The notes: generated by a model not told the origin, from the sequence alone. Shown: positions 1 through 64,000, counted from the first letter of the stretch. The stretch: DNA of 64,000 nt from Thermobaculum terrenum ATCC BAA-798 (GCF_000025005.1 NC_013525.1:620001-684000), one strand, 5' to 3'. A program made the numbers and translations.

Positions 1-36
1 TCTTATTTCCGGGACTTTTACGTTTATTCTTGCCAT
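1..36 (-). CDS. 5' end of an unidentified gene (12 codons visible)
   Basis: Reading leftwards from 36, an ATG opens a frame that stays open to the window edge and begins M-A-R-I-N-V-K-V-P-E-I-R. A strong Shine-Dalgarno sequence (GGAGGTGG, 44-51) lies 7 bases upstream, which is why I believe the start. It follows the groEL terminator, so it is probably a separate transcription unit read in the same direction. Too little is visible to name the product. Confidence 0.55.
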   Translation of the reverse strand, partial: MARINVKVPEIR

Positions 37-110
37 CTTTATCCACCTCCTTTATTAGTCCCTGGATAGTGGCAAGTTTTAGTCGAGCAATTATTGGGCC
101 AACAATGCTT

Positions 111-150
111 AAAAACAGCAGGCCGCGATCGATCCCGATCGCGGCCTGCT
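111..150 (-). terminator. Rho-independent terminator of groES-groEL
   Basis: A perfect 15-bp stem (117-131 with 136-150) closes a 4-base loop. On the minus strand it is followed by a T-tract (complement of 111-115). It sits 15 bases past the groEL stop codon and should end the chaperonin transcript. Confidence 0.9.
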
Positions 151-165
151 GGTAAGTCTACTGGA

Positions 166-1794
<1,629 letters not shown>

Positions 1795-1819
1795 TCAACC
1801 TCCTTTTCTTCGAGAATTT

Positions 1820-2128
1820 TTACTCGCCAAGAATGCCCATTACGTCGCTCTCGCGCAGTATTAGAACATCCTCACCATCAAGCTCGAACTCTGTACCTGC
1901 ATACTTGGCGAAGAGTACCGTCTGCCCTACCTGCACATCCATGGGCTGCCGCTGACCATTTTCCAGGATCTTGCCAGGTCCTACAGCGAGCACCACGCCC
2001 ATCTGTGGCTTCTCCTTGGCAGTGTCAGGCAGAACTATACCGCTCTTGGTAACTTCCTCCCGCTCGATCGGCTTGACTACTATGCGATCGCCTAGCGGTC
2101 GGATCGTCTTTGTTGCCGACTGTGTCAT
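1820..2128 (-). CDS. groS: 10 kDa co-chaperonin GroES
   Basis: GroES caps the GroEL ring. The product shows the family pattern [17 protein letters not shown] at the N-terminus, the mobile-loop region [16 protein letters not shown], and the C-terminal block [29 protein letters not shown] start it at 2128 and not at the longer open frame at 2167. The ATG at 2128 is preceded by AAGGAGGAAGGGAGG and gives a protein of about 102 residues, close to the family norm. First gene of the groES-groEL operon, with its promoter and CIRCE operator at 2199-2261. Confidence 0.97.
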
Positions 2129-2161
2129 TTGCCTCCCTTCCTCCTTATGAGAATTTCTTAT

Positions 2162-2178
2162 TGGCACTCTCAGTGCCA
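2162..2178. promoter_or_regulatory. Compact palindrome in the groES leader
   Basis: TGGCACT-CTC-AGTGCCA is a 7-bp inverted repeat with a 3-base centre, lying between the groES -10 box and its start codon. The half-site resembles the GCACT core of CIRCE, but the normal 9-base spacer is missing. It could be a degenerate HrcA site, another repressor's operator, or a hairpin in the 5' untranslated RNA. Confidence 0.45.
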
Positions 2179-2198
2179 GACTGCTAGCTCCGGCACGT

Positions 2199-2228
2199 AT
2201 TCTACAACAATGTCCTGCTATCCTGCAA
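2199..2228 (-). promoter_or_regulatory. groES-groEL promoter
   Basis: On the minus strand TTGCAG (-35; complement of 2223-2228) and TAGAAT (-10; complement of 2199-2204) are 18 bases apart. This resembles a housekeeping sigma promoter. Transcription would start near 2191, leaving a leader of about 60 bases. Confidence 0.7.
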
Positions 2229-2234
2229 GAGTTT

Positions 2235-2261
2235 TTAGCACTTTTGAGGTTAGAGTGCTAA
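2235..2261. promoter_or_regulatory. CIRCE element (HrcA operator)
   Basis: TTAGCACTT - 9 bases - GAGTGCTAA differs from the CIRCE consensus (TTAGCACTC-N9-GAGTGCTAA) at one base. It lies just upstream of the -35 box of groES, so HrcA bound here would repress the operon when cells are not heat-stressed. hrcA itself is not in this window. Confidence 0.93.
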
Positions 2262-2350
2262 AAATGGCCTCGCTTGCCCATGACCTGTTATCCTGGGTAG
2301 GCTGTCGCTGAGTGTAATAGCAGGCCGTTTTATGGCATACTTCCCTTGCT

Positions 2351-3712
2351 ATGTCAAAATTACACGTAACCAACGAGGTAGGTAGACTTCGCAAGGTCCT
2401 GCTTCACAAGCCCGGCAGGGAGATGGATTTGCTGACCCCTGAGAATAGGGAAGAGATGCTGTTCGAGGAGCTGCTGTGGCTCCCGAGAGCAAGTCTGGAA
2501 CATCGCATACTTGCCTCTGTCCTTGAGGTCGCAACTGGAATAGGAGGAGTCTTTTATCTTGAGGACTTGCTATCCCATTCGTTGGCAGATGATCTTTGTA
2601 GAGCGGAGCTGGTTGATGAAATACTCAGGGTTGATACTCCTCTGGGCATGAACAGGCAGGATGCAAAGAGCTGGTTGCTAACCCTACCACCACAAATACT
2701 GGCCGATGTGCTGATAGGTAGACCACAGGTTAATGGCTATGACTCTCTGTCTTCCAGATACTTAGGCGAAGGTGGGATCTTTACACCTCTACCTAACCTG
2801 ATATTTATGCGTGATCCTGCCGTGGTAGTAGGTGACTCTGCAATCGTGAGCAGCATGCATCTGCAGGTGCGCAGGCGGGAATCATTACTCCTAAGGCACG
2901 TGCTTCTAAGGCATCCAGATATTGCCTCCACCTTACTGATGGATGCCTTGGATAGCTCTCAGGAAGCCCAGCAGGGGTATATAGAGGGAGGGGATGTGCT
3001 GGTCCTGAATGAGCGCACGCTGGTGGTTGGATGCTCTGAGAGGACTGACTACCAAGGGATAGACAGACTTGCTCAGAGCTTGATGAAGGCATCTGCTGAT
3101 GTGGAGAAGATATATGTGGTGTTGATGCCTCCAAGAAGGGCTTGGATGCATCTTGATACCATCATCACTTTCCTGAGTCAGGATGAGTGTGTGATCTACT
3201 CTCCGCTGATATTGGGTCTCGGGAGCGAGGGTGTTACGGTGCTCGAAGTACAGCTACTTGGCAATAGGATCAGGATAAAGGAGCACGATGATCCCCTGCC
3301 AACAGTGCTAAGCAGGAGCGAAGGTATAGACTTGAAGTGGGTCGAGTGCGGTGGCAGCGACAGGTTGCAACAGGACAGAGAACAGTGGACGGACGGTGCT
3401 AATTTCTTTGCTATATACCCCGGAGTAGTAGTGGTCTACGAGAGAAACGAAGCTACTCTGGAAGAGTTGCACAGGCACCTTGGTTACGAGATCATTAGGA
3501 TTGATGATGCAGTCTTCCCCGAAGATGCCAGCACCAGTAATGATGGGGTATTCCTTGTAGACGGGAGATGGATTTCCTATCCGGAGCTGGTCAGCATGAT
3601 AGCTATAGGGAGCGGTAAGAAGTTGGCGATAGCGATCCCTGGTAGTGAACTCTCCAGGGGACGTGGTGGGCCTCACTGCCTCACTATGCCCTTATGGCGG
3701 GATGATATCTAA
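2351..3712 (+). CDS. arcA: Arginine deiminase
   Basis: Converts L-arginine to citrulline and ammonia, the first step of the arginine deiminase pathway. The 453-residue product has the family signature blocks: LHKPGREM (about 18-25), FMRDPAVV (about 152-159), IEGGDV (about 213-218), MHLDTIIT (about 262-269) and the C-terminal GGPHCLTMPL with the nucleophilic cysteine (about 443). Length is slightly above the usual 400-420. No Shine-Dalgarno is visible before the ATG. A possible -10 (CATACT, 2336-2341) sits only 9 bases upstream, so the mRNA may be leaderless. Ornithine carbamoyltransferase and carbamate kinase are not adjacent. The last four bases overlap the convergent gene at 3709. Confidence 0.95.
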   Translation: MSKLHVTNEVGRLRKVLLHKPGREMDLLTPENREEMLFEELLWLPRASLEHRILASVLEVATGIGGVFYLEDLLSHSLADDLCRAELVDEILRVDTPLGMNRQDAKSWLLTLPPQILADVLIGRPQVNGYDSLSSRYLGEGGIFTPLPNLIFMRDPAVVVGDSAIVSSMHLQVRRRESLLLRHVLLRHPDIASTLLMDALDSSQEAQQGYIEGGDVLVLNERTLVVGCSERTDYQGIDRLAQSLMKASADVEKIYVVLMPPRRAWMHLDTIITFLSQDECVIYSPLILGLGSEGVTVLEVQLLGNRIRIKEHDDPLPTVLSRSEGIDLKWVECGGSDRLQQDREQWTDGANFFAIYPGVVVVYERNEATLEELHRHLGYEIIRIDDAVFPEDASTSNDGVFLVDGRWISYPELVSMIAIGSGKKLAIAIPGSELSRGRGGPHCLTMPLWRDDI

Positions 3713-4533
3713 CTACGGGCTCTTTCCAGCTGGATGGTATCGCCGGGACCTATGCCCAAGGTGTTCCCCGCATGACCAAGGTTTTGCCCTATACAGATGA
3801 AGCGCGAAGAATCCTCGTAAATGAGCAGGTCTCCTCTGTTTACTTCCCCAAATGTTCTGGCTACGGCCAGATTTACCTGATTGTTCTTATGCTTGAGGAT
3901 AATCTTTTCTCCAGTTGAAAGCGGCCAATCAGCCGCCTCTATGTTGGTTCGTATATTACCGAACTTGTCAAGAATTGCCACCTCTGCAACGACCCTGTGT
4001 TCGTATATCTCAGGTTCTCTCCAGGGCGCTTGCACGAGATCGCTTATCGGCAGTATCTCCCCAACATCTTCAAAGCTCACGCCCGAAGATAAGTGCGCGG
4101 CTACTGGGCAGAAAATATCCCTCCCATGAAAGGTATAAGATATATCCGGGCGCATAAGCGCTTTGTTAGAGATTTTCCTTGCCTCGACTATACCCCCCAG
4201 CCTTCGTGTTGCCGGTATCAGCACTCCGTTATCTGGGCCTATAAGCACATCTCCGCGCCTGCACAGGATCGCTATCGGCAGCCTCTGGGTTCCTACTCCG
4301 GGATCGACCACTACTACGTGCACTGCCGGCGGCACATAAGGGAAGATTGAGGTTAGTACCCATGCGCCGGCTCTTATGTCGAAAGCCGGGATGCCATGGG
4401 AGATATCTACTATGCTGATCTGTGGATTTATGCCCCTCATCACGGCATGGCATATACCAACTGGACCCCAGTCTAGTCCAAAATCTGTAATGAAAGTCAC
4501 TAAGTTGGGAAGTCTTGACATATCTGAGCTCAT
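3709..4533 (-). CDS. SAM hydroxide adenosyltransferase (DUF62 / SAM_adeno_trans family)
   Basis: Enzymes of this family hydrolyse S-adenosylmethionine to adenosine and methionine. They are homologues of the fluorinase and chlorinase but use water-derived hydroxide. The 274-residue product shows TDFGLDWGPVG near the N-terminus, VVDPGVGT (about 75-82), GPDNGVL (about 98-104), FHGRDIF and the DKFGNIRTN block, all typical of the family. Nothing suggests halogenation here. It is convergent with and overlaps the last 4 bases of arcA. No clear Shine-Dalgarno precedes the ATG at 4533; a second in-frame ATG lies 4 codons downstream. Confidence 0.9.
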   Translation of the reverse strand: MSSDMSRLPNLVTFITDFGLDWGPVGICHAVMRGINPQISIVDISHGIPAFDIRAGAWVLTSIFPYVPPAVHVVVVDPGVGTQRLPIAILCRRGDVLIGPDNGVLIPATRRLGGIVEARKISNKALMRPDISYTFHGRDIFCPVAAHLSSGVSFEDVGEILPISDLVQAPWREPEIYEHRVVAEVAILDKFGNIRTNIEAADWPLSTGEKIILKHKNNQVNLAVARTFGEVNRGDLLIYEDSSRFICIGQNLGHAGNTLGIGPGDTIQLERARS

Positions 4534-4613
4534 GACTCACAAAACCCTATCGTTGGTACCTACGTTATACTTTTATGAAGAGGCTACCAAAACTACTTTT
4601 GAAAAGGAAGGAC

Positions 4614-5579
4614 ATGTCTAAGATTAGGATCTTCAATGCCAGCTTCTGGCTTATTTTTGTAATGGCGTTCTCTTTTTTCATAAATGCTTGTGGTGGGAAT
4701 GCTAACAGCAGTGCTGGGATACCATCTCCCACTGCCAGGTCGCAGGAAGTCGTTGCTTCCAGCCCAACCCCTGCCCCGTCTCCATCTGTCTATGAAGCTA
4801 CTCAGCCTACACCTACGGCTGACGGGGTTGTGGCCAGTCCTTCTCCTACGCCTGCACAAGCCAGCCCAGCTAACACTCCACCTAAAGAGTCAAGCACCAA
4901 ATACACTCGGACGATGTATGTTGACGGCATTCGGGAAGGATACGTGGGTGTCAATCTCAGGGCCAGACCTTCCACCGAATCACAGTCCTTGCTAGTTATC
5001 AAGAACAGAGAGCCGGTTAGAACCACCAAGGGCCCTATGCAAGGAGCCGATGGCAACCTGTGGTTCCCTGCAAGCTATAATGGTAAGGAAGGGTACATAT
5101 TAGCCACGCTGCTTAGCGCACAAAGACCAGCCCCCCCTCCAGTGCGCCTAATCATAAAGAATGACAGGTTGGATGTAGATGCTGCCGTTGAGTATGTGGG
5201 GTTGACTCCTGATGGGGCCATGGACGTGCCCAAGAAGTGGGAGGATGTTGCCTGGTATCGTTTGGGTCCGGTCCCAGGTCAGCAAGGTAACGCAGTAATA
5301 GCAGGTCACCTGGATTCCACCACCGGTCCGGCAGTATTCTGGAAGCTGAAAGACATCAGGATAGGAGATGTGGTGTCCGTAATTGACGAAGATGGACATA
5401 AGATTAACTTCAAAGTCACGAAGATTCAGTCCTACTTTGACGAGGACGCACCTCTGTACGATATATTTGGCCCCACAGATAAGTCGCGCCTGAACCTTAT
5501 CACTTGTGATGGCTCATGGGACCCGAAGGCTAAGAGATATGACAAGAAGCTGGTGGTGTTCACCGAGAAGATCAGTTAG
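4614..5579 (+). CDS. Class F sortase with lipoprotein-like anchor and SH3 domain
   Basis: Transpeptidase that cleaves an LPxTG-like sorting signal and attaches the protein to the envelope. The start is placed at 4614 because GGAAGG lies just before it. Order of parts: a hydrophobic export segment ending FFINAC, which could be a weak lipobox; a Pro/Ser/Thr-rich linker (about 25-105); a bacterial SH3-like region (GVNLRARPST...GYILATLL); and a class F/E-type sortase domain with catalytic His in AGHLDS, Cys in LITCDGS and a downstream Arg (AKRYDKK). A candidate substrate with an LPNSG tail is encoded at 15059-15637. The gene is monocistronic and ends at the hairpin at 5611. Confidence 0.88.
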   Translation: MSKIRIFNASFWLIFVMAFSFFINACGGNANSSAGIPSPTARSQEVVASSPTPAPSPSVYEATQPTPTADGVVASPSPTPAQASPANTPPKESSTKYTRTMYVDGIREGYVGVNLRARPSTESQSLLVIKNREPVRTTKGPMQGADGNLWFPASYNGKEGYILATLLSAQRPAPPPVRLIIKNDRLDVDAAVEYVGLTPDGAMDVPKKWEDVAWYRLGPVPGQQGNAVIAGHLDSTTGPAVFWKLKDIRIGDVVSVIDEDGHKINFKVTKIQSYFDEDAPLYDIFGPTDKSRLNLITCDGSWDPKAKRYDKKLVVFTEKIS

Positions 5580-5596
5580 GATAAACTTCTGGTTTT

Positions 5597-6898
5597 TCAA
5601 TCACCGTAAGCCTGGTCCAGGATCTGGACCAGGTGTTTTACCTGTATGTCGAGTCCGCGGTGGCGGAGTCCTTTCTGCAGCTGGAGCATGCATCCGGGAT
5701 TAGCGGACACTATGACCTCTGCACCTGTAGCTAGTGCATGTTCCAGCTTCCTTTCCAGCAGCTGGTTTGAAATTTCAGGATTCGTGATGTTATATATGCC
5801 GGCGCTACCGCAACAGAGTTTGGATTCCTGCATCTCCACCAGCTCTACTCCGGGTATGGAAGCCAGCAGCTCTCGTGGTTGTCTGTATACTTTCTGAGCA
5901 TGCGCCAGGTGGCATGGGTCTTGATAAGTAACTCTTACAGGCACAGCTCTATTAGGGCCGCTCATGCCCACCTCACTCAGGAATTCGCTTACGTCTCGGA
6001 CAAGTGATGAGAAATGCTTTGCTCGCTCGTGCCACCCAGGATCGTCCTTGAAGAAGTGAGGGTATTCTTTGAGCGTTGCTCCACAGCCTGCAGAGTTCAC
6101 GATTATGTAATCGAGATCAAGTCTTTCGAAGGCTTGTATGTTGGCCTTCATCATCTCGGTGGCGCTCCTTCTCTCTCCAGAGTGCACATTGAGAGCGCCA
6201 CAGCATCCCTGCCTCTTCGGGACTACGACCTCACAGCCATTGTGCTGTAGAACTCGTATCGTTGCCCTGTCTATCTCCGCAAAGGCGGTGCTCATGATGC
6301 ATCCTGCAAATAACCCAACCCTGAACCTCTTGTTACCCTTAGGTGGTAATGCTTGGTCCTCTGGAACAAAGAACTTGGAAGGGATTTGTGGCAGTAATGC
6401 TTCCTTGTCAGCAAGATGGAGTATATCCAGTATGCGCGTCGACCTCGCTATACGCGAGAGTCCTATACGCTGGTATAGCCAGAGGGCCCTGCTAAATGCT
6501 CTGAATAGGGCCATGCTTGCAAACAACTTGTTAAACACTATCCATCTCAGAGCTCTCACCCAAAGGCTACGTGGATGCTTTCTTTCCAGCTGTGCTCTGG
6601 CCGACTCTACCAGCACCCCATATCTGACTCCGGAGGGACATATGGCCTCGCAGGCCCTACAGTCTAGGCATTCATACATTTGGTGATCCAGGATTGGATC
6701 TCTGGCGTCAAGTTTTCCTTCCCATACGGCCTTTAATAAGTGGATTCTCCCTCTCGGAGAAGAAGTCTCTTTGAAAGTGAGCAGGTAGGTGGGACATACC
6801 GACAAACAGAGGCCGCACTGGACGCATGCGTTGATTATATCGTATGCTGGGGGGTCGAGTTCATCCCAGCTCTGTAGTGTATTACTCGAAGGACACAC
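5597..6898 (-). CDS. glcF: Glycolate oxidase iron-sulfur subunit-like protein (GlcF type)
   Basis: GlcF-type proteins pass electrons from a flavin subunit oxidising glycolate or lactate. The 433-residue protein has two 4Fe-4S binding motifs (CVQCGLCLSVCP at about 25-36 and CLDCRACEAICP at about 77-88). Two CCG domains follow, with CCGALN, AGCGATLKEY and CCGSAGIYN cysteine clusters. No glcD or glcE flavin subunit is beside it, so the partner is unknown. The start codon is GTG. A TATACT box ends only a few bases upstream and there is no Shine-Dalgarno, which suggests a leaderless message. Its last codons double as the terminator hairpin of the convergent sortase gene. Confidence 0.88.
   Translation of the reverse strand: MCPSSNTLQSWDELDPPAYDIINACVQCGLCLSVCPTYLLTFKETSSPRGRIHLLKAVWEGKLDARDPILDHQMYECLDCRACEAICPSGVRYGVLVESARAQLERKHPRSLWVRALRWIVFNKLFASMALFRAFSRALWLYQRIGLSRIARSTRILDILHLADKEALLPQIPSKFFVPEDQALPPKGNKRFRVGLFAGCIMSTAFAEIDRATIRVLQHNGCEVVVPKRQGCCGALNVHSGERRSATEMMKANIQAFERLDLDYIIVNSAGCGATLKEYPHFFKDDPGWHERAKHFSSLVRDVSEFLSEVGMSGPNRAVPVRVTYQDPCHLAHAQKVYRQPRELLASIPGVELVEMQESKLCCGSAGIYNITNPEISNQLLERKLEHALATGAEVIVSANPGCMLQLQKGLRHRGLDIQVKHLVQILDQAYGD
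5611..5638 (+). terminator. Sortase terminator embedded in the end of glcF
   Basis: A 10-bp stem (5611-5620 with 5624-5633), a 3-base loop and a TGTTTT tail terminate plus-strand transcription from the sortase gene. The same bases encode the final residues of the convergent glcF. Confidence 0.75.
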
Positions 6899-6972
6899 AA
6901 GAAGTATAACTAATATCAGGCTGTTCGAGTAACCAAAACAGCATCAAACAAGATTACTCTAAGGAGGAAGCG

Positions 6973-7941
6973 ATGAAGGTCATCATAGATTGCGACATGG
7001 GCATAGACGATGCCATAGCCGTGGCTTATGCTCTGGCTCTTCAGGATGTAGATGTGCTAGGTATAGGGTCGGTCCACGGCAACATTGAAGCCGATGTGGC
7101 GGCCGAGAATACGCTCAAACTGCTCAAGGTCATGAACAGGACCGACATTCCGGTAGCGGTGGGTGCGCCCAAACCGATGATAAGACCTCTCTCTATGGCC
7201 AAATTCGTACATGGTGAGGATGGCTTGGGTAATGCAAACTTTGCACCTTCAGGACTGGTTCCTTCTGATGAGCATGCAGCAGATCAGATAATCAGGCTTG
7301 CTCGTGAAAATCCAGGAGAGATCACCCTTATAACCACTGGACCTCTGACAAATGCCGCCATAGCGCTTCTCAAGGAGCCTAAGCTGCCTCAGCTAATACC
7401 TCATGTTGTGGTGATGGGAGGAACCGTAGAGCACCCAGGCAACGTCGGGCCGGTATCAGAAGCCAACATAGCTCATGACCCAGAGGCTGCACAAATAGTA
7501 TTTAGCGCCCCTTGGAAGGTCACTATGGTAGGGCTGGATGTTACCATGAAGACCTTGCTCCTAGAGCAACATCTAGATGCATGGAAGCAGGCTAGAACGC
7601 CTCTTACCGAGTGGCTACTACGTATAGTACCGTTCTATATGCAGTTCTACTCGCAGTCGCTAGGATACATGGCTTGCGCTATGCATGATGCGCTCGCAGT
7701 TGGTATAGCTGTTGGTAAAGTCGAGGTTAGCGAATCGGTGACTTGTCCAGTGTGGGTGAACACGGTGGTTGGTCCGGGCCTTGGGCAGACGGTAGCCGAT
7801 AGAAGGTCAGAAAGCATGCGAGCGACTTCGGAACCTTACTACTTTATCGGTGAGTCTAACACAGAGGTGATCATGAAGGTGGATGGCGATGCATTTGTGT
7901 CACACCTGGTGGATTCTATTGCATCTTATCAAGTAAGATAA
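6973..7941 (+). CDS. Inosine/uridine-preferring nucleoside hydrolase family protein
   Basis: Hydrolyses the N-glycosidic bond of ribonucleosides to base and ribose. The 322-residue product opens with the calcium-binding Asp cluster DCDMGIDDA (7-15) and has the usual TGPLTNAA (about 119-126), MGG and HDALAV blocks of the IunH family. The C-terminal half is slightly divergent, so substrate range cannot be read. A good AAGGAGG precedes the ATG. It is divergent from glcF and probably monocistronic. Confidence 0.92.
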   Translation: MKVIIDCDMGIDDAIAVAYALALQDVDVLGIGSVHGNIEADVAAENTLKLLKVMNRTDIPVAVGAPKPMIRPLSMAKFVHGEDGLGNANFAPSGLVPSDEHAADQIIRLARENPGEITLITTGPLTNAAIALLKEPKLPQLIPHVVVMGGTVEHPGNVGPVSEANIAHDPEAAQIVFSAPWKVTMVGLDVTMKTLLLEQHLDAWKQARTPLTEWLLRIVPFYMQFYSQSLGYMACAMHDALAVGIAVGKVEVSESVTCPVWVNTVVGPGLGQTVADRRSESMRATSEPYYFIGESNTEVIMKVDGDAFVSHLVDSIASYQVR

Positions 7942-7988
7942 TATAGCTACTTTAATTTACGGCTATAAAACTTCAATTGGGGTAGATA

Positions 7989-9122
7989 ATGGGGACTAGG
8001 ATCAGGATCGGTAGAAGAATTAATATATCTCCTCTATGGGTGGCGATTGCCATAATAGTGCTAATTGCTGCCCCAGCTCTCTATCTGGCTGCTAAGACCT
8101 GGCAGACCAGCAGGGCTATATATCACGAGATCCCCACACAAGCCCAAGGAGCTCTTACTCCTGCGCCGACTGGGCGTATACCGATAGTTATCATTACTCC
8201 CCAGGCTACTGCAACCAGAGGTGTAGCAAGTCAGCTGACACCGTACGATCCATCTAAATGGGTACCATCTCCTACTGCTGAGGCCACACCGGTTGTTCAA
8301 AGTAATATAAAGGAATGGAATGGCAAGAAGAGGATAAATTTCCTGCTGCTTGGTGTGGATAGGCGGGGCAATGAGATTCCCAGATCAGATACGATCATAT
8401 TAGCCTCTCTTGACTTCGAGCACAATCGTGCCTATGTGCTGAGCATACCAAGGGACTTATATGTAAATGTGCCAGGCTTCAACTACTGGAAGATCAATGC
8501 AGCTTATGCCCTGGGGGAGAATCCCAAGTACAAAGATCAAGTTGGTGGCGGCATAGGGCTCTTGATAATGACCCTCAGGCAGAATTTTGGTATAGATATC
8601 GACGAATATGCAACTATAGATTTTGAGGGTTTTATCAAAGGCATAGACGCTATAGGTGGTGTTGATATAAGAGTACCTAAGAAGATAGTGGATAATCAGT
8701 ACCCATCGGAAAGTGGCGGATACGAGCGTGTGGTTTTCAATGCTGGTTTGCAGCACATGGATGGTGAGATGGCTCTAAAGTACGCACGTACAAGACATGC
8801 TGATAGCGACTTTGGGCGCATGAGGAGACAGCAACAGATCATACTTGCTGTTCAGCAGAAGGCTAAGAACCCGTCCATCCTGCTGAAAGCCCCCACTCTA
8901 CTCAACATAATAAAGGGGCACGTAGAGACGAGCCTTTCACCTTCCGAGCAGCTAAAGCTTGGGAGATGGGCAGCATCTCTGCCCAAGAAGAACATCGAGT
9001 TCTACTCGATAGAAGGTCCTATAGGTATGACTCCAGATGGCCAGTCGGTAGTCTACGCCGATTGGAATGCTATAAACCCGATCCTGAAGAAGGTGTTCGG
9101 GCCGCAAGCTGGTCATCCATAG
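7989..9122 (+). CDS. LytR-CpsA-Psr (LCP) family glycopolymer transferase
   Basis: LCP enzymes transfer lipid-linked glycopolymers to peptidoglycan on the outer face of the membrane. One transmembrane segment lies at about 17-32, followed by a Pro/Thr-rich linker. The LCP catalytic domain begins near FLLLGVDRRG (about 119) and contains the Asp and Arg residues of RSDTIILAS and SIPRDLYV and the arginine-rich RTRHADSDFGRMRRQQ block. Together with the sortase and the SH3/NlpC proteins it points to a monoderm-like wall with attached polymers. It starts 47 bases after the nucleoside hydrolase, but the functions are unrelated. Confidence 0.93.
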   Translation: MGTRIRIGRRINISPLWVAIAIIVLIAAPALYLAAKTWQTSRAIYHEIPTQAQGALTPAPTGRIPIVIITPQATATRGVASQLTPYDPSKWVPSPTAEATPVVQSNIKEWNGKKRINFLLLGVDRRGNEIPRSDTIILASLDFEHNRAYVLSIPRDLYVNVPGFNYWKINAAYALGENPKYKDQVGGGIGLLIMTLRQNFGIDIDEYATIDFEGFIKGIDAIGGVDIRVPKKIVDNQYPSESGGYERVVFNAGLQHMDGEMALKYARTRHADSDFGRMRRQQQIILAVQQKAKNPSILLKAPTLLNIIKGHVETSLSPSEQLKLGRWAASLPKKNIEFYSIEGPIGMTPDGQSVVYADWNAINPILKKVFGPQAGHP

Positions 9123-9132
9123 CTTTTACTGA

Positions 9133-9169
9133 AGTTTCGCTGGGCATAGATTTAGTGCCCAGCGAAACT
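9133..9169. terminator. Long hairpin between convergent LCP and DsrE genes
   Basis: A 14-bp perfect stem (9133-9146 with 9156-9169) closes a 9-base loop. There is no T-tract on either side, so it may be a bidirectional hairpin or an mRNA 3'-end stabiliser and not a classical terminator. It runs into a near-perfect tandem repeat of a 15-base unit (GAAACTGGTTATAAC / GAAACTAGTTATAGA) at about 9164-9193. Confidence 0.55.
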
Positions 9170-9186
9170 GGTTATAACGAAACTAG

Positions 9187-9555
9187 TTATAGAGTGATGA
9201 CCTGGTCGGGTGGGTTATTTCCCAAGGCCGCGTATAGATCGGGGAAACAACCTACCTGTACTCCCTCCACCACATCCTTCGGGTAGCACTTGCCGTCCGG
9301 TCCGATCTCAGCTAGTCCTCGCTCTACAGCGCACTGGTCACAGAGCATCAGCATTATGCCCTTATCCTTTGCGACTTTGGAGAGTCTCTCCCCTACCGGA
9401 TCACCCTTTCGAAGCATATATGTGTTGTCATCAAAGAAGAACATACCGATGACCTCGGCGCCGTGTCGATCTTCCTCGAGCTGCGGCAAAATCATCTTCC
9501 CCAACTTATAGCTGACAGTATGGCCGCTTGTGCTGAATATGTAGGCTACTTTCAT
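9187..9555 (-). CDS. DsrE/SaoD-like small sulfur-relay family protein
   Basis: The 122-residue product fits the DsrE/DsrF fold. It opens MKVAYIFSTSGHTVSYKLGK, carries an acidic MFFFDDNTYML stretch and has cysteines in CDQC (about 73-76), KCYP and GCFPDLY. Some relatives relay sulfur through cysteine persulfide; the conserved CxxC and the later cysteines make redox or sulfur chemistry plausible, but the specific role is unknown. Two perfect palindromes lie directly upstream (9585-9618). Confidence 0.75.
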   Translation of the reverse strand: MKVAYIFSTSGHTVSYKLGKMILPQLEEDRHGAEVIGMFFFDDNTYMLRKGDPVGERLSKVAKDKGIMLMLCDQCAVERGLAEIGPDGKCYPKDVVEGVQVGCFPDLYAALGNNPPDQVITL

Positions 9556-9584
9556 ACTTGACCCCTTTCTACGCTAGTCTTTGT

Positions 9585-9618
9585 ATCCTTGCAAGGATCA
9601 TTAAATGATACTAGTATC
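9585..9618. promoter_or_regulatory. Two perfect palindromes upstream of the DsrE-like gene
   Basis: A 14-bp palindrome ATCCTTGCAAGGAT (9585-9598) and a 12-bp palindrome GATACTAGTATC (9607-9618) lie 30-63 bases before the start at 9555. Their position is where a dimeric repressor or activator would act on the minus-strand gene. I cannot name the regulator. Confidence 0.5.
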
Positions 9619-9761
9619 GTTTACTCCTGCGCAAGCAACATAGGAACGTCCTCTCCAGATAGAGAGGCAGCGTATTTTGGCTCACCAGATCTAGTCAGTT
9701 ATATGGAAATCTACAGAAGAAAACAAATCATGATGTCTTGAAGCGGCGTGCGCACTACTTC

Positions 9762-9792
9762 TATATAACCGGAATAGAATATATAACCGGAA
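9762..9792. repeat. 13-base direct repeat upstream of nothing obvious
   Basis: TATATAACCGGAA occurs at 9762-9774 and again at 9780-9792, 18 bases apart start to start. It lies in the 262-base gap between the 3' end of the 2-hydroxyacid dehydrogenase gene and the promoter region of the DsrE-like gene. The rest of that gap holds only the palindromes listed above. Confidence 0.5.
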
Positions 9793-9817
9793 GCCGTCAC
9801 TTTAGCTTCTAGCGGAG

Positions 9818-10768
9818 CTAGTAGCCTCGGCTCAGATCAACCTGGTTAAGTAGTGGCTCCCCTTGCAGCCAGCGTTTCAGATTATCGCAAAAGAATCTCA
9901 CTAGTCGCTCAGCCGAATATGGTGAATATCCTGAGGTATGAGCTGTGATGAAGACGTTAGGGGTGGACCACAGTGGATGATCCGGAGGCAGGGGTTCAGG
10001 GTCAGTCACATCCAAATACGCTGCTGCTATCCAGCCTTCGGACAAAGCCTTCATGAGTGCTTCTGTCTGCACTATCTTTCCTCGAGCTATGTTTAGCAGC
10101 ACGGAAGAGCTCTTCATTGCTCTGAGTTCAGACTCGCCTATCATGCCTTGAGTCTGGGGCGTAAGAGGAGTAGCTATGACTACATAGTCACCTTTCCCTA
10201 GCGCTGCATGCAGACTGTCAGATGTTAGCATTTCATCAAAGTGCTCAGAGCTCCTGCCGCTTGATCTTACGCCCACGACTTTCATCCCCAGGCATTTCGC
10301 CCTACGTGCTATCGAAGCTCCTATCCCTCCAGCCCCTACAATTACCATTGTCTTACCGCCGAGCTCATCGCATTCCTCCGCCTGCCATTCATGGGCCTGA
10401 AAGTGTCTAAACAGGAGGTGGAATCTTTTAGCATGTGCCAGTGTCATAGCTATAACCCACTCTGCTATAGGCTCACCATGCAGCCCAGCACTGTTGGTCA
10501 ACACCAGGTCTCGATGTTGGAGGATTGGTATAAGTCCTTCCACACCGGCGCTGTAGCTATGAACCCATCTGATAGATGCAAATTTGTCCAGGATTTGAAC
10601 TAGTAGATCGTTGGGAATCTCAGACCTAATTAGAACCTGCGGATGGATACTATCCTCGCTCAAGGCCTTTTCGATGGGTATAAGCTCTATGGCTTGATCC
10701 ACGGATCTGATTTGATCGCCAAACCTCTCGATGATTGCTGAGTTAGCGATTATCTCGATCTTCTCCAA
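9818..10768 (-). CDS. D-isomer-specific 2-hydroxyacid dehydrogenase family protein
   Basis: NAD(P)-dependent interconversion of a 2-oxo acid and a D-2-hydroxyacid. The 316-residue protein has the Rossmann motif VGAGGIGASIARRA (about 143-156). The catalytic triad is in the expected places: Arg in NIARGKIV (about 225), Glu in DVTDPEPLP (about 256) and His in TAHTSG (about 276). The N-terminal substrate domain is divergent, so the substrate cannot be named. It may belong with the short-form glyoxylate/phosphoglycerate-like subgroup. Monocistronic. Confidence 0.88.
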   Translation of the reverse strand: MEKIEIIANSAIIERFGDQIRSVDQAIELIPIEKALSEDSIHPQVLIRSEIPNDLLVQILDKFASIRWVHSYSAGVEGLIPILQHRDLVLTNSAGLHGEPIAEWVIAMTLAHAKRFHLLFRHFQAHEWQAEECDELGGKTMVIVGAGGIGASIARRAKCLGMKVVGVRSSGRSSEHFDEMLTSDSLHAALGKGDYVVIATPLTPQTQGMIGESELRAMKSSSVLLNIARGKIVQTEALMKALSEGWIAAAYLDVTDPEPLPPDHPLWSTPNVFITAHTSGYSPYSAERLVRFFCDNLKRWLQGEPLLNQVDLSRGY

Positions 10769-10918
10769 CTTGTTTCCTCTCCCAGATTCCTGATCTGGTA
10801 ACAGACTATCTGAGTTTAATCGATCGTGTCAACGCAACAATCGTCACCTGTAGATCATGGGTACTTGTGGCGTTATTGACAACTACAGATGCATCATTTA
10901 TACTCGGCAGTAAGGTTG

Positions 10919-10935
10919 CTAACCAAACCTTAACC
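10919..10935. promoter_or_regulatory. Direct-repeat box CTAACC-N5-TTAACC (OmpR-family type)
   Basis: Two 6-base half-sites are spaced by 5 bases (11-base period), as in PhoP/WalR boxes. On the minus strand it reads GGTTAA-N5-GGTTAG. A possible -10 (TATGAT, 10965-10970) lies downstream without a good -35, which would suit activation. A second copy precedes the other secreted wall hydrolase, at 14021. Confidence 0.45.
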
Positions 10936-10975
10936 TTTGAAGGTCTGGAATTTGCGGGTATTAGTATGATAAAGC

Positions 10976-11010
10976 GCCCTGCGATACAGCCGCCACCTCT
11001 GTCGCAGGGC
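10976..11010 (+). promoter_or_regulatory. Hairpin in the leader of the 3D-domain gene
   Basis: A 9-bp stem (10976-10984 with 11002-11010) closes a 17-base loop in the untranslated leader, about 40 bases before the start codon. There is no T-tract. It could stabilise the message or be part of a regulatory RNA. I do not recognise a known class. Confidence 0.4.
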
Positions 11011-11050
11011 AATTATTGGATAAAACTATAAATTCAGACGGAGGGATGTC

Positions 11051-11833
11051 GTGAAAAACTTGCTGTCCAATAAGTTATCTCTTTGTGTCTTGCTTTTGGC
11101 ACTAGTTCTACCAATCGCCTCCTTCCCTGGTAAGGGTTATGCATACTATGGTGTGACCTTTTACAAGGGAGACAAGGTACAGGTACGTAACACTGGAGGT
11201 GCGGGTCTGAGGGTGCGTGTTGGTCCTGGCCTGAGATATGACAAGCTAACGACCATGCGAGAGGGACAAGTGGTTACCGTAGTAGCTGGTCCAATCTGGA
11301 GTGATGGGTACGGCTGGTACAAGGTGACCGGTTATGACTCCGCTGGTAACGCAGGCTGGGCTGCTGGCTGGTGGCTCTACAGGGTCAGCCGCGCTGATAA
11401 CACACCTCCTGCTCAGGTTGCGCAAGTGCGCGTGCAAGAGTACTCAGAGGAAAGTGCTGCTTCTGATAGCTCATCTACTACCAATACCAAGGTGGCGGTT
11501 TCCAGACCTTCAGAAAGCAATAGTGGCAGCACTCAGGTAAGTTCTTCTGGAAGGACCTATCGCGTGCTGACCTCTGGTTTCAATGGCGCCGAGTTTGGCT
11601 CTACCGGTTACATGGCTAACGGTCGTCGAGTTCACTGGGGAGCAGTTGCCGTTGATCCCAGATACATACCTCTTGGAACCAGGATGTACATCTCGGGCTT
11701 CGGAAATCAGGTGTTCGTTGCTGAGGACACTGGCGGAGCTATCAAGGGCTGGAGAATAGATATATGGTTCCCCAGTGTAGCACAGGCCAGGCAATATGGC
11801 ATGCAGTGGAGGACTATAACCATAATCCCCTAG
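11051..11833 (+). CDS. Secreted SH3 plus 3D-domain protein (YabE/YocH-like wall hydrolase)
   Basis: The 3D (Asp-Asp-Asp) domain resembles the lytic transglycosylase fold of MltA and resuscitation-promoting proteins and probably cleaves or remodels peptidoglycan. Parts: signal peptide (about 1-28), bacterial SH3 domain (about 37-112, with GLRVRVGPGLRYDKL), a Ser-rich linker, and a 3D domain (about 170-260). The three aspartates lie in AVDPRYIPLGT, AEDTGG and WRIDIWF. The start is GTG at 11051, 5 bases after CGGAGGG; the ATG at 11046 would stop after two codons (ATG TCG TGA). Almost the same start context is seen at 14271. A strong terminator follows. Confidence 0.88.
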   Translation: MKNLLSNKLSLCVLLLALVLPIASFPGKGYAYYGVTFYKGDKVQVRNTGGAGLRVRVGPGLRYDKLTTMREGQVVTVVAGPIWSDGYGWYKVTGYDSAGNAGWAAGWWLYRVSRADNTPPAQVAQVRVQEYSEESAASDSSSTTNTKVAVSRPSESNSGSTQVSSSGRTYRVLTSGFNGAEFGSTGYMANGRRVHWGAVAVDPRYIPLGTRMYISGFGNQVFVAEDTGGAIKGWRIDIWFPSVAQARQYGMQWRTITIIP

Positions 11834-11870
11834 TCCTTAGCACCAACAGTTGCTTTCGTGGCGGAGTTTC

Positions 11871-11913
11871 CTCAAGCCGAGGAGATATAAAACTCTCCTC
11901 GGCTTGAGTTTTT
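11871..11913 (+). terminator. Terminator after the 3D-domain gene
   Basis: A perfect 15-bp stem (11871-11885 with 11894-11908), an 8-base loop and TTTTT form a classical intrinsic terminator. Confidence 0.93.
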
Positions 11914-11997
11914 AGGGAACATATTGGAGATAATAACAGTCCTAATTGCCAGACTTAACAGATGCTATTATTTTCTCAAAAACACTAGGGGGTAGAT

Positions 11998-12648
11998 GTG
12001 CCTGATCTGGCCGACATCATAAACAAGATCCTGGATTTTCTTGAGCCTTTCTACGCCCGCTATGGCTATTTCATAGTGTTTGCTGGTGCCATGCTAGAAC
12101 ACACATTCCTGGTATCGTGGGCTCTTCCAGGAGGTATAATGATCGCTCTAGGCGGGATGTACGCTCAGGGTGGGGATCTGAACCTTCTGGGTGTGATCCT
12201 CTGCGGTATCTTAGGTTTCATGGTTGGCGACCATATAGACTACATAGTAGGGAGAAGAGGATCCAGAGTACTTGAAAGGCTTACCAAAGGCCGATCAGCT
12301 AATGCACCTAACATTTGGAGCCTGAAGGCGATCCCAGCCCTGATTCCTGCTTACATACATACCCTCACTAGGTCAACCATGTTCATGGGCGGTGCTGCCT
12401 CGGGCAAACTTCCTTACCACAGGTTCCTGGTGGTGTCTTTTGGTTTGGCAACTTTCTGGAGCATAATAAATAGCGTAATTGGTTACTGGGTAGGGACAAG
12501 TAGGGATGAGGTGCTAAGAGTCCTCAACTATATAGGTCTAGGGGGGCAGATATTCGTTCTGGTGTTTATAACTGCGGTGCTTCTCTTAGTCCTGAGACGC
12601 AGGTCCAGATCCAGCAGTAAGCTACCCAATAGCCTGGACCTCGAATAA
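11998..12648 (+). CDS. DedA/SNARE-associated family membrane protein
   Basis: DedA proteins are polytopic inner-membrane proteins now linked to lipid-carrier (undecaprenyl phosphate) or phospholipid flipping. The 216-residue product has several hydrophobic segments (about 20-65, 130-170 and 180-203) and the family pattern around LPGGIMIALGG and GDHIDYIVGRRG. The start is GTG at 11998: the overlapping ATG at 11996 leads to an early stop, and AGGGGG precedes it. The last ten or so residues are basic and serine-rich. Its place among envelope genes fits a role in recycling lipid carriers. Confidence 0.85.
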   Translation: MPDLADIINKILDFLEPFYARYGYFIVFAGAMLEHTFLVSWALPGGIMIALGGMYAQGGDLNLLGVILCGILGFMVGDHIDYIVGRRGSRVLERLTKGRSANAPNIWSLKAIPALIPAYIHTLTRSTMFMGGAASGKLPYHRFLVVSFGLATFWSIINSVIGYWVGTSRDEVLRVLNYIGLGGQIFVLVFITAVLLLVLRRRSRSSSKLPNSLDLE

Positions 12649-12714
12649 CGCTTGGCATGACTCCTGCGAATAAACCCCTGCTAAGGCTTTTTGCTTTTAG
12701 CGAGGAGGTGTTCA

Positions 12715-13473
12715 ATGAGATTAGGCAAAGTATCCTTAGCTTTGGCTTTGCTCGGTGGGTTAGCGCTTTGGTTAAGGAACAAAGTGTCAAGTATTCGCAC
12801 TGAGGTTGCCTTAGAACAGGGTCGTGGTGCGCTTGCTGATACCAGGGTCGAGATCCAGCAAGCGGCAAGACAGATAGGGCAAATCGTTGCGAGCACCGCT
12901 AAGAATACTGCAGATAGACTGACCAACGTGGCAAGATCTGCCACCGGCAGTGGAGTGGACGCAACTGCTTCCTCAGCTCAACCTACACACATCACTAGGC
13001 AGAATGAAGTGATAGCTGAGGCTACACTGATCCCAGACAACCCAGCTGGGAGTGTAGAGCAAGGTGCTGAACTTTGGGCTGGGGTTCAGGATGAGCCCGT
13101 GAATGAGCCTGTTTCTGCTCCAAGTCCCCCACCTCCCCCAGAGCCGCCTGCTTCAGTGGAGCATGAAACTGAAGAGATAGTCTCACAAAATACGACTGCA
13201 GAGGCATCGGCCTCATTGACTGGTATGGAGGATGCTGCCGCGTCAAGATCCTGGAAGTATGTGCAGGAGCAGGAAGAAGGATCTGAGTCTCATTCTGCAT
13301 CTAATCCCACTTATGGGGAGGTCGGTGCTGCGCCCGCAGAGGAAACATCGGATGATACGGGTGTGTTGAAACCCCCGAAAGACAAAAGCGAAGGTAGTCG
13401 TGCATCTCGTCATCGGGAAGATAGCATGAATATTCAGTCAGAGGACGAGAATCGAGCTTCTAGTAGTACTTAG
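12715..13473 (+). CDS. Hypothetical membrane-anchored protein with acidic, proline-rich tail
   Basis: I do not recognise this family. With the start at 12715 (AGGAGG 8 bases before), the protein has a single hydrophobic segment at about 5-22. A helical, coiled-coil-like stretch follows (about 26-80, ARQIGQIVASTAKNTADRL), then a long low-complexity tail with PSPPPPPEPP and many Glu, Ser and Thr residues. The layout resembles YtxH-type general stress proteins only loosely. It is 18 bases before the PRC-barrel gene and probably co-transcribed with it. Confidence 0.65.
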   Translation: MRLGKVSLALALLGGLALWLRNKVSSIRTEVALEQGRGALADTRVEIQQAARQIGQIVASTAKNTADRLTNVARSATGSGVDATASSAQPTHITRQNEVIAEATLIPDNPAGSVEQGAELWAGVQDEPVNEPVSAPSPPPPPEPPASVEHETEEIVSQNTTAEASASLTGMEDAAASRSWKYVQEQEEGSESHSASNPTYGEVGAAPAEETSDDTGVLKPPKDKSEGSRASRHREDSMNIQSEDENRASSST

Positions 13474-13491
13474 TCACTATGGAGGTGAGAG

Positions 13492-13947
13492 ATGAGCACT
13501 GGTGACCGCAACTACGAAGAGCAAAAGGAGCGGAGACTTTCTGACGAGAGACTCGATATGGACATAGCGCCCGAAAGTGAGCTCTCCTCTGAGGATTACC
13601 AGCATGTTGAAGCCTCTGTTCCGCCTGAAACCCTGGAGGCAATGAAACAGGTGGAGAAGCAAAAGGAGCAACCTGTGGAGCTCCCAGATGTTAAGGGTTT
13701 CACCGTTATGGCTACAGATGGGAAGATAGGCACTGTTGATGATGTGGTCGCTACCACAGATGTTGATTCCAGCTACATGCTGGTTAAGGAAGGACTGATA
13801 TTCAAGAAAGAGGTTAAGGTACCCTTCTCTGCTGTAGACCGAGTAGAGGATAATGTAGTCTATCTAAATGTAGACAAGCAGTATGTGAAGTTTATGGAGG
13901 GGCAGGAGCCCTCCCATGCTGGGGAGCCGATAGAACCTATCCAATAG
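13492..13947 (+). CDS. PRC-barrel / DUF2171-type domain protein
   Basis: The 151-residue protein has a charged N-terminal region (1-60). A PRC-barrel-like domain follows (about 65-135): KGFTVMATDGKIGTVDDVVA, then SSYMLVKEGLIFKKEVKVPFSAVDRVEDNVVYL. Such domains bind partner proteins or RNA and are common in stress-induced surface-associated proteins; the exact role is unknown. It shares a transcript with the preceding membrane protein and is followed by a terminator. Confidence 0.75.
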   Translation: MSTGDRNYEEQKERRLSDERLDMDIAPESELSSEDYQHVEASVPPETLEAMKQVEKQKEQPVELPDVKGFTVMATDGKIGTVDDVVATTDVDSSYMLVKEGLIFKKEVKVPFSAVDRVEDNVVYLNVDKQYVKFMEGQEPSHAGEPIEPIQ

Positions 13948-13974
13948 CAAACCTGGTAAACAGGAAAGCATATC

Positions 13975-14012
13975 AAGAGCGAGGAAAAATCTTCCTCGCT
14001 CTTTTATTTTAT
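13975..14012 (+). terminator. Terminator after the PRC-barrel gene
   Basis: A 12-bp stem (13975-13986 with 13992-14003), a 5-base loop and a T-rich tail (TTTTATTTTAT). Confidence 0.92.
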
Positions 14013-14020
14013 TTCTGCCT

Positions 14021-14096
14021 TTAACCAAACATTAACACTTTTCTTACCAGCAACAGGCTTCTGAAATCTTGACATGCCGGTTGTTATACGGATAAG
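14021..14096 (+). promoter_or_regulatory. OmpR-type box and promoter of the NlpC/P60 gene
   Basis: TTAACC-N5-TTAACA (14021-14037; TGTTAA-N5-GGTTAA on the other strand) matches the 11-base-period direct repeats of WalR/PhoP-type sites. Downstream, TTGACA (14069-14074) and GATAAG (14091-14096) with a 16-base spacer are a plausible promoter. The transcript would have a leader of about 165 bases. Confidence 0.5.
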
Positions 14097-14130
14097 CTAC
14101 TGCTGCAACACCAAAGCCGAATTCTTAGTG

Positions 14131-14227
14131 GAAAGGAGGTGATCGACTAGTCGAGTAGTGCAGAGGAATCATAGTTGGATTCCTTTCACTCTATTGCAAG
14201 GCTGCTGCTAACTCACCACCAGCAGCC
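14131..14227 (+). promoter_or_regulatory. Structured leader with a 14-base perfect Shine-Dalgarno sequence
   Basis: This lies in a 322-base stretch without a gene (13948-14270). GAAAGGAGGTGATC (14131-14144) is the exact complement of the 3' tail of bacterial 16S rRNA, yet no start codon follows at usable distance. The nearest GTG, at 14158, would give a 17-codon peptide. Then come the palindrome CGACTAGTCG (14144-14153), a 7-bp hairpin (14164-14170 with 14178-14184) and an 8-bp hairpin (14200-14207 with 14220-14227). The loop of the last includes UCACCACC, which can pair imperfectly with GGAGGUGA. I know no RNA class that fits. Confidence 0.5.
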
Positions 14228-14270
14228 CAGATAGCAGCAAAAGACTAGAAGAAAGAACGGAGGGATGTCT

Positions 14271-14999
14271 GTGAAACTTAAGCTGTTCTCGTGTGCCCTG
14301 TTGATCGCGCTGGTGCTATCCGCTGTGCCGGCAGTCAGCTCTAAAGCTGCTGGCGTACCCGGACAATACGCTTATACCACTACCTGGCTGAACTTTAGAA
14401 CCGGACCAAGCATCAACTACTCCATCATGCGTGTTCTTCCCCCACAGGCAAGGGTGTACGTTATTTCTGGCCCCTATAACTATGAGTGGTACCGTGTGTC
14501 TTATGATGGACTGACTGGTTATGTCCATGGCTACTATATTCAGCCTGCTGCATCCGGTACTACTGAGCTTTCCTCTCAGAGTACCAGCTACACTAACACT
14601 ACTTACTCCAACACCTACTCAAGCAGGGGTCTTGCCATAGCCAACACAGCCAAGCGCTATGTAGGTTACAGATATGCTTACTATGGCAACACTCCTGCTG
14701 AGGGCTTCAGCTGCGTTGGCTTTACCCAGTGGGTGTACAGGCTCAACGGTATATGGATACCTGAAAGCCTGTGGGGTCAGTACAGCATGGGATGGTCAGT
14801 GTCCAAGAGTGAGTTGCAGCCTGGCGACCTGGTGTTCTTCCAGAACACTTGGTGGAGAGGGCTTTCCCATGTCGGAATTTATGTGGGTGACGGCTGGATG
14901 ATCGATGCTGGATCTCCAGAGACCGGTGTCCACTGGAGTAATATCAACTGGGACTACTTTGCAACCCGTTGGTTCGGTGCGCGTCGTCTTGTGAACTAG
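14271..14999 (+). CDS. Secreted SH3 plus NlpC/P60 peptidoglycan endopeptidase
   Basis: NlpC/P60 enzymes cut gamma-D-Glu-diaminopimelate or similar bonds in peptidoglycan. Parts: signal peptide (about 1-28), SH3 domain (about 34-92, with WLNFRTGPSINYSIM), a Ser/Thr/Tyr linker, and the catalytic domain (about 120-242). The catalytic domain has the nucleophilic Cys in FSCVGF, His in LSHVGIYVG and the third position in IDAGSPETGV, where an Asp stands where many family members have His. I prefer GTG at 14271, 6 bases after CGGAGGG, over the ATG at 14265, which touches the Shine-Dalgarno. The same arrangement decides the start of the 3D-domain gene at 11051. Confidence 0.88.
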   Translation: MKLKLFSCALLIALVLSAVPAVSSKAAGVPGQYAYTTTWLNFRTGPSINYSIMRVLPPQARVYVISGPYNYEWYRVSYDGLTGYVHGYYIQPAASGTTELSSQSTSYTNTTYSNTYSSRGLAIANTAKRYVGYRYAYYGNTPAEGFSCVGFTQWVYRLNGIWIPESLWGQYSMGWSVSKSELQPGDLVFFQNTWWRGLSHVGIYVGDGWMIDAGSPETGVHWSNINWDYFATRWFGARRLVN

Positions 15000-15016
15000 A
15001 TAGATCAGCCAACATC

Positions 15017-15060
15017 TACAAGGGGGCTCTGGTTAATAGCCGAGCCCCCTTGTATTTCTT
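15017..15060 (+). terminator. Terminator after the NlpC/P60 gene
   Basis: A 13-bp stem (15017-15029 with 15042-15054), a 12-base loop and an ATTTCTT tail. It lies between convergent genes and may block both strands. Confidence 0.85.
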
Positions 15061-15637
15061 ACGCCAGGAACTTCCTGATGAAGTATATGGTGCTTCCTGC
15101 TAGGATGAGAATGGATGCAGCAAGCATTGAACCCGTAACATCATTTTCCCGAGGCTCATACATGCTGCCTGCGCCGCTGTTAGGGAGTTTGGGCGCAGTA
15201 CCCTGAGATCCTTTCACGTACTCCACCGAGACTAATTTTGCTGACCAGGGGCAGTATCTTCCGACCTTTTCTATAAAGTACTTGACGTTATCTTCCACAT
15301 AGCTAGGTGTTCCATCGCAGAGCTCTATCGTGAAATCCGCCATCGATATATCTTGTGGGTCTAGATGCCAACTGTATGGAGCGTTGTGGTTCATCTCCCC
15401 TGCACCAGGTAATATCTTCCCGTTAGGAATGCTGGCGGTGCTCTTACCTTCCTTTAGATCTAGTATTTGAGCTATAGTTGCTGGATTGCGTACCAGTACC
15501 TTGAACTTTTCTCCATTGACGTCAAAGGTTGCTATTATTGCAGATTCCTCCTCGGCTAGAGAGTTATCAGGGAGGAAAGCGAATCCCAAAGTGGCTATAA
15601 GTGTGGCCAGAAAGATAAATCGAAGAAGACCCCTCAT
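15059..15637 (-). CDS. Secreted BP74-N-like protein with an LPNSG cell-wall sorting signal
   Basis: The start at 15637 follows GGAGGGG by 8 bases; a longer frame begins at 15679. Parts: signal peptide (about 1-28), then a domain (about 33-140) resembling the BP74 N-terminal domain. Its telltale blocks are WHLDPQDISMADFTIELCDG, PSYVED and YCPWSAKLV with two cysteines. Next comes a sorting tail: LPNSG (about 152-156), a short spacer, a hydrophobic helix (MLAASILILAGSTIYFI) and a basic end (RKFLA). The order motif-helix-charge is that of sortase substrates, with Ser in place of the usual Thr. A class F sortase is encoded at 4614. The role of the BP74 domain in bacteria is not known to me. Confidence 0.75.
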   Translation of the reverse strand: MRGLLRFIFLATLIATLGFAFLPDNSLAEEESAIIATFDVNGEKFKVLVRNPATIAQILDLKEGKSTASIPNGKILPGAGEMNHNAPYSWHLDPQDISMADFTIELCDGTPSYVEDNVKYFIEKVGRYCPWSAKLVSVEYVKGSQGTAPKLPNSGAGSMYEPRENDVTGSMLAASILILAGSTIYFIRKFLA

Positions 15638-15803
15638 ACTAATTACCCCTCCAGGAGATTGATTTTGAATTTTGATCAAATAACTATCTTTATGCGTCTT
15701 TTGTTCCTATAGACTTTTCTAGATTCATCTTTAGTTCCTGTACTGGCTCAGATAAGCTGTAAGTGGTACAACAGGTTCTGAGCCTTTCTGGAGGTAGATA
15801 GAA

Positions 15804-17246
15804 GTGCACACTGTTTACATAGGATTGGGATCTAATCTGGGAGATAGATATGCCAATATAGCTGAGGCCATCCAGTCTCTGCGCTCAAGGGTGAAGATCG
15901 ATAAGATTGCCTCTATATACGAAACCGAACCAGTGGGATACAAAGAACAGCCTAAGTTTCTGAATACGGTAGTTGAGGGACAAACTGATCTTGAGCCAAG
16001 AGATCTGCTCAAATTCCTCAAGTCTATAGAGCACAGGATGGGTAGGAGGCCTTCTTTCAGGAACGCTCCCAGGCCAATAGACCTTGATTTGTTGCTGTAC
16101 GACGATTTGGTCCTCAAATCAGAAGATATAGAAGTTCCTCATCCTTACATGCACGAGAGAGCTTTTGTATTAGTGCCTCTTGCTGAGATCGCTCCTGATA
16201 TGGTCCACCCAGCTTTAGGTGAGTCTATCGCTCAGCTCCTGGAGAAAGTAGATAAGTCTGGTGTCAGAAAGGCAAGAAGGGGGCTGGCATTACGCTTGTC
16301 TCGTGATGTGCAGGGGCAGGAGCCAGAAGTAGCTGTGCGTCTTGGTCGTGTGGGAGTGACGAACGTACAGAGGATGATAAGGCTGGGTAAAGGATCTAGA
16401 TCCAGGGTATTGCAGGCCGAGATAAGCCTGCTGGCAGATATAGGCCCAAACCAGAAAGGGCTTCATATGTCTCGCTTCAGCCATGCTCTTGATGAAACTC
16501 TGGATGATGCGGTTGCTGATGAGGCTCCGGATGTGGAATCTCTTGCTCTTAGGATCGCTGAGAGGATCGTAAATGCCCAGAAAGCCCTTAGGAGCGAGGT
16601 AAGAATAAGGGCAAAGTTCTCACTTCGTAGGTATGCCCCTATATCAGGAATCCCAACAGATGAGATGTATACCCTGCTTGGAATAGCAGTTTGTAAGCAG
16701 GATAGTTATCGGCGGATGGTAGGGATAGAAGCGGAGGGTATGACGGCGTGCCCTTGTGCACAGGATATGATACTCGAGCACTCTAGGGAGAGGCTGGCCG
16801 AGGAGGGATTTACATCAGAAGAGGCAGAGAAGATACTGGCCGCTATACCTACCGCCGCGCATAACCAGAGATCAAAGGCTACTATACTTCTTGGGACAGA
16901 TGCAATGGTAAGAGCTGAGGACTTGGTAGAGATCGCCGAGTCCTCCATGAGCTCGGAGAACTACGGTCTTCTCAAACGCCCGGACGAGTTCTTCGTAGTT
17001 CACAAGGCCCATCGTAGACCTCGCTTCGTAGAGGATGTGGCTCGGGAGATACTGAGATCAGCGGTAAATACTTACTCTGACCTGCCTGAGGAAGACTTCC
17101 TGTTAGCTAGGGTGGTAAGTTTTGAGAGCATACACAAACATGATGCTTACGCTGAAGGATTCGGCACTTTTGGCGAGCTAAGAGAACAGGTTATTTATGG
17201 CCGCAGCCCTTCTACTTGTACCACTTTGGAAGAGTGGCTAGGATGA
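15804..17246 (+). CDS. folK-folE2: Bifunctional FolK-FolE2 fusion: HPPK and type IB GTP cyclohydrolase
   Basis: Residues 1 to about 160 are 6-hydroxymethyl-7,8-dihydropterin pyrophosphokinase: IGLGSNLGDR (6-15), YETEPVGY, the PRPIDLDLLLYDD metal-binding block and HERAFVLVPL. Residues from about 170 to 480 are a FolE2/MptA-type GTP cyclohydrolase I: IGPNQKGLHMSRF, EGMTACPCAQ with the metal-ligand Cys, AHNQRS and FESIHKHDAYAEGFG. The second enzyme makes dihydroneopterin triphosphate, the pathway entry; the first acts just before dihydropteroate synthase. The linker is intact, with no frameshift. GTG start after GGAGG. FolB and FolP are not in the window. Confidence 0.93.
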   Translation: MHTVYIGLGSNLGDRYANIAEAIQSLRSRVKIDKIASIYETEPVGYKEQPKFLNTVVEGQTDLEPRDLLKFLKSIEHRMGRRPSFRNAPRPIDLDLLLYDDLVLKSEDIEVPHPYMHERAFVLVPLAEIAPDMVHPALGESIAQLLEKVDKSGVRKARRGLALRLSRDVQGQEPEVAVRLGRVGVTNVQRMIRLGKGSRSRVLQAEISLLADIGPNQKGLHMSRFSHALDETLDDAVADEAPDVESLALRIAERIVNAQKALRSEVRIRAKFSLRRYAPISGIPTDEMYTLLGIAVCKQDSYRRMVGIEAEGMTACPCAQDMILEHSRERLAEEGFTSEEAEKILAAIPTAAHNQRSKATILLGTDAMVRAEDLVEIAESSMSSENYGLLKRPDEFFVVHKAHRRPRFVEDVAREILRSAVNTYSDLPEEDFLLARVVSFESIHKHDAYAEGFGTFGELREQVIYGRSPSTCTTLEEWLG

Positions 17247-17304
17247 ACCTTGCAAATAATCCCAGCCCAAGAAAATAGCTATAGATTATTGATAGTCGGT
17301 CGTT

Positions 17305-17341
17305 ACTAATTGCAACTAATTGCAGCAGAAATGATGCTGCA
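17305..17341 (+). repeat. Tandem ACTAATTGCA repeat and hairpin after folK-folE2
   Basis: ACTAATTGCA is repeated back to back at 17305-17314 and 17315-17324. The second copy overlaps a 7-bp stem (17321-17327 with 17335-17341). A T-run (ATTTTTG) follows about 13 bases later, so this may be a weak terminator for the folate gene. Nothing else is seen in the gap up to the promoter at 17357. Confidence 0.4.
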
Positions 17342-17356
17342 TTAGAGAGCAGATTT

Positions 17357-17386
17357 TTGCCTTTCTATCTTGATTTTTGATATTAT
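17357..17386 (+). promoter_or_regulatory. Probable promoter of the siroheme genes
   Basis: TTGCCT (17357-17362) and TATTAT (17381-17386) with an 18-base spacer, about 60 bases before the start at 17449. Confidence 0.5.
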
Positions 17387-17448
17387 CCAGAAATAAGCAG
17401 GGGAGAATATGTGATATATTGCACTTTTTTGCAATTGAGAGGTAGGCT

Positions 17449-18129
17449 ATGGCCAGGACGCACGCTGATAAGATCTATGATTACTACCCTGCATTCCTGG
17501 ATCTCTGCAGAAAGAAGGTAGTGGTTGTAGGTGGTGGTGAGATAGCCACAGGCAAGGTTAGGGGCTTAATCCCATGCGGCCCTGATCCGCTAGTGGTTAT
17601 AGCTCCAGAAGTCTCTGACTACATCAGGGAGAAGGCTATCGAAGGTGCCCTTACCTGGATACAGAGGGAGTATACCTATGGAGATCTGGAGGGCGCCTAT
17701 ATATGCTTTGCTGCTACCGATGATAAGTCAGCCAATGCTAAGGTAGCAAAGGAGGCCAGGGAGAGGAATATCCCGGTCCTTGCCGTGGACGACATCCCTA
17801 ACTGCGATTTTATTGCTCCAGCTGTGGTTCGCAGAGGTAGGCTGGTGATAGCCATATCTACCAATGCCTTGAGTCCTGCTATAGCCAGCCATGTTCGCCG
17901 AAAGATAGAGCGTGACTTTCCCCCACATTGGGCCCACCTGCTTGAGGTAGCCGCCACAGTAAGGGAAAGGCTTGGCCCTGCCAGATTTACTATAGATCCA
18001 GAGGAATGGCAGCGGGCACTGGATGACGATCTGAAGTCACTCGTTTGGGAGGGCAAGGTAGACGAGGCTACAGAACTGCTTTGGAGCAGGCTGGCTTCGG
18101 ATAAGGTTGAATTGGAGGCAAGAGCATGA
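17449..18129 (+). CDS. Precorrin-2 dehydrogenase / sirohydrochlorin ferrochelatase-type protein (SirC/Met8-like)
   Basis: Catalyses NAD-dependent oxidation of precorrin-2 to sirohydrochlorin, and in some relatives iron insertion, for siroheme. The 226-residue protein opens with an NAD-binding pattern (VVVVGGGEIATGKVRGL, about 23-39). It has the family run FAATDDKSANAKVAKEAR and a catalytic-type Asp in LAVDDIPNCDFIAPAV. The next gene supplies the substrate: it starts inside this gene's stop (ATGA overlap, 18126-18129), so the two are translationally coupled. No siroheme enzyme such as nitrite or sulfite reductase is visible nearby. Confidence 0.9.
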   Translation: MARTHADKIYDYYPAFLDLCRKKVVVVGGGEIATGKVRGLIPCGPDPLVVIAPEVSDYIREKAIEGALTWIQREYTYGDLEGAYICFAATDDKSANAKVAKEARERNIPVLAVDDIPNCDFIAPAVVRRGRLVIAISTNALSPAIASHVRRKIERDFPPHWAHLLEVAATVRERLGPARFTIDPEEWQRALDDDLKSLVWEGKVDEATELLWSRLASDKVELEARA

Positions 18130-18920
18130 GCTCATCCGGGTTCGTTTCTATAGTTGGGGCAGGTCCAGGAGATCCTGAACTGCTTACTATAAAGGCAGCT
18201 AAGAGGCTGGGGTGCGCAGATGTGATCGTGCATGATCGCCTAATAGGCGAAGGTATTCTCAACTACTGCCGCGAGGACGCTGAACTAATTGATGCAGGTA
18301 AGACTCCTGGGGGACACCGAATACAGCAGGAAGATATAAATAGATTGCTGGTGGACAAGGCCAGAGAGGGCAAATTTGTGGTGAGGCTCAAGGGAGGAGA
18401 TCCTTTTGTCTTTGGAAGAGGAGCTGAAGAAGCCCTGTTTCTTGCAAGTGCTGGGGTGCCTTTTGAAGTGATACCAGGTGTCAGCTCTTCCCTGGCAGGT
18501 CCTGCAGCTGCTTTGATTCCGGTCACCCACAGGTGTGTCGCTCGCTCGGTAACCATAGCTACTGGCCATGATCGGGATAATTCTTGCGACAAGGTATTCG
18601 ACTGGGAGGCTTTGGCTAAGGCTTCGGATACACTTGTCTTCCTGATGGCAGTAGAGAATCTGGAACGAATAGTGTCCAATCTCATCTCTCATGGTAGGAA
18701 CCCCAAACAACTTTCTGCGCTGGTTAGATGGGCCACTACTCCCGAGCAGCAGGTGATATTTGCTCCGCTGCAAGAGATCGTACACATAGCCAGATCAAGA
18801 CACATAACTCCTCCAGCTGTGCTGGTTGTGGGAGATACTGTCGAGATAGGTATGGAACTCTCTAGAGCTATTGCTTATGGGGAGACTCCGGAAGAAGTGA
18901 TGCACGCACATGTTGCCTAA
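18126..18920 (+). CDS. cobA: Uroporphyrinogen-III C-methyltransferase
   Basis: SAM-dependent double methylation of uroporphyrinogen III at C2 and C7 to give precorrin-2. The 264-residue protein has VGAGPGDPELLTIKA (about 9-23), the VHDRLI segment, the MVKLKGGDPFVFGRG-type block (here RLKGGDPFVFGRG, about 87-99), EVIPGVSS and ATGHD. It is 4-base coupled to the upstream dehydrogenase and feeds siroheme, or corrinoids if a pathway exists elsewhere. Confidence 0.95.
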   Translation: MSSSGFVSIVGAGPGDPELLTIKAAKRLGCADVIVHDRLIGEGILNYCREDAELIDAGKTPGGHRIQQEDINRLLVDKAREGKFVVRLKGGDPFVFGRGAEEALFLASAGVPFEVIPGVSSSLAGPAAALIPVTHRCVARSVTIATGHDRDNSCDKVFDWEALAKASDTLVFLMAVENLERIVSNLISHGRNPKQLSALVRWATTPEQQVIFAPLQEIVHIARSRHITPPAVLVVGDTVEIGMELSRAIAYGETPEEVMHAHVA

Positions 18921-18969
18921 ATAGATCCTGCGTAGTATATTTCTCTGTAACATGCTAGGGGGAGGGGTT

Positions 18970-19380
18970 ATGATACTTGACATAGGTCATCCAGCTTACT
19001 CAGTAGCTGATATAGAACGCTCTATTCAGTTCTATGCAAAGCTAGGCATAAATGAGGCGTTCAGGTTATATAACGATGATGGCTCATTGATGCTCGTCTA
19101 CCTGCATGTAGCGGGGGATAGATTCATAGAACTCTTCCCAAATGGGTCTGGAGCTGGAAGCTCTGCTGGTGCATCCTATCGACATCTATGCCTTCTGGTC
19201 GATGATCTGGGGCTTACGCTTCAGGATCTGAGACAGCAAGGGGTGGATATAGCCAGAGGTCCTATATTAGGTCGAGATAACAACTGGCAGGCGTGGATTT
19301 CCGATCCGGATGGTAATCCTATAGAGTTAATGCAGATCTCTAAGGATTCGCCTCAGTACAAAGCTGCGCATTCAAGCTAG
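18970..19380 (+). CDS. VOC (glyoxalase/bleomycin resistance-type) family protein
   Basis: The 136-residue protein has the paired beta-alpha-beta-beta-beta modules of the vicinal oxygen chelate superfamily. It opens DIGHPAYSVADIERSIQFYAKLG, with a first metal-ligand-type His. A Glu in FIELFP, a second His in YRHLCLLVDDL and a C-terminal Glu in DPDGNPIELMQ complete a likely metal site. Function within the superfamily cannot be read. The start is at 18970, where AGGGGGAGGGG precedes ATG; an upstream ATG at 18952 is less likely. Confidence 0.85.
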   Translation: MILDIGHPAYSVADIERSIQFYAKLGINEAFRLYNDDGSLMLVYLHVAGDRFIELFPNGSGAGSSAGASYRHLCLLVDDLGLTLQDLRQQGVDIARGPILGRDNNWQAWISDPDGNPIELMQISKDSPQYKAAHSS

Positions 19381-19399
19381 TCAAGGAGAAATAATAGCT

Positions 19400-20077
19400 T
19401 TGTCTTCCTCGTCTCCTAGCTTATCTCCGGAGCCAGCCCGAAACAGGGGATTTGTAAGATGGATATTCATCCTTTTGGCTATGGTGCTGGCGATCACTGT
19501 ATTTCTCATAGTGGGTTCCTGTCTCTACGTAAGAACCGAGGTCTCTAACCTTGCGAAGGGGCTGGTTCCTAGGGAAACAGTCGTGATCGATACCCGGCAG
19601 GATGAGGTTATAAAGAGCATTCAGCAGCTCTCAAGACTCGAAACAGCTAAATATACCGTAGAGAAGGTAATTGGGGCCAGCAAGACCAGAAAGTATATCC
19701 CCAGTGCTCTGTTAGGGGATAAGATTCTGTTTATAGCGCATGGGGAAGTGGTTGCAGGGGTGGATCTTTCCAAGATCAGTGAAAAAGATATAAGAGTGCA
19801 GGGTGATAGAGTAGAGCTCACACTGCCCCAGCCTCAGGTGTTCTATAGCAGGTTGGATAACGAGAAGAGCTATGTCTACGAACGCAGTACGGGGCTATTT
19901 TCTAAACCTGATAAGGATCTGGAAAGCAAGGTCAGAGCTACAGCCGAGGATCAAATCAGACAGGCTGCTGTAGAAGATGGCCTGCTGGAAGATGCTAAGC
20001 AGAACGCTGAACAGTCAATAAGATCGCTTATGACATCCATGGGTTACTCTCAAGTCCAGATATCCTGGAAGGAGTAA
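19400..20077 (+). CDS. DUF4230 domain membrane-anchored protein
   Basis: A TTG start with AAGGAG 12 bases upstream is the best choice. One transmembrane segment (about 20-43) is followed by a DUF4230-like extracytoplasmic domain (about 50-225): SIQQLSRLETAKYTVEKVIG, ILFIAHGEVVAGVDLSKI, VELTLPQPQVFYSRLDNEKSYVYERSTG and a C-terminal helix pair. The family's function is not known. It lies 19 bases after the VOC gene and is convergent with the oxidoreductase gene. Confidence 0.78.
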   Translation: MSSSSPSLSPEPARNRGFVRWIFILLAMVLAITVFLIVGSCLYVRTEVSNLAKGLVPRETVVIDTRQDEVIKSIQQLSRLETAKYTVEKVIGASKTRKYIPSALLGDKILFIAHGEVVAGVDLSKISEKDIRVQGDRVELTLPQPQVFYSRLDNEKSYVYERSTGLFSKPDKDLESKVRATAEDQIRQAAVEDGLLEDAKQNAEQSIRSLMTSMGYSQVQISWKE

Positions 20078-20078
20078 T

Positions 20079-21584
20079 CTATTGGCTCGAGCCGGTTACT
20101 CTTACCTGGATGGAGTGATAGCCAGTTGCTCCGGATGGTAGTGTTGGCTGCCTCTCCTCAGTCTGCCAGTTACCTTCGCCGTCCTGCGCCCTCACTACCA
20201 AAGTGTAATAACCCTCAGATTCAGGTGTCCACCTGTAGCGCCAGAACCGCCAACATAATGGTCCTATCTCCGGATCGAGCTGTGCGGTCTGCCAAGTCTT
20301 TCCTGCGTCTGTACTCACCTCAACCTTGTTTATACCCCTTGACCCAGCGAAGGCGATGCCTGCTATCTCTGTCTCTTCACCTATCTGTATCTCAGAGTTA
20401 CTGGCAGGAACCCTGATCTGTGACATGGTTTGGATGGTTGCTATATCACTCCAGCCCTGTTGTTGCCAATAACCCTTGTAGTCCTCATTGACCGCTTCTA
20501 TTCGTTCGACCCATTTCACGTTCTTCATACCAAAGATGTTGGGCACCAGCAGGCGGAGAGGAGAGCCGTGTTTGGAAGGCAGCTGCTCTCCATTCATCTC
20601 ATAAGCAAGCAGCACTGTAGGTTCCATAGCCTTTTCCAGGGGGATCGATTCCGTGTAGCCATCAGCACAGGTGAACTTGATATCTATTACCCCTTCTCTG
20701 ACCTGGACTTGCTCCAGGAGGTCTCTCAACCTAATGCCTTTCCACTTGGCATTGCTTATAAGATCTCCTCCCACTGGGTTAGAGATACATTCCAAGGTCT
20801 GATCCTGCTCTACAGGGGGTAGCTGCTTGATCTCATCTAGCGTCAGTTCAAATGGCTTTTGTACTAGCCCTCCTATTCTAAGTTTCCAAGAGGTACTATC
20901 GACATTAGGATCTAGGATGTTTTTGGAGACCACATAGAACTCATCATTTGGGGTGAATGGTTCTGGCATATTGCCACTTGCTTTGCCGGTAGATGTGATA
21001 GTTGCCTGACTGAGTAGTCTCTGTATTATGGATACCACGATTCCTGCTGCTGCTACACCTATCACAGTCGCTCCTAACTGTCTTAGAAACCTTCTTCTGG
21101 AGCTATCAGCCACATCTTTTTTGGGAGCCTGACTCGAGGATACGAAGTACTGCACCCCAGCATAGTACACAAATACCGCGCCCAGGGTAAGGGCTAGAGT
21201 CGATGGTGAGCTTCCAAGAGACAAGACAAGTATTGCAAGCAATATCGCTAGTGCCAAGCACAGGATACTAAACGTCTTTCTAAGTGTCGTGCCAAAGGTT
21301 GAGGATAAAAACCTTGCTATGAGCAGAAACAGCCCGCCACCAACTATTGCTACCAGGACGGCAACAAGATAGGCAAATGGCTTAGCGTAGCCACCAAAGA
21401 AACCCAGGAGGGACTCGAACCACCTCATGGGAATCAGCGTGAGCAGCCTATCAAGTAAAACCTCGATTGGTGAACGGACCTGGAATAAGATTCGAAAGAA
21501 GGCTATGAGTAAAATCGCAAAGACAGCTGCAAGCAGCCCATAACCCAGCTTGTATTCCTGGCCAGTTTCTTTGTGCGCTTCCAC
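20079..21584 (-). CDS. Membrane-anchored molybdopterin-dependent oxidoreductase (sulfite oxidase-like)
   Basis: The 501-residue protein carries an N-terminal membrane part (about 15-150, four or more hydrophobic segments) and a further segment near 170-190. A sulfite-oxidase-type Mo-pterin domain follows (about 215-400), with the molybdenum-ligand Cys in TLECISNPVGG and the KHGSPLRLLVP and GMKNVKWVERIE blocks. A Mo-co dimerisation domain lies at about 405-500 (IAGIAFAGSRGINKVEVSTDAGKTW). The substrate is unknown. Facing out of the membrane, it could pass electrons to a quinone or cytochrome. Divergent from the liv operon. Confidence 0.87.
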   Translation of the reverse strand: MEAHKETGQEYKLGYGLLAAVFAILLIAFFRILFQVRSPIEVLLDRLLTLIPMRWFESLLGFFGGYAKPFAYLVAVLVAIVGGGLFLLIARFLSSTFGTTLRKTFSILCLALAILLAILVLSLGSSPSTLALTLGAVFVYYAGVQYFVSSSQAPKKDVADSSRRRFLRQLGATVIGVAAAGIVVSIIQRLLSQATITSTGKASGNMPEPFTPNDEFYVVSKNILDPNVDSTSWKLRIGGLVQKPFELTLDEIKQLPPVEQDQTLECISNPVGGDLISNAKWKGIRLRDLLEQVQVREGVIDIKFTCADGYTESIPLEKAMEPTVLLAYEMNGEQLPSKHGSPLRLLVPNIFGMKNVKWVERIEAVNEDYKGYWQQQGWSDIATIQTMSQIRVPASNSEIQIGEETEIAGIAFAGSRGINKVEVSTDAGKTWQTAQLDPEIGPLCWRFWRYRWTPESEGYYTLVVRAQDGEGNWQTEERQPTLPSGATGYHSIQVRVTGSSQ

Positions 21585-21658
21585 AGTTTAGTATATATCT
21601 CCGCTTTTCTATGGCAAATGTTACATGCTTTTGTCCGAATATTGTGACAATTTGGTTC

Positions 21659-21687
21659 TTGACACTTGACTTTATCGTTATTATACT
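21659..21687 (+). promoter_or_regulatory. Promoter of the branched-chain amino acid transport operon
   Basis: TTGACA (21659-21664) and TATACT (21682-21687) with a 17-base spacer, nearly the sigma-70 consensus. The transcript would start about 50 bases before the ATG at 21745. Confidence 0.85.
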
Positions 21688-21744
21688 CCCGCACAAAGTT
21701 ATCACTTACCGAGAAATATCACTAAAGAGCAATTGGAGGGGAAT

Positions 21745-23106
21745 ATGAGGAAAGGGGATAAACAACCATCACTTATCGCTGTTCTTGTCTTAATCTTTGG
21801 CTTGTTGTTATCTGCATGTGGTGGCTCTACTGCTGGGCAAACGCCAACCCCGGGTACGCAGGGTGTTGGGAGCTCGCCTTCGCCATCTCCTACAACTGCT
21901 GCCTCACCGAGTGCTTCGCCGTCTGGCTCCCCGGCAGCTCAGGAAACTCAGACTGGTGCAAAGTGTCCTGAGAAGAACGAGACGCTCCTGATCTATTCCA
22001 GCTTGCCCATGACTGGTCCTTCTCGTGTTCAGACCGTATCCGTCGTGAACGGTATGAAGCTGGCCCTTCAGGAGCATGGTGGTAAGGCAGGTGGGTATAA
22101 GGTAGAGTTCAAAGCGCTTGATGATGCTACTGCAGCTGCTGGTAAGTGGACTCAGGAGAAAGAGACTGAGAATGCTAACAGGGCCATCAGAGACGGGGCT
22201 ACCGTGTATCTGGGTACATTCAACTCGGGTGCTGCCGCTATATCTATCCCTATTCTGAACGAGGCAGGCATTCCGATGATAAGTCCCGCCAATACGGCCA
22301 TAAACCTGACCCAGCCTGGTCCTCCTGATCCCAAGCTGTATGAGTCCCTGTATAGGAATGGTCCCAGAAACTACTTTAGAGTAGTGCCTGCAGATAACCT
22401 CCAGGGTACTGCCGCTGCAAACTGGGCAAAGGAGTTGGGGGCAAAGAAGGTCTACGTGCTCAACGACCAGGAAGTTTATGGTCTAGGTCTGGCTCAGGTC
22501 TTCCGCGAGCATGCTCAGAAGATAGGTTTGGAGGTCTTGGGATTTGAGGGTATAGATCCCCAAGCGGGTTCATATGCTTCACTTATGCAGAAGATTGTGG
22601 ATAAAGGGGCTGACCTGGTTTACTTTGGAGGGTTGGTCGAGACTGGTGGTACTCAGCTTGTCAAGGACCTTAGAGACATAGAGCCCGATCCAGAGAAGAT
22701 AAAGTTCATGGGCCCTGACGGTATTCTCGAGAGCTCCTTTATTGATGGTGCTGGTGATGCTGCTGAGGGGGCCTATGGAACAGTGGCTGCAGCGCCTCCA
22801 GACAAGCTTACTGGTCCAGGCAAAGAGTTCTACGAAAACTACAAGAAGACTTTCGGCTCCGAGCCCGAGCCTTATGCAATCTTCGGTCACGATGCTATGC
22901 TAGCTGCCCTGCTCGCGATAGATAAAGCTTGTAGCAAGGATCCCAAGGATGTCCTCAAAGCGCTGAACAACCTGGGTACCGTCAATGGTGCGCTAGGCAA
23001 ATGGAGCTTTGATAAGCGTGGAGATACGACCCTCAGGACCTACCATGGATACCAGGTAAAGGATGGTAAGTGGGTCTGGGTGAAGCAGCTTAATGCTGGT
23101 AGTTAG
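21745..23106 (+). CDS. livK: Branched-chain amino acid ABC transporter substrate-binding lipoprotein
   Basis: Captures leucine, isoleucine, valine or a related ligand outside the membrane. The start at 21745 follows GGAGGGG. A signal peptide ends in the lipobox LLSAC, and a Ser/Pro/Thr-rich linker follows. The periplasmic-binding domain of the Leu/Ile/Val family shows SSLPMTGPSRVQT near its start, GTFNSGAAAISIPILNEAGIPMISPANT in the middle, and GHDAMLAALLAIDKA. First gene of the liv operon; the following terminator should leave it more abundant than the membrane parts. Confidence 0.94.
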   Translation: MRKGDKQPSLIAVLVLIFGLLLSACGGSTAGQTPTPGTQGVGSSPSPSPTTAASPSASPSGSPAAQETQTGAKCPEKNETLLIYSSLPMTGPSRVQTVSVVNGMKLALQEHGGKAGGYKVEFKALDDATAAAGKWTQEKETENANRAIRDGATVYLGTFNSGAAAISIPILNEAGIPMISPANTAINLTQPGPPDPKLYESLYRNGPRNYFRVVPADNLQGTAAANWAKELGAKKVYVLNDQEVYGLGLAQVFREHAQKIGLEVLGFEGIDPQAGSYASLMQKIVDKGADLVYFGGLVETGGTQLVKDLRDIEPDPEKIKFMGPDGILESSFIDGAGDAAEGAYGTVAAAPPDKLTGPGKEFYENYKKTFGSEPEPYAIFGHDAMLAALLAIDKACSKDPKDVLKALNNLGTVNGALGKWSFDKRGDTTLRTYHGYQVKDGKWVWVKQLNAGS

Positions 23107-23113
23107 TGGTCTC

Positions 23114-23145
23114 GGGGCGCGAACCTGTAATTCGCGCCCCTTTTT
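23114..23145 (+). terminator. Intra-operon terminator between livK and livH
   Basis: GGGGCGCGAA (23114-23123), a 7-base loop, TTCGCGCCCC (23131-23140) and TTTTT. It lies inside the transporter operon, so it probably acts as a partial terminator. Confidence 0.9.
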
Positions 23146-23179
23146 ACGAGATCTGCTGATTAAGTAGAGAGGGTAGCTT

Positions 23180-24103
23180 ATGGAGACATTTCTCCAGGTT
23201 CTTCTAGATGGTATCGCTCTGGGAGCGGTGTTTGCGCTCATAGCTCTCGGCTATACACTAGTCTACGGTATCCTGGAGCTAATTAACTTCGCTCATGGCG
23301 ATCTCTTCATGCTCACATCCTTTATGTCATTGACGGTTCTTGATGCTATCGGCGTAGATAGCGGAAGCCCATTTTACGTCAAAGTTATCGCCTTCTTGCT
23401 TGGACTTGTAGTTCCCATGATATTTGGTGGGGTGTTGAATGTGATCATAGAGAGGGTAGCGTACAGAAGACTCAGAAACGCCCCTCGTTTGGCTCCCCTT
23501 ATAAGTGCTATAGGAGTATCTTTCATACTCATCCAGATTGGACTAACTTGGAAAGGTCCCTCGCCCGTCAGTTTCCCGAGGCTATGGATACCTCCCGTCA
23601 ATCTGCTTGATTGGACTGGTCTTGGACTGAGATTCTACTTGCGCAGCCTTCTAGTAATTGCTATGACTGTTATCCTGCTTATTCTGCTGAGGTTTGTCGT
23701 CCTGCATACGAAAATCGGTAAGGCTATGAGGGCTACCTCTCAGGATAGGGATGCTTCGGCTTTGATGGGCATCAACATAAACAGGACCATATCGTTTGCT
23801 TTCCTGCTCGGAGGCGCGCTTGCTGGAGCTGCTGGTCTGATGTACGGTCTCCATACGGGTACTATGGTGTTCACCAGAGGATTTGAGACGGGGCTCAAAG
23901 CTTTCACAGCCGCTGTTCTTGGAGGCATAGGCAACCTGAGTGGTGCCGTGCTTGGAGGTTTTATCATCGGTATAGTTGAATCCTTCAGTAATTACTACCT
24001 ACAGTCTACATGGACCAATGCCGTTATATTCGCGATCCTGATCATTATCCTGGTATTTCGTCCCTCTGGTCTATTGGGCGAGCAGGTAGGGGATAAGGCA
24101 TAG
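23180..24103 (+). CDS. livH: Branched-chain amino acid ABC transporter permease LivH
   Basis: One of two membrane subunits of the importer. The 307-residue protein is strongly hydrophobic throughout, with family blocks GIALGAVFALIALGYTLVYGILELINFAHGD (about 11-41), KIGKAMRATSQD and AAVLGGIGNLSGAVLGGFIIG. Good Shine-Dalgarno (AGAGGG). 12 bases separate it from livM. Confidence 0.95.
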   Translation: METFLQVLLDGIALGAVFALIALGYTLVYGILELINFAHGDLFMLTSFMSLTVLDAIGVDSGSPFYVKVIAFLLGLVVPMIFGGVLNVIIERVAYRRLRNAPRLAPLISAIGVSFILIQIGLTWKGPSPVSFPRLWIPPVNLLDWTGLGLRFYLRSLLVIAMTVILLILLRFVVLHTKIGKAMRATSQDRDASALMGININRTISFAFLLGGALAGAAGLMYGLHTGTMVFTRGFETGLKAFTAAVLGGIGNLSGAVLGGFIIGIVESFSNYYLQSTWTNAVIFAILIIILVFRPSGLLGEQVGDKA

Positions 24104-24115
24104 GAGGGATGCTGC

Positions 24116-25312
24116 ATGGCTTCATGGGTCTCAAAACAGATTAACAGCCTGAGGGAGAACTACAGGAAAGACAAGGTAAACACTGTTACGGCCACTATAG
24201 TTATACTAGCGGCGCTAACTTGGCCATGGGTCGTAGACCCCCTGATGCGGCTTGTGTTGCACTTCAGTATGATAGACCAAATGTTCCCTATCATAGCCTA
24301 TATCCTTTTGGCCCTTGGCCTGAATATAGTAGTGGGTTATGCCGGATTGCTTGACCTGGGGTACGCAGCATTCTTCGCGATAGGTGCATATACGATCGCT
24401 ATACTGACTAGCCCTAGAAGCCCGGTGGCACAGTTCCTTTCCTCGAACATGCCATTTCTACACGTTAACTTCTGGTTCTCACTAATCCTTGCATTCTTCA
24501 TCACTGCGATATGTGGCGTGATTCTTGGCGCGCCTACACTACGGTTAAGAGGAGATTACCTGGCGATAGTTACCTTGGGATTTGGCGAGATAGTACCAGT
24601 TATATTCCTAAATGCCCACAGCATAACTTATGGAGAACAGGGACTGAATGCTATAGATCAACCTGTGATATTTGGTTTCCGTCTGGGTAGTGGGCCACAG
24701 AGCACTATAGCCTGGTACTACCTGCTGATCGCTATTGGGGCGATACTTATCTTCATCGCCCGTCGCCTGCGGGACTCCCGCATAGGTAGGGCATGGATGG
24801 CCATGCGGGAGGATGAGATAGCAGCAACTTCGATGGGTATAGATTTGGTTAGAACCAAGCTGCTTGCCTTTGCTATGGGTGCTAGCTTCTCGGGATTTGT
24901 AGGAGTTATGTTTGCCAGCCGGTACTCCTTTGCGGCACCTAGCCAGTTCGAATTCAGCACCTCAGTATTGCTCCTGTGCATGGTTATATTGGGAGGTATG
25001 GGTAACATCTGGGGAGTAATAGTGGGAGGGTTCCTGCTGGGGCTTTTTGACAGAGTGCTGGCTGACAAAATATCGGAATGGGGCCAGACACTTGGCGAGA
25101 GGACTAATTGGTCTTTCCTGCTCAACCTCGACCTTACTAAGTACAGATATCTTATCTTCGGCCTAACCCTCGTTATCATGATGCTTCTGCGACCCGAGGG
25201 GATACTCCCAAGTGCTGAACGTATGGCTGAACTGCATGAGGACGAGGAGGCACCTGAGCAGTTATACGATGTAAGATCCGAAACCCATTCTACTGGTGGA
25301 GCCCGTTCCTAG
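24116..25312 (+). CDS. livM: Branched-chain amino acid ABC transporter permease LivM
   Basis: The second membrane subunit, 398 residues. It has an N-terminal charged stretch (1-30), then multiple hydrophobic helices. The family blocks are NIVVGYAGLLDLGYAAFFAIGAY, PTLRLRGDYLAIVTLGFGEI, RIGRAWMAMREDEIAATSMGI and VILGGMGNIWGVIVGG. A charged tail of about 40 residues (DEEAPEQLYDVRSE...) is longer than usual. Confidence 0.95.
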   Translation: MASWVSKQINSLRENYRKDKVNTVTATIVILAALTWPWVVDPLMRLVLHFSMIDQMFPIIAYILLALGLNIVVGYAGLLDLGYAAFFAIGAYTIAILTSPRSPVAQFLSSNMPFLHVNFWFSLILAFFITAICGVILGAPTLRLRGDYLAIVTLGFGEIVPVIFLNAHSITYGEQGLNAIDQPVIFGFRLGSGPQSTIAWYYLLIAIGAILIFIARRLRDSRIGRAWMAMREDEIAATSMGIDLVRTKLLAFAMGASFSGFVGVMFASRYSFAAPSQFEFSTSVLLLCMVILGGMGNIWGVIVGGFLLGLFDRVLADKISEWGQTLGERTNWSFLLNLDLTKYRYLIFGLTLVIMMLLRPEGILPSAERMAELHEDEEAPEQLYDVRSETHSTGGARS

Positions 25313-25324
25313 GAGGGAAAGGAT

Positions 25325-26092
25325 ATGCTTCTGCATGCGCACAAAGTTACTAAGGAATTCGGAGGATTGGTAGCAGTAAGAGAAGTCGATTTTACCATTC
25401 CAGAGAGATCTATAGTCAGCATCATTGGTCCTAACGGTGCTGGTAAGACTACCTTTTTTAACATCCTGACAGGGTTGTATAAGCCAACCTCTGGCAGGAT
25501 AGAATTCGATGGCCACGACATAACCGGTAAACCTCCTCACGAGATCGTGAAGTTGGGCATGTGTAGGACCTTTCAAAATATAAGGTTGTTTCAGAACATG
25601 ACTGCTCTTCAAAACGTACTCGTAGGAGAGCATGTGCGGCTGAAGGCAGGGCTTATTGGGGCGATATTCAGGCCGCCATCTGTTATAAGAGAGGAAGAGA
25701 GCGCAGTTAGAAAAGCTAGAGAACTTCTAGCCTTCGTTGGCCTTAGGAGAGTGGAGGATGTTACAGCAAAGCATCTTTCCTATGGCGATCAGAGGCGGCT
25801 GGAGATCGCTCGTGCGCTTGCCTCAGATCCCAAGCTACTCTTGCTGGATGAACCTACAGCAGGAATGAATCCCCAGGAAACGGCCGCCATGACTCGTTTT
25901 ATTAGTAGGTTGAGAGAAGACCTGGGGCTAAGCATTCTCCTGATAGAGCATGATATGAAGGTCGTCATGGGGATAAGCGATAGAGTGTCTGTGCTCGATT
26001 ATGGAGAGAAGATCTCTGAGGGAACGCCTAACGAGGTCAGATCCGATCCAAGAGTTATTGAAGCTTATCTAGGGAGAGCTGCAACAGCATGA
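25325..26092 (+). CDS. livG: Branched-chain amino acid ABC transporter ATPase LivG
   Basis: Cytoplasmic ATPase, 255 residues. Walker A GPNGAGKTT (about 38-46), the LivG-type insertion around GMCRTFQNIRLFQNMTALQNVLVG, signature LSYGDQRRLEIARAL (about 155-169), Walker B LLLLDEPTAGMNP (about 176-188) and the switch His in LIEHDM. Its stop overlaps the livF start by 4 bases. Confidence 0.96.
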   Translation: MLLHAHKVTKEFGGLVAVREVDFTIPERSIVSIIGPNGAGKTTFFNILTGLYKPTSGRIEFDGHDITGKPPHEIVKLGMCRTFQNIRLFQNMTALQNVLVGEHVRLKAGLIGAIFRPPSVIREEESAVRKARELLAFVGLRRVEDVTAKHLSYGDQRRLEIARALASDPKLLLLDEPTAGMNPQETAAMTRFISRLREDLGLSILLIEHDMKVVMGISDRVSVLDYGEKISEGTPNEVRSDPRVIEAYLGRAATA

Positions 26093-26868
26093 CAGAACAC
26101 AGATCTGCAGTGACAAGTGTATTGCAACAGACTGGTGCTCCTCATGAAAAACAGGAGTCTATGCTGGAGCTGGAGGATATACATGTCTACTACGGCAATA
26201 TACATGCCTTAAAAGGCATATCCTTGCACGTACAGCGTGGAGAGATAGTTACCCTGATAGGCGGTAATGGTGCTGGTAAGACTACTACCTTGCGCACTAT
26301 CTCAGGACTTATACATCCGAGAATGGGCACCATAAAGCTTGAGGGCAAAAGAATCGATATGTTGCCGCCTCATGAAGTAGTTGCCAGGGGGATAGGTCAC
26401 GCCCCGGAGGGAAGGAGGATCTTCCCTCGAATGAGTGTGAAGGAGAATTTGGAACTGGGGGCTTACCTGCGCAACGACAAGGATGGAATCAGGGCCGATA
26501 TGGAGAGGGTTTTTACTCTTTTCCCCAGGTTGAAAGAGAGAATAAACCAAAAGGCTGGTACTATGTCTGGTGGTGAGCAACAGATGCTAGCTATAGCTCG
26601 TGCTCTGATGGCCCGACCAAAAGTGTTGTTGCTGGATGAGCCTTCAATGGGCCTGGCGCCGATTCTGGTGGAGCAGATCTTCTCTATCATCAAAGAGATA
26701 AATGAGCAAGGTACGACTATACTGTTGGTGGAGCAGAATGCTCTTATGGCCCTGAGCGTAGCCCATAGAGGCTATGTAATAGAAACAGGTAAGATAGTAC
26801 TGGCTGACAGCGCTAAGGCGCTACAAGAGAACGATATGGTGCGTAAATCTTATCTTGGTGAGGAATAG
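26089..26868 (+). CDS. livF: Branched-chain amino acid ABC transporter ATPase LivF
   Basis: The second ATPase. Walker A GGNGAGKTT (about 61-69), the Q-loop region GIGHAPEGRRIFPRMSVKENL, signature MSGGEQQMLAIARALM and Walker B VLLLDEPSMGLAP. Compared with the family it has about 24 extra residues before MLELEDIHVYYG. An internal ATG at 26161 would remove them, but the ATGA overlap with livG supports the long start. Confidence 0.95.
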   Translation: MTEHRSAVTSVLQQTGAPHEKQESMLELEDIHVYYGNIHALKGISLHVQRGEIVTLIGGNGAGKTTTLRTISGLIHPRMGTIKLEGKRIDMLPPHEVVARGIGHAPEGRRIFPRMSVKENLELGAYLRNDKDGIRADMERVFTLFPRLKERINQKAGTMSGGEQQMLAIARALMARPKVLLLDEPSMGLAPILVEQIFSIIKEINEQGTTILLVEQNALMALSVAHRGYVIETGKIVLADSAKALQENDMVRKSYLGEE

Positions 26869-26872
26869 ATAA

Positions 26873-27118
26873 ATGTATGGTGGACCTGCTAAGCCTAAGA
26901 CCGACGAGAAAACTTTCGATAGAGATCCAGTTGGAGATTACAAGCTCACACACCGCATGGCCGAGATATCTGAAAAACTGATGTCTACTCCTGACCAGGT
27001 GGTAGACTTGGATGCTCCTTGCCCAGCCTGTGGCGGTCCCCTGGCTGGTAAGGCTAACCCCTATAGTCGTACAATCTCGATATGGTGCCTTAACTGTACG
27101 TTTCGTATAAATCGCTAA
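26873..27118 (+). CDS. Small zinc-ribbon protein trailing the liv operon
   Basis: An 81-residue protein not known to me. It has a charged helical N-terminal half and a C-terminal treble-clef or ribbon-like motif CPACGGPL...WCLNCTFRI (cysteines at about 50, 53, 72 and 75) that should bind one zinc. It starts 4 bases after livF and is surely on the same transcript. Possibly nucleic-acid or protein binding. Confidence 0.65.
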   Translation: MYGGPAKPKTDEKTFDRDPVGDYKLTHRMAEISEKLMSTPDQVVDLDAPCPACGGPLAGKANPYSRTISIWCLNCTFRINR

Positions 27119-27125
27119 GGAGTAT

Positions 27126-27371
27126 GTGGAAGTGGCTTCTACTTTGGATCTGGTGAGCTTCAACGTACCTGGAATGACACAGGATAGTGATCGATCCGCA
27201 GTCTATAGTTCTCTAGATGGGGTGCCTGGGATAGAGGAAGTGGTGATAAACTTGCCCGCACGCTTGGTGCAGGTGAAATACGATCCAGAAGAAGTCTCGC
27301 CCGAAGAGATAAAGGCATTAATAGAATCCACTGGGCTGATGGTACAGCGCTACTCCAACGGCTATAGGTAA
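27126..27371 (+). CDS. HMA-fold protein lacking the metal-binding cysteines
   Basis: The 81-residue protein has the heavy-metal-associated domain pattern: LVSFNVPGMTQDSDRSAVYSSLDGVPGIEEVVINLPARLVQVKYDPEEVSPEEIKALIESTG. In metal-binding members the loop after GMT reads CxxC; here it is QDSD, so classical copper binding is unlikely. Start either GTG at 27126 (3 bases after AAGGAG) or GTG at 27132 (9 bases after), the latter giving better spacing. Last gene of the liv transcript. Confidence 0.72.
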   Translation: MEVASTLDLVSFNVPGMTQDSDRSAVYSSLDGVPGIEEVVINLPARLVQVKYDPEEVSPEEIKALIESTGLMVQRYSNGYR

Positions 27372-27471
27372 AGAAGACGATATAGAATCCTTTTTCAGGA
27401 CTGGCATACTCATTGCTATACTAAGCTGTGGCACTTCTCCCAATTAGAAGATTGTATTAGGAGGTTTTTGC

Positions 27472-28269
27472 GTGCGACTTAGAGTTGGAGTGCAGATCAA
27501 GCCACAGCATGCTGATTATGATCAGATCAGAGATGCCTGGATAAGAGCAGAGAATATAGGTGCAGACGTACTTTATAACTGGGACCATTTCTTTCCACTT
27601 TCGGGAGATCCTAACGGCAAGCACTTCGAGTGTTGGACTATGCTGGCCGGTATGGCCGAGGTAACGAAGCGAGTGGAGCTTGGCGCCCTGGTGACCTGCA
27701 ATTCCTACAGGAACCCTAATCTGCTCGCAGACATGGCCCGTACGGTGGACCATATATCTAAAGGAAGACTCATCCTTGGTATCGGTGCGGGATGGTTTGA
27801 AAAAGATTACAGAGAGTATGGTTACGAGTTTGGAACCGCTGCTAGCAGGCTGAAGGATCTGGAAAGGTCGCTGCCTATAATCATTGAGCGCTGGAAAAAG
27901 CTTAATCCGGGTCCAGTTAGAGGTCGCATACCCATTCTCATAGGTGGCAGTGGTAGAAAGGTGACTCTCCGCCTAGTAGCGCAGTACGCAGATGCCTGGA
28001 ACGGTTTTGGCACTCCCGATGAGGCCAGGGAGTTGAATAAAGTCATAGATGAATGGTGTGAAAAGGTGGGGAGAGACCCCAGCGAGATAGAACGTTCCAT
28101 AATGATAGGTGATGAGTGGGTAGACAAGGCGGATTACTACGTGGAAGCTGGTGTAACCCATCTGATAGTGGGCGCTGATGGCCCTGATTATAACCTCGAG
28201 CCGCTAGCTAAGCTGGTCGAGTGGCGTAACAGTAGACAGCCTGTTGTAGAGGAAGCAGCCAGTCGATAG
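27472..28269 (+). CDS. LLM-class (luciferase-like) F420/flavin-dependent oxidoreductase
   Basis: The 265-residue TIM-barrel protein belongs to the bacterial luciferase-like superfamily: WDHFFPLSGDP near residue 37, LGALVTCNSYRNPNLLADMARTVDHISKGRLILGIGAGWFEKDYREYGYEF in the middle, and ILIGGSGRKVTLRLVAQYADAWN. The GIGAGW and IGGSG blocks are those of F420-dependent members. The substrate is unknown. GTG start with TAGGAGG upstream; a palindromic terminator follows. Confidence 0.88.
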   Translation: MRLRVGVQIKPQHADYDQIRDAWIRAENIGADVLYNWDHFFPLSGDPNGKHFECWTMLAGMAEVTKRVELGALVTCNSYRNPNLLADMARTVDHISKGRLILGIGAGWFEKDYREYGYEFGTAASRLKDLERSLPIIIERWKKLNPGPVRGRIPILIGGSGRKVTLRLVAQYADAWNGFGTPDEARELNKVIDEWCEKVGRDPSEIERSIMIGDEWVDKADYYVEAGVTHLIVGADGPDYNLEPLAKLVEWRNSRQPVVEEAASR

Positions 28270-28299
28270 GTCCCAGTGATTCATTCTTAGTATACTTAT

Positions 28300-28330
28300 T
28301 ACCACCAGGATATCCTGGTGGTATATTTTT
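28300..28330 (+). terminator. Palindromic terminator after the LLM oxidoreductase
   Basis: A 24-base perfect palindrome (28300-28323, centre ATAT) is followed by TATTTTTG. Confidence 0.85.
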
Positions 28331-28449
28331 GTCCGGGGTCCTAATAGGAACTCACGGATTATTTATGCTATCCTATTTGCAAGTAGATGTCACTATAGTT
28401 GTCGATAAAAGTCTTCTCACCAAAAGTAAATTTTGCTAGGGGAGCGGGA

Positions 28450-29829
28450 ATGAAAAAGGCTTTACTCGGAATAGGACTCTTAGGATCGGTAGGAGCTTTG
28501 GTTGCATTGCAGGCAACGCGCAGAGGAGGGGGCTATTACTCAAGCAACAACTCTACTCGGGTGGTAGTACTAGGAGCAGGGTTCGGAGGGCTGGCAGCTG
28601 CAAGAACCTTAGCTCGCAACAGAGATGGCCTAGATCTGGATGTATTACTGGTGGATCGCGCTAACTTCCACCTGTTTACGCCCATACTCTATCAAGTCGC
28701 GACTGGGGGGGTTGAACCGGATAACGTTACCCATCCAGTAAGGTATGCTACTCAGGCCGATGGCTTCCGCTTTCAGGAAAGCAATGTGCAGAAGATATCT
28801 GTAGAAGATAAGTGCGTCTACACGGATGACGGCCCAATCTACTATGACTATCTGGTTGTAGCTCTAGGAGCGACCAATAACTTCTTTGGTCTTGCCAGTG
28901 CAGAGGAAAATTCGTTTACTTTGAAGACGATTAGCGATGGCATAGAGCTGCGCAATCATATCATAGATGCCTTTGAACGCGCCGAGGTAGAGCAGGATCC
29001 TGAGGTCCGCCGCAGGTTGCTGACTTTCGTGATTGTAGGGGCTGGTCCTACTGGAGTGGAGCTCGCAGCATCCCTACGTGACCTGGCGAGCCACGTACTT
29101 CTCAAGGAATATCCCGGGATAGATCCTGGTGAGGTGAGGGTCGTATTGGTTGAGGCCCTGGATCGTATACTCCTTGCTTTGGATGATCAGCTGCGCCAGA
29201 ACGCTATGAAGACCCTACAATCGAAGGGCGTAGAAGTTCTTCTCAACACTCCTGTGGCTGATGTAGAGAAGGGTGGAGTGCGCATCAAGGATGGGAGCTT
29301 CATACCGAGCGAGACGGTAGTATGGACGGCAGGTGTGAAGGCCAATCCATTGGTCGCTGATCTGCCAGGAGAGAAAGGCAGGGATGGCAGGGTCAGAGTT
29401 AATGACTTCATGCAGTTGCCTGACCACCCTGAGATATATGTGATTGGTGACTGTGCGATGTACTTTATGCCCGGTGAGCAGAGGCCACTTCCCCCCAACG
29501 CGCCTGTGGCGATTGCTGGTGGAAAGACTGCAGCTATTAATATAATTCATACCCTAAAGAACGAACCGCTGGAGCCTTTGAAGTACAAGTACCAGGGTGA
29601 GCTCGTCAGCCTGGGGAAGAACAATGCTGTGGCCAACATAATGGGTATAAAGTTCAGCGGGTTCATAGGATGGCTCGTGTGGCGCGCTGTGTACCTGTAT
29701 AAGCTCGAAGGCTTCAAGAACAAGGCAAGCGTGCTGGTGGACTGGCTGTTTGGAGTATTTGACAGAAGGGAGACTAGTAAATTACCTGTTACACCTTCCA
29801 AAGTGCCAAGCGAGTCAGTAGCAGAATAG
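28450..29829 (+). CDS. ndh: Type II NADH dehydrogenase (NDH-2)
   Basis: Non-proton-pumping NADH:quinone oxidoreductase with FAD. A hydrophobic N-terminus (about 4-18) is followed by the FAD motif VVVLGAGFGGLAAARTLA (about 38-55), LYQVATGGV, the second Rossmann motif VIVGAGPTGVELAASLRDL (about 195-213), the FAD ribityl block EIYVIGDCA and VAIAGGKTAA. A C-terminal amphipathic/membrane-binding region follows (GFIGWLVWRAVYLYKLEGF). Start placed at 28450 after AGGGGAGCGGG; the open frame extends to 28399. Confidence 0.93.
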   Translation: MKKALLGIGLLGSVGALVALQATRRGGGYYSSNNSTRVVVLGAGFGGLAAARTLARNRDGLDLDVLLVDRANFHLFTPILYQVATGGVEPDNVTHPVRYATQADGFRFQESNVQKISVEDKCVYTDDGPIYYDYLVVALGATNNFFGLASAEENSFTLKTISDGIELRNHIIDAFERAEVEQDPEVRRRLLTFVIVGAGPTGVELAASLRDLASHVLLKEYPGIDPGEVRVVLVEALDRILLALDDQLRQNAMKTLQSKGVEVLLNTPVADVEKGGVRIKDGSFIPSETVVWTAGVKANPLVADLPGEKGRDGRVRVNDFMQLPDHPEIYVIGDCAMYFMPGEQRPLPPNAPVAIAGGKTAAINIIHTLKNEPLEPLKYKYQGELVSLGKNNAVANIMGIKFSGFIGWLVWRAVYLYKLEGFKNKASVLVDWLFGVFDRRETSKLPVTPSKVPSESVAE

Positions 29830-29852
29830 CTTATACATTCTGTAACAAATTA

Positions 29853-29888
29853 CATAAGGGGTGGTCATATTCCACCCCTTATGCTTTC
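29853..29888 (+). terminator. Terminator after ndh
   Basis: A 12-bp stem (29853-29864 with 29872-29883), a 7-base loop and a short CTTTCTG tail. Confidence 0.7.
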
Positions 29889-29939
29889 TGTTGATGTAGA
29901 ATTTTTATAAATACAAGAGAACAATTTGTTGAGCGTTCT

Positions 29940-32243
29940 ATGCTACAGGTTATAGATCTCGAGATAATTCTAGATGGAAAGCCCATACTCTCCGGCGTAA
30001 GCTTCAAGGTTAATGCCGGAGAAAAGGTAGCCTTGGTCGGGGCCAATGGCGCTGGTAAGAGCACTCTTCTCAAGGCGATCAGCGGCGAACTACAGCCCTC
30101 TGGAGGCAAGATAGTTCTTCTGCCAGGGCTCAAAGTTGGCTATCTGCCTCAGGACAGCTTCATAGTCTCCAGCAGAACTCTCCATGACGAGATGCTTTCA
30201 GTGTTTGGAGAGGTGCTGGAGATAGAGTCCAAGCAGCGCAAGCTCGAACAGGAGATGTCCGCGCTTACAGGGGAAGAGCTGGACCGGCTGCTTGTCGAGT
30301 ACCAGCGACTCAGCTCTGAGTTTGAGAGGCTTGGGGGCTACACGATCGAGAGGGAAGTGGGCAAGGTGCTACATGGCTTGGGATTCACGCCCAACGATCT
30401 CTCAAGGGTGGTATCGAATTTCAGCGGTGGATGGAAGAGTCGTGTAGCGCTTGCCAAGGTATTGCTGGAGGAGCCAGATATCCTTCTACTGGATGAGCCT
30501 ACCAATCATCTGGATCTACATGCTATCGAGTGGCTTGAAGATTTTCTAATACGCTACAAAGGTGCTGTGATCCTTGTCTCGCACGATCGATATCTCTTGG
30601 ATAAGTTGACTACTCGTACTATCGAGCTACAGGATGGTAAAGCCACAGATTATCAAGGTAACTACAGCTGGTATGTTGCTGAGAAGGAGCGAAGGCTTCA
30701 GGATCAGCTTGAGTCCTTTCAAAGACAGCAGAAGTATCTTGAGAGGCAGAGGGCTTTTATAGAGCGATTTCGTTACAAGGCGACCAAAGCCAGAGCGGTC
30801 CAGAGCCGAGAGAAGATGCTTCAGAAGCTAGAGAAGGTCGAAGCACCAAAGATCTTCTCAAGAAAGATAGCCTTCAAGTTCAACTATGCTGGTCACAGTG
30901 GTCGGGAAGTATTTGCTCTGAAGAACATCTCCAAGTCTTATGGCTCTCACAAGATCCTGGAAGGCATAGATCTCCTTGTAGAGCGCGGTGACAAGATTGC
31001 CATAATAGGGCCTAATGGGAGTGGTAAAACTACCCTTCTGAAAATACTGGCAGGCATGGAAGAGCCTTCCTCCGGATCGATACACCTTGGATATAACGTC
31101 AGGCTCGGATATTATGACCAACATCAGGCAGAGATTCTGCAGAGTGACAAGACCATATATGACCTGGTTCTGGAGCAAGCCCCACAGGGATGGACAGTCA
31201 CTGATATCCGCGACCTGCTTGGTAGGTTCCTATTTAGAGGCGATGATGTAGAGAAGTACATATCCGTGCTCAGTGGTGGTGAGAGAAGCAGGCTCGCATT
31301 GCTCCTGCTGCTGCTAAGACCTGTAAATACGCTGCTTCTGGATGAGCCCACAAACCATCTGGATATAGCTAGCAAGGAGGTGTTAGAGTCTGCTATTCGT
31401 GAGTTCCCTGGTACTTGCGTAGTAGTATCTCACGATCGATACTTTATAGATAAATTTGCCCAGAAGATAATCGTTGTAGAAGATACGCATATTACACCAT
31501 ACTTGGGCAACTACACAGATTATAAGGCTAAGGTGTCTGAGGTTAAGCTGGAGGTAAGTACTAAGCCTGCCCCAAGTCAGGCGCAGCATAAAGCTAACAG
31601 AAAGCCCAAGGCTAAGGAAAGAGAGATCCTTAGACTGCGTGCACAAGTTCAAGATCTTGAAACTGAGATCAGCGATACTGAGGATCGCCTCCAGGAGCTA
31701 CAAGCTCACCTTGAGGATGATAGCTTGTACCAGGATCGAGAGCACTATTATTCTCTCCTATCTGAGTATGGAGAGCTTCAAGGTAGGCTGCAGGACCTAA
31801 ATGAGCGTTGGGAAAAGAAGGCTTCCTTGCTAGAGCAGTTGGAAATGCTGGGATCTGCATCCTTTGAGCCCGATGAGTTAGAGCCTGAGGCACAGAGAAG
31901 GCTGAGGGAACTCAAGAACGCATTGGAAGACCCTGCCCTATACGAAAATCAGGGTGAGCTCGCAGCTGTACTTCAGGAATACTTGACTCTGAGCAAAAGT
32001 AATGAATTCCGTCCATCTAGTCAGGTAGATAGCCAAGCAGAACGTGGAGATTCTCAGGGAGATAATCCAGAAGCTGTTGCTGAGTCTATCCGTGCCCGCC
32101 TGTCAGAGATAGAAAGAGTGCTTATGGACCCTGGCATTTTCCTTGATGAACATAGATCTAGATTGATCATCGAAGAGTACACCGAGTTGCAAAAGCACTT
32201 GGAGAATCTATTGCAGGGTGGTAACTTTGACGGTAAGAAGTGA
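29940..32243 (+). CDS. ABC-F family ATPase with an extended, repeated C-terminal region
   Basis: ABC-F proteins have two ATPase domains on one chain, no membrane part, and act on the ribosome in translation or antibiotic protection. First domain: Walker A GANGAGKST (about 34-42), signature FSGGWKSRVALA, Walker B LLLDEPTNHLD. A charged linker follows (about 240-310). Second domain: GPNGSGKTT (about 357-365), LSGGERSRLALL, LLLDEPTNHLD. The usual ABC-F C-terminal coiled coil is here expanded to about 220 residues with three similar units: LEDDSLYQDREHYYSLLSEY, LEDPALYENQGELAAVLQEY and LMDPGIFLDEHRSRLIIEEY. At 767 residues it is longer than typical members. No Shine-Dalgarno is evident. It overlaps the next gene by 26 bases. 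Confidence 0.9.
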   Translation: MLQVIDLEIILDGKPILSGVSFKVNAGEKVALVGANGAGKSTLLKAISGELQPSGGKIVLLPGLKVGYLPQDSFIVSSRTLHDEMLSVFGEVLEIESKQRKLEQEMSALTGEELDRLLVEYQRLSSEFERLGGYTIEREVGKVLHGLGFTPNDLSRVVSNFSGGWKSRVALAKVLLEEPDILLLDEPTNHLDLHAIEWLEDFLIRYKGAVILVSHDRYLLDKLTTRTIELQDGKATDYQGNYSWYVAEKERRLQDQLESFQRQQKYLERQRAFIERFRYKATKARAVQSREKMLQKLEKVEAPKIFSRKIAFKFNYAGHSGREVFALKNISKSYGSHKILEGIDLLVERGDKIAIIGPNGSGKTTLLKILAGMEEPSSGSIHLGYNVRLGYYDQHQAEILQSDKTIYDLVLEQAPQGWTVTDIRDLLGRFLFRGDDVEKYISVLSGGERSRLALLLLLLRPVNTLLLDEPTNHLDIASKEVLESAIREFPGTCVVVSHDRYFIDKFAQKIIVVEDTHITPYLGNYTDYKAKVSEVKLEVSTKPAPSQAQHKANRKPKAKEREILRLRAQVQDLETEISDTEDRLQELQAHLEDDSLYQDREHYYSLLSEYGELQGRLQDLNERWEKKASLLEQLEMLGSASFEPDELEPEAQRRLRELKNALEDPALYENQGELAAVLQEYLTLSKSNEFRPSSQVDSQAERGDSQGDNPEAVAESIRARLSEIERVLMDPGIFLDEHRSRLIIEEYTELQKHLENLLQGGNFDGKK

Positions 32244-32943
32244 GTTCTCCTGGCGAATGGGAGACCTCAGGTACAAGCTCCTGATCTCGGGTTACATCCT
32301 GATAGATTTGAACGAGACAGAGCTCGATATAAGCTCAGGCAATAAAATCGTTTATTCGGCACCTGAGACTGTAATCGTGGAGTCTCCAACGCTGCTGCTT
32401 GACGGTAAGCTAAACGTGTACGAACAAAAAGTGTCCGGCAGACCTTCGAGAATAGGACGGATAGAACGTGGAAAGCTAATCCTGCCTATCAGTAAATCCC
32501 AAGCTACCAGTCTAGTTAGATTTGAACCAGTTGAGCAAGCAGTGTGCGTTAGCTGGGATGAATCTTTGGGCTGGGGATTCTTGCCCAGAGATGATCAGTC
32601 AGTGGCCGAACTAACAAAAGGTCTGTACGAAGCCGCATGTAGCTTGCATTGGATATTAGAGATGTCTGCCATCAGCTCTGGCCTAGATAGGCTAGCGAAT
32701 CTGCTGATACAGGTAGCTGATGAGCTAGGTGTACAGCAAGAGGATAGAATATGGCTCAAGGGCGTGCCTGACACAAAAGAGCTGGCGGTGTTAGCAGGGG
32801 TCTCCAAGGAGAGCGCTGCGATAAATCTGGAATGGCTGATACATCAGGGGATTTTATCTAGGGAAGATGGTAAGTTATTCTTACATTCGCTTGAGCGACT
32901 ACGAGAACTCGTGTCACGACAGGATGAGAACAAGGCTGAGTAG
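32218..32943 (+). CDS. Crp/Fnr-like winged-helix protein overlapping the ABC-F gene
   Basis: The N-terminal half (about 15-115) is beta-rich and could be a degenerate jelly-roll sensor. The middle is helical, and the C-terminal part (about 155-235) looks like a Crp-type helix-turn-helix: LDRLANLLIQVADELGV, then ELAVLAGVSKESAAINLEWLIHQGILSREDGKLFL. I see no convincing cyclic-nucleotide or Fe-S site. The GTG at 32218 lies inside the ABC-F gene; an internal ATG at 32257 is the alternative start just past it. Translational coupling suggests it controls or accompanies the ABC-F protein. Confidence 0.6.
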   Translation: MVTLTVRSEFSWRMGDLRYKLLISGYILIDLNETELDISSGNKIVYSAPETVIVESPTLLLDGKLNVYEQKVSGRPSRIGRIERGKLILPISKSQATSLVRFEPVEQAVCVSWDESLGWGFLPRDDQSVAELTKGLYEAACSLHWILEMSAISSGLDRLANLLIQVADELGVQQEDRIWLKGVPDTKELAVLAGVSKESAAINLEWLIHQGILSREDGKLFLHSLERLRELVSRQDENKAE

Positions 32944-32947
32944 ATTG

Positions 32948-35305
32948 CTAAGTGTTTTCCTGACTTATTCTTCTAGCCCATTGCTCTTCGGTGTATAACC
33001 GGTATCGGTACTCACCTGACTGTAGAGCTTCTATATATATACTTTGTCCCGGTGTGACTTGGTGAGATCTCATGAACATGCGTAGTCCGGATATATGTGA
33101 TCTACCTCTGCGTAGCCTGTAGGTATGTGTCGACTCTTGTGTGTCGCCGCACTTCGCCACTATCTCTCCTTCAGAGGGGAATATAGTGTGAAGATCAGAG
33201 CTTACCGCTAGACTGCCACTTCTATAGGTAGATCTGCTGATTTGTATTCGAGCGACTATGCTTCCAGCAGGTGTCCTGACAAGCTCTCTCACGGTTTTCT
33301 GCAGTCTATGTCTAGATGATACAGACTTGGCGTCATACTCCTCCCCAAATAGCCAGTAGTTCTCTCTTATAGGGATAAACTTGGGGCTTGCTATTAGAAC
33401 CCTGCTGATGTCCTTGGGGTCGCGACCTATTGCTTCAGCTATCTCTTCTGCGTGCATAGGCTTTCCAACTGCCAGCATCAGGTTTTCTATTCCGGATTCC
33501 AGCTCTTTATCTATGGTGCCCCATTCGGTCAATCCGAATAATCCTCTGCCGAGGCGAATGAAATAAGGTTCTGTCAATAGTATGTTATGTATGCTCTCTG
33601 TACTTATAGGTTCTGGAGAGGTGCTATCTTGGAGGTGATCAATTACATGCTTAGTTATGGTCTTGTAATGAGCTGGTTTACCTATTTCCCTTAAAGCCAT
33701 GACTATATTGTCTATCTTAGTTCTCTTCCACTCCTGCAGCGCAACGTCTCCCGAAGGGGTAAGGTATAAGCTAGGGGTAGCTCTCACAAACTCCTCTAGT
33801 GAAAAGTTAGGGTAAGTAGTCTTTAATGTGACATAATCACTGTTTGAAGCCAGCAGCTCTTCAAAGCTCCTGATTGGCATGGGACTAAGCCTTTTGACCA
33901 GTAGCCCCTTCATGAGCTCTTGCAGGTCTTCTACCTGTTGCACTGGAGCTTCTCTGAGTGCGAACCTTCTGCCTTGAAGAGGGACTAATAAGTCACTGAC
34001 TTCAAAGAGGAAGCGTGCTACCCCCGCGGGATTCATATCAGCGACCTTGTACGTAGTGTGGAATCTATCCAGCAGGTACCTGAGAGTAGCAACTCCACCA
34101 ACCGCACTCATAGCTTCAACGGCAGGCGCGATCAATCTCGTTATCAGTTCAGCATTTTGTTTCCTAATGAGTCTTAGTCCTCGCTCTTCAAGCTGCCTTA
34201 CCCGCTCTTTGGATAGCTTCAGTTCTGCTCCTATCTCCTGAAGGGTGAGTATCTTGCCGCTTACTCCAAACCTGGCTTCGAGCACCCTTCGTACTCTGGG
34301 CGACTTAATAGTTTGGATGAGCTTTGTGATCTCTTTGTCCAGCTCTGTAATACTAACATCTTCTTGAGTGGTTTCAGAACTTAGCTCTACCTCTGCGGGG
34401 AGTTGTTCAGAATAGCTTTGTATAGCCTCTAATATCCTCTTTGCTGTTACCTTGCCAATTCTAGGAATCTCCTGGAGTCTCGAGAAATTCTCTCCAGTAA
34501 TGTCCCCTATAGTTTTGATGCCTGCTAGTTCTAACCTGTGAATGATCGACATCGACAGTGGCAGTTTCGATATTGGGTGTTCAGATATACCGCCGGGAAT
34601 CTTAATCCCGGCATCGTCTAACCTCTGCTTCTCTTCCTCTATGCTTCTCTTGTTGTCTGCGTCGCCTAGCTTTACAGCCTTGATCTCCTCCAGAGCAGCC
34701 TTACCTATTCCCTTGAGCTTTAGGAGCTCCTCATCTGTCAGCCTATATAACTGATCTGCTGTAAATATCCCAGCTCGCCGCAGGATACCCCTGATTCTAG
34801 GACTCAACTGCAGGTTTTCAAGACTATTATCGACCTCATGAGATTTGGATAATCTCAGCAGCTTCATCAAGTACTCTTCTGTGTACTGTTTTACGAGTGC
34901 CTGGGATCTGCCAACATAGCCGAGTATGGCCCTAATATAGAAAGTCGAGGCTGATGCCAGGTCTTGCACAGTAGTTATTCCCGCCGATGCTAGAGGGGTC
35001 TGTGCCCAACTGGGTAATCCAATGCTCGACAGACTGGTCTGAGACAGGTCTATGCCTTCGGATGCTACTTGCTGGAGCAGCATAGGATTAATAAATGGAT
35101 ACCTGACTTTATCTTCCTTGAAATCCAGCCCCTGTGATCGTAGTGTGTCTCTGATCTTTTGCAGCTCGGAATAGTTGACCCTAACTGTAGACAAGAACTC
35201 CTCTACCGTCACCTGGGATAATGATTCCAGGTTGCTGTATCCTGAGGTCCTTAGAGCTCTAGCTAGAGAAGGAGATATCTTGGCTAACTGGTCGTGAGGG
35301 TCCAT
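32948..35305 (-). CDS. Composite protein: four alpha-CTD-like domains, sigma region 4 and HARE-HTH domains
   Basis: A 785-residue chain built from modules usually found in separate transcription proteins. About 6-62 and 80-150: two divergent helix-hairpin-helix units. About 163-215: a clear RNA polymerase alpha C-terminal domain copy (LENLQLSPRIRGILRRAGIF, then LLKLKGIGKAALEEIKAV). About 243-300: a fourth copy (PISKLPLSMSIIHRLELAGI, then IPRIGKVTAKRILEAI). About 325-395: sigma-70 region 4 (VLEARFGVSGKILTLQEIG, then SKERVRQLEERGLRLIR). About 560-635 and 640-700: two HARE-HTH-type winged helices (MALREIGKPAHYKTITKHVI; LMLAVGKPMHAEEIAEAIG), relatives of the RNA polymerase delta subunit. The end is beta-rich. 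No nuclease or ATPase motif is seen. Probably DNA-binding; target unknown. Divergent from the purine permease. Confidence 0.82.
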   Translation of the reverse strand: MDPHDQLAKISPSLARALRTSGYSNLESLSQVTVEEFLSTVRVNYSELQKIRDTLRSQGLDFKEDKVRYPFINPMLLQQVASEGIDLSQTSLSSIGLPSWAQTPLASAGITTVQDLASASTFYIRAILGYVGRSQALVKQYTEEYLMKLLRLSKSHEVDNSLENLQLSPRIRGILRRAGIFTADQLYRLTDEELLKLKGIGKAALEEIKAVKLGDADNKRSIEEEKQRLDDAGIKIPGGISEHPISKLPLSMSIIHRLELAGIKTIGDITGENFSRLQEIPRIGKVTAKRILEAIQSYSEQLPAEVELSSETTQEDVSITELDKEITKLIQTIKSPRVRRVLEARFGVSGKILTLQEIGAELKLSKERVRQLEERGLRLIRKQNAELITRLIAPAVEAMSAVGGVATLRYLLDRFHTTYKVADMNPAGVARFLFEVSDLLVPLQGRRFALREAPVQQVEDLQELMKGLLVKRLSPMPIRSFEELLASNSDYVTLKTTYPNFSLEEFVRATPSLYLTPSGDVALQEWKRTKIDNIVMALREIGKPAHYKTITKHVIDHLQDSTSPEPISTESIHNILLTEPYFIRLGRGLFGLTEWGTIDKELESGIENLMLAVGKPMHAEEIAEAIGRDPKDISRVLIASPKFIPIRENYWLFGEEYDAKSVSSRHRLQKTVRELVRTPAGSIVARIQISRSTYRSGSLAVSSDLHTIFPSEGEIVAKCGDTQESTHTYRLRRGRSHISGLRMFMRSHQVTPGQSIYIEALQSGEYRYRLYTEEQWARRISQENT

Positions 35306-35355
35306 CTGAGGGGCCTTTCCGACTGAATATTGTCTAATCAGAATTATAACATCGA

Positions 35356-35391
35356 ACTGTTTGCAAACAGTAGCTTGCGAACACTTATAAT
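35356..35391 (+). promoter_or_regulatory. Palindromic operator overlapping the purine permease promoter
   Basis: ACTGTTTGCAAACAGT (35356-35371) is a perfect 16-bp palindrome. A related, imperfect copy (AGCTTGCGAACA) follows directly. A -10 box TATAAT lies at 35386-35391, and the palindrome covers the -35 position (TTGCAA, 35361-35366, 19-base spacer). A repressor bound here would block the permease and perhaps the divergent gene. Confidence 0.6.
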
Positions 35392-35444
35392 ACTTCTGTC
35401 TGAATACATATTATCTTATTATCTTTCAAGGAGAGGGGTACTCT

Positions 35445-36935
35445 ATGTCGAAGGTATCAGCTGAGACTGGTGCCGTCCCTTCGAGGGGGTTACTGGACCG
35501 AGTTTTCAAGCTCTCTGAGTACGGCACTACTGTAAAGACCGAGGTTATGGCTGGCATCACCACTTTCATGGTGATGTCTTACATCGTCTTTGTTAATCCC
35601 TCAGTGCTAAGCCTGCAGGGCAGAGGTCTTCCTCCGGCTGCCACCCTCACAGCTACCGCTCTCGTAGCCGGTGTGATGACTATACTGATGGGGTTGTACA
35701 CCAACAAGGCATTCGCCATAGCTAGTGGTATGGGACTCAATGCCGTAGTCGCCTACCAGCTTATTGCTGCTATGGGGCTGACTCCTGCTGAAGCTATGGG
35801 TGTGATAGTTATTGAAGGACTAATCATCTTGGTGCTAACTCAAACTAACTTCCGAGAGGCGATTATGAGGGCGATACCTACCGAGCTCAAGAGAGCTATA
35901 GCGGTAGGTATCGGTCTATTTCTCGCCTTTATAGGACTGGTGAACGCAGGCTTTGTTGTTCCCGGTACGCCAGATACTACAGCTGTTAGGTTGGGAGACC
36001 TAACAACCTTTCCTATTCTGGTGTTTGTGTTTGGCATGATGGTGATGATCTTCCTCAGGAGTGTAGGGGCTAGGATACACCCCATTGTAGGTAATGCCTA
36101 CTTGCTTATAGGTATCCTCTTGACGACCCTGTTTGCTACGATCATAAATACAACATTCTTTGATCGTAGTGCCTGGTCAGTGCCCGGCGTCGCGCAGTGG
36201 CCAAGCAGTATAATCTCTGCTCCTGACTTCAGCACCATAGGTAATGTGAACCTCACAGGAGTATTCAACAAGCTTGGTACAATAAGTGCCCTGCTGGTTA
36301 TCTTCTCGATAATGCTGAGTGATTTCTTCGATACCATGGGTACTCTCGTCGGTGTTGGTAGTAAGGCTGGTTATCTTGATGATCAGGGTAACTTCCCGGA
36401 TGTCAAGAAGCCTCTGCTGGTAGACTCCCTTGCGGCCGTGGTAGGTGGTTTCGCGAACGCCTCCAGTGCCACTACCTACATCGAAAGTGCTGCTGGTATA
36501 GAGGCTGGTGGACGCACTGGCCTGACCTCCGTAGTGACGGGTATATGTTTCCTGCTGATGATGTTCCTGTCGCCCTTGGCGTCTGTGATACCTGCCCAAG
36601 CAACCGCACCGGCCCTCGTGTTAGTGGGTTGGATGATGATGACTACTCTTGCTGAGTCCGAGGAAACTGCTGACGAGGTCGAGCATACAGCTTCCGGGCC
36701 AAGGTCCACTATACCTTTTGGAAACTTTGAGGTTGGCTTCCCCGCAGCTATCACAATGATAGTAATGCCCTTCACCTATTCGATCACGGATGGTATCGGC
36801 GCTGGCATCATACTCTACACTCTGATACAAATCTTTACTGGTAAAGCCAGGAAGGTACACCCAGGACTGTGGATAGTCACCGTAGCCTTTGTTCTCTACT
36901 TCCTGCAGGGGGTACTGGACAAGTACCTTATCTAA
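35445..36935 (+). CDS. NCS2/AzgA-type purine permease
   Basis: Proton-coupled uptake of adenine, guanine or hypoxanthine. The 496-residue protein is hydrophobic throughout (about 12-14 helices). It has the AzgA subgroup blocks: AGITTFMVMSYIVFVNPSVL (about 38-57), GMGLNAVVAYQLI, AVGIGLFLAFIGLVNAG, DFFDTMGTLVGVGSKAGYLD and the AGIEAGGRTGLTSVVTG turn. The downstream HMDD-type acidic residues are consistent with a purine site. Monocistronic, with an operator upstream and a terminator downstream. Confidence 0.93.
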   Translation: MSKVSAETGAVPSRGLLDRVFKLSEYGTTVKTEVMAGITTFMVMSYIVFVNPSVLSLQGRGLPPAATLTATALVAGVMTILMGLYTNKAFAIASGMGLNAVVAYQLIAAMGLTPAEAMGVIVIEGLIILVLTQTNFREAIMRAIPTELKRAIAVGIGLFLAFIGLVNAGFVVPGTPDTTAVRLGDLTTFPILVFVFGMMVMIFLRSVGARIHPIVGNAYLLIGILLTTLFATIINTTFFDRSAWSVPGVAQWPSSIISAPDFSTIGNVNLTGVFNKLGTISALLVIFSIMLSDFFDTMGTLVGVGSKAGYLDDQGNFPDVKKPLLVDSLAAVVGGFANASSATTYIESAAGIEAGGRTGLTSVVTGICFLLMMFLSPLASVIPAQATAPALVLVGWMMMTTLAESEETADEVEHTASGPRSTIPFGNFEVGFPAAITMIVMPFTYSITDGIGAGIILYTLIQIFTGKARKVHPGLWIVTVAFVLYFLQGVLDKYLI

Positions 36936-36953
36936 ATTATCTTCGGTAACCCA

Positions 36954-36995
36954 ACCAAATCAGGGGAGGTTATCTCCCCTGATTTGGTGTTTAAT
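36954..36995 (+). terminator. Terminator after the purine permease
   Basis: A 15-bp stem (36954-36968 with 36974-36988), a 5-base loop and GTTTAATT. Confidence 0.82.
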
Positions 36996-37037
36996 TAATA
37001 AACTTTGGATGTTTGGATACGCGATGAAGGGAATATT

Positions 37038-37391
37038 ATGATGAAGACCTGTGATAGATGTGGAAGAATCAACCCTCCAGATGCTGCTTACTGCCTGACC
37101 TGTGCAACTCCATTGGCATCTGGGAGTAGTTTCTGGAGTAGGTTTGATCGCGGGTTTTCTAGTGGTAATGTGTCGTCTTCTCGCTCGACCTGGCGGGATC
37201 GCCTGCCAGTAGCCATAGAAGAGCTGGTATTTGACCTTTTGAAAGCCATGATAAAATTCTATCTGTACATGCGGGATGGGCGAACCTCTGCCCGCTCTGG
37301 CAGGCTTGGGTCGAATCTGGGGTATAGATGGTCCAGGTTCAGGCAAGTAGTCTCTGAAGCCAGGACGGAGTACTCTAGGAGATTCAAATAG
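37038..37391 (+). CDS. Small zinc-ribbon protein
   Basis: With the start at 37038 (AAGGGA before it) the protein has about 117 residues. An N-terminal zinc ribbon carries CDRCG (about 5-9) and CLTCA (about 21-25). The rest is basic and aromatic, with a hydrophobic amphipathic stretch (VAIEELVFDLLKAMIKFYLYM). Function unknown. It is followed 20 bases later by a second zinc-ribbon gene. Confidence 0.65.
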   Translation: MMKTCDRCGRINPPDAAYCLTCATPLASGSSFWSRFDRGFSSGNVSSSRSTWRDRLPVAIEELVFDLLKAMIKFYLYMRDGRTSARSGRLGSNLGYRWSRFRQVVSEARTEYSRRFK

Positions 37392-37411
37392 AGATATCCT
37401 TAGGAGGAGAA

Positions 37412-37753
37412 GTGTCTGCTATCTACTGTCAAGTATGTGGTTTAGCCAATAGGGCGGGTAGCAACTATTGCAACCGTTGTGGTGCCAAGCTAGAGGAGCA
37501 GTCGGTGCTTCCGGATTGGTTGCTTGAGGTGTCTAAGCACTCTGAGGATGCCGTTCCCGATTGGCTTCAGAAGGCAACTACCGAGACGGATTTAGCTCTG
37601 AGCGAGGAAGAAGCACAGGATGAGTTGTCTTTTGAATTCTTTGAGGAAGAGGATGCTCCCCCTGAGGAGGAACTACTGACTATAGATGACATCATATCGG
37701 AAGACTACAACCCTGAAAGGAAGAATGATAACCCCACCTCCCAGGCTGACTAA
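37412..37753 (+). CDS. Small zinc-ribbon protein with acidic tail
   Basis: A 113-residue protein whose N-terminus holds a double-CxxC ribbon (YCQVCG at about 5-10 and YCNRCG at about 21-26). Two similar short motifs follow (LPDWLLEVSKHSEDA and VPDWLQKATTETDL), then a strongly acidic tail rich in Glu. GTG start after AGGAGG. Looks like a protein-interaction adaptor; function unknown. Its last 4 bases overlap the convergent proline dehydrogenase gene. Confidence 0.68.
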   Translation: MSAIYCQVCGLANRAGSNYCNRCGAKLEEQSVLPDWLLEVSKHSEDAVPDWLQKATTETDLALSEEEAQDELSFEFFEEEDAPPEEELLTIDDIISEDYNPERKNDNPTSQAD

Positions 37754-38685
37754 CTTATAGCTTCTCTTATAATACTGCGCACTATGAACTCAACATTGGC
37801 TGGTCTCTCAGCAAGCCTTCTCATGAAGTACGGGTACCATTCTTTACCAAATGGAACGTAGCATCTTACACGATAGCCCTCAGCGGCCAACGTACGTTGA
37901 AGGTCTCTTCTGACACCATACAGCATCTGGAACTCAAAGTTGTCGACTGGTATAGAATTCTTCTGTACGAAGTTCTTTGCGTGGTTTATTATCCTCTCAT
38001 CATGGGTAGCTATGGCTGGGTAGTTGCCGTTTGTAAGTAGATATTCCATCAGGATTATGTAGTTTCTGTCTACATCCTTCTTATCCTGATATGCTACCTC
38101 CGGTGGCTCCAAATATGCTCCCTTGCACAGCCTAATACGCGCTCCCATACGCACGAGTTCTTGAACATCATCATAAGACCTACGTAGGTAGCTTTGTATG
38201 ACCACTCCGAGGTTCTTGTGTCTATGGTACAGATCCTTGAAGATATCCAGGGTCTTCTGGGTATAAGCACTGCTCTCCATATCTATGCGGACGAATATAT
38301 CATAGCCTTCGGCCTTGGAGACTATCTCTTCTAAGTGACGCTTACATATTTCTTCGTCTATATCCAGGCCAAGTTGTGTGAGCTTAAGAGATACATAGTT
38401 GCCTATACCCGAAGAGTACATTCTATCGAGTAGGCTCAAATAAAAGTCTGTAGATTCTCTAGCAGAGGATAAGTCGGTGACGTTCTCTCCGAGGTAGTCA
38501 AGGGCACTCTCTATACCCTGTTTACGCAAGCTTTGGACGACTCCGAATGCAGACTCTATGGTCTCTCCGGCTACAAAGCGCCAAGCTATGTTTCTAAACG
38601 CAGGATACCTTGAGATAAAATGACGCAACCAAGCCTGATTGCTAAGGTAAAGTAATAACTTTCTAAGCATGGCCGGTTGCGTCAC
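37750..38685 (-). CDS. Proline dehydrogenase
   Basis: FAD-dependent oxidation of proline to pyrroline-5-carboxylate, electrons going to quinone. The 311-residue monofunctional form is a TIM barrel, as in Thermus and Deinococcus. Visible blocks: SLKLTQLGLDID (about 98-109), FVRIDMESSAYTQKTLDIF, VIQSYLRRSYDD, RLCKGAYLEPPEVAYQ, IATHDERIINHA and FEFQMLYGVRRDLQ, with the substrate-binding arginines of the last helix region (MRRLAERPAN). It lies 14 bases after a ferredoxin gene and may be co-transcribed with it. Pyrroline-5-carboxylate dehydrogenase is not in the window. Confidence 0.93.
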   Translation of the reverse strand: MTQPAMLRKLLLYLSNQAWLRHFISRYPAFRNIAWRFVAGETIESAFGVVQSLRKQGIESALDYLGENVTDLSSARESTDFYLSLLDRMYSSGIGNYVSLKLTQLGLDIDEEICKRHLEEIVSKAEGYDIFVRIDMESSAYTQKTLDIFKDLYHRHKNLGVVIQSYLRRSYDDVQELVRMGARIRLCKGAYLEPPEVAYQDKKDVDRNYIILMEYLLTNGNYPAIATHDERIINHAKNFVQKNSIPVDNFEFQMLYGVRRDLQRTLAAEGYRVRCYVPFGKEWYPYFMRRLAERPANVEFIVRSIIREAIS

Positions 38686-38699
38686 TCCTTCTAATAAGC

Positions 38700-38945
38700 T
38701 TATTTATCTTTGAAATAATCTGCGTTGATCTGTATGTAGTGTTGCCATTGCTCGGGCACACTATCCTCCGGGTAGATGGCGCTTACCGGGCACTCGGGCT
38801 CACAAGCCCCACAGTCTATACATTCGTCTGGATGTATATAGTACATGGGGGCTTCATCGTCGGTGTATATGCAATCTACAGGGCAGACCTCCACACAGGA
38901 GGCATCCTTGACTCCTATGCATGGCTCTGTAATAACATATGGCAT
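38700..38945 (-). CDS. Seven- or eight-iron ferredoxin
   Basis: An 81-residue ferredoxin. The first cysteine set is Cx7Cx3CP plus a later Cys (CIGVKDASCVEVCPVDC, about 9-25), usual for a 3Fe-4S site. The second is CxxCxxCxxxCP (CIDCGACEPECP, about 42-53), a 4Fe-4S site. The C-terminal extension (EQWQHYIQINADYFKD) is that of FdxA-type proteins. Electron carrier in the cytoplasm. Good spacing to proline dehydrogenase suggests a shared message, though a direct redox link is only a guess. Confidence 0.92.
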   Translation of the reverse strand: MPYVITEPCIGVKDASCVEVCPVDCIYTDDEAPMYYIHPDECIDCGACEPECPVSAIYPEDSVPEQWQHYIQINADYFKDK

Positions 38946-38988
38946 ATCGACACCATCCTCTTTCTAGTTTTTATGAACGCAGCTTATG

Positions 38989-39768
38989 CTATCTTGCGAC
39001 CGGTGCAGTGTCAAGTGTCTTGAACCAGTTTACAGTCTCATTAATCACAGCCCTTTCCCATTCTAGCGAGGAGAAAACGTGATCGGCCCCGTCTACGATC
39101 ATTAGTCTGGCCTGATCTCCGAGCGCGTTCTTGAACCTGTAAGCATGTTCAACGGGAACAGTCTCGTCATTAGATCCATGTATTACTAGCGCAGGACCTT
39201 TATACTGCTTTATCTGTTGTTCCGGTATGATCTGGTGTGCTTGCTCGATAAATTCCCTGCTTAGAGGAATCCCTCCAAGGTCTACATACCCTGAGGACTG
39301 TAGCTGCGCTAGCCTCATGTCATCTGTGTTGCTGTCTAGTAGCTCTCCCATGTTAGCCACTGCGGACCATAACACGAGAGCTTTCACTTCCTGCCTTTGG
39401 CCAGCAAGACAGGCAGCCACGAAGCCTCCCATGCTCAAGCCCAATACTCCTATTCTAGAGCGATCTACCTCTGGTTGAGACATAAGGAAATCCAAAGCCG
39501 CATTTGCGTCGTCTATCTCCCCCTGAGGGGTGGTATTCATGAAATCTCCCTGACTATTGCCTGAGCCTCTGAAATCAAATCTGAGGGCTGTAATTCCTCT
39601 AGATGCTAGCGCCCTAGCAGTCTTGGTATAAATGAAGTGGGATTCTATGTGCGTACCCCCTAGTCCATGTAACATCAACACCGCAGGCCCTGGCGAGTTG
39701 GTTTCGGGGGTATGAATTATTCCGAACAGACTAAGCCCATTGCTATCGATAGTTACTGTCCTTTCCAT
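38989..39768 (-). CDS. Alpha/beta hydrolase (esterase/lipase-like)
   Basis: The 259-residue protein has an alpha/beta hydrolase fold. The oxyanion region is HGLGG (about 34-38), the nucleophile elbow is GLSMGG (Ser at about 111), the acid is Asp in HGSNDETVPV and the base is His in GADHVF. Similar to dipeptidyl-peptidase-like or BD-FAE-type serine hydrolases; substrate unknown. Intact Shine-Dalgarno (GAGGT). Monocistronic. Confidence 0.9.
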   Translation of the reverse strand: MERTVTIDSNGLSLFGIIHTPETNSPGPAVLMLHGLGGTHIESHFIYTKTARALASRGITALRFDFRGSGNSQGDFMNTTPQGEIDDANAALDFLMSQPEVDRSRIGVLGLSMGGFVAACLAGQRQEVKALVLWSAVANMGELLDSNTDDMRLAQLQSSGYVDLGGIPLSREFIEQAHQIIPEQQIKQYKGPALVIHGSNDETVPVEHAYRFKNALGDQARLMIVDGADHVFSSLEWERAVINETVNWFKTLDTAPVAR

Positions 39769-39970
39769 TGCAACCTCTAAGTCGTATATTAGTCTTGGCC
39801 GGGAGATTGATCAGCAAGCCATATGCCAGAATAAATGCTGTAGAAGTTTATCCAACTATCAGCTACAAGTATAAAGCTAGAACTATACGGACTACCTGGA
39901 ATTTATCGACAAATACACGACCTCACATGAGTATAATCTTGGCTTGAGTATCAATAACGAGGTGATAGGT

Positions 39971-40795
39971 TTGTCTCTGCAGGAGAGGATAGCAAATATT
40001 ATAGATTCCGTAGGTTATTTTGGTGTTGCGGCAAAGGACCTGACACAGGGAAGAGAGCTGTTCATTAATGCTGATGAAACATTCAACACAGCCAGCGTGA
40101 TTAAGGTCCCTATCATGATAGAGCTATTTAGGCGAGTCTATGAGGACAATGTTTCTCTGGATGACAGGCTAATCCTGGAAGATAGATTTAGAACCGGCGG
40201 CTCGGGCATTCTGAAGGAGTTCCGTTCAGGTCTACAGCTCACGCTATGGGATCTATGCGTGGCCATGATCGCTCTAAGCGATAATGTTGCGACGAACATG
40301 CTTATAGACTATCTAGGGATAGATGCCATTAATCGCTGTATGGATTCTCTAGGCGCCCATAACACCAGGCTTCATCGCATGGTAGGGTTCAAGAGCATTA
40401 AACCTGATCAGCCAAAAGGATTAGGTAGAACAACTCCAAGAGATATGATGATGATCTTCCAGAAGCTGGCTGAGGGGAATGTGATTAGCGAGAGTGCCAG
40501 CGAAGAGATGATAGCGATACTTGCTAAGCAGCATGATAGGAACATGATCCCCAGGCTTCTTCCGATAGATTATGATTCCGTTAGCGGAGACTACGACAGC
40601 GCTATAGTGGCTAACAAAACTGGAGCTGTAGATGGAGTAAGAAATGATGTTGCTCTCATAAGGTTCGCCGATGGTAGGCAATGGGTGATATGTATACTGA
40701 CTAAAGATCTCAGGGATCTTTCATGGAAGGTTGATCACGAAGGCGAGATCGCTATTGCCAAGATAGCTTTGGAGATATATAAGGAGTGGATTTGA
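39971..40795 (+). CDS. Class A beta-lactamase-related serine hydrolase, cytoplasmic-looking
   Basis: Carries the penicillin-recognising motifs: SxxK in TASVIKVP, SDN in LSDNVATN and KTG in VANKTGAVDG. The family includes beta-lactamases and DD-peptidase-like enzymes. No signal peptide is seen, so activity on the wall is doubtful unless export is unconventional. The start is uncertain: TTG at 39971 has GAGGTGAT just upstream, while a longer frame opens at TTG 39944 without a Shine-Dalgarno. The 3' end lies in a hairpin shared with the convergent IMPase gene. Confidence 0.8.
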   Translation: MSLQERIANIIDSVGYFGVAAKDLTQGRELFINADETFNTASVIKVPIMIELFRRVYEDNVSLDDRLILEDRFRTGGSGILKEFRSGLQLTLWDLCVAMIALSDNVATNMLIDYLGIDAINRCMDSLGAHNTRLHRMVGFKSIKPDQPKGLGRTTPRDMMMIFQKLAEGNVISESASEEMIAILAKQHDRNMIPRLLPIDYDSVSGDYDSAIVANKTGAVDGVRNDVALIRFADGRQWVICILTKDLRDLSWKVDHEGEIAIAKIALEIYKEWI

Positions 40796-40819
40796 GGTGG
40801 TTAATCCACCTCAAATCCA
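40787..40819. terminator. Shared hairpin encoding both stop regions
   Basis: A 14-bp stem (40787-40800 with 40806-40819) with a 5-base loop covers the stop codon of the serine hydrolase and the last codons of the convergent IMPase. There is no T-tract, so termination is not certain. Confidence 0.55.
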
Positions 40820-41610
40820 TACTTGGCGTTCAGATCCGATTTGAGATCCAGGAATTTCTGGACCAATGTAGAGTTGGCTACAAGTATAGAGCTGGTTCTG
40901 GAATCCCAATCTTTACCGTCGAAGGCCCTAACTTCGCCTCCAGCCTCTCTCACGATCAAGACTCCTGCAGCCACATCCCATACGTTCACTTCTGGGCGGT
41001 AGTATAGGTCCAGCTTGCCAGAAGCGACGTAGCACATGCCACAGCAGACTGACCCAAGCATTCTCGTTCGTCTGACGGCCATAAAGATCCCCTGCAGGAC
41101 GAGAGGGGGTATTCGCTGAGCATAATCGATGGGCAGCAAATCTGTGGAGGCGATAGCATCCTTTAAGTGCTCCTTCTGCCCGACATCTATGCGATGGTTG
41201 TTTAGCCACGCTCCATTGCCCTTGGAAGCATGGTAAGTTTCGTTCGTCACCGGCAGGTGTATGGCAGCTGCTACCGGCTCGCCATTCTCCATGAGAGCCA
41301 CTGATACTGCCCATATAGGAATCCCCAGTGCGAAGTTACGGGTCCCGTCGATTGGATCCACCACCCAAGTCCAGTGGTCCATTAGCTGGTGTGGTGATAG
41401 TTCTTCTCCCAGGACTTGGTGATCTGGGTATCTCCTTTTTATTTGCTCCAGGATAATCTTCTCAGCTGCCAAATCCAGTTCTGTGACTACGGAGTCGTCT
41501 GCCTTCAAACGTGTCTGAATTTTCTCTCCGAACTGTTCTCTTAGCCAGCTACCAACGTGCTTGGCTATCTCCACCGCGGATTTCTGAAAATCCTTGTACT
41601 CTTCATGCAT
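40801..41610 (-). CDS. Inositol monophosphatase family protein
   Basis: Mg-dependent phosphatase of inositol-1-phosphate, or of other small phosphates such as histidinol phosphate, PAP or fructose bisphosphate. The 269-residue protein has metal-binding motifs GEELS (about 68-72), WVVDPIDGTRNF (about 83-94) and WDVAAG (about 211-216). Its start overlaps the stop of the M3 peptidase gene by 8 bases. Last gene of a four-gene minus-strand operon (GNAT, GrpB, M3 peptidase, IMPase). Confidence 0.92.
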   Translation of the reverse strand: MHEEYKDFQKSAVEIAKHVGSWLREQFGEKIQTRLKADDSVVTELDLAAEKIILEQIKRRYPDHQVLGEELSPHQLMDHWTWVVDPIDGTRNFALGIPIWAVSVALMENGEPVAAAIHLPVTNETYHASKGNGAWLNNHRIDVGQKEHLKDAIASTDLLPIDYAQRIPPLVLQGIFMAVRRTRMLGSVCCGMCYVASGKLDLYYRPEVNVWDVAAGVLIVREAGGEVRAFDGKDWDSRTSSILVANSTLVQKFLDLKSDLNAKYGFEVD

Positions 41611-43126
41611 TGGAGTGTAGATCCTTCAACATGGTGAATTGCCTTATAAGCGGCTGCACGTCAAAAGGCGCGTAACCCATCTGCCTTGCTACATCTTCGT
41701 TCTCCATAGTCTCACCAGTGCTCCATAGATCCTTCAGGAACTTGCCTACATCCGGATTGCTGTACCACCTATCACCATACAGGCTCTGTAAGTGCTCCCT
41801 AAGCATGGCTTCAGTTATCCATGCTCTCAGGTAGTCTGCGGAGTAGTATCCACTATCCATGTCGTTCACGAAGTTCTGTGGGGGGTAAATAAACCCCGTG
41901 GCAGAAGATAGCTCATTAGTATAGAGCTGCATGTTTCTGTGCTCATCCATTGGGTTTTCAAAGAACAGGAGCTCATAGTTCAGCTTGGCTATATATCTAC
42001 GGAGGAGGAAGAACTCTGAGAGCTTGCTGTAGTAAGAGATCTCCTTGGCTTTGTCTTCTGGCACACCCAGCATATCAACTAACCAATTGGGATTCATGGT
42101 GAGAAATTCCATCAGGAAGCTGTAGATCTCTGTCAGTGCATAGCTGGTACCTATGACCTTATAGATGTAATCCAGATCTGCTCTGACGTTGCCGTAGTGC
42201 TGAGCATGCCCTGCCTCGTGGAAGAATGCGTCGTAATCGTCCATGCCGCCAATAGGCTTGATGACTAGGTGTACTTCGAATGGTGGATCAGGTGCATAGC
42301 ATACGGCTCTGGGATTCTTTTTGGGGCGATCTTCCGTATCAAGATGTATGTTAGATTGCTCGTCCACGTTAATCCCCATCCCCGCCATCGTGCGACGGTA
42401 GGTTTCCACTAACTTATCTTTGGGGAAGTACTGGTCGTACTCTGGCTTCCTGTCCATATAAGCAAAGTGATGGCTACCTATCTCTCCAAGACGCCGACCG
42501 AGAGCCTTAGAAACCCACTCTCCCATGAGTTCTCGATATAAGTCCTCAGTCTCGGTCATGAATGTTTGGAGCTGAGATCTCAACAGGTCATAGTCGAGTC
42601 TTTTCTTCTCACTGTTGTACGCAGTGTAGGAGTAGTACCCAAACTCATCCGAAAGCGTCTGTAACCTTTTACGAATGATCTCCATTCTGTCAGGGTTGGT
42701 TTGCTCAACCACCCCAAGCATGACTTCTCTAATCCTGTCTCTTTTGTCGTAGTCGGGTTCTTCTGATATGAGCTTATGAAGGTTATGGTATGGGACTTCC
42801 TGCCCATCTATATTGACCACAGCGTTCATCTCGAATGAGACGATGCGATCTTCTATCTCTGCCGTTTGGGTTTCGATGTAGCCGTCTAGCAGGTAGTAGT
42901 ATATGCGCCTAAGGCGCTCCTTCTGCTTGGGATCGGTCTCGGAATCATAAGCTTCTCGTATTGTTTCGAGAGTTTCCAAATTATATAGCCAGGAATATTT
43001 TGCAAGTATGCTGGCTATGTCCTGGGAATCTTTCAGTCCCACTCTGGCCAGACGACTTTCAGTCTCTATGTCGTAAGTACTGTCGTGGATGCCCTTTACA
43101 ATATCTTCTATCTGTGTGTTAGTCAT
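41603..43126 (-). CDS. M3-family metallopeptidase (oligoendopeptidase-like)
   Basis: The start is set at 43126, which has GGAGGAAA 6 bases upstream; a longer frame begins at 43153. About 507 residues, mostly helical. The zinc motif is in FFHEAGHAQHYG (His-Glu-x-x-His) with a downstream helix containing LTEIYSFLMEFLTM, where the third ligand Glu is expected. Resembles M3 oligopeptidases but is divergent in its N-terminal half. Cytoplasmic, since no signal peptide is seen. Confidence 0.85.
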   Translation of the reverse strand: MTNTQIEDIVKGIHDSTYDIETESRLARVGLKDSQDIASILAKYSWLYNLETLETIREAYDSETDPKQKERLRRIYYYLLDGYIETQTAEIEDRIVSFEMNAVVNIDGQEVPYHNLHKLISEEPDYDKRDRIREVMLGVVEQTNPDRMEIIRKRLQTLSDEFGYYSYTAYNSEKKRLDYDLLRSQLQTFMTETEDLYRELMGEWVSKALGRRLGEIGSHHFAYMDRKPEYDQYFPKDKLVETYRRTMAGMGINVDEQSNIHLDTEDRPKKNPRAVCYAPDPPFEVHLVIKPIGGMDDYDAFFHEAGHAQHYGNVRADLDYIYKVIGTSYALTEIYSFLMEFLTMNPNWLVDMLGVPEDKAKEISYYSKLSEFFLLRRYIAKLNYELLFFENPMDEHRNMQLYTNELSSATGFIYPPQNFVNDMDSGYYSADYLRAWITEAMLREHLQSLYGDRWYSNPDVGKFLKDLWSTGETMENEDVARQMGYAPFDVQPLIRQFTMLKDLHSNA

Positions 43127-43145
43127 GCTATGTTTCCTCCAAACC

Positions 43146-43703
43146 CTAAGCATCAGATGGTCCAGGTTCCCAGCCAGTTACCTGAGACCATTCACTTGCT
43201 CTTCGTATAGTATTCCATATAAAGGGGCTCTTGGAATCTGTGTACTTTTCCCGGTCATTTCTGAACTTCCTTGCCAGCTTGTATTTCAATTGTGCATATT
43301 CCTGTGCTGTTTGTGGGTGAACTCTGAGGTAATCCCTGAACAACAGCGATAGCTGCTCTGAAAAGCTCCCAGCCTTACGCACGTGTATATGAGTTCTGAC
43401 TTGACCTGGGGGCTCACGAAAGTATCGTTTAGTAATATCTGGGTTATTGGCTACCCAGACGTAACCTAAATCAGTCAGTGGGTCTAGGTACCGTGACATA
43501 GGCTCCAGAGACGCAACCGATATCTGAATATCTATTACCGGTTTAGCGGCCAGCCCCGTAACTGATGTCGATCCTATGTGATCTATTCGCAGGGCTGCTT
43601 CTCCCAAGGCTATTCTGATAGTGTGAGCGAAGGCTTGGAATAGATTAGGCCACTCAGGATCATAGGGGACGACTATTACTGGATCCGCACGCCAGGAATT
43701 CAT
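43146..43703 (-). CDS. GrpB family protein (UPF0157, nucleotidyltransferase fold)
   Basis: The 185-residue protein matches GrpB/UPF0157: VVPYDPEWPNLF (about 11-22), RIDHIGSTSVTGLAAKPVIDI (about 39-59), a minimal nucleotidyltransferase core with GS and two Asp-like residues, and the HIHVRKAGS block. Its function is poorly known. It overlaps the upstream GNAT gene by 4 bases. Confidence 0.9.
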   Translation of the reverse strand: MNSWRADPVIVVPYDPEWPNLFQAFAHTIRIALGEAALRIDHIGSTSVTGLAAKPVIDIQISVASLEPMSRYLDPLTDLGYVWVANNPDITKRYFREPPGQVRTHIHVRKAGSFSEQLSLLFRDYLRVHPQTAQEYAQLKYKLARKFRNDREKYTDSKSPFIWNTIRRASEWSQVTGWEPGPSDA

Positions 43704-44563
43704 AGGATATCAACCAGCATAATATACTCCTGTGGATCAAAGAAAACCTCGCTTGATAGAAAGGTCTCTACGTATGCTATCTTGAACCCAGCTGTCAGTA
43801 GTGGACGAAGTGCAGGGTGTGGTCCTGGAACTGAGATGCTCAGAGTTTTGAATGCTGTTTGTTGTAGGCAGAAATTGACGATGGAGAGTGTAATGTCCTT
43901 GGATAATTTGCTGTTCAGAGATGCTATTGGTCCGATCTCACAGCGGTTTGTGGATTGATCGATCTGATAGTACGCATATCCTTGTGTTTCCCCCGATATG
44001 GAAACAAGCAAAGGTACGTAGCCCGTTTCTTCCAGGTATTCCAGGTCCTGAACCCTATGTCTGCCGGAAACCTGTGAATCAATGCTGAGTACTCTGGGAT
44101 CTCGCCGTGTAGCTTTAACGAGTTCCACCTGCTCTTGAACATCCAACAAGGGTGTTTTTATCTCCTCTCTCCCCGCTCTGAGTACGAAGTTCTGCCATCG
44201 AGGTTGCATACCTTGTCTTATATACAGAGCAAGTGCCCTTTTGTCCTCCGATGACACAGTACACTTAATTCCTGTTTTGCCTTTAAGTGTCACATCAAGT
44301 AGAGTCTGCCCTACTTTCTGCGATTGCTTTTGAGGATGTACGAATAGCTCGGCCAGGTAGTGGACTTGCCCTCGGTTCAGTACGGCGGAGAAGCCAATCA
44401 GCTCACCATCTGAGTCTTCAGCGACGTACATCTCTCCAGTCTTCAACTCATGTTGGATGTAGCTTGGTATGTCAGGTGTCTGAACTTCCGTATCTTCCTC
44501 GTTCAATTGGATAATCGTGTTGATGTTTGCTAGATCTGTAGTACTTGCGGGGCGGATTAGCAT
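43700..44563 (-). CDS. Double-GNAT acetyltransferase
   Basis: The 287-residue protein has an N-terminal GNAT domain (about 1-125; YVAEDSDGELIGFSAVL, then ELFVHPQKQSQKVGQTLLD as the acetyl-CoA loop). A second, more divergent half follows (about 150-285; VSISGETQGYAYYQID). The substrate cannot be predicted. First gene of the operon that runs to the IMPase; the upstream gap (44564-44654) may hold its promoter. Confidence 0.82.
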   Translation of the reverse strand: MLIRPASTTDLANINTIIQLNEEDTEVQTPDIPSYIQHELKTGEMYVAEDSDGELIGFSAVLNRGQVHYLAELFVHPQKQSQKVGQTLLDVTLKGKTGIKCTVSSEDKRALALYIRQGMQPRWQNFVLRAGREEIKTPLLDVQEQVELVKATRRDPRVLSIDSQVSGRHRVQDLEYLEETGYVPLLVSISGETQGYAYYQIDQSTNRCEIGPIASLNSKLSKDITLSIVNFCLQQTAFKTLSISVPGPHPALRPLLTAGFKIAYVETFLSSEVFFDPQEYIMLVDIL

Positions 44564-44654
44564 GGCAAGGACTCTCCCTAAAATCGAAAACTAGGCAAAG
44601 ATAAGTATACGCTACCGTAGATTTCTGTTCTATCTGATGCAATAATGTTATGTA

Positions 44655-45056
44655 CTAGGAGACCAAATTTTTCTGTGATTGGCATGCAGAAGGAGAGTCC
44701 GGTTCAGCATCCTCCGAGGGTGCTCCAGATAGCAACCATTGCTGGAACTCAGCCGATGTTAGGGCAGTCTGCCACTCGTAGTAGAGATCTATAGCCATCG
44801 CTCTAAATGGACCGTCGCCTGCTCCCTGCCTGAGGCAGTATGCTGCCAACCATTGTTGAAAGCTTTCGGGTGGTGGGTCCTCACGAACCACAGATTCCAT
44901 AATATCTCTTTTGATGCCCATCCCAATGGCATCCGGAGTTGTATTTCTCTTACGCTTCTTTCTTCTGCCTTCACTAGCCTGGAGGGCATATAGCAGATAT
45001 TTACAAAACGTTGAAGGTCTAACTAGATCTTCCGTTGACCTTAGGTCTTTATCCAT
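44655..45056 (-). CDS. Hypothetical protein at the end of the formate dehydrogenase operon
   Basis: A 133-residue protein I do not recognise. It has a basic stretch (EGRRKKRKRNT, about 29-39), a Trp/Gln-rich helical middle (ESFQQWLAAYCLRQ; EWQTALTSAEFQQWLL) and an acidic Ser/Pro-rich tail. The first 16 bases overlap the end of fdhE, so it is coupled to the formate operon and may be an accessory factor. Confidence 0.6.
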   Translation of the reverse strand: MDKDLRSTEDLVRPSTFCKYLLYALQASEGRRKKRKRNTTPDAIGMGIKRDIMESVVREDPPPESFQQWLAAYCLRQGAGDGPFRAMAIDLYYEWQTALTSAEFQQWLLSGAPSEDAEPDSPSACQSQKNLVS

Positions 45057-45910
45057 GGCCAGAGACCTTTCTTGCTTCCCTTAAGGGTAACCAAGGTTAT
45101 AGGTTGAAATCCAAGTCCGCTCGGTCTTTGAAAGCCGTTTGATAGCGCTATGAGATCCAACTCCACGGATGCTAGGTCCTCCGCCAGCAGCTCATCCGGA
45201 TGCAGGGCGTCCAAAGTAGTGATGGCTTTGATATAACTCTTGCACTGAGAGCAGGTCTCTACTTTTCTCAGGCTGTTGACCTGTGTTGAGATGGATTCGA
45301 GTGATCTGTGATCTCTATTTCCGCAGAAGGGACACATGGACCAGCTAATCTCCCACCCGAAGGCGCATCTGCCGCATCTAAGATATCGACTTCTATCCAA
45401 TCCTCGGTACTCCAGTAGCAATGGCCATGCGCCGCATATAGGACAATACCTTCTCTCTCCAGCATCGATTGCTGCATAGCTTGCAGCCTTGATCGATATG
45501 GATCTTAGTAGAGGAGTTACTAGTAAGGGTAACATCACCTCCATAGATTTCTCATCCAGGCCATACTGACTACAAATAGCCTCGGCATTGGCCATGTCCT
45601 GGCTGATGGCTGCGGTGGTCAGCTCAGGCAGGTTGCTCTCGATCATTTTATTGATACTCTCGGATTCTCCTAGTCCTTTGGTAAGGAGCTTATGGGCCCA
45701 ATCCTGCAGTAGCTGCTGTCTTAGGGAGATGTTAGCCCCATGGATGTATGGTGCAGGATCTCGGGATCCAATATTTGGGAAGATCTCGACCTGCGACCAT
45801 TCCGGTTTGTCACACTCCTCAAAAGTCAGCTCTATCAGGTCTATCCATGGAGAGTACTCCGGATTAGAGATCCGAATGTCCTGTAGCGACCTATAAGCTC
45901 TGACCTGCAT
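45041..45910 (-). CDS. fdhE: Formate dehydrogenase accessory protein FdhE
   Basis: FdhE is needed to make active respiratory formate dehydrogenase; it acts in the cytoplasm and binds iron through CxxC motifs. The 289-residue protein has the four conserved pairs: CPICGAWP, RCGRCAFGWEI, MCPFCGN and TCSQCKSYIK. The N-terminal half is helical. It lies downstream of the structural genes in the same transcript. Confidence 0.9.
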   Translation of the reverse strand: MQVRAYRSLQDIRISNPEYSPWIDLIELTFEECDKPEWSQVEIFPNIGSRDPAPYIHGANISLRQQLLQDWAHKLLTKGLGESESINKMIESNLPELTTAAISQDMANAEAICSQYGLDEKSMEVMLPLLVTPLLRSISIKAASYAAIDAGERRYCPICGAWPLLLEYRGLDRSRYLRCGRCAFGWEISWSMCPFCGNRDHRSLESISTQVNSLRKVETCSQCKSYIKAITTLDALHPDELLAEDLASVELDLIALSNGFQRPSGLGFQPITLVTLKGSKKGLWPWIKT

Positions 45911-45930
45911 GATCCTCCTCTTTCAAAATG

Positions 45931-46152
45931 CTACTGCTCGGACGTGTCCATAATCCAGGGGGTTGGTAGTTCTTCGGGGACCTTGTATGCTGGGTTTGCG
46001 CCGTCGTGCAAGCGCACGACAGGGCCCCTGTTTCTAATATCAGCTCCAGGTCCGCCACCTCTAGTTCTCTCCGCCTCTGGGCTACACCCTACAAGCAGCA
46101 TGATAGACAAAGCTAGCAGAATCAATATTTTGTTTCTTCTTAGTCTAATCAT
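45931..46152 (-). CDS. Small lipoprotein in the formate dehydrogenase operon
   Basis: A 73-residue predicted lipoprotein: basic N-terminus, a hydrophobic run ILILLALSIMLL and lipobox LVGC (Cys at about 23). About 50 polar residues follow (GGGPGADIRNRGPVVRLHDG, then PAYKVPEELPTPW). It lies 6 bases after nrfD. It could be an extracytoplasmic subunit or assembly factor of the complex. No known family. Confidence 0.72.
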   Translation of the reverse strand: MIRLRRNKILILLALSIMLLVGCSPEAERTRGGGPGADIRNRGPVVRLHDGANPAYKVPEELPTPWIMDTSEQ

Positions 46153-46158
46153 AGCTAG

Positions 46159-47088
46159 CTACGCCCTGACCTTATCAAGGAATTCGGAAGATATCACGAC
46201 AACTAGCCTCAGTACGAACCCTCCTATAAGTACCAGTACTGCTGCAAGTAACGCGCTCCCTGGCATGATCCTCGGATTCCACTGTAGTGCCAGAGGTATC
46301 AGTAAACCTATTACTATTACGCCCAGCAGTAATATTATCCCCCAGGAGAGTAACCATCCTGGAGCGACTGCCGAGGCCCAGGATATTATTGGAGATAGCC
46401 ATATTACTAGTGCAACAACTAGGATTAGCTCCAGTACAAGCAGCCAAGTGTCCATGCGGTGAACAGAGTAAAGAGCTCCTTCGTGTTGTCTCCTCTTGCT
46501 AGCAGCTAATAAGCTGATCATAGCTGCTCCTGTTGAGACACCAGAGACCATGAAGAGAAATCCTAGTAAGTTGTTGTTTGCCCAGACAGGGCGATTTGTG
46601 ACAGTAAGGAGTATCCCTGTGTATCCTGCTACGGCTAGCCCTGCGATAGCTCCAAGCATCTGTATGGCTTTACTCACTATTCCCAGTTGATAGAAGAGCC
46701 CATAAAACGGCCTAGTAACTCCCTTACCTTGGACAACTACGGCGACAAATGCCAGAAAGGCGAACATGCTGAAGACCGTTACTATCCAGGTGCCAAAAGA
46801 TATAGGAGACCACCACTTGAAAGCAGGCAGCCATGTCTTTGATTGCATGACCATGTGCCAAAATCTCTCTGGCCTGCCTAGGTCTATGATGAGCAGTATT
46901 GTTCCGATTATGATGGCTGGGAACGCTATTAGATAGCCTATCCTCGAGATAGACCTGTCGGCCTCACCTCTGAGTAGGTCTATAAGGGCAGATATAAAGA
47001 AACTCCCCCCAGCTATGCCGCCTACAAAGAAGTACAGCACTATCCACCATTCCCAGTGTGGTGCAGTGGTAAATACCTGACTTGGCAT
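46159..47088 (-). CDS. NrfD/PsrC-type membrane subunit
   Basis: A polytopic membrane subunit that takes electrons from the iron-sulfur subunit to the quinone pool. 309 residues with about eight to nine helices. The N-terminal WEWWIVLYFFVGGIAGGSFF and LIDLGRPERFWHM blocks are those of the NrfD/PsrC family. It replaces the cytochrome b subunit of the E. coli Fdn type. Confidence 0.92.
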   Translation of the reverse strand: MPSQVFTTAPHWEWWIVLYFFVGGIAGGSFFISALIDLLRGEADRSISRIGYLIAFPAIIIGTILLIIDLGRPERFWHMVMQSKTWLPAFKWWSPISFGTWIVTVFSMFAFLAFVAVVVQGKGVTRPFYGLFYQLGIVSKAIQMLGAIAGLAVAGYTGILLTVTNRPVWANNNLLGFLFMVSGVSTGAAMISLLAASKRRQHEGALYSVHRMDTWLLVLELILVVALVIWLSPIISWASAVAPGWLLSWGIILLLGVIVIGLLIPLALQWNPRIMPGSALLAAVLVLIGGFVLRLVVVISSEFLDKVRA

Positions 47089-47099
47089 CTCTACCCCTC

Positions 47100-47939
47100 C
47101 TATTCTCCCCCACGCTCTTGGGCCTCCGCTGCGAACCTATCCATTCGGTTCTTACGGAAACTTACAAGTCCAAGTATGCCCATCACTATCGCACCAAGCA
47201 CCGACAGTCCTGAGCTCGGCGCCAGGTTCTTGGATGGTAGCTGTGGATTTCTGGGTAATCCATAAACTTCAGGATCGTCGTCGAGTAGATAGAAAGCGTT
47301 GAGTCCTCCAAGAGGTCCATTCTCATCGGCACCGTATAGTTGTGCCTTGGTGTGTCCTTGTTCCTTGAGTTGCCTCAGTCTTTGATTAGCTCTCTGCTTG
47401 AGCTCGTCAATGTACCCAAATTGTATGGAATCCGTTGGACATGCCTGAGCACATGCGGGCTCTAGTCCTGCCTGTAGTCTGTCGTAACACAGGGTGCATT
47501 TTTGGGCCGTGCGGGATACTGGGTTTATATCTATCACCCCGAACGGGCAGGCTGCTATACAGGCTCTACAGCCGTTGCAGACATCAGATTGTATGACAAC
47601 TGTATCGTACTCAGTACGGATAATGGCACCCGTTGGACAGACTTCCAGGCAACCAGCCTGTACACAGTGCTTACACACATCGCTCATCATCAGCCAACGA
47701 GCTGTTGACCTGTCAGGAGTGAAATCTTCTATAAACTTTACGTGTCGCCAGTGTATGCCATCCAGCTTGCGAGTGTTATCATAGCTGATACCGCTGAGCG
47801 TATTGGCTCCACCGTTAGTGGCTGGTAGCTCGTTCCACTGCTTGCACGCCACCTCACATGCTTTGCAGCCTATGCAGATGGTTGTGTCCGTGAAGAATCC
47901 CATTGGTCTAGCTTGGAATTTCTGAGCTGTAGTTGCCAT
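47100..47939 (-). CDS. fdhB: Formate dehydrogenase iron-sulfur (beta) subunit
   Basis: An electron-transfer subunit with four 4Fe-4S sites. Start at 47939 (GGAGAAGGA before), overlapping the fdhA stop by one base (TAATG). Cysteine sets: CIGCKACEVACKQWN, CKHCVQAGCLEVCPTGA, CNGCRACIAACPFGV and CTLCYDRLQAGLEPACAQACPTDS. A C-terminal hydrophobic helix (about 247-264, LSVLGAIVMGILGLVSF) anchors it in the membrane next to the NrfD subunit. Confidence 0.95.
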   Translation of the reverse strand: MATTAQKFQARPMGFFTDTTICIGCKACEVACKQWNELPATNGGANTLSGISYDNTRKLDGIHWRHVKFIEDFTPDRSTARWLMMSDVCKHCVQAGCLEVCPTGAIIRTEYDTVVIQSDVCNGCRACIAACPFGVIDINPVSRTAQKCTLCYDRLQAGLEPACAQACPTDSIQFGYIDELKQRANQRLRQLKEQGHTKAQLYGADENGPLGGLNAFYLLDDDPEVYGLPRNPQLPSKNLAPSSGLSVLGAIVMGILGLVSFRKNRMDRFAAEAQERGGE

Positions 47940-50900
47940 TATTCCTTCTCCACGTTGCATACGAAAGCTTTCGCTTCATGTATGGATACATTTGGATCAC
48001 CCACTAGGGCCGACAAGTTGTTGGTAACATCTCCTGTTACCACCCCCTCATAACCCCAGTGCCAGGGCAACCCCACATGATGTACTATTTTGCCTTCGTC
48101 GCCTATCCTGAACGGCCGCATACGTCGTGTAACCAAAGCCTTGGCCCTGATCGTACCTCTGGGTGTGCTTACTTTGACCCAATCTAGATTCCTGATGCCC
48201 TTCTCTTCGGCGAGCTCAGGGCCGATCTCCAGAAATAGTTCCGGCTGTAGTTCAGCTAGCCAAGGTAGCCAACGGCTCATCACTCCTGAGAGGTGATGCT
48301 CCGTTAGCCTGTACGTAGTCAAGATGTACGGATAGCGGGGATCTCCTATTTCAGCCAGCTTCTCCTTAGGCTCCCATATCTTGGCCACCGGGCTGTATTG
48401 CTGTTGTGGGTACAGTGGATTACGTATGGGAGATTCTATGGGCTCATAATGAGTAGGTAGAGGTCCATCCACAAGGCCAGTAGGTACAAAGAGCCATCCT
48501 TTGCCGTCGGCTTTCATAATAAATGGATCGGTCCCGGAGTGTGCGTCCAGACCTATAGCACCTTCAGGTGGCTTGTAGCTAGGTGGCTTGTTCTTAGCAA
48601 AGTCCGGCACATCATACCCTACCCAAGCACCCTTGCTGGTCTTGCCTGTCACAGGATCGGTGTAGTCAGCATTGGGATCCCACCACACGTACTTCTTGCG
48701 GTCGCTCCAAGGTTTGCCTTCCAGGTCTGCAGATGCTCTGTTATAGAGCACTCGTCGGTTCGCTGGCCATGCAAAGCCCCACTTGAGATTGGGTTGCCAA
48801 GGCTGAGCATCCGGCGGATCTGGAACTTTGCTTGCGGCAAGGTTCATCTTGGGTTCCGGGAACACTCCACAGTATATCCAGGAAGCACATGTGGTTGATC
48901 CGTCATCTTTGAGCTCTGAGAAGCTCTTTAGGTGCTTACTGGGTTCTGCGGTGTAGAAGCCGTTGATCTCCTTCAGGATCTTGTATACGTCTGGTTCCCC
49001 TTCTGGATTGATATCGACCGATAGATCATCATCTGGCCTTAGAGCTTTGGACTCTTCATCCAGATCATAGTCCCATACAAGGTTCTTGAATCCCTGATCT
49101 CTAGGAAGGTCACTGTTTGCATAAAGCTGCTTGAGCCTCTTTCCAAGCTGATAGGTGAACCACAGATCTGATCTACAGTCTCCAGGGGATTCTGCAGCCT
49201 TATAATGCCACTGCATGAGCCTTTGTGTATTAGTAAAGCTGCCCTCAAGCTCTGCAACTTGGGCAGATGGGAAGAAAAACACCTCGGTCTGTATGTCTTC
49301 AGGCTTTATCTCTCCATTGCGTACCTCTGGTGAATTCTTCCAGAACGTAGCTGTCTCGGTTATGAAGTTGTCTTTGACCACCAGCCACTTTAGCTTGGCC
49401 AAAGCTCTGCGCTGGAAACCAGCGTCTTGCCCCCCAACAGCTGGGTTCTGACCTATGGCGAACATGCCCTCTACTTCTCCGTTCATCATGCGGACGAACG
49501 TGGGCATGTGTGAGTGGTCACCGACTATCTTGGGATGCCAGTCGTATCCGAAGTCGTTCTCCGGTGTAGCTGCATCACCATACATAGATTTCAGATAGCT
49601 GACCATGAACTTGGGTGTGTTAGCCCAATAGCTGGTAGGGAGAGTCTCCAGTGCCAGGTAATCTCCAAGAGTCTTGTGGTTCTTGCTCTTGGTGTGTGCA
49701 GGTGCTGGCATATAGCCCTGTATACTGTGGTAGAGAGTAGGTATATCTGTAGATCCTTGGATCGTGGCATGCCCTCTCAGAGCGAGGATGCCACCACCTG
49801 GCCTGCCGATATTCCCAAGCAGTAATTGGAGCAAGGCACAGCACCCTATGGTCTGGGGACCATCTGTGTGCTGAGTCCATGCTAGGGCGTAGGCAAATGC
49901 GGTGGTACGATCTCTTCCTGAGTTCTGCAGAATCGTCTCCGCTACCTTGAGGAATGTCTCCTTAGGACAGCCAGTGACCTTCTCAACCATCTCTGGGGTG
50001 TATCTATCGAAGTGTCTGCGCACTATCTGGAATACGCAGTTAGGATCCTGAAGGGTCTCATCCCTTCTAGGTGCGGGCTTTAGTAGCGACTTCACCAGGT
50101 TATCGTAAGGAGGTCCCTGAGGATTCTCAGGTTTTTGCCCCGGGTTACCCGAGGTTACGCTTTGTTCTCCTGACTGTGCTGTAGAGGCCGATCTGCCCTG
50201 ATCGCCAACGGGAGTACGTGCGTACTGCCAAGTAGTATTATCGTACTCACCTATGAATCCATTTATAGGATCACCCTCATACGGTTTCCATCCAGAGAAC
50301 TTGCCAGCGAGGTCTTCAGTATCTTTGTAATCCTCGTTGATTATAGTGGCGGCATTAGTGTAATGCAGCAGATAATTCCGGAAGAAATCATCCTTCTGCC
50401 ACCTCTCATCGTTGATTACATAGCGTATCAGTCCCCCTAGGAATGCTACGTCTGAACCCGAACGTATAGGCGCATGAATATCTGCCATAGCACTGGTGCG
50501 AGTAAACCGAGGGTCGACGTGGATAAGTTTCGCACCATTGAGCTTGGCCTGCATCACCCACCTGAAGGCTACGGGGTGACACTCAGCCATGTTTGATCCT
50601 TGTATAACTATGCAGTCGGAAGCTGTCAGATTAGCTGGAAAGGTCGTGGAGGCTCCACGTCCTAGCCTTGTTCCCAGACCGGGAACGCTCGAGCTGTGTC
50701 ATATACGGGCCTGGTTTTCAATGGCTACTACGCCTAGCCCTCTCATGAGCTTCTGTTGCAGATGGTTCCATTCGTTGTCCAGGGTTGCTCCACCCAATGA
50801 AAATATGGCCAGGGTATGCATCAGTGGAGTGCCATCATCAGCCTTCTCGACGAAGGTTCTGTCTCTAGTCTCCTTCACGAGGCGAGCCACTCTGTCCATT

Positions 50901-51295
50901 GCCTCGTTCAGATCCATCTCCTCCCACTCGGTGGCTCCTGGCTTTCGATGCAACACTTTAGTGACCCTGTTGGGATTAACATGGAGCTGGAAGCTAGCTG
51001 CTCCCTTAGGACACAAAGTTCCCTTATTGATTGGACTGTTCCTGTCCCCCTCTATGTTGACTATCTTGGGTCTGCCATCTTCACCCTGCACTGTGTGTAC
51101 TAAAGTGCCACATCCTACTGCACAATAAGGGCAGACGCTAGGTACCGCTCTGGCACGAACTATACGCGCCTCCTGAGCTTTCACTGTAGTGGGCTTAAGG
51201 TCCACCCCCATAGCTACTAGTCCTCCGAGAGCAGTACCGGCAGCAACCCCACCAGAGAGCCTAAGGAAGTCCCTCCTCGAGATAGTGGTACTCAT
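47939..51295 (-). CDS. fdhA: Selenocysteine-containing formate dehydrogenase catalytic (alpha) subunit
   Basis: Oxidises formate to CO2 at a Mo- or W-bis-MGD centre outside the membrane. The gene is one frame of 1118 residues interrupted by an in-frame TGA at 50699-50701, read as selenocysteine 199. Evidence: the flanking protein matches FdnG-type enzymes across the codon (...ENQARI-U-HSSSVPGLGTRLGRGAS...), there is no frameshift, and a SECIS hairpin follows at once. Residues 1-35 are a twin-arginine signal (SRRDFL). A 4Fe-4S site lies at CPYCAVGCG (about 55-63) with a last Cys in LCPKG. Later blocks include MAECHPVAFRW, GQNPAVGGQDAGFQRR and the C-terminal DWVKVSTPRGTIRAKA. First gene of the operon. 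Confidence 0.96.
50660..50701 (-). promoter_or_regulatory. Bacterial SECIS element of fdhA
   Basis: On the minus strand the TGA is followed after 13 bases by GTTCCC-GGTCT-GGGAAC (50670-50686), a 6-bp stem with the GGUCU loop. E. coli fdhF has the same loop at the same position after UGA, where SelB-Sec-tRNA binds. Confidence 0.9.
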
Positions 51296-51348
51296 GTCTA
51301 CTACTCCTTACATTGCACCCTAGTGAGCCTAAAACCATAAGTGCTGGG

Positions 51349-51377
51349 ATTTTACTGATGATTGCGGAATTAGTCAA
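51349..51377 (-). promoter_or_regulatory. Promoter of the formate dehydrogenase operon
   Basis: Minus strand TTGACT (complement of 51372-51377) and TAAAAT (complement of 51349-51354) are separated by 17 bases. The start of fdhA follows about 55 bases later. Confidence 0.75.
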
Positions 51378-51416
51378 TACTTTTTGATAAGTATATGTCG
51401 AAAATATAGATTTATT

Positions 51417-52898
51417 TTAATTTCTTGAGGCGGAATGTTCCTTAGTATTATTGGTCATGGCTCTACGCAGGAAGATGACTAGTTGGAGGAAGTTCTCGAT
51501 GATGGGCCCGTTGATCTCTAAGGCTATTTCTTTACCATAAGTCCTTGAGGTCCTGATCAACAGCTCGTTGCCGAGTAGAGAATGCTTGAGGGTAATTAGG
51601 CTTATACTTGAGATGTCTATTCTCGAAACCTTATCGGGTACCTCGAATATCAACAGCTCATCTGAAGTGCAGGTCACGAGTTTGGCTGAGTTAGTAGAGC
51701 TACTTGGTGTGAAGGCAGATAATAGTACATCCTCTTGGCGAAGTATAGAGCTTCTGAGCTCTTGGAGAGACTTAAGATCTTCAAGATCAGACAGGTCTAG
51801 CACTCCTGAGTAATCTCGGTCGTTCAGTCCTTTGTCCTCATAGATTCGTCTCGGACTCTTACTGTTCTCAGGATATGGTAGGTATCTCCGTAATAAGCTT
51901 TCGGCTTCTGCCAACCAAAAAGTTTGTTCCCCTGGGAATGTGAATTCTAGGTGATGCTGATCTGACTTCGACCACAGGTCCAATGCTAATGTAGCTGTTT
52001 GTCCTTTTGTAAGGACTCTGACGTCTACTAGCCTCTCTGGTGGAAAAACATGAGCTACGTAACCCCAGTGGATACCTGTAGAATTGCTGGGGGGTCTCAC
52101 ATCTTCCACAAATAGAACCTGCTGATCTGTGATGAGCAGGATGCCCTCTGCAAGACGCCTCTTTCCTAACAATCCTAGTATCTCTCGGCCTTCTGAAATG
52201 GGCGGTCTGAGGACATACAATAGTATTCTTTCCTCAGGGTGTAAGCATTCTGCTATGTATTTTTGAAACCTATATGGAAGCCTTAGAACTTCCCTTTCAT
52301 ATTGAGTATGAACCTCAGATTCATCCAGCCGATGCTCCTGCAGCATCGAGGCCATCCAAGCAGGTGATGAAGACCATCCACTTTGTAGTTTTCTCTGTGA
52401 GTGGATATATCGTTCAATTGCCGCTTGCAGCGTCCGATGCGCGTCTTCCTTACTTAGCAACTCGTATTTGCATTCCTCTAAGAGGGATTGTCTTACGTCC
52501 ACTGGAAGGCTATTTATTGCGTCCTGCGGCGTTTCTGCAGATACATAAACAGGATCTCCGGGGATAGTAGCTAATAATACTGTAGGGCAGTTCACTTGAA
52601 GGCCTTTAGGCTTCAATAGACCGATCACTCTTACAAGGACGTATGTTCCGGGTGCTACGGATAGACTTGAGAACACCCATGCTTTAAGACTTGTGCCATC
52701 TTCGGTTATTGTTCTCGGTACTAATCCAGTATCTACAAGTAAATTAGACTTGTGAGCTATCAATTGACTAACCAACAGCTGTCGTGCGCGGTCGTCATAG
52801 GTATATTCCAAGTACTCCTTACCAGCCTCTGTTATCAGCACCTTAACCGTCTTTTCCTCAGCCTGGATCCAATGCCTTGTAAGTTCCTGGTGAGACAT
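51417..52898 (-). CDS. Protein with two PH-like regions, last gene of the fluoride-riboswitch operon
   Basis: A 493-residue soluble protein of no family I can name. About 1-210 is mixed and partly helical (DAINSLPVDVRQSLLEECKYELL). About 215-340 resembles a bacterial PH/GRAM domain: LHPEERILLYVLRPP, then GILLITDQQVLFVEDV, HVFPPERLVDVRV, and a final helix FWLAEAESLLRRYL. About 385-485 looks like a second copy: RQEDVLLSAFTPS, KLVTCTSDELLIFEV, VSRIDISSISLITLKHSL, and ending IIENFLQLVIFLRRAM. PH-like domains in bacteria often sense stress or bind membranes. Separated from the next gene upstream by 4 bases. Confidence 0.6.
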   Translation of the reverse strand: MSHQELTRHWIQAEEKTVKVLITEAGKEYLEYTYDDRARQLLVSQLIAHKSNLLVDTGLVPRTITEDGTSLKAWVFSSLSVAPGTYVLVRVIGLLKPKGLQVNCPTVLLATIPGDPVYVSAETPQDAINSLPVDVRQSLLEECKYELLSKEDAHRTLQAAIERYIHSQRKLQSGWSSSPAWMASMLQEHRLDESEVHTQYEREVLRLPYRFQKYIAECLHPEERILLYVLRPPISEGREILGLLGKRRLAEGILLITDQQVLFVEDVRPPSNSTGIHWGYVAHVFPPERLVDVRVLTKGQTATLALDLWSKSDQHHLEFTFPGEQTFWLAEAESLLRRYLPYPENSKSPRRIYEDKGLNDRDYSGVLDLSDLEDLKSLQELRSSILRQEDVLLSAFTPSSSTNSAKLVTCTSDELLIFEVPDKVSRIDISSISLITLKHSLLGNELLIRTSRTYGKEIALEINGPIIENFLQLVIFLRRAMTNNTKEHSASRN

Positions 52899-52902
52899 TT
52901 CC

Positions 52903-53394
52903 CTACCTTCCGATTATCCAGCTGCGAATCCTTTGCCAAAAAGATCTGAAGCCAGGATTATTAGTACTAACCATAGGTACATTGAGAGCTTTGGTTTCAA
53001 GCTGGGACAACTGGTCCCGCAGACTTTGGTTCTCCTGTGAAAGTTCGAAGAGCCTTTGTTTTACCTGTTCTGACCAGGATTTCCACATTTCAACCGAGCC
53101 CTCCAAACCCGCCACTTTGAACTGCAGAGTCTGATTATCTCTCTCCAGGGAGAATGCCCTAAACTTCATTGCGCTATATCTGCCTTCACAATCTGCGAGG
53201 CGTCTTAGTAAGGTTTTCTCATCATTACTTTCAGTGCCTAGTAAACGTTCTGTTTGGAAGTCTGCTAGCCCTTTATCAATGAGAAATCTCAGCGATTTCT
53301 CCTCGTCCCATCCCTGTTCCTCTGCCAGCTGTTTGATACTTAGGTAGGTAGTGGATAGTAACTTTATTTGTAGAGTTACGCATTCCTCTTCCAA
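52903..53394 (-). CDS. Hypothetical coiled-coil protein in the fluoride-riboswitch operon
   Basis: A 163-residue protein: an N-terminal ribbon-helix-helix-like or short helical segment (LLSTTYLSIKQLAEEQGW), a long predicted coiled coil (about 60-135, LRRLADCEGRYSAMKFRA, then LFELSQENQSLRDQLSQLE) and a basic/aromatic end (FWQRIRSWIIGR). TTG start with AGGAG 8 bases upstream. Function unknown; it sits between the CBS and PH-like genes. Confidence 0.6.
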   Translation of the reverse strand: MEEECVTLQIKLLSTTYLSIKQLAEEQGWDEEKSLRFLIDKGLADFQTERLLGTESNDEKTLLRRLADCEGRYSAMKFRAFSLERDNQTLQFKVAGLEGSVEMWKSWSEQVKQRLFELSQENQSLRDQLSQLETKALNVPMVSTNNPGFRSFWQRIRSWIIGR

Positions 53395-53410
53395 TTAGAA
53401 AGCTCCTAAC

Positions 53411-54691
53411 TTATGTTGCCTGTATTGATAACGATGAGAGGATTTCGTCACGAGCAATCACTCCCACAAGCTTTCCTGAATCATCGACTACAGGCAGGAT
53501 CTTCTTTCTTTGTTTCACCATAAGTTCTGCTGCACTACTTATGTCTGCATCCGCACTAATACAAACTACTTCGCGGTTCATTATGTCCTCGGCAGTTCGG
53601 GCTCTGATCTTACGAATATGCTCCATCGAGCGCTCATCCCTGAGTATTTGGGCTCTTAAAATCTCCATAATACCAGCCCTATTGTGACTGCTTACTGCAT
53701 TCATTAGGTCACTACTACCGATTATGCCTTTCACTTTGTTCTGTTCGTCTACTACTATCAGCCTATGTATCGGCGATTCTAGTAGCCCCTTTACTACGTC
53801 CAATATAGGTGCACCTAAATCCACTGTTGGAACTTGAGTGTGCATAATGTCGCTTACTTTCGTACTGCTTGAGATCTGTGAAGGAGGCTTTAGATCTTCC
53901 TCTCTTGCTTTGGTATGCATTGCTGCAGCTAGGATATCTACCCTGCTGACTATCCCCACAAGCTTATCTTGATCATCTACAACTGGCAAACGTTTTATCT
54001 TCTTTGAGGCCATTAGGTTAGCAGCTTCTTGAGCAGTTGCATCCTGATTTATAGTCACTGCTGGTTTACTCATTACACTGGATACGCTTGAGTTGTAGGC
54101 TTTGTTGTGGAGATCCTTCTTATCTACGTCGGTTTTGTCTAATAAGGGCAGATAGAAGGGCAGTATGCCCTGGTTGACAAGATCGGAGCTGGTTATCACC
54201 CCCAAGACGTGTTTCTCGTTATCAATCACAGGGAGGGCCTTGAATACTTGATTGTATAGCAGCTCGATAGCGTCAACTATTGGAGAGCTCACGTTTATAG
54301 ATATGGGGTTTGGAGTCATAATCTCCTTTATTCTGATGTTTCTCAGCTCTCTCCCTGGATGGAATTCTCCATAAGAGTGCACATCTACATCTTCGACAGT
54401 TATAAGCCCATTTACTCCCATGCTCTGAAGCATGGGCAAAAGTTTCTCGATCTTCTCAGGGATATCCACGATGTCTATCACCAGGGGTAGGTCTTCGGAT
54501 AATCTCAGGATTTTGGCAGTATGCAACCTACTTCCTCGCCCATAGCCTTCTATACCCCTTAGCACTGTTGCCCCAGCATAGCCCTCTTTCCGCAGCATCT
54601 CCACAATGGCTGTATGCATAGGCTTGCCCTGGTAGCTATCTGACTCTCCTATATAGATCCTCACCCTCTTAGCCTTACCTATAACGTTCAT
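53411..54691 (-). CDS. DUF190 plus four CBS domains
   Basis: The start at 54691 has AGGAG 8 bases before it; a longer frame opens at 54748. The N-terminal DUF190 domain (about 5-105) shows KRVRIYIGESDSYQGKPMHTAIVEMLRKEGYAGATVLRGIEGYG, a PII-like ferredoxin fold. Four CBS motifs follow, each starting with an IMT/VMS/IMH/IMN-type line: IKEIMTPNPISINV, VSSVMSKPAVTIN, VSDIMHTQVPTV and AEDIMNREVVCIS. CBS pairs bind adenine nucleotides. DUF190 genes are, as I recall, often found beside crcB fluoride exporters, which fits the riboswitch upstream. No membrane segment is seen. Confidence 0.88.
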   Translation of the reverse strand: MNVIGKAKRVRIYIGESDSYQGKPMHTAIVEMLRKEGYAGATVLRGIEGYGRGSRLHTAKILRLSEDLPLVIDIVDIPEKIEKLLPMLQSMGVNGLITVEDVDVHSYGEFHPGRELRNIRIKEIMTPNPISINVSSPIVDAIELLYNQVFKALPVIDNEKHVLGVITSSDLVNQGILPFYLPLLDKTDVDKKDLHNKAYNSSVSSVMSKPAVTINQDATAQEAANLMASKKIKRLPVVDDQDKLVGIVSRVDILAAAMHTKAREEDLKPPSQISSSTKVSDIMHTQVPTVDLGAPILDVVKGLLESPIHRLIVVDEQNKVKGIIGSSDLMNAVSSHNRAGIMEILRAQILRDERSMEHIRKIRARTAEDIMNREVVCISADADISSAAELMVKQRKKILPVVDDSGKLVGVIARDEILSSLSIQAT

Positions 54692-54701
54692 TGCTCTTCT
54701 C

Positions 54702-55430
54702 CTATGTCTTATCCAAATCCAAACCTCTAATCCCAGCCTCACCAGCAATGTGACGTATGGTTCTCAGGTCTGCTCCTCTTTCTTCTGTAATGGGTTCGAA
54801 CCTAAACCTATAGTCATGCTTGCGTATGATCTCAAGCAGCTGTTTGCGCAGACCATCATTTTGCTTTATTGAATGCTCTTTCAGGAAATGAAAGATCTTA
54901 CTATTTGGAGCAAGCTGAAGCGCAGATCGCAGATGTATCAAGCATAATCCTAGAGAATGTTCGTAGGTAGAACGAAACTCTTGTTCTGAAAGCCCTTCTA
55001 GAAAAGCTTCTCTCGCTATCTTCTCGGACTCTGCCTGGACGGTACAAGCAGGGCATACCTTTGTGGAGTTAATTGGTACTTTGCTATGATGCTCATGAAT
55101 GTTCTTGCCAGTTATAAGCGTGCTTACAGAGGTGATTAAGTCTCGTCTCTGGTATTCAAGCTGCTGCAGGTCTTCGTTAATATGCTCAAGCACATCACTG
55201 TATATTATGGCAGTTCCTAGTAGATGTCTCTGATCCAGCCATTGGTAAGCATGCTTGTTACAGAAGCCATACGAGGCACGTAGTGAATCTCTAACTTGCG
55301 GATCATTTACAGATTCATAAGAAACACTATCCATCCAGCTAGCGACCGCGCGTAATGCTACAGAACATATAGGACATTCTCCGTTTTTTATGGCTTCTAA
55401 CAGATCATAATATAGACTCTCGTGGCTCAT
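54702..55430 (-). CDS. DUF6062-like Cys/His-rich protein, first gene behind the fluoride riboswitch
   Basis: A 242-residue helical soluble protein with two parallel metal-binding-like units: CPIC (about 19-22) with GFCNKHAYQW (about 56-65), and CPAC (about 125-128) with GLCLIHLRSAL (about 161-171). Each unit has CPxC followed at about 35 residues by CxxH, as in DUF6062-type proteins. Function unknown; a zinc- or iron-binding structural role is likely. It is the first cistron after the riboswitch leader and 10 bases before the DUF190-CBS gene. Confidence 0.75.
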   Translation of the reverse strand: MSHESLYYDLLEAIKNGECPICSVALRAVASWMDSVSYESVNDPQVRDSLRASYGFCNKHAYQWLDQRHLLGTAIIYSDVLEHINEDLQQLEYQRRDLITSVSTLITGKNIHEHHSKVPINSTKVCPACTVQAESEKIAREAFLEGLSEQEFRSTYEHSLGLCLIHLRSALQLAPNSKIFHFLKEHSIKQNDGLRKQLLEIIRKHDYRFRFEPITEERGADLRTIRHIAGEAGIRGLDLDKT

Positions 55431-55461
55431 TCCCGTCCCTTTTATCTAAGTGGATAGTAAT

Positions 55462-55500
55462 AAAAATAGCTTCTACCAAGATTAATCTTGGTAGAAGCTA
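55462..55500 (-). terminator. Riboswitch terminator
   Basis: A perfect 34-base palindrome (55467-55500) followed on the minus strand by TTTTTATT. Its 5' arm (AGCTTCTACC) is the 3' strand of the aptamer pseudoknot, so aptamer folding and terminator folding exclude each other. Confidence 0.9.
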
Positions 55501-55537
55501 TCAGCCTTGTGCGGCGCTTAAGGCGAGCTTCATCGCC
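55488..55537 (-). ncRNA. Fluoride riboswitch (crcB motif) aptamer
   Basis: Minus-strand RNA: GGCGAUGAAGCUCGCC, then UUAAGCGCC-GCACAA-GGCUGAUA, then GCUUCUACC. It matches the known Thermotoga petrophila fluoride aptamer block by block (GGCGAUG, CGCC, GGCUGAU, CUAC). The pseudoknot pair covaries: GAAGCU with AGCUUC here, against GAGGCC with GGCCUC there. With the overlapping terminator the logic is ON when fluoride is bound. It controls 55430-51417. Confidence 0.9.
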
Positions 55538-55556
55538 TGTATTCAGTTTACACCAG

Positions 55557-55585
55557 ATTATATTTCAGACTCCTGGACAAGTCAA
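55557..55585 (-). promoter_or_regulatory. Promoter of the fluoride-riboswitch operon
   Basis: Minus strand TTGACT (complement of 55580-55585) and TATAAT (complement of 55557-55562) with a 17-base spacer. The transcript would begin near 55550, about 13 bases before the aptamer. Confidence 0.82.
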
Positions 55586-55606
55586 TTTGTCAAGTTTGAC
55601 CAGTGC

Positions 55607-55636
55607 TTGACAGGTTAGTTCCTTCTGACGTAAATT
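55607..55636 (+). promoter_or_regulatory. Promoter of tRNA-Val
   Basis: TTGACA (55607-55612) and TAAATT (55631-55636) with an 18-base spacer, pointing away from the riboswitch promoter. Confidence 0.6.
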
Positions 55637-55653
55637 GTGTATAGCAGTCATTT

Positions 55654-55727
55654 GGGCGGTTAGCTCAGTCGGTTAGAGCGCCACGTTGACATCGTGGAGG
55701 TCAGTGGTTCGAGTCCACTACCGCCCA
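55654..55727 (+). tRNA. tRNA-Val (anticodon GAC)
   Basis: A complete cloverleaf: acceptor stem GGGCGGT with ACCGCCC, D arm GCTC-AGTCGGTTA-GAGC, anticodon stem CCACG with CGTGG around loop TTGACAT (anticodon GAC), a 5-base variable loop, and T arm AGTGG-TTCGAGT-CCACT. The discriminator is A. The CCA end is not encoded. Confidence 0.97.
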
Positions 55728-55826
55728 CTATTTTTTGTCCTGCATTTCCTGTGCCTCTCTCGAGTGCTACACTAGGGATAGACCTTAGTCTCTTGTCTTC
55801 GTATTACTTGCTTCAAGGAGTTTCTA

Positions 55827-57350
55827 ATGTCTCAAGGCAAATCTGCTCTGGAAGCCCTGAAGGAAAAGTGGCAGATAATCAGCGCATTGGGTTATACGGG
55901 AAGCCTCATGACCTGGGATCAGGAAACTTACATGCCTCCTGCTGGAGCATCGCCCCGAGCGCGGGCATCAGCAATTGTAGGGCGACTTGCTCATGAAATG
56001 AGCACCTCTAAGGAATATGGAGACCTGCTTGATAGAGCTGAAAAAGAAGTGGAGGGAAAAGATCCCGAAGACCCTGACTTTCTCATGGTTAAAGTGGCTC
56101 GTAGGGACTTTGAGCGTAATGTTAAGGTGCCCCCTGATCTCGTGGCTCGCCTTCGTGAGGCCGAGGTCCATGGCGTCCAGGTATGGCAGGAGGCTAGGAA
56201 GAAGAATGATTTCGCAATGTTTGCACCCTATCTGCAAAGGATAGTTGATCTTGAGAAGGAGTTAGCCCAGTCCCTTGGCTACAAGGAACATCCTTATGAT
56301 GCTCTCCTAGATGCATTTGAGCCTGAGATGACCACCTCAGAGGTAAGAGCATTATTCGACAACCTTCGAAGTCAACTGGTCCCTCTAGTCGCTGCCATCT
56401 CAGACAGACAATCTATGGTGGATGATGCAATCCTCGGTAGGCATGTTCCCTTCCAGCAGCAAATGTCATTGGCCCAGGACTTGGTTAAATTGCTTGGCTA
56501 TGACCTTGATGCTGGGAGGATAGATATATCTGCCCATCCATTTACCCAGGGGCTAGCTTCCAGGGATGTGCGAATAACTGTAAGGGTTTACGAGAACAGA
56601 ATGGATTCATGCCTGTACGCTGCTGCTCATGAATGCGGACATGCTGTCTATGAGCAGGGCATACCGGAGGAGTTTGAGGGTGCTCCTTTGCACTCCCCAG
56701 CTTCGTTAGGGGTGCATGAGTCACAATCCAGAATGTGGGAGAACGTAGTTTGTAGGGGAAAGGATTTCCTGTCATTCTACTATCCACGCATTCAGGAGAT
56801 GCTCCCTGAGCAGTTTGGTGATGTTTCCTTCGAAGATTTCTATCGCGCTGTGAATAAATCAGTACCCTCTTTGATCAGAGTGGAGGCTGATGAGGTCACC
56901 TACAATCTCCATATAATGCTCAGGTTTGATCTGGAGCTGGGCCTGATAGAGGGCAGTATAGATGTAAATGACCTCCCTCGCCTGTGGAACACGAAGATGG
57001 AGGAGTACTTAGGTATTGTGCCCGATAGTGATGCTAATGGTGTATTGCAGGATATGCATTGGTCGAGCGGTCTTTTTGGTTACTTCCCAACGTATACGAT
57101 AGGGAATGTAATGTCCTTACAGTTGTACTCCAAGGCGGTTGAGGATTATCCATCCATCCCTTCTGATCTGTCCAGCGGAGATATAGGCTCCTTGCTAAGA
57201 TGGATGAGAGAACACATACATGTGCATGGGAGGAAATATGTCCCACAGGAATTGCTGGAGCGCGCTACGGGCAGCAGATTGGATGTGGGGCCCTATATCA
57301 GCTACTTGAGAAGTAAGTACGGGGAGATCTATGGTCTGTTAGAGGAGTAA
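55827..57350 (+). CDS. M32 carboxypeptidase (Taq type)
   Basis: A cytoplasmic zinc carboxypeptidase that removes C-terminal residues, typical of thermophiles. 507 residues with the family set: HPFTQG (about 238), zinc motif HECGHAVYEQG (about 267-277, His-Glu-x-x-His), HESQSRMWEN (the third ligand Glu, about 297) and RVEADEVTYNLHIMLRFDLE (about 351-370). Good Shine-Dalgarno (AAGGAG). It follows tRNA-Val by 100 bases, probably as an independent unit. Confidence 0.95.
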   Translation: MSQGKSALEALKEKWQIISALGYTGSLMTWDQETYMPPAGASPRARASAIVGRLAHEMSTSKEYGDLLDRAEKEVEGKDPEDPDFLMVKVARRDFERNVKVPPDLVARLREAEVHGVQVWQEARKKNDFAMFAPYLQRIVDLEKELAQSLGYKEHPYDALLDAFEPEMTTSEVRALFDNLRSQLVPLVAAISDRQSMVDDAILGRHVPFQQQMSLAQDLVKLLGYDLDAGRIDISAHPFTQGLASRDVRITVRVYENRMDSCLYAAAHECGHAVYEQGIPEEFEGAPLHSPASLGVHESQSRMWENVVCRGKDFLSFYYPRIQEMLPEQFGDVSFEDFYRAVNKSVPSLIRVEADEVTYNLHIMLRFDLELGLIEGSIDVNDLPRLWNTKMEEYLGIVPDSDANGVLQDMHWSSGLFGYFPTYTIGNVMSLQLYSKAVEDYPSIPSDLSSGDIGSLLRWMREHIHVHGRKYVPQELLERATGSRLDVGPYISYLRSKYGEIYGLLEE

Positions 57351-57355
57351 TGTGC

Positions 57356-57390
57356 AGGGGTATGTGACCTTCACATACCCCTTATCTTAT
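57356..57390 (+). terminator. Terminator between the M32 and NUDIX genes
   Basis: A 12-bp stem (57356-57367 with 57371-57382), a 3-base loop and a TATCTTAT tail, between convergent genes. Confidence 0.7.
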
Positions 57391-57887
57391 ACCTTTGCCT
57401 CGTTGGATTTCTTGTCATGATGAGTATTTATAAATTCCTGAGCCCGGGCTATAACCCTCCTCGCTTCTGGGAGTATTCGTGCTGGTAGTTCATTGAGGCT
57501 AAATAGGTCCCAAGCTTCTACTTCGGCAGAGGAGTATTTGGGAGGATGCAACAAATCTGCCAGGTAATACAGGGTCATATGTCCAGGCCAGTGCGGTGAT
57601 ACTTCTATATCTATGAGGCTAATGAGCTTAACTTCCGCACCGGATTCTTCCCGTAGCTCTCTAATAAGCCCTGCCTCCGGTGATTCACCGATATGGAGGT
57701 GTCCACCAGGAAGGGTCCACATGCCACCAGGGTGATATGTGTGCCTAAAGAGAAGGATTCTGTTTTCTGGGTCGAATGCGGCTACACAGACCCCTACGGT
57801 CATTTTTGAGGCCAACAACCAAGAAGCAATCTCCTGCAACCTAGAGGGCAGAAGCTTATAGACGTGAAGAAGCAATTTAATGATCAT
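57387..57887 (-). CDS. NUDIX hydrolase
   Basis: A 166-residue protein with a complete Nudix box (GGHLHIGESPEAGLIRELREESGA, about 61-84; Gly-x5-Glu-x7-Arg-Glu-x2-Glu-Glu). Hydrolyses a nucleoside diphosphate derivative; the substrate is not readable. It is the last gene behind the sugar-catabolism genes, 13 bases after the dehydrogenase. Confidence 0.9.
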   Translation of the reverse strand: MIIKLLLHVYKLLPSRLQEIASWLLASKMTVGVCVAAFDPENRILLFRHTYHPGGMWTLPGGHLHIGESPEAGLIRELREESGAEVKLISLIDIEVSPHWPGHMTLYYLADLLHPPKYSSAEVEAWDLFSLNELPARILPEARRVIARAQEFINTHHDKKSNEAKV

Positions 57888-57900
57888 CCAGGCGATATTC

Positions 57901-58920
57901 CTAGGGCTTCACAACTACTTTTACGGATTTGTCTCCTCCTGAGGCTAGTGCTGCAAAAGACTCCGGGGCCTGACTAAGGGGTACAACTTTCTCTATTAAT
58001 GGTTTGACATCTACTATGCCATCTTCTATGAGCTGGACAGCTTGTCTGTATTCATCGGGGGTGTATGCGTAGGACCCTTGAATCAGCCTTTCCTGGGGTA
58101 CCAGTTCGTAAAGAGCTATGTCTACCTTTGGGGTAGCCAGTCCTATCAAGACTACTTTGCCGCCTCTCATGGTGGCCATCAGCGACTGGGTAATAGTTGC
58201 TCCTATTCCCACAGCATCCAGTGTTGCCTTAGCACCTAAGCCGCTCGTACTAGATAAAACCCTTTCAGCTGGATTGTCTTCAGGGGCAACGGAGATACCT
58301 CCTATCTTCTCTGCAACTTCCAACCTGTGTGAGAGCTTATCTGTTATGAACACTGTTTCGAGTCCATGAGCTTTACATACGAGTAATGCACAGAGCCCTA
58401 TAGTGCCTGCTCCACATATAAGCGTAACATCGTTTTGTGACAAGCCGGATAGATGAAAACCTCTTAGTGCTACAGCCAGAGGTTCGGCCGTAGAAGCTTC
58501 TTCAAAGCTAACATGATCAGCTATAGGGACCAGATTACTTACTGGGACGGTTACATATTCTGAAAAAGCTCCAGATTCCGTGATGTTTACGCCAATTGTT
58601 AGGCGATTGGGACATATTTGCGGGTCTCCTCTCAAACAGTAAAAGCATTTACCGCAACCCCAAAGGGGATTTACTGCGACCCTCTGCCCAACAGCTACGT
58701 CTCTGGCTTCACCATTTACTTCGGTGACTGTTCCAGCAAACTCGTGACCCATTATCATGCCAGGTGTGCGCCTTCCAGACTCTCCTGTATAACCATGGAT
58801 ATCACTACCGCATATACCACATGCTTCAACTTTCACGAGCGCAAAACCCGGATCAGGTTTGGGAACATCCTTCTCTACGATCTCTAGACTATAAGGTCCT
58901 TGCCACACTAAAGCCTTCAA
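57901..58920 (-). CDS. Zinc-dependent medium-chain dehydrogenase
   Basis: A threonine/sorbitol-dehydrogenase-like enzyme of the MDR superfamily. I start it at TTG 58920 (AGGGAGA before; 339 residues). The longer frame to 59004 would overlap the upstream gene. Catalytic zinc ligands: Cys in EACGICGSDIHG and the following GHE. The structural zinc motif is shortened, with Cys at CGKCFYCLRGDPQIC. NAD-binding GAGTIGLCALLVCKAHG lies at about 165-181. Its place beside a LarA-like gene and a sugar isomerase suggests oxidation of a sugar or hydroxyacid. Confidence 0.9.
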   Translation of the reverse strand: MKALVWQGPYSLEIVEKDVPKPDPGFALVKVEACGICGSDIHGYTGESGRRTPGMIMGHEFAGTVTEVNGEARDVAVGQRVAVNPLWGCGKCFYCLRGDPQICPNRLTIGVNITESGAFSEYVTVPVSNLVPIADHVSFEEASTAEPLAVALRGFHLSGLSQNDVTLICGAGTIGLCALLVCKAHGLETVFITDKLSHRLEVAEKIGGISVAPEDNPAERVLSSTSGLGAKATLDAVGIGATITQSLMATMRGGKVVLIGLATPKVDIALYELVPQERLIQGSYAYTPDEYRQAVQLIEDGIVDVKPLIEKVVPLSQAPESFAALASGGDKSVKVVVKP

Positions 58921-58931
58921 ATCTTTTCTCC

Positions 58932-60296
58932 CTACAAGTTTTCTATGCCATCTACTCCAGCTTCCAGGCCAGTAGCATGTACATGAGATACTGCACCGGG
59001 CCAAGGTGTTATGTCGCCGTTTTCTTGGAATGACAACGGTCCTTCCGGTCCGAGAATCTCGATATCGGGGTTGGACTTGGCCTCTGTAAGCAAAGACTCA
59101 GATATGAGTATCTCTTCTAGATCTAGAGTACTATAGATTCTTGCAAGTCTGACGTGTTCGGCGTCTGGTCGGCCACAACACTGTATAGCCAAAGATATCG
59201 CGGACCTGTCATCCGGCATGACTATGGGTATCTGAACCCTCTGCATGCCGAAGATGCCCGATGTGATGGCGTTAGTATAAGTAACCTTGAAATCTATCTG
59301 CTCTAGTAGCTTCTGTGTGGTAACGTCCGCTAGCCCTATGCCCGAAGCATTGCCATGAGTTTCCTCGGTTAATCTAAGCACTACTATAACTGAGATGTCT
59401 GGATTGTGTGGTTCCGGCTCGCCATGGACCATAGTCCTTCCTATTACGTTGGTGTCCATACCGGTTCCACTAATATTCTTCCCCATATAATCCACTACCA
59501 GCACGTCCAGCTCTCGGAAGGGTATTCTCATCAGAAGATCGTAGGCTTCCTTCAGAAGCTCTTCTTCCCCAGGACCACCTATATCGCTAGGAAGCAACGC
59601 CTTTATCTTGGCTGGCTTGCCGGATGGCGACTCAACTATTGCTACACCTCCGAGTATTGGCTTGGATCTTACTGAGATCTGCGCGGCCTGGGATAGAAAC
59701 TTGCGGAACCCATTAGCGCCATAAAGATGCATCGTCTCTGCCCCCACCTGCTTGCCCAGACCAATAACACACATCTTGGCCAACCCACTCTCGACGTTAC
59801 CGTGGAAATCCGTATGCGGCTTGACCCGATTGACAAGTATGATCCCGTCAGCCTGAGAGGCGTAGAGGTCCATGTACACTGCTGGACCGCCTGGTACCTC
59901 CCCTACTTTTACCACCTCCATTGTGGCTCGGATAGGTGCTCCAACGTAGCTTTCTGTCACTCCCAGGTCCGCCAGCAATTGTCTCTGTCCCTCAGCCGTT
60001 GCCCCTCCATGGCTCCCCATTGCGGGAATGATGAAGGGTTCGCCACCAGCTTTCTTCACCTCGGCTACTACAGCCTTGATAACTTCGGGGAGGGAGATAA
60101 TTCCCCTGCTACCCGCCGTTATCGCTATCCTGTCTCCGCTTTTGATGTTAGACAGGATGTTGCTTTCGCTAAGTTCGCGGGCAACTTCGCTTTGTATATC
60201 CTCCACGATAGGATATTCTCTCTTCTGTCTGACCCTATAGAGTACGGGCATAGGTATTTCGTTTACCAGCTCTGTGACATCTGAGGGTATATACAT
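58932..60296 (-). CDS. LarA-like (DUF2088, lactate racemase domain) protein
   Basis: A 454-residue homologue of the nickel-pincer lactate racemase LarA in its N-terminal domain: AITAGSRGIISLPEVIKAVV, PAMGSHGGATAEGQRQLLADLG, and NRVKPHTDFHGNVESGLAKMCVIGLGKQVGAETMH, with His and Lys residues where LarA binds its cofactor. Members isomerise hydroxyacids. The Lar cofactor genes (larB, larC, larE) are not in the window, so nickel-pincer use is only inferred from the fold. Co-directional with the dehydrogenase (11-base gap) and the isomerase. Confidence 0.82.
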   Translation of the reverse strand: MYIPSDVTELVNEIPMPVLYRVRQKREYPIVEDIQSEVARELSESNILSNIKSGDRIAITAGSRGIISLPEVIKAVVAEVKKAGGEPFIIPAMGSHGGATAEGQRQLLADLGVTESYVGAPIRATMEVVKVGEVPGGPAVYMDLYASQADGIILVNRVKPHTDFHGNVESGLAKMCVIGLGKQVGAETMHLYGANGFRKFLSQAAQISVRSKPILGGVAIVESPSGKPAKIKALLPSDIGGPGEEELLKEAYDLLMRIPFRELDVLVVDYMGKNISGTGMDTNVIGRTMVHGEPEPHNPDISVIVVLRLTEETHGNASGIGLADVTTQKLLEQIDFKVTYTNAITSGIFGMQRVQIPIVMPDDRSAISLAIQCCGRPDAEHVRLARIYSTLDLEEILISESLLTEAKSNPDIEILGPEGPLSFQENGDITPWPGAVSHVHATGLEAGVDGIENL

Positions 60297-60330
60297 CCGA
60301 GTCCTCCCAAGGTATAGGTGCTTGTCTAAC

Positions 60331-61176
60331 CTAGGCCTCCTGCCACAATCTTCTTACATTGTTGATTGATCTTTGAAGCCCTTCCAGTCCTTCAGTGCCA
60401 TTGTACTCCACAGACAGCCAACTGCTGTATCCGTGTTGCTTGAGGATACCAAATATAGATCGATAATCTACAATCCCCTCTCCTGTGACGGCATGCAAAT
60501 ACTGATTAGGTGCCACTCGATCGCTGCAATGCACATGGATCACGTAGTCCACGACCTGCCTAAGAAGATTAACCGGATCCTCCCCTATCATGACCTGATT
60601 TGAACAGTCGAAATTGACCTTGATCGGTACGTCGTGGAGTCTGGAGAGTATCTCTAAGAATACCTCCGAGCGTTGCGAGAAATCAGGCTTCTCCCAGAAA
60701 TAGTCCTTGTAGTGGTTTTCATAAGCTACCCACACATTCTTGCTAGTTGCGTATTCTACTGCTCTCTTTATGCCTTCTACCGCAAGCTTCACTCCCTGCT
60801 CATGACTAAGAGCATCATGTGCTTGTCCGGCCGTTATGCGGACACATGTTGCCCCTAATCTCGCTGCGATGTCTATATTATTGAACGTAGTGGCGAGTTC
60901 GGATTCTCGAATGTCAGGATTAGGATTGGTTAGGTCGGCTGCTCCTACTACCTGTGATACTTTTAGACCTCTATGCTCGAGCTGTTGTGCTATGTCATCT
61001 ATGTATGCATCATCCCTGCTTCTTAGAGATCTGTCGTGAATCTCTGTGGCATCAAGCTCCAGTTCCTTGGCTATATCGAACCACTCTGATAGGTCCATGG
61101 TCTTCTCGAGTACCATGGCTTTGAAGTAGATCATTGGAACGGCGCTTAGTCCTCTGTAACTATGCTTTGTCTGCAC
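60331..61176 (-). CDS. Sugar phosphate isomerase/epimerase-type TIM barrel (xylose isomerase-like)
   Basis: An AP-endonuclease-2-type TIM barrel. Metal-ligand residues appear in ELDATEIHD, WVAYENHYKD, KVNFDCSNQVM, VIHVHCSDR and LSVEYNGTEG. Members isomerise or epimerise keto sugars. Start set at GTG 61176, which has GGAGAATGAA upstream; an ATG at 61233 lies in a longer, less likely frame. First gene of the four-gene minus-strand cluster and divergent from the GH172-type gene. Confidence 0.85.
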   Translation of the reverse strand: MQTKHSYRGLSAVPMIYFKAMVLEKTMDLSEWFDIAKELELDATEIHDRSLRSRDDAYIDDIAQQLEHRGLKVSQVVGAADLTNPNPDIRESELATTFNNIDIAARLGATCVRITAGQAHDALSHEQGVKLAVEGIKRAVEYATSKNVWVAYENHYKDYFWEKPDFSQRSEVFLEILSRLHDVPIKVNFDCSNQVMIGEDPVNLLRQVVDYVIHVHCSDRVAPNQYLHAVTGEGIVDYRSIFGILKQHGYSSWLSVEYNGTEGLEGLQRSINNVRRLWQEA

Positions 61177-61286
61177 TTCATTCTCCTTTGAAGAATTCAG
61201 GAGTATGCTTATAGCTTGCTTTATTTTGGGCAATTAGTGCAATATCTAATTCAAGCTTTATAAAGCATTTTCCAAGGGAGGAAGGT

Positions 61287-62402
61287 ATGCATAGCCCTTT
61301 AGCTAATATCGCTCAAATACGCCCCGCGCGGTCAAAGAGGATCTCTAGCTACGATCGAACCGGCGGTAATGCTGACAGGATACAGATAGCTGCGGGTGAA
61401 CGGGTAGATCTAGCCAGCATCGAGGGGGCAGGTGCTATAAAACACATCTGGTTTACCATAGCCAGCAGGGATCCGATGTATCGCAGAAACATCGTGCTAC
61501 GCATGTACTGGGATGGTGAGGATAATCCAAGCGTCGAAAGCCCAGTGGGAGATTTCTTTGGTCAGGGCTGGGGCTTAGAGTACAACTTTGTATCCTTGCC
61601 ACTGGCAGCATCTCCAAGGTCTGGCCGCGGACTGAACTGCTACTTCCCAATGCCTTTTGGCAATGGGGCCAGAATTGAGGTGGAGAATCAGAGTCCAACT
61701 CCGGTAGATGCGTTCTATTTTTACATAGACTACGAAGAATGGCCCGAAGTAGACGACTCTCTGGGTAGATTCCACGCATGGTGGAATCGGGAAATAACTG
61801 ACCCGGACCCATCTGGTGAGAATGAGTGGAGTTGTCTAGCCCCAGAGCTCAAGCATCCATCCGACGAGGGCAATTACCTGATATTAGATGCAGAAGGTAG
61901 AGGGCATTATGTTGGCGTGAATTACTTTGTAGATTGCCCCAGCCCGATGTGGTATGGAGAAGGGGATGATATGTTTCTCATAGACGGTGAGCCTTGGCCT
62001 GGCACCCTGCATGGTACGGGCACTGAGGATTACTTCTGTACTTCCTGGTCTCCAGCCGAGGAATATCAGCATCCCTATTTCGGTTATGCGCACGTCGATC
62101 ACAGCTTCGGGTGGTTGGGCAGGGCCCATGCATATAGATTCCATATAGAGGACCCTATTCACTTCCAGGAGTCAATTAGGGCCTCTATAGAACATGGACA
62201 CGCCAACAACCTAACTCTTGATATATGCACTGTTGCCTATTGGTATCAGACAGAGCCTCACAAGCCCTTCCCACAGCTACCTCCCAGCGAGGCTAGACAT
62301 CCTATGCCCGCCATATCAGTTACAGATGTTCACAGGTGGAGACATGCGTGGAGACAGTCAATGGGAGGGGGTAAACTTTGGGGGAACGAGCGTCCAAGCT
62401 AG
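61287..62402 (+). CDS. DUF2961 / GH172-type glycoside hydrolase-like protein
   Basis: The 371-residue protein belongs to DUF2961, the family later classed as GH172, whose studied members act on fructo- or arabino-furanosides. Visible blocks: GAGAIKHIWFTIASRDPMYRRNIVLRMYWDGEDNPSVESPVGDFF (about 50-94), CYFPMPFGNGARIEVEN and HGTGTEDYFCTSWSP, whose Glu is a likely catalytic acid. Two jelly-roll halves are expected. No signal peptide is seen, so it may act in the cytoplasm on an imported sugar. Strong Shine-Dalgarno (GGGAGGAAG). Divergent from the sugar-catabolism cluster. Confidence 0.85.
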   Translation: MHSPLANIAQIRPARSKRISSYDRTGGNADRIQIAAGERVDLASIEGAGAIKHIWFTIASRDPMYRRNIVLRMYWDGEDNPSVESPVGDFFGQGWGLEYNFVSLPLAASPRSGRGLNCYFPMPFGNGARIEVENQSPTPVDAFYFYIDYEEWPEVDDSLGRFHAWWNREITDPDPSGENEWSCLAPELKHPSDEGNYLILDAEGRGHYVGVNYFVDCPSPMWYGEGDDMFLIDGEPWPGTLHGTGTEDYFCTSWSPAEEYQHPYFGYAHVDHSFGWLGRAHAYRFHIEDPIHFQESIRASIEHGHANNLTLDICTVAYWYQTEPHKPFPQLPPSEARHPMPAISVTDVHRWRHAWRQSMGGGKLWGNERPS

Positions 62403-62469
62403 CTACTCATGATGCATCGACTATGTGCTAACCCTGGCTGGTAAGCATGATAATTACTGTTAGGAGTAT

Positions 62470-62522
62470 CAAGGTAGGAGCAGCCTGTACGAGGATATGG
62501 CCTAAGTGCTGCTCCTACCTTG
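62470..62522. terminator. Long hairpin in the convergent gap
   Basis: A 15-bp stem (62470-62484 with 62508-62522) with a 23-base loop. A second smaller stem (62598-62604 with 62615-62621) lies further right. No T-tract. This 264-base gap between convergent genes holds nothing else I recognise. Confidence 0.5.
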
Positions 62523-62666
62523 CTTATGTTGCACACGTGGTGACGTTCATTCTCCTGAAAGTGAGCAAGTGCAGGGTTGTACATTTGGAAGTAGCATCCT
62601 GATCCTTGCTCGTAGATCAGGGAGATAGGATGACGTAGAATGTTGTCTCTTAGTTGTTCTTACTAG

Positions 62667-63212
62667 TTATGGGTTAGCATCAGAGGACTCTATGTATCCT
62701 ATCCTTAGTGTGTATCCGGTTTTGGCATCGATTATCATATGCATAACTCCCGGTACAGGGGTTGCATCTACCGCACCTATACTGTGATATGGCTTGAACT
62801 TGCCTTTCATACGCAACACGTATACAGGGTGATCGTCTGGAGGGTCTGTAGGCTGAGGATGAAGACCTAGCAGCTTCAATGCTCCAGCAAACGTTGTTTC
62901 CCTTACATCTACTAGTGAAGGACTAGGCTCCCCCATAGATTGTGCAGTCTTTTTAGCCCATTCTATTAGTGCTTCTTGGGTAGTAGCTTTGGCCACCTGG
63001 GTCGGATCAGGAGTGGGAGGTATCCACTCGGGGCTGCTGGTGGATGCTGGGGGTGTCCTTGTGGGCTCGGCTGTGAGCTCTATTGAAGCCCCTAGCTGAC
63101 CTGCCTGCTGTCTGGCGTCTTGAGTCCCTGAGGAAGTCACGATCGCGATGGCAGCTATCCCAGCCAGTACCAATGCTATTATCACTAACCCGTGCTCTGG
63201 CGTTCTTCCCAT
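62667..63212 (-). CDS. Membrane-anchored hypothetical protein, copy 2 of a tandem pair
   Basis: A 181-residue protein with one N-terminal transmembrane helix (about 8-26), a Thr/Pro-rich linker and an extracytoplasmic domain. That domain has TQEALIEWAKKTAQSMGE, VRETTFAGALKLLG, HPVYVLRMKGKF and GVMHMIIDAKTGYTLRIGY, and could be PepSY-like (small alpha-beta). It has the same domain order as its upstream neighbour. GGAGGTG precedes the ATG, which lies inside the end of that neighbour (28-base overlap). Confidence 0.7.
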   Translation of the reverse strand: MGRTPEHGLVIIALVLAGIAAIAIVTSSGTQDARQQAGQLGASIELTAEPTRTPPASTSSPEWIPPTPDPTQVAKATTQEALIEWAKKTAQSMGEPSPSLVDVRETTFAGALKLLGLHPQPTDPPDDHPVYVLRMKGKFKPYHSIGAVDATPVPGVMHMIIDAKTGYTLRIGYIESSDANP

Positions 63213-63844
63213 TTGAGCACCTCCGCATGCACCCTGTAGTAGATGAGTTGAGAACGTAGGAAGCCATATGGTGTTCTATAAGGTGTGGGAGTGGGATAGG
63301 GCTCAAGCCCCGTGAACCCGTACCCTATGCTCTGTCCAGTATTGACGTCTACGATGACGTACATTATCCCCCTGATCCTGGGGGGCAGTTTGCCTCCAGG
63401 AGCGCTGGTTGGCTGGAATTTTCCGCCCATCCGCACGAGGTACACGGGATAGGCTGCCAACGGCTGGGTGTGGTGCTCAGGAGGGAGCAGGCTCTCTAGG
63501 TTCATATCCTCGGGGGATTCTCCGATGAGGATAAGGGCCTGCCCTATTGTCGTCTGCTGCACATCCAGAAGCTCTGGGTCGGTCTCACCCATGAGCCAAG
63601 CCACATGTCGCGCACGCTCGACCAACTCTTCTCTGGAGGTCAGCTTCTCGACGACGGCAGTGGGAGGCAGCACATCCTGAGGCAGAGGAGTGGGTTGTTC
63701 TGCCGTGGGCAGGGTGGGCAGGACTGCCCGTAGCGAACCTGGAGATGGGTCCTGATCCTGCCGAGCCCAGGGGCTGAGCGTTGAGAGCAAGAGCATCCCC
63801 AAGATCGCGATGAGGATGGTGAAGGCTATTGCAGGGCTCTTCAT
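63185..63844 (-). CDS. Membrane-anchored hypothetical protein, copy 1 of a tandem pair
   Basis: A 219-residue protein with a transmembrane helix (about 7-24), a Pro-rich linker and a domain paralogous to the next gene: SREELVERARHVAWLMGE, VQQTTIGQALILIGE, YPVYLVRMGGKF and GIMYVIVDVNTGQSIGYGF. A C-terminal extension of about 35 residues (TPTPYRTPYGFLRSQLIYY) is unique to this copy. AAGGGG lies before the ATG. Function unknown. Confidence 0.7.
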   Translation of the reverse strand: MKSPAIAFTILIAILGMLLLSTLSPWARQDQDPSPGSLRAVLPTLPTAEQPTPLPQDVLPPTAVVEKLTSREELVERARHVAWLMGETDPELLDVQQTTIGQALILIGESPEDMNLESLLPPEHHTQPLAAYPVYLVRMGGKFQPTSAPGGKLPPRIRGIMYVIVDVNTGQSIGYGFTGLEPYPTPTPYRTPYGFLRSQLIYYRVHAEVLKWEERQSTG

Positions 63845-63860
63845 TGATTTGACCCCTTAC

Positions 63861-63998
63861 CTAGCACCAGGTGGTGCGGTTCATGTGATAACAGGCCGAA
63901 TCACCACTCGGGTACAGGCCGATATGTGCTGGCGGCTCGTTCAGATTTGAGGGAATGCTAGGGTTCACTATCTGGTGAAGCTGGTTCTCATCATCTGT
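63861..63998 (-). CDS. 3' end of an unidentified gene
   Basis: From the right edge a frame stays open for 45 codons and ends in TAG at 63861-63863. The visible C-terminus reads ...DDENQLHQIVNPSIPSN...ACYHMNRTTWC. It lies 16 bases upstream of the next minus-strand start, so it may be the preceding gene of the same operon. No family recognised. Confidence 0.45.
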   Translation of the reverse strand, partial: TDDENQLHQIVNPSIPSNLNEPPAHIGLYPSGDSACYHMNRTTWC

Positions 63999-64000
63999 CC

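Follow-up and report, generated by a model that had tools for sequence, protein, structure and literature searches.

In the window analysed here, a 64-kb stretch (64,000 nucleotides) of Thermobaculum terrenum ATCC BAA-798 DNA, a riboswitch of the known fluoride class heads an operon of four genes that contains no exporter, and sequence comparison makes it likely that the operon is an accessory fluoride-response unit acting alongside an exporter encoded elsewhere in the genome. The fourth gene encodes an apparently undescribed relative of inorganic pyrophosphatase (PPase) that is predicted to be catalytically dead, which we call PPx because a dead PPase domain is joined to tandem PH-like domains. 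Linkage of these genes to fluoride riboswitches is well supported throughout the phylum Chloroflexota. On balance we favour the view that a non-exporter fluoride response, so far undescribed, extends across the phylum. PPx and the DUF6062 family of probable metal-binding proteins would be its dedicated fluoride-stress proteins, with riboswitches of their own, and would act together with a PII-like/CBS protein that regulates the exporter.

The leader RNA passes the RF01734 gathering cut-off of 34 bits over the full length of the model (Table 1), a significant match that bears out the crcB/fluoride aptamer which an earlier, sequence-only reading had placed in the minus-strand leader; the site was right, but the aptamer is slightly longer than the 55488-55537 given there. 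A covariance model of our own, built from 27 Chloroflexota riboswitches of which the window sequence is one, returned the same site, 55546-55485(-), as its sole match across the 64 kb of the window (56.5 bits, E = 2.7e-17). The terminator overlaps the aptamer, as had also been proposed, and the strand they share is the aptamer's 3′ strand. The terminator 5′ arm, GAUAGCUUCUACC, includes the partner strand of the GAAGCU loop in the aptamer pseudoknot, so that the aptamer and terminator folds are mutually exclusive and the expression platform is coupled to the aptamer. The promoter proposed for this leader is kept as a good −35/−10 match in the right place; since a promoter scan by itself performs at chance level (8 found versus 7.6 expected), the call rests on position. 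In aptamer consensus, 5′-UTR position and overlap of the terminator with the conserved motif, the RNA is no different from the RF01734 class (PMC2864571), which is itself already known; it is the downstream genes that are unusual. Where the terminator overlaps the conserved motif in this class, ligand raises expression (PMC2864571), and by analogy with these well-studied riboswitches the operon would be switched on by fluoride, a mode of control that we regard as well supported.

Table 1. Features of the fluoride riboswitch operon, in coordinates of the window
Feature	Position	Strand	Basis
Sigma-70-type promoter, TTGACT-17-TATAAT	55557..55585	(-)	11/12 consensus positions; fits leader position
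Fluoride riboswitch aptamer (RF01734)	55485..55546	(-)	Full model 1-64, 46.5 bits, E 9.3e-11
Intrinsic terminator / expression platform	55465..55502	(-)	17 pairs then U run; 5′ arm overlaps aptamer 3′ (pseudoknot) strand
Gene 1, DUF6062 (PF19538)	54702..55430	(-)	78.9 bits versus cut-off 27, E 5e-22
Gene 2, DUF190 (PII-like) + four CBS	53411..54691	(-)	Pfam, PDB 2dcl
Gene 3, coiled coil, short N-terminal domain, conserved YAVMKFRAF-like motif	52903..53394	(-)	Sequence
Gene 4, PPx, 493 aa: dead family-I PPase domain (~16-170) and PH-like domains (~220-340, ~390-493)	51417..52898	(-)	Profiles, models

The four open reading frames behind the riboswitch lie on one strand with 10, 16 and 4 nt between them, are preceded by plausible ribosome sites and form one operon, as the sequence-only reading had it. 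That reading also found no recognisable exporter and no clear membrane helices among them, and this stands for the operon: the four genes gave no match to PF02537 (CrcB/Fluc) or PF00654 (CLC-F) and no membrane helices, and none of the four proteins has a strongly hydrophobic 19-residue window. Two starts were corrected, that of the DUF190 gene to the ATG at 54691 instead of the TTG at 54748, and that of the coiled-coil gene to the TTG at 53394.

The first gene, described earlier as a DUF6062-like Cys/His-rich protein, is confirmed as such by its PF19538 match. Its two predicted metal sites, C19-C22-C57-H60 and C126-C129-C163-H166, are made of eight ligands that are invariant among 34 homologues; two invariant C-C-C-H sites make metal binding likely, and DUF6062 is thus likely a small two-site metal-binding protein, though a profile search of the PDB gave no significant fold for it. 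For the second gene the earlier assignment of a DUF190 domain plus four CBS domains likewise holds, with both families above cut-off (PF02641, 129.4 versus 23.4 bits, E = 6e-38; PF00571, 195.2 versus 24 bits, E = 2e-58, in four stretches) and a match to PDB 2dcl at E = 5e-26. The third protein is a coiled coil, again as previously read, and its family recurs with DUF6062 in other loci. A ribbon-helix-helix fold is possible for its N-terminal domain, the match being weak in homologues (E 0.1-0.2; 0.11-0.17) and absent in the window protein.

The N-terminal domain of the fourth protein has the fold of a family-I PPase. It matches PF00719 at 26.1 bits against a cut-off of 23.5, and PDB family-I PPases are reached at E = 1e-6 by the protein alone and at E = 2e-24 by the profile of its family. 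The predicted structure also finds PPases in Foldseek (E = 2e-9), a match that is good at fold level only because the model has a pLDDT of 61. Catalytic and metal-binding residues were scored against an E. coli PPase sequence and a list of 14 sites that we take to be the reference set (E20, K29, E31, R43, Y51, Y55, D65, D67, D70, D97, D102, K104, Y141 and K142, E. coli numbering). PPx of T. terrenum keeps one of the 14, D65, and none of the PPx family members that were read keeps a consistent catalytic set, while the intact family-I PPases of sister operons keep 14 of 14. By these residues the active site is lost, and we rejected PPx as an active PPase. In the model, the C-terminal 300 residues form two barrels of seven strands with a closing helix apiece; their top Foldseek matches are the tandem-PH proteins Rtt106 and Spt16, together with the bacterial PH domain 3hsa. 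We assign them as tandem PH-like domains at the moderate confidence of the AlphaFold models (pLDDT 61 and 68), which rest on three sequences; the Pfam bPH_3 match in the PPx family reached only 0.04, in 2 of 18. The sequence-only reading had seen the two PH-like domains and missed the pseudo-pyrophosphatase domain before them. Given the loss of catalytic function, the most likely role of PPx, held at about even odds, is that of a non-catalytic scaffold or ligand-binding regulator derived from the enzyme that fluoride poisons.

T. terrenum YNP1 has two chromosomes, of 2,026,947 and 1,074,634 bp (PMC3035366). Its genome, 99.96% complete, contains exactly two fluoride riboswitches and exactly one CrcB gene. 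The second riboswitch, with an overlapping hairpin of its own, lies at C1:1684987, ~1 Mb from the window operon, and CrcB begins ~50 nt past it, at C1:1685112; the exporter is therefore in trans and not absent. Lack of an exporter, true of the operon as first read, was in this way ruled out as a property of the organism. The single CLC homologue (C1:1167006) is away from any fluoride riboswitch. Chromosome 2 carries a standalone DUF190 protein that is 72% identical to the DUF190 domain of gene 2, and the genome has a second DUF6062 copy with no riboswitch. An intact family-I PPase was not found in the T. terrenum genome, which encodes a membrane PPase and a family II PPase, the latter with a long frame. 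In acidic surroundings, fluoride gets into cells readily as HF. T. terrenum, which can be cultivated, came from hot soil at pH 3.9 (PMC3035366).

A profile search for PPx over 400 Chloroflexota genomes gave 18 further proteins and, with the window and a genome of T. terrenum's own family (G003), 20 loci; it performed far better than an earlier contig scan with the first PPx alignment, which had found two relatives only. Gene calls in high-GC relatives were made by homology only, and no PPx was found on plasmids. A riboswitch stands directly before PPx or heads its operon in 12 of the 20 loci. Ten of these, from eight genera and including three close relatives in one genus, have the riboswitch on the same strand no more than 800 nt upstream; it is at the operon head, with PPx further on, in the window and in L139. 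This last locus, from another family of the phylum, has the order riboswitch–DUF6062–coiled coil–PPx, which is the window order minus gene 2, and L212 has riboswitch–DUF6062–PPx (partial). The gene set of the window thus recurs behind crcB motifs in related genomes. In G003, DUF190-CBS and PPx are neighbours, and the riboswitch 5.1 kb ahead of them stands at the start of a MoxR-like run of genes. Some PPx loci have no nearby riboswitch, and several of these contigs end too early to tell (L144, L148, L141). For DUF6062, a riboswitch was found within 2 kb upstream of 32 of 107 copies, in 22 of them within 300 nt, and G003 has the order riboswitch–DUF6062–CrcB (L067); in the other 75 copies no riboswitch lies within 2 kb upstream, so the family also occurs away from fluoride loci. 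In all, 1.02 Mb around PPx and DUF6062 genes contained 62 riboswitch matches at E ≤ 1.5e-4, a few of them double-counted in two overlapping loci, and in 325 kb taken arbitrarily from these genomes no match exceeded 11.3 bits. Loci were chosen by protein and not by riboswitch, and the linkage counts are not independent events because the sampled genomes are related.

Among loci found by homology to the DUF190-4CBS protein, the gene adjoins CrcB in 11 of 16. The protein is normally an operon neighbour of CrcB in Chloroflexota and no orphan; in T. terrenum the two are unlinked. From this linkage and the domain type, a role as a PII-like sensor of adenine nucleotides is probable, through which CrcB, or the response, would be adjusted to the energy state of the cell. 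The earlier proposal of an undescribed fluoride-responsive module thus survives in part: the fluoride-linked gene set is apparently undescribed, but the cell has its exporter and DUF190-CBS has a usual partner.

Other readings of the operon can be weighed against these results. Family-I PPases are oligomers, a property that would fit PPx as a subunit or antagonist of real PPases, protecting or throttling them under fluoride through mixed oligomers. Two genomes point the same way: in G003, PPx shares a contig bearing five fluoride riboswitches with an intact PPase gene to which one of the five leads (L065), and in G022 an intact PPase lies beside CrcB-CrcB-DUF190CBS. As the T. terrenum genome offers PPx no intact family-I enzyme to join, such a partnership becomes less likely here, and we hold it to be unlikely overall. 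We think it quite unlikely that the operon is ordinary support for CrcB in which DUF190-CBS alone matters and the other genes are passengers. CrcB-DUF190-CBS is indeed the commonest pairing in the class, but in many genomes PPx and DUF6062 stand directly behind their own riboswitches with neither DUF190-CBS nor CrcB adjoining, and the order DUF6062–coiled coil–PPx is conserved in other families (L139, L141). It is very unlikely that PPx is a working, fluoride-insensitive PPase whose active site has been remodelled and which stands in for a poisoned housekeeping enzyme. The family-I fold would suit such a role, working PPases have been described among the fluoride genes under riboswitch control (PMC5533749, PMC11139923), and intact family-I PPases stand behind fluoride riboswitches in related genomes (L065, L184, L194); those operon enzymes, however, keep the full catalytic set that PPx has lost, and T. 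terrenum already has its membrane and family II PPases. Recent capture of the riboswitch by an unrelated operon, with fluoride irrelevant to its genes, is scarcely credible: DUF6062 and DUF190-CBS do also occur away from fluoride riboswitches, but the repeated association, in at least ten genera for PPx and for nearly a third of DUF6062 copies, with none in control DNA, already refutes this reading in its general form.

If the operon is an accessory fluoride-response unit, a rise in cytosolic fluoride would lead the leader to form the aptamer that binds F− and Mg2+, sequestering a strand that the terminator needs; the terminator would fail and the four genes would be co-transcribed. CrcB would be induced in parallel through the second riboswitch. 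The DUF190-CBS protein would probably read adenine nucleotides and tune export, and PPx, which keeps the fold of a fluoride-poisoned enzyme but lacks the metal cluster attacked by fluoride and has acquired interaction domains, could serve as a scaffold or ligand-binding regulator. DUF6062 and its frequent coiled-coil partner, linked to fluoride by genome context, would probably be regulatory or protective. These functions are what we infer for the four proteins from their sequences and neighbours.

Known fluoride defence consists of export and extra copies of poisoned enzymes. That the fold of a poisoned enzyme is kept without its chemistry, under fluoride control in many genera, points to a response to fluoride that is regulatory or structural. 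The nearest described arrangement is the Enterobacter cloacae FRM operon, ppaC-uspA-eno-gpmA-crcB-orf5249 (PMC5533749), in which one fluoride riboswitch likewise heads several genes and a pyrophosphatase is included; the T. terrenum protein is a relative of another pyrophosphatase family. The E. cloacae operon has intact enzymes and includes CrcB, whereas T. terrenum has a dead PPase relative and encodes CrcB in trans. Compared with family I soluble PPases (PF00719; PDB 1qez, 4z71), whose fold its N-terminal domain has, PPx has lost the active site and gained two PH-like domains. Gene 2 contains, at full length, the domain types of DUF190 PII-like proteins (PDB 2dcl, 1o51) and of CBS regulators, but in a fused 1+4 architecture and in an operon unlinked to the exporter. 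In the open literature searched, no paper mentioned DUF6062 and none joined DUF190 with a fluoride riboswitch; a supplementary table may already list such genes. The operon provides a first testable role for DUF6062, for DUF190-CBS proteins and for the coiled-coil family.

Some relatives carry fluoride islands, with at least eight riboswitches within 30 kb on one contig (G204, C30) and five to six on another (G271, C46). Many of the genes behind these riboswitches, named by eye, resemble the known fluoride set (PMC11139923, PMC2864571): a sodium/proton antiporter, UspA-like and MutS-like proteins, formate-hydrogenlyase-like subunits, enolase, HAD, PPase and CrcB. To these are added DUF6062, PPx, an MFS-like transporter and MoxR-like and HEAT-repeat-like proteins.

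The formate dehydrogenase alpha subunit gene, which lies directly downstream of the operon, contains an in-frame TGA (context ARI-TGA-HSSSVPGLG), and from this sequence context the product is probably a selenocysteine enzyme. The gene has a promoter-like site of its own. No terminator was found between the operon and this gene, so fluoride-dependent readthrough into it is possible. Formate hydrogenlyase is already known as a function linked to fluoride.

Coordinates of the features described, by window or by locus of the genome named
Feature	Location	Strand
Formate dehydrogenase alpha gene	window 47939-51295	-
In-frame TGA	window 50699-50701	
Promoter-like site	window 51377-51349	-
Example site for MoxR-like/DUF58-like runs behind fluoride riboswitches	L065 13077-13160	+
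c-di-AMP riboswitch (G077)	L074 3368-3501	-
Second T. terrenum DUF6062 gene (G000:C1:181051)	L218 4327-5127	
Split PPx gene (G022)	L015 5515-6506	

Among the Chloroflexota relatives, contig C30 of genome G204 carries a fluoride island, with at least eight fluoride riboswitches, several in divergent pairs, within 30 kb (185935-215361; loci L145, L239, L240); L142, L244 and L153 hold similar clusters. Runs of MoxR-like ATPase and DUF58-like genes often lie shortly downstream of fluoride riboswitches (L065, L140, L146, L233-L238). The c-di-AMP riboswitch (81.9 bits) is immediately 3′ of an operon of fluoride riboswitch, CrcB and DUF190-CBS.

DUF6062 proteins duplicated in tandem (430-560 aa; L139, L140, L158, L215, L227, L232) often have one half that matches the domain only partially, and the second T. 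terrenum DUF6062 gene is without a fluoride riboswitch. In the split PPx gene, an in-frame TAA divides the pyrophosphatase-like from the PH-like part.
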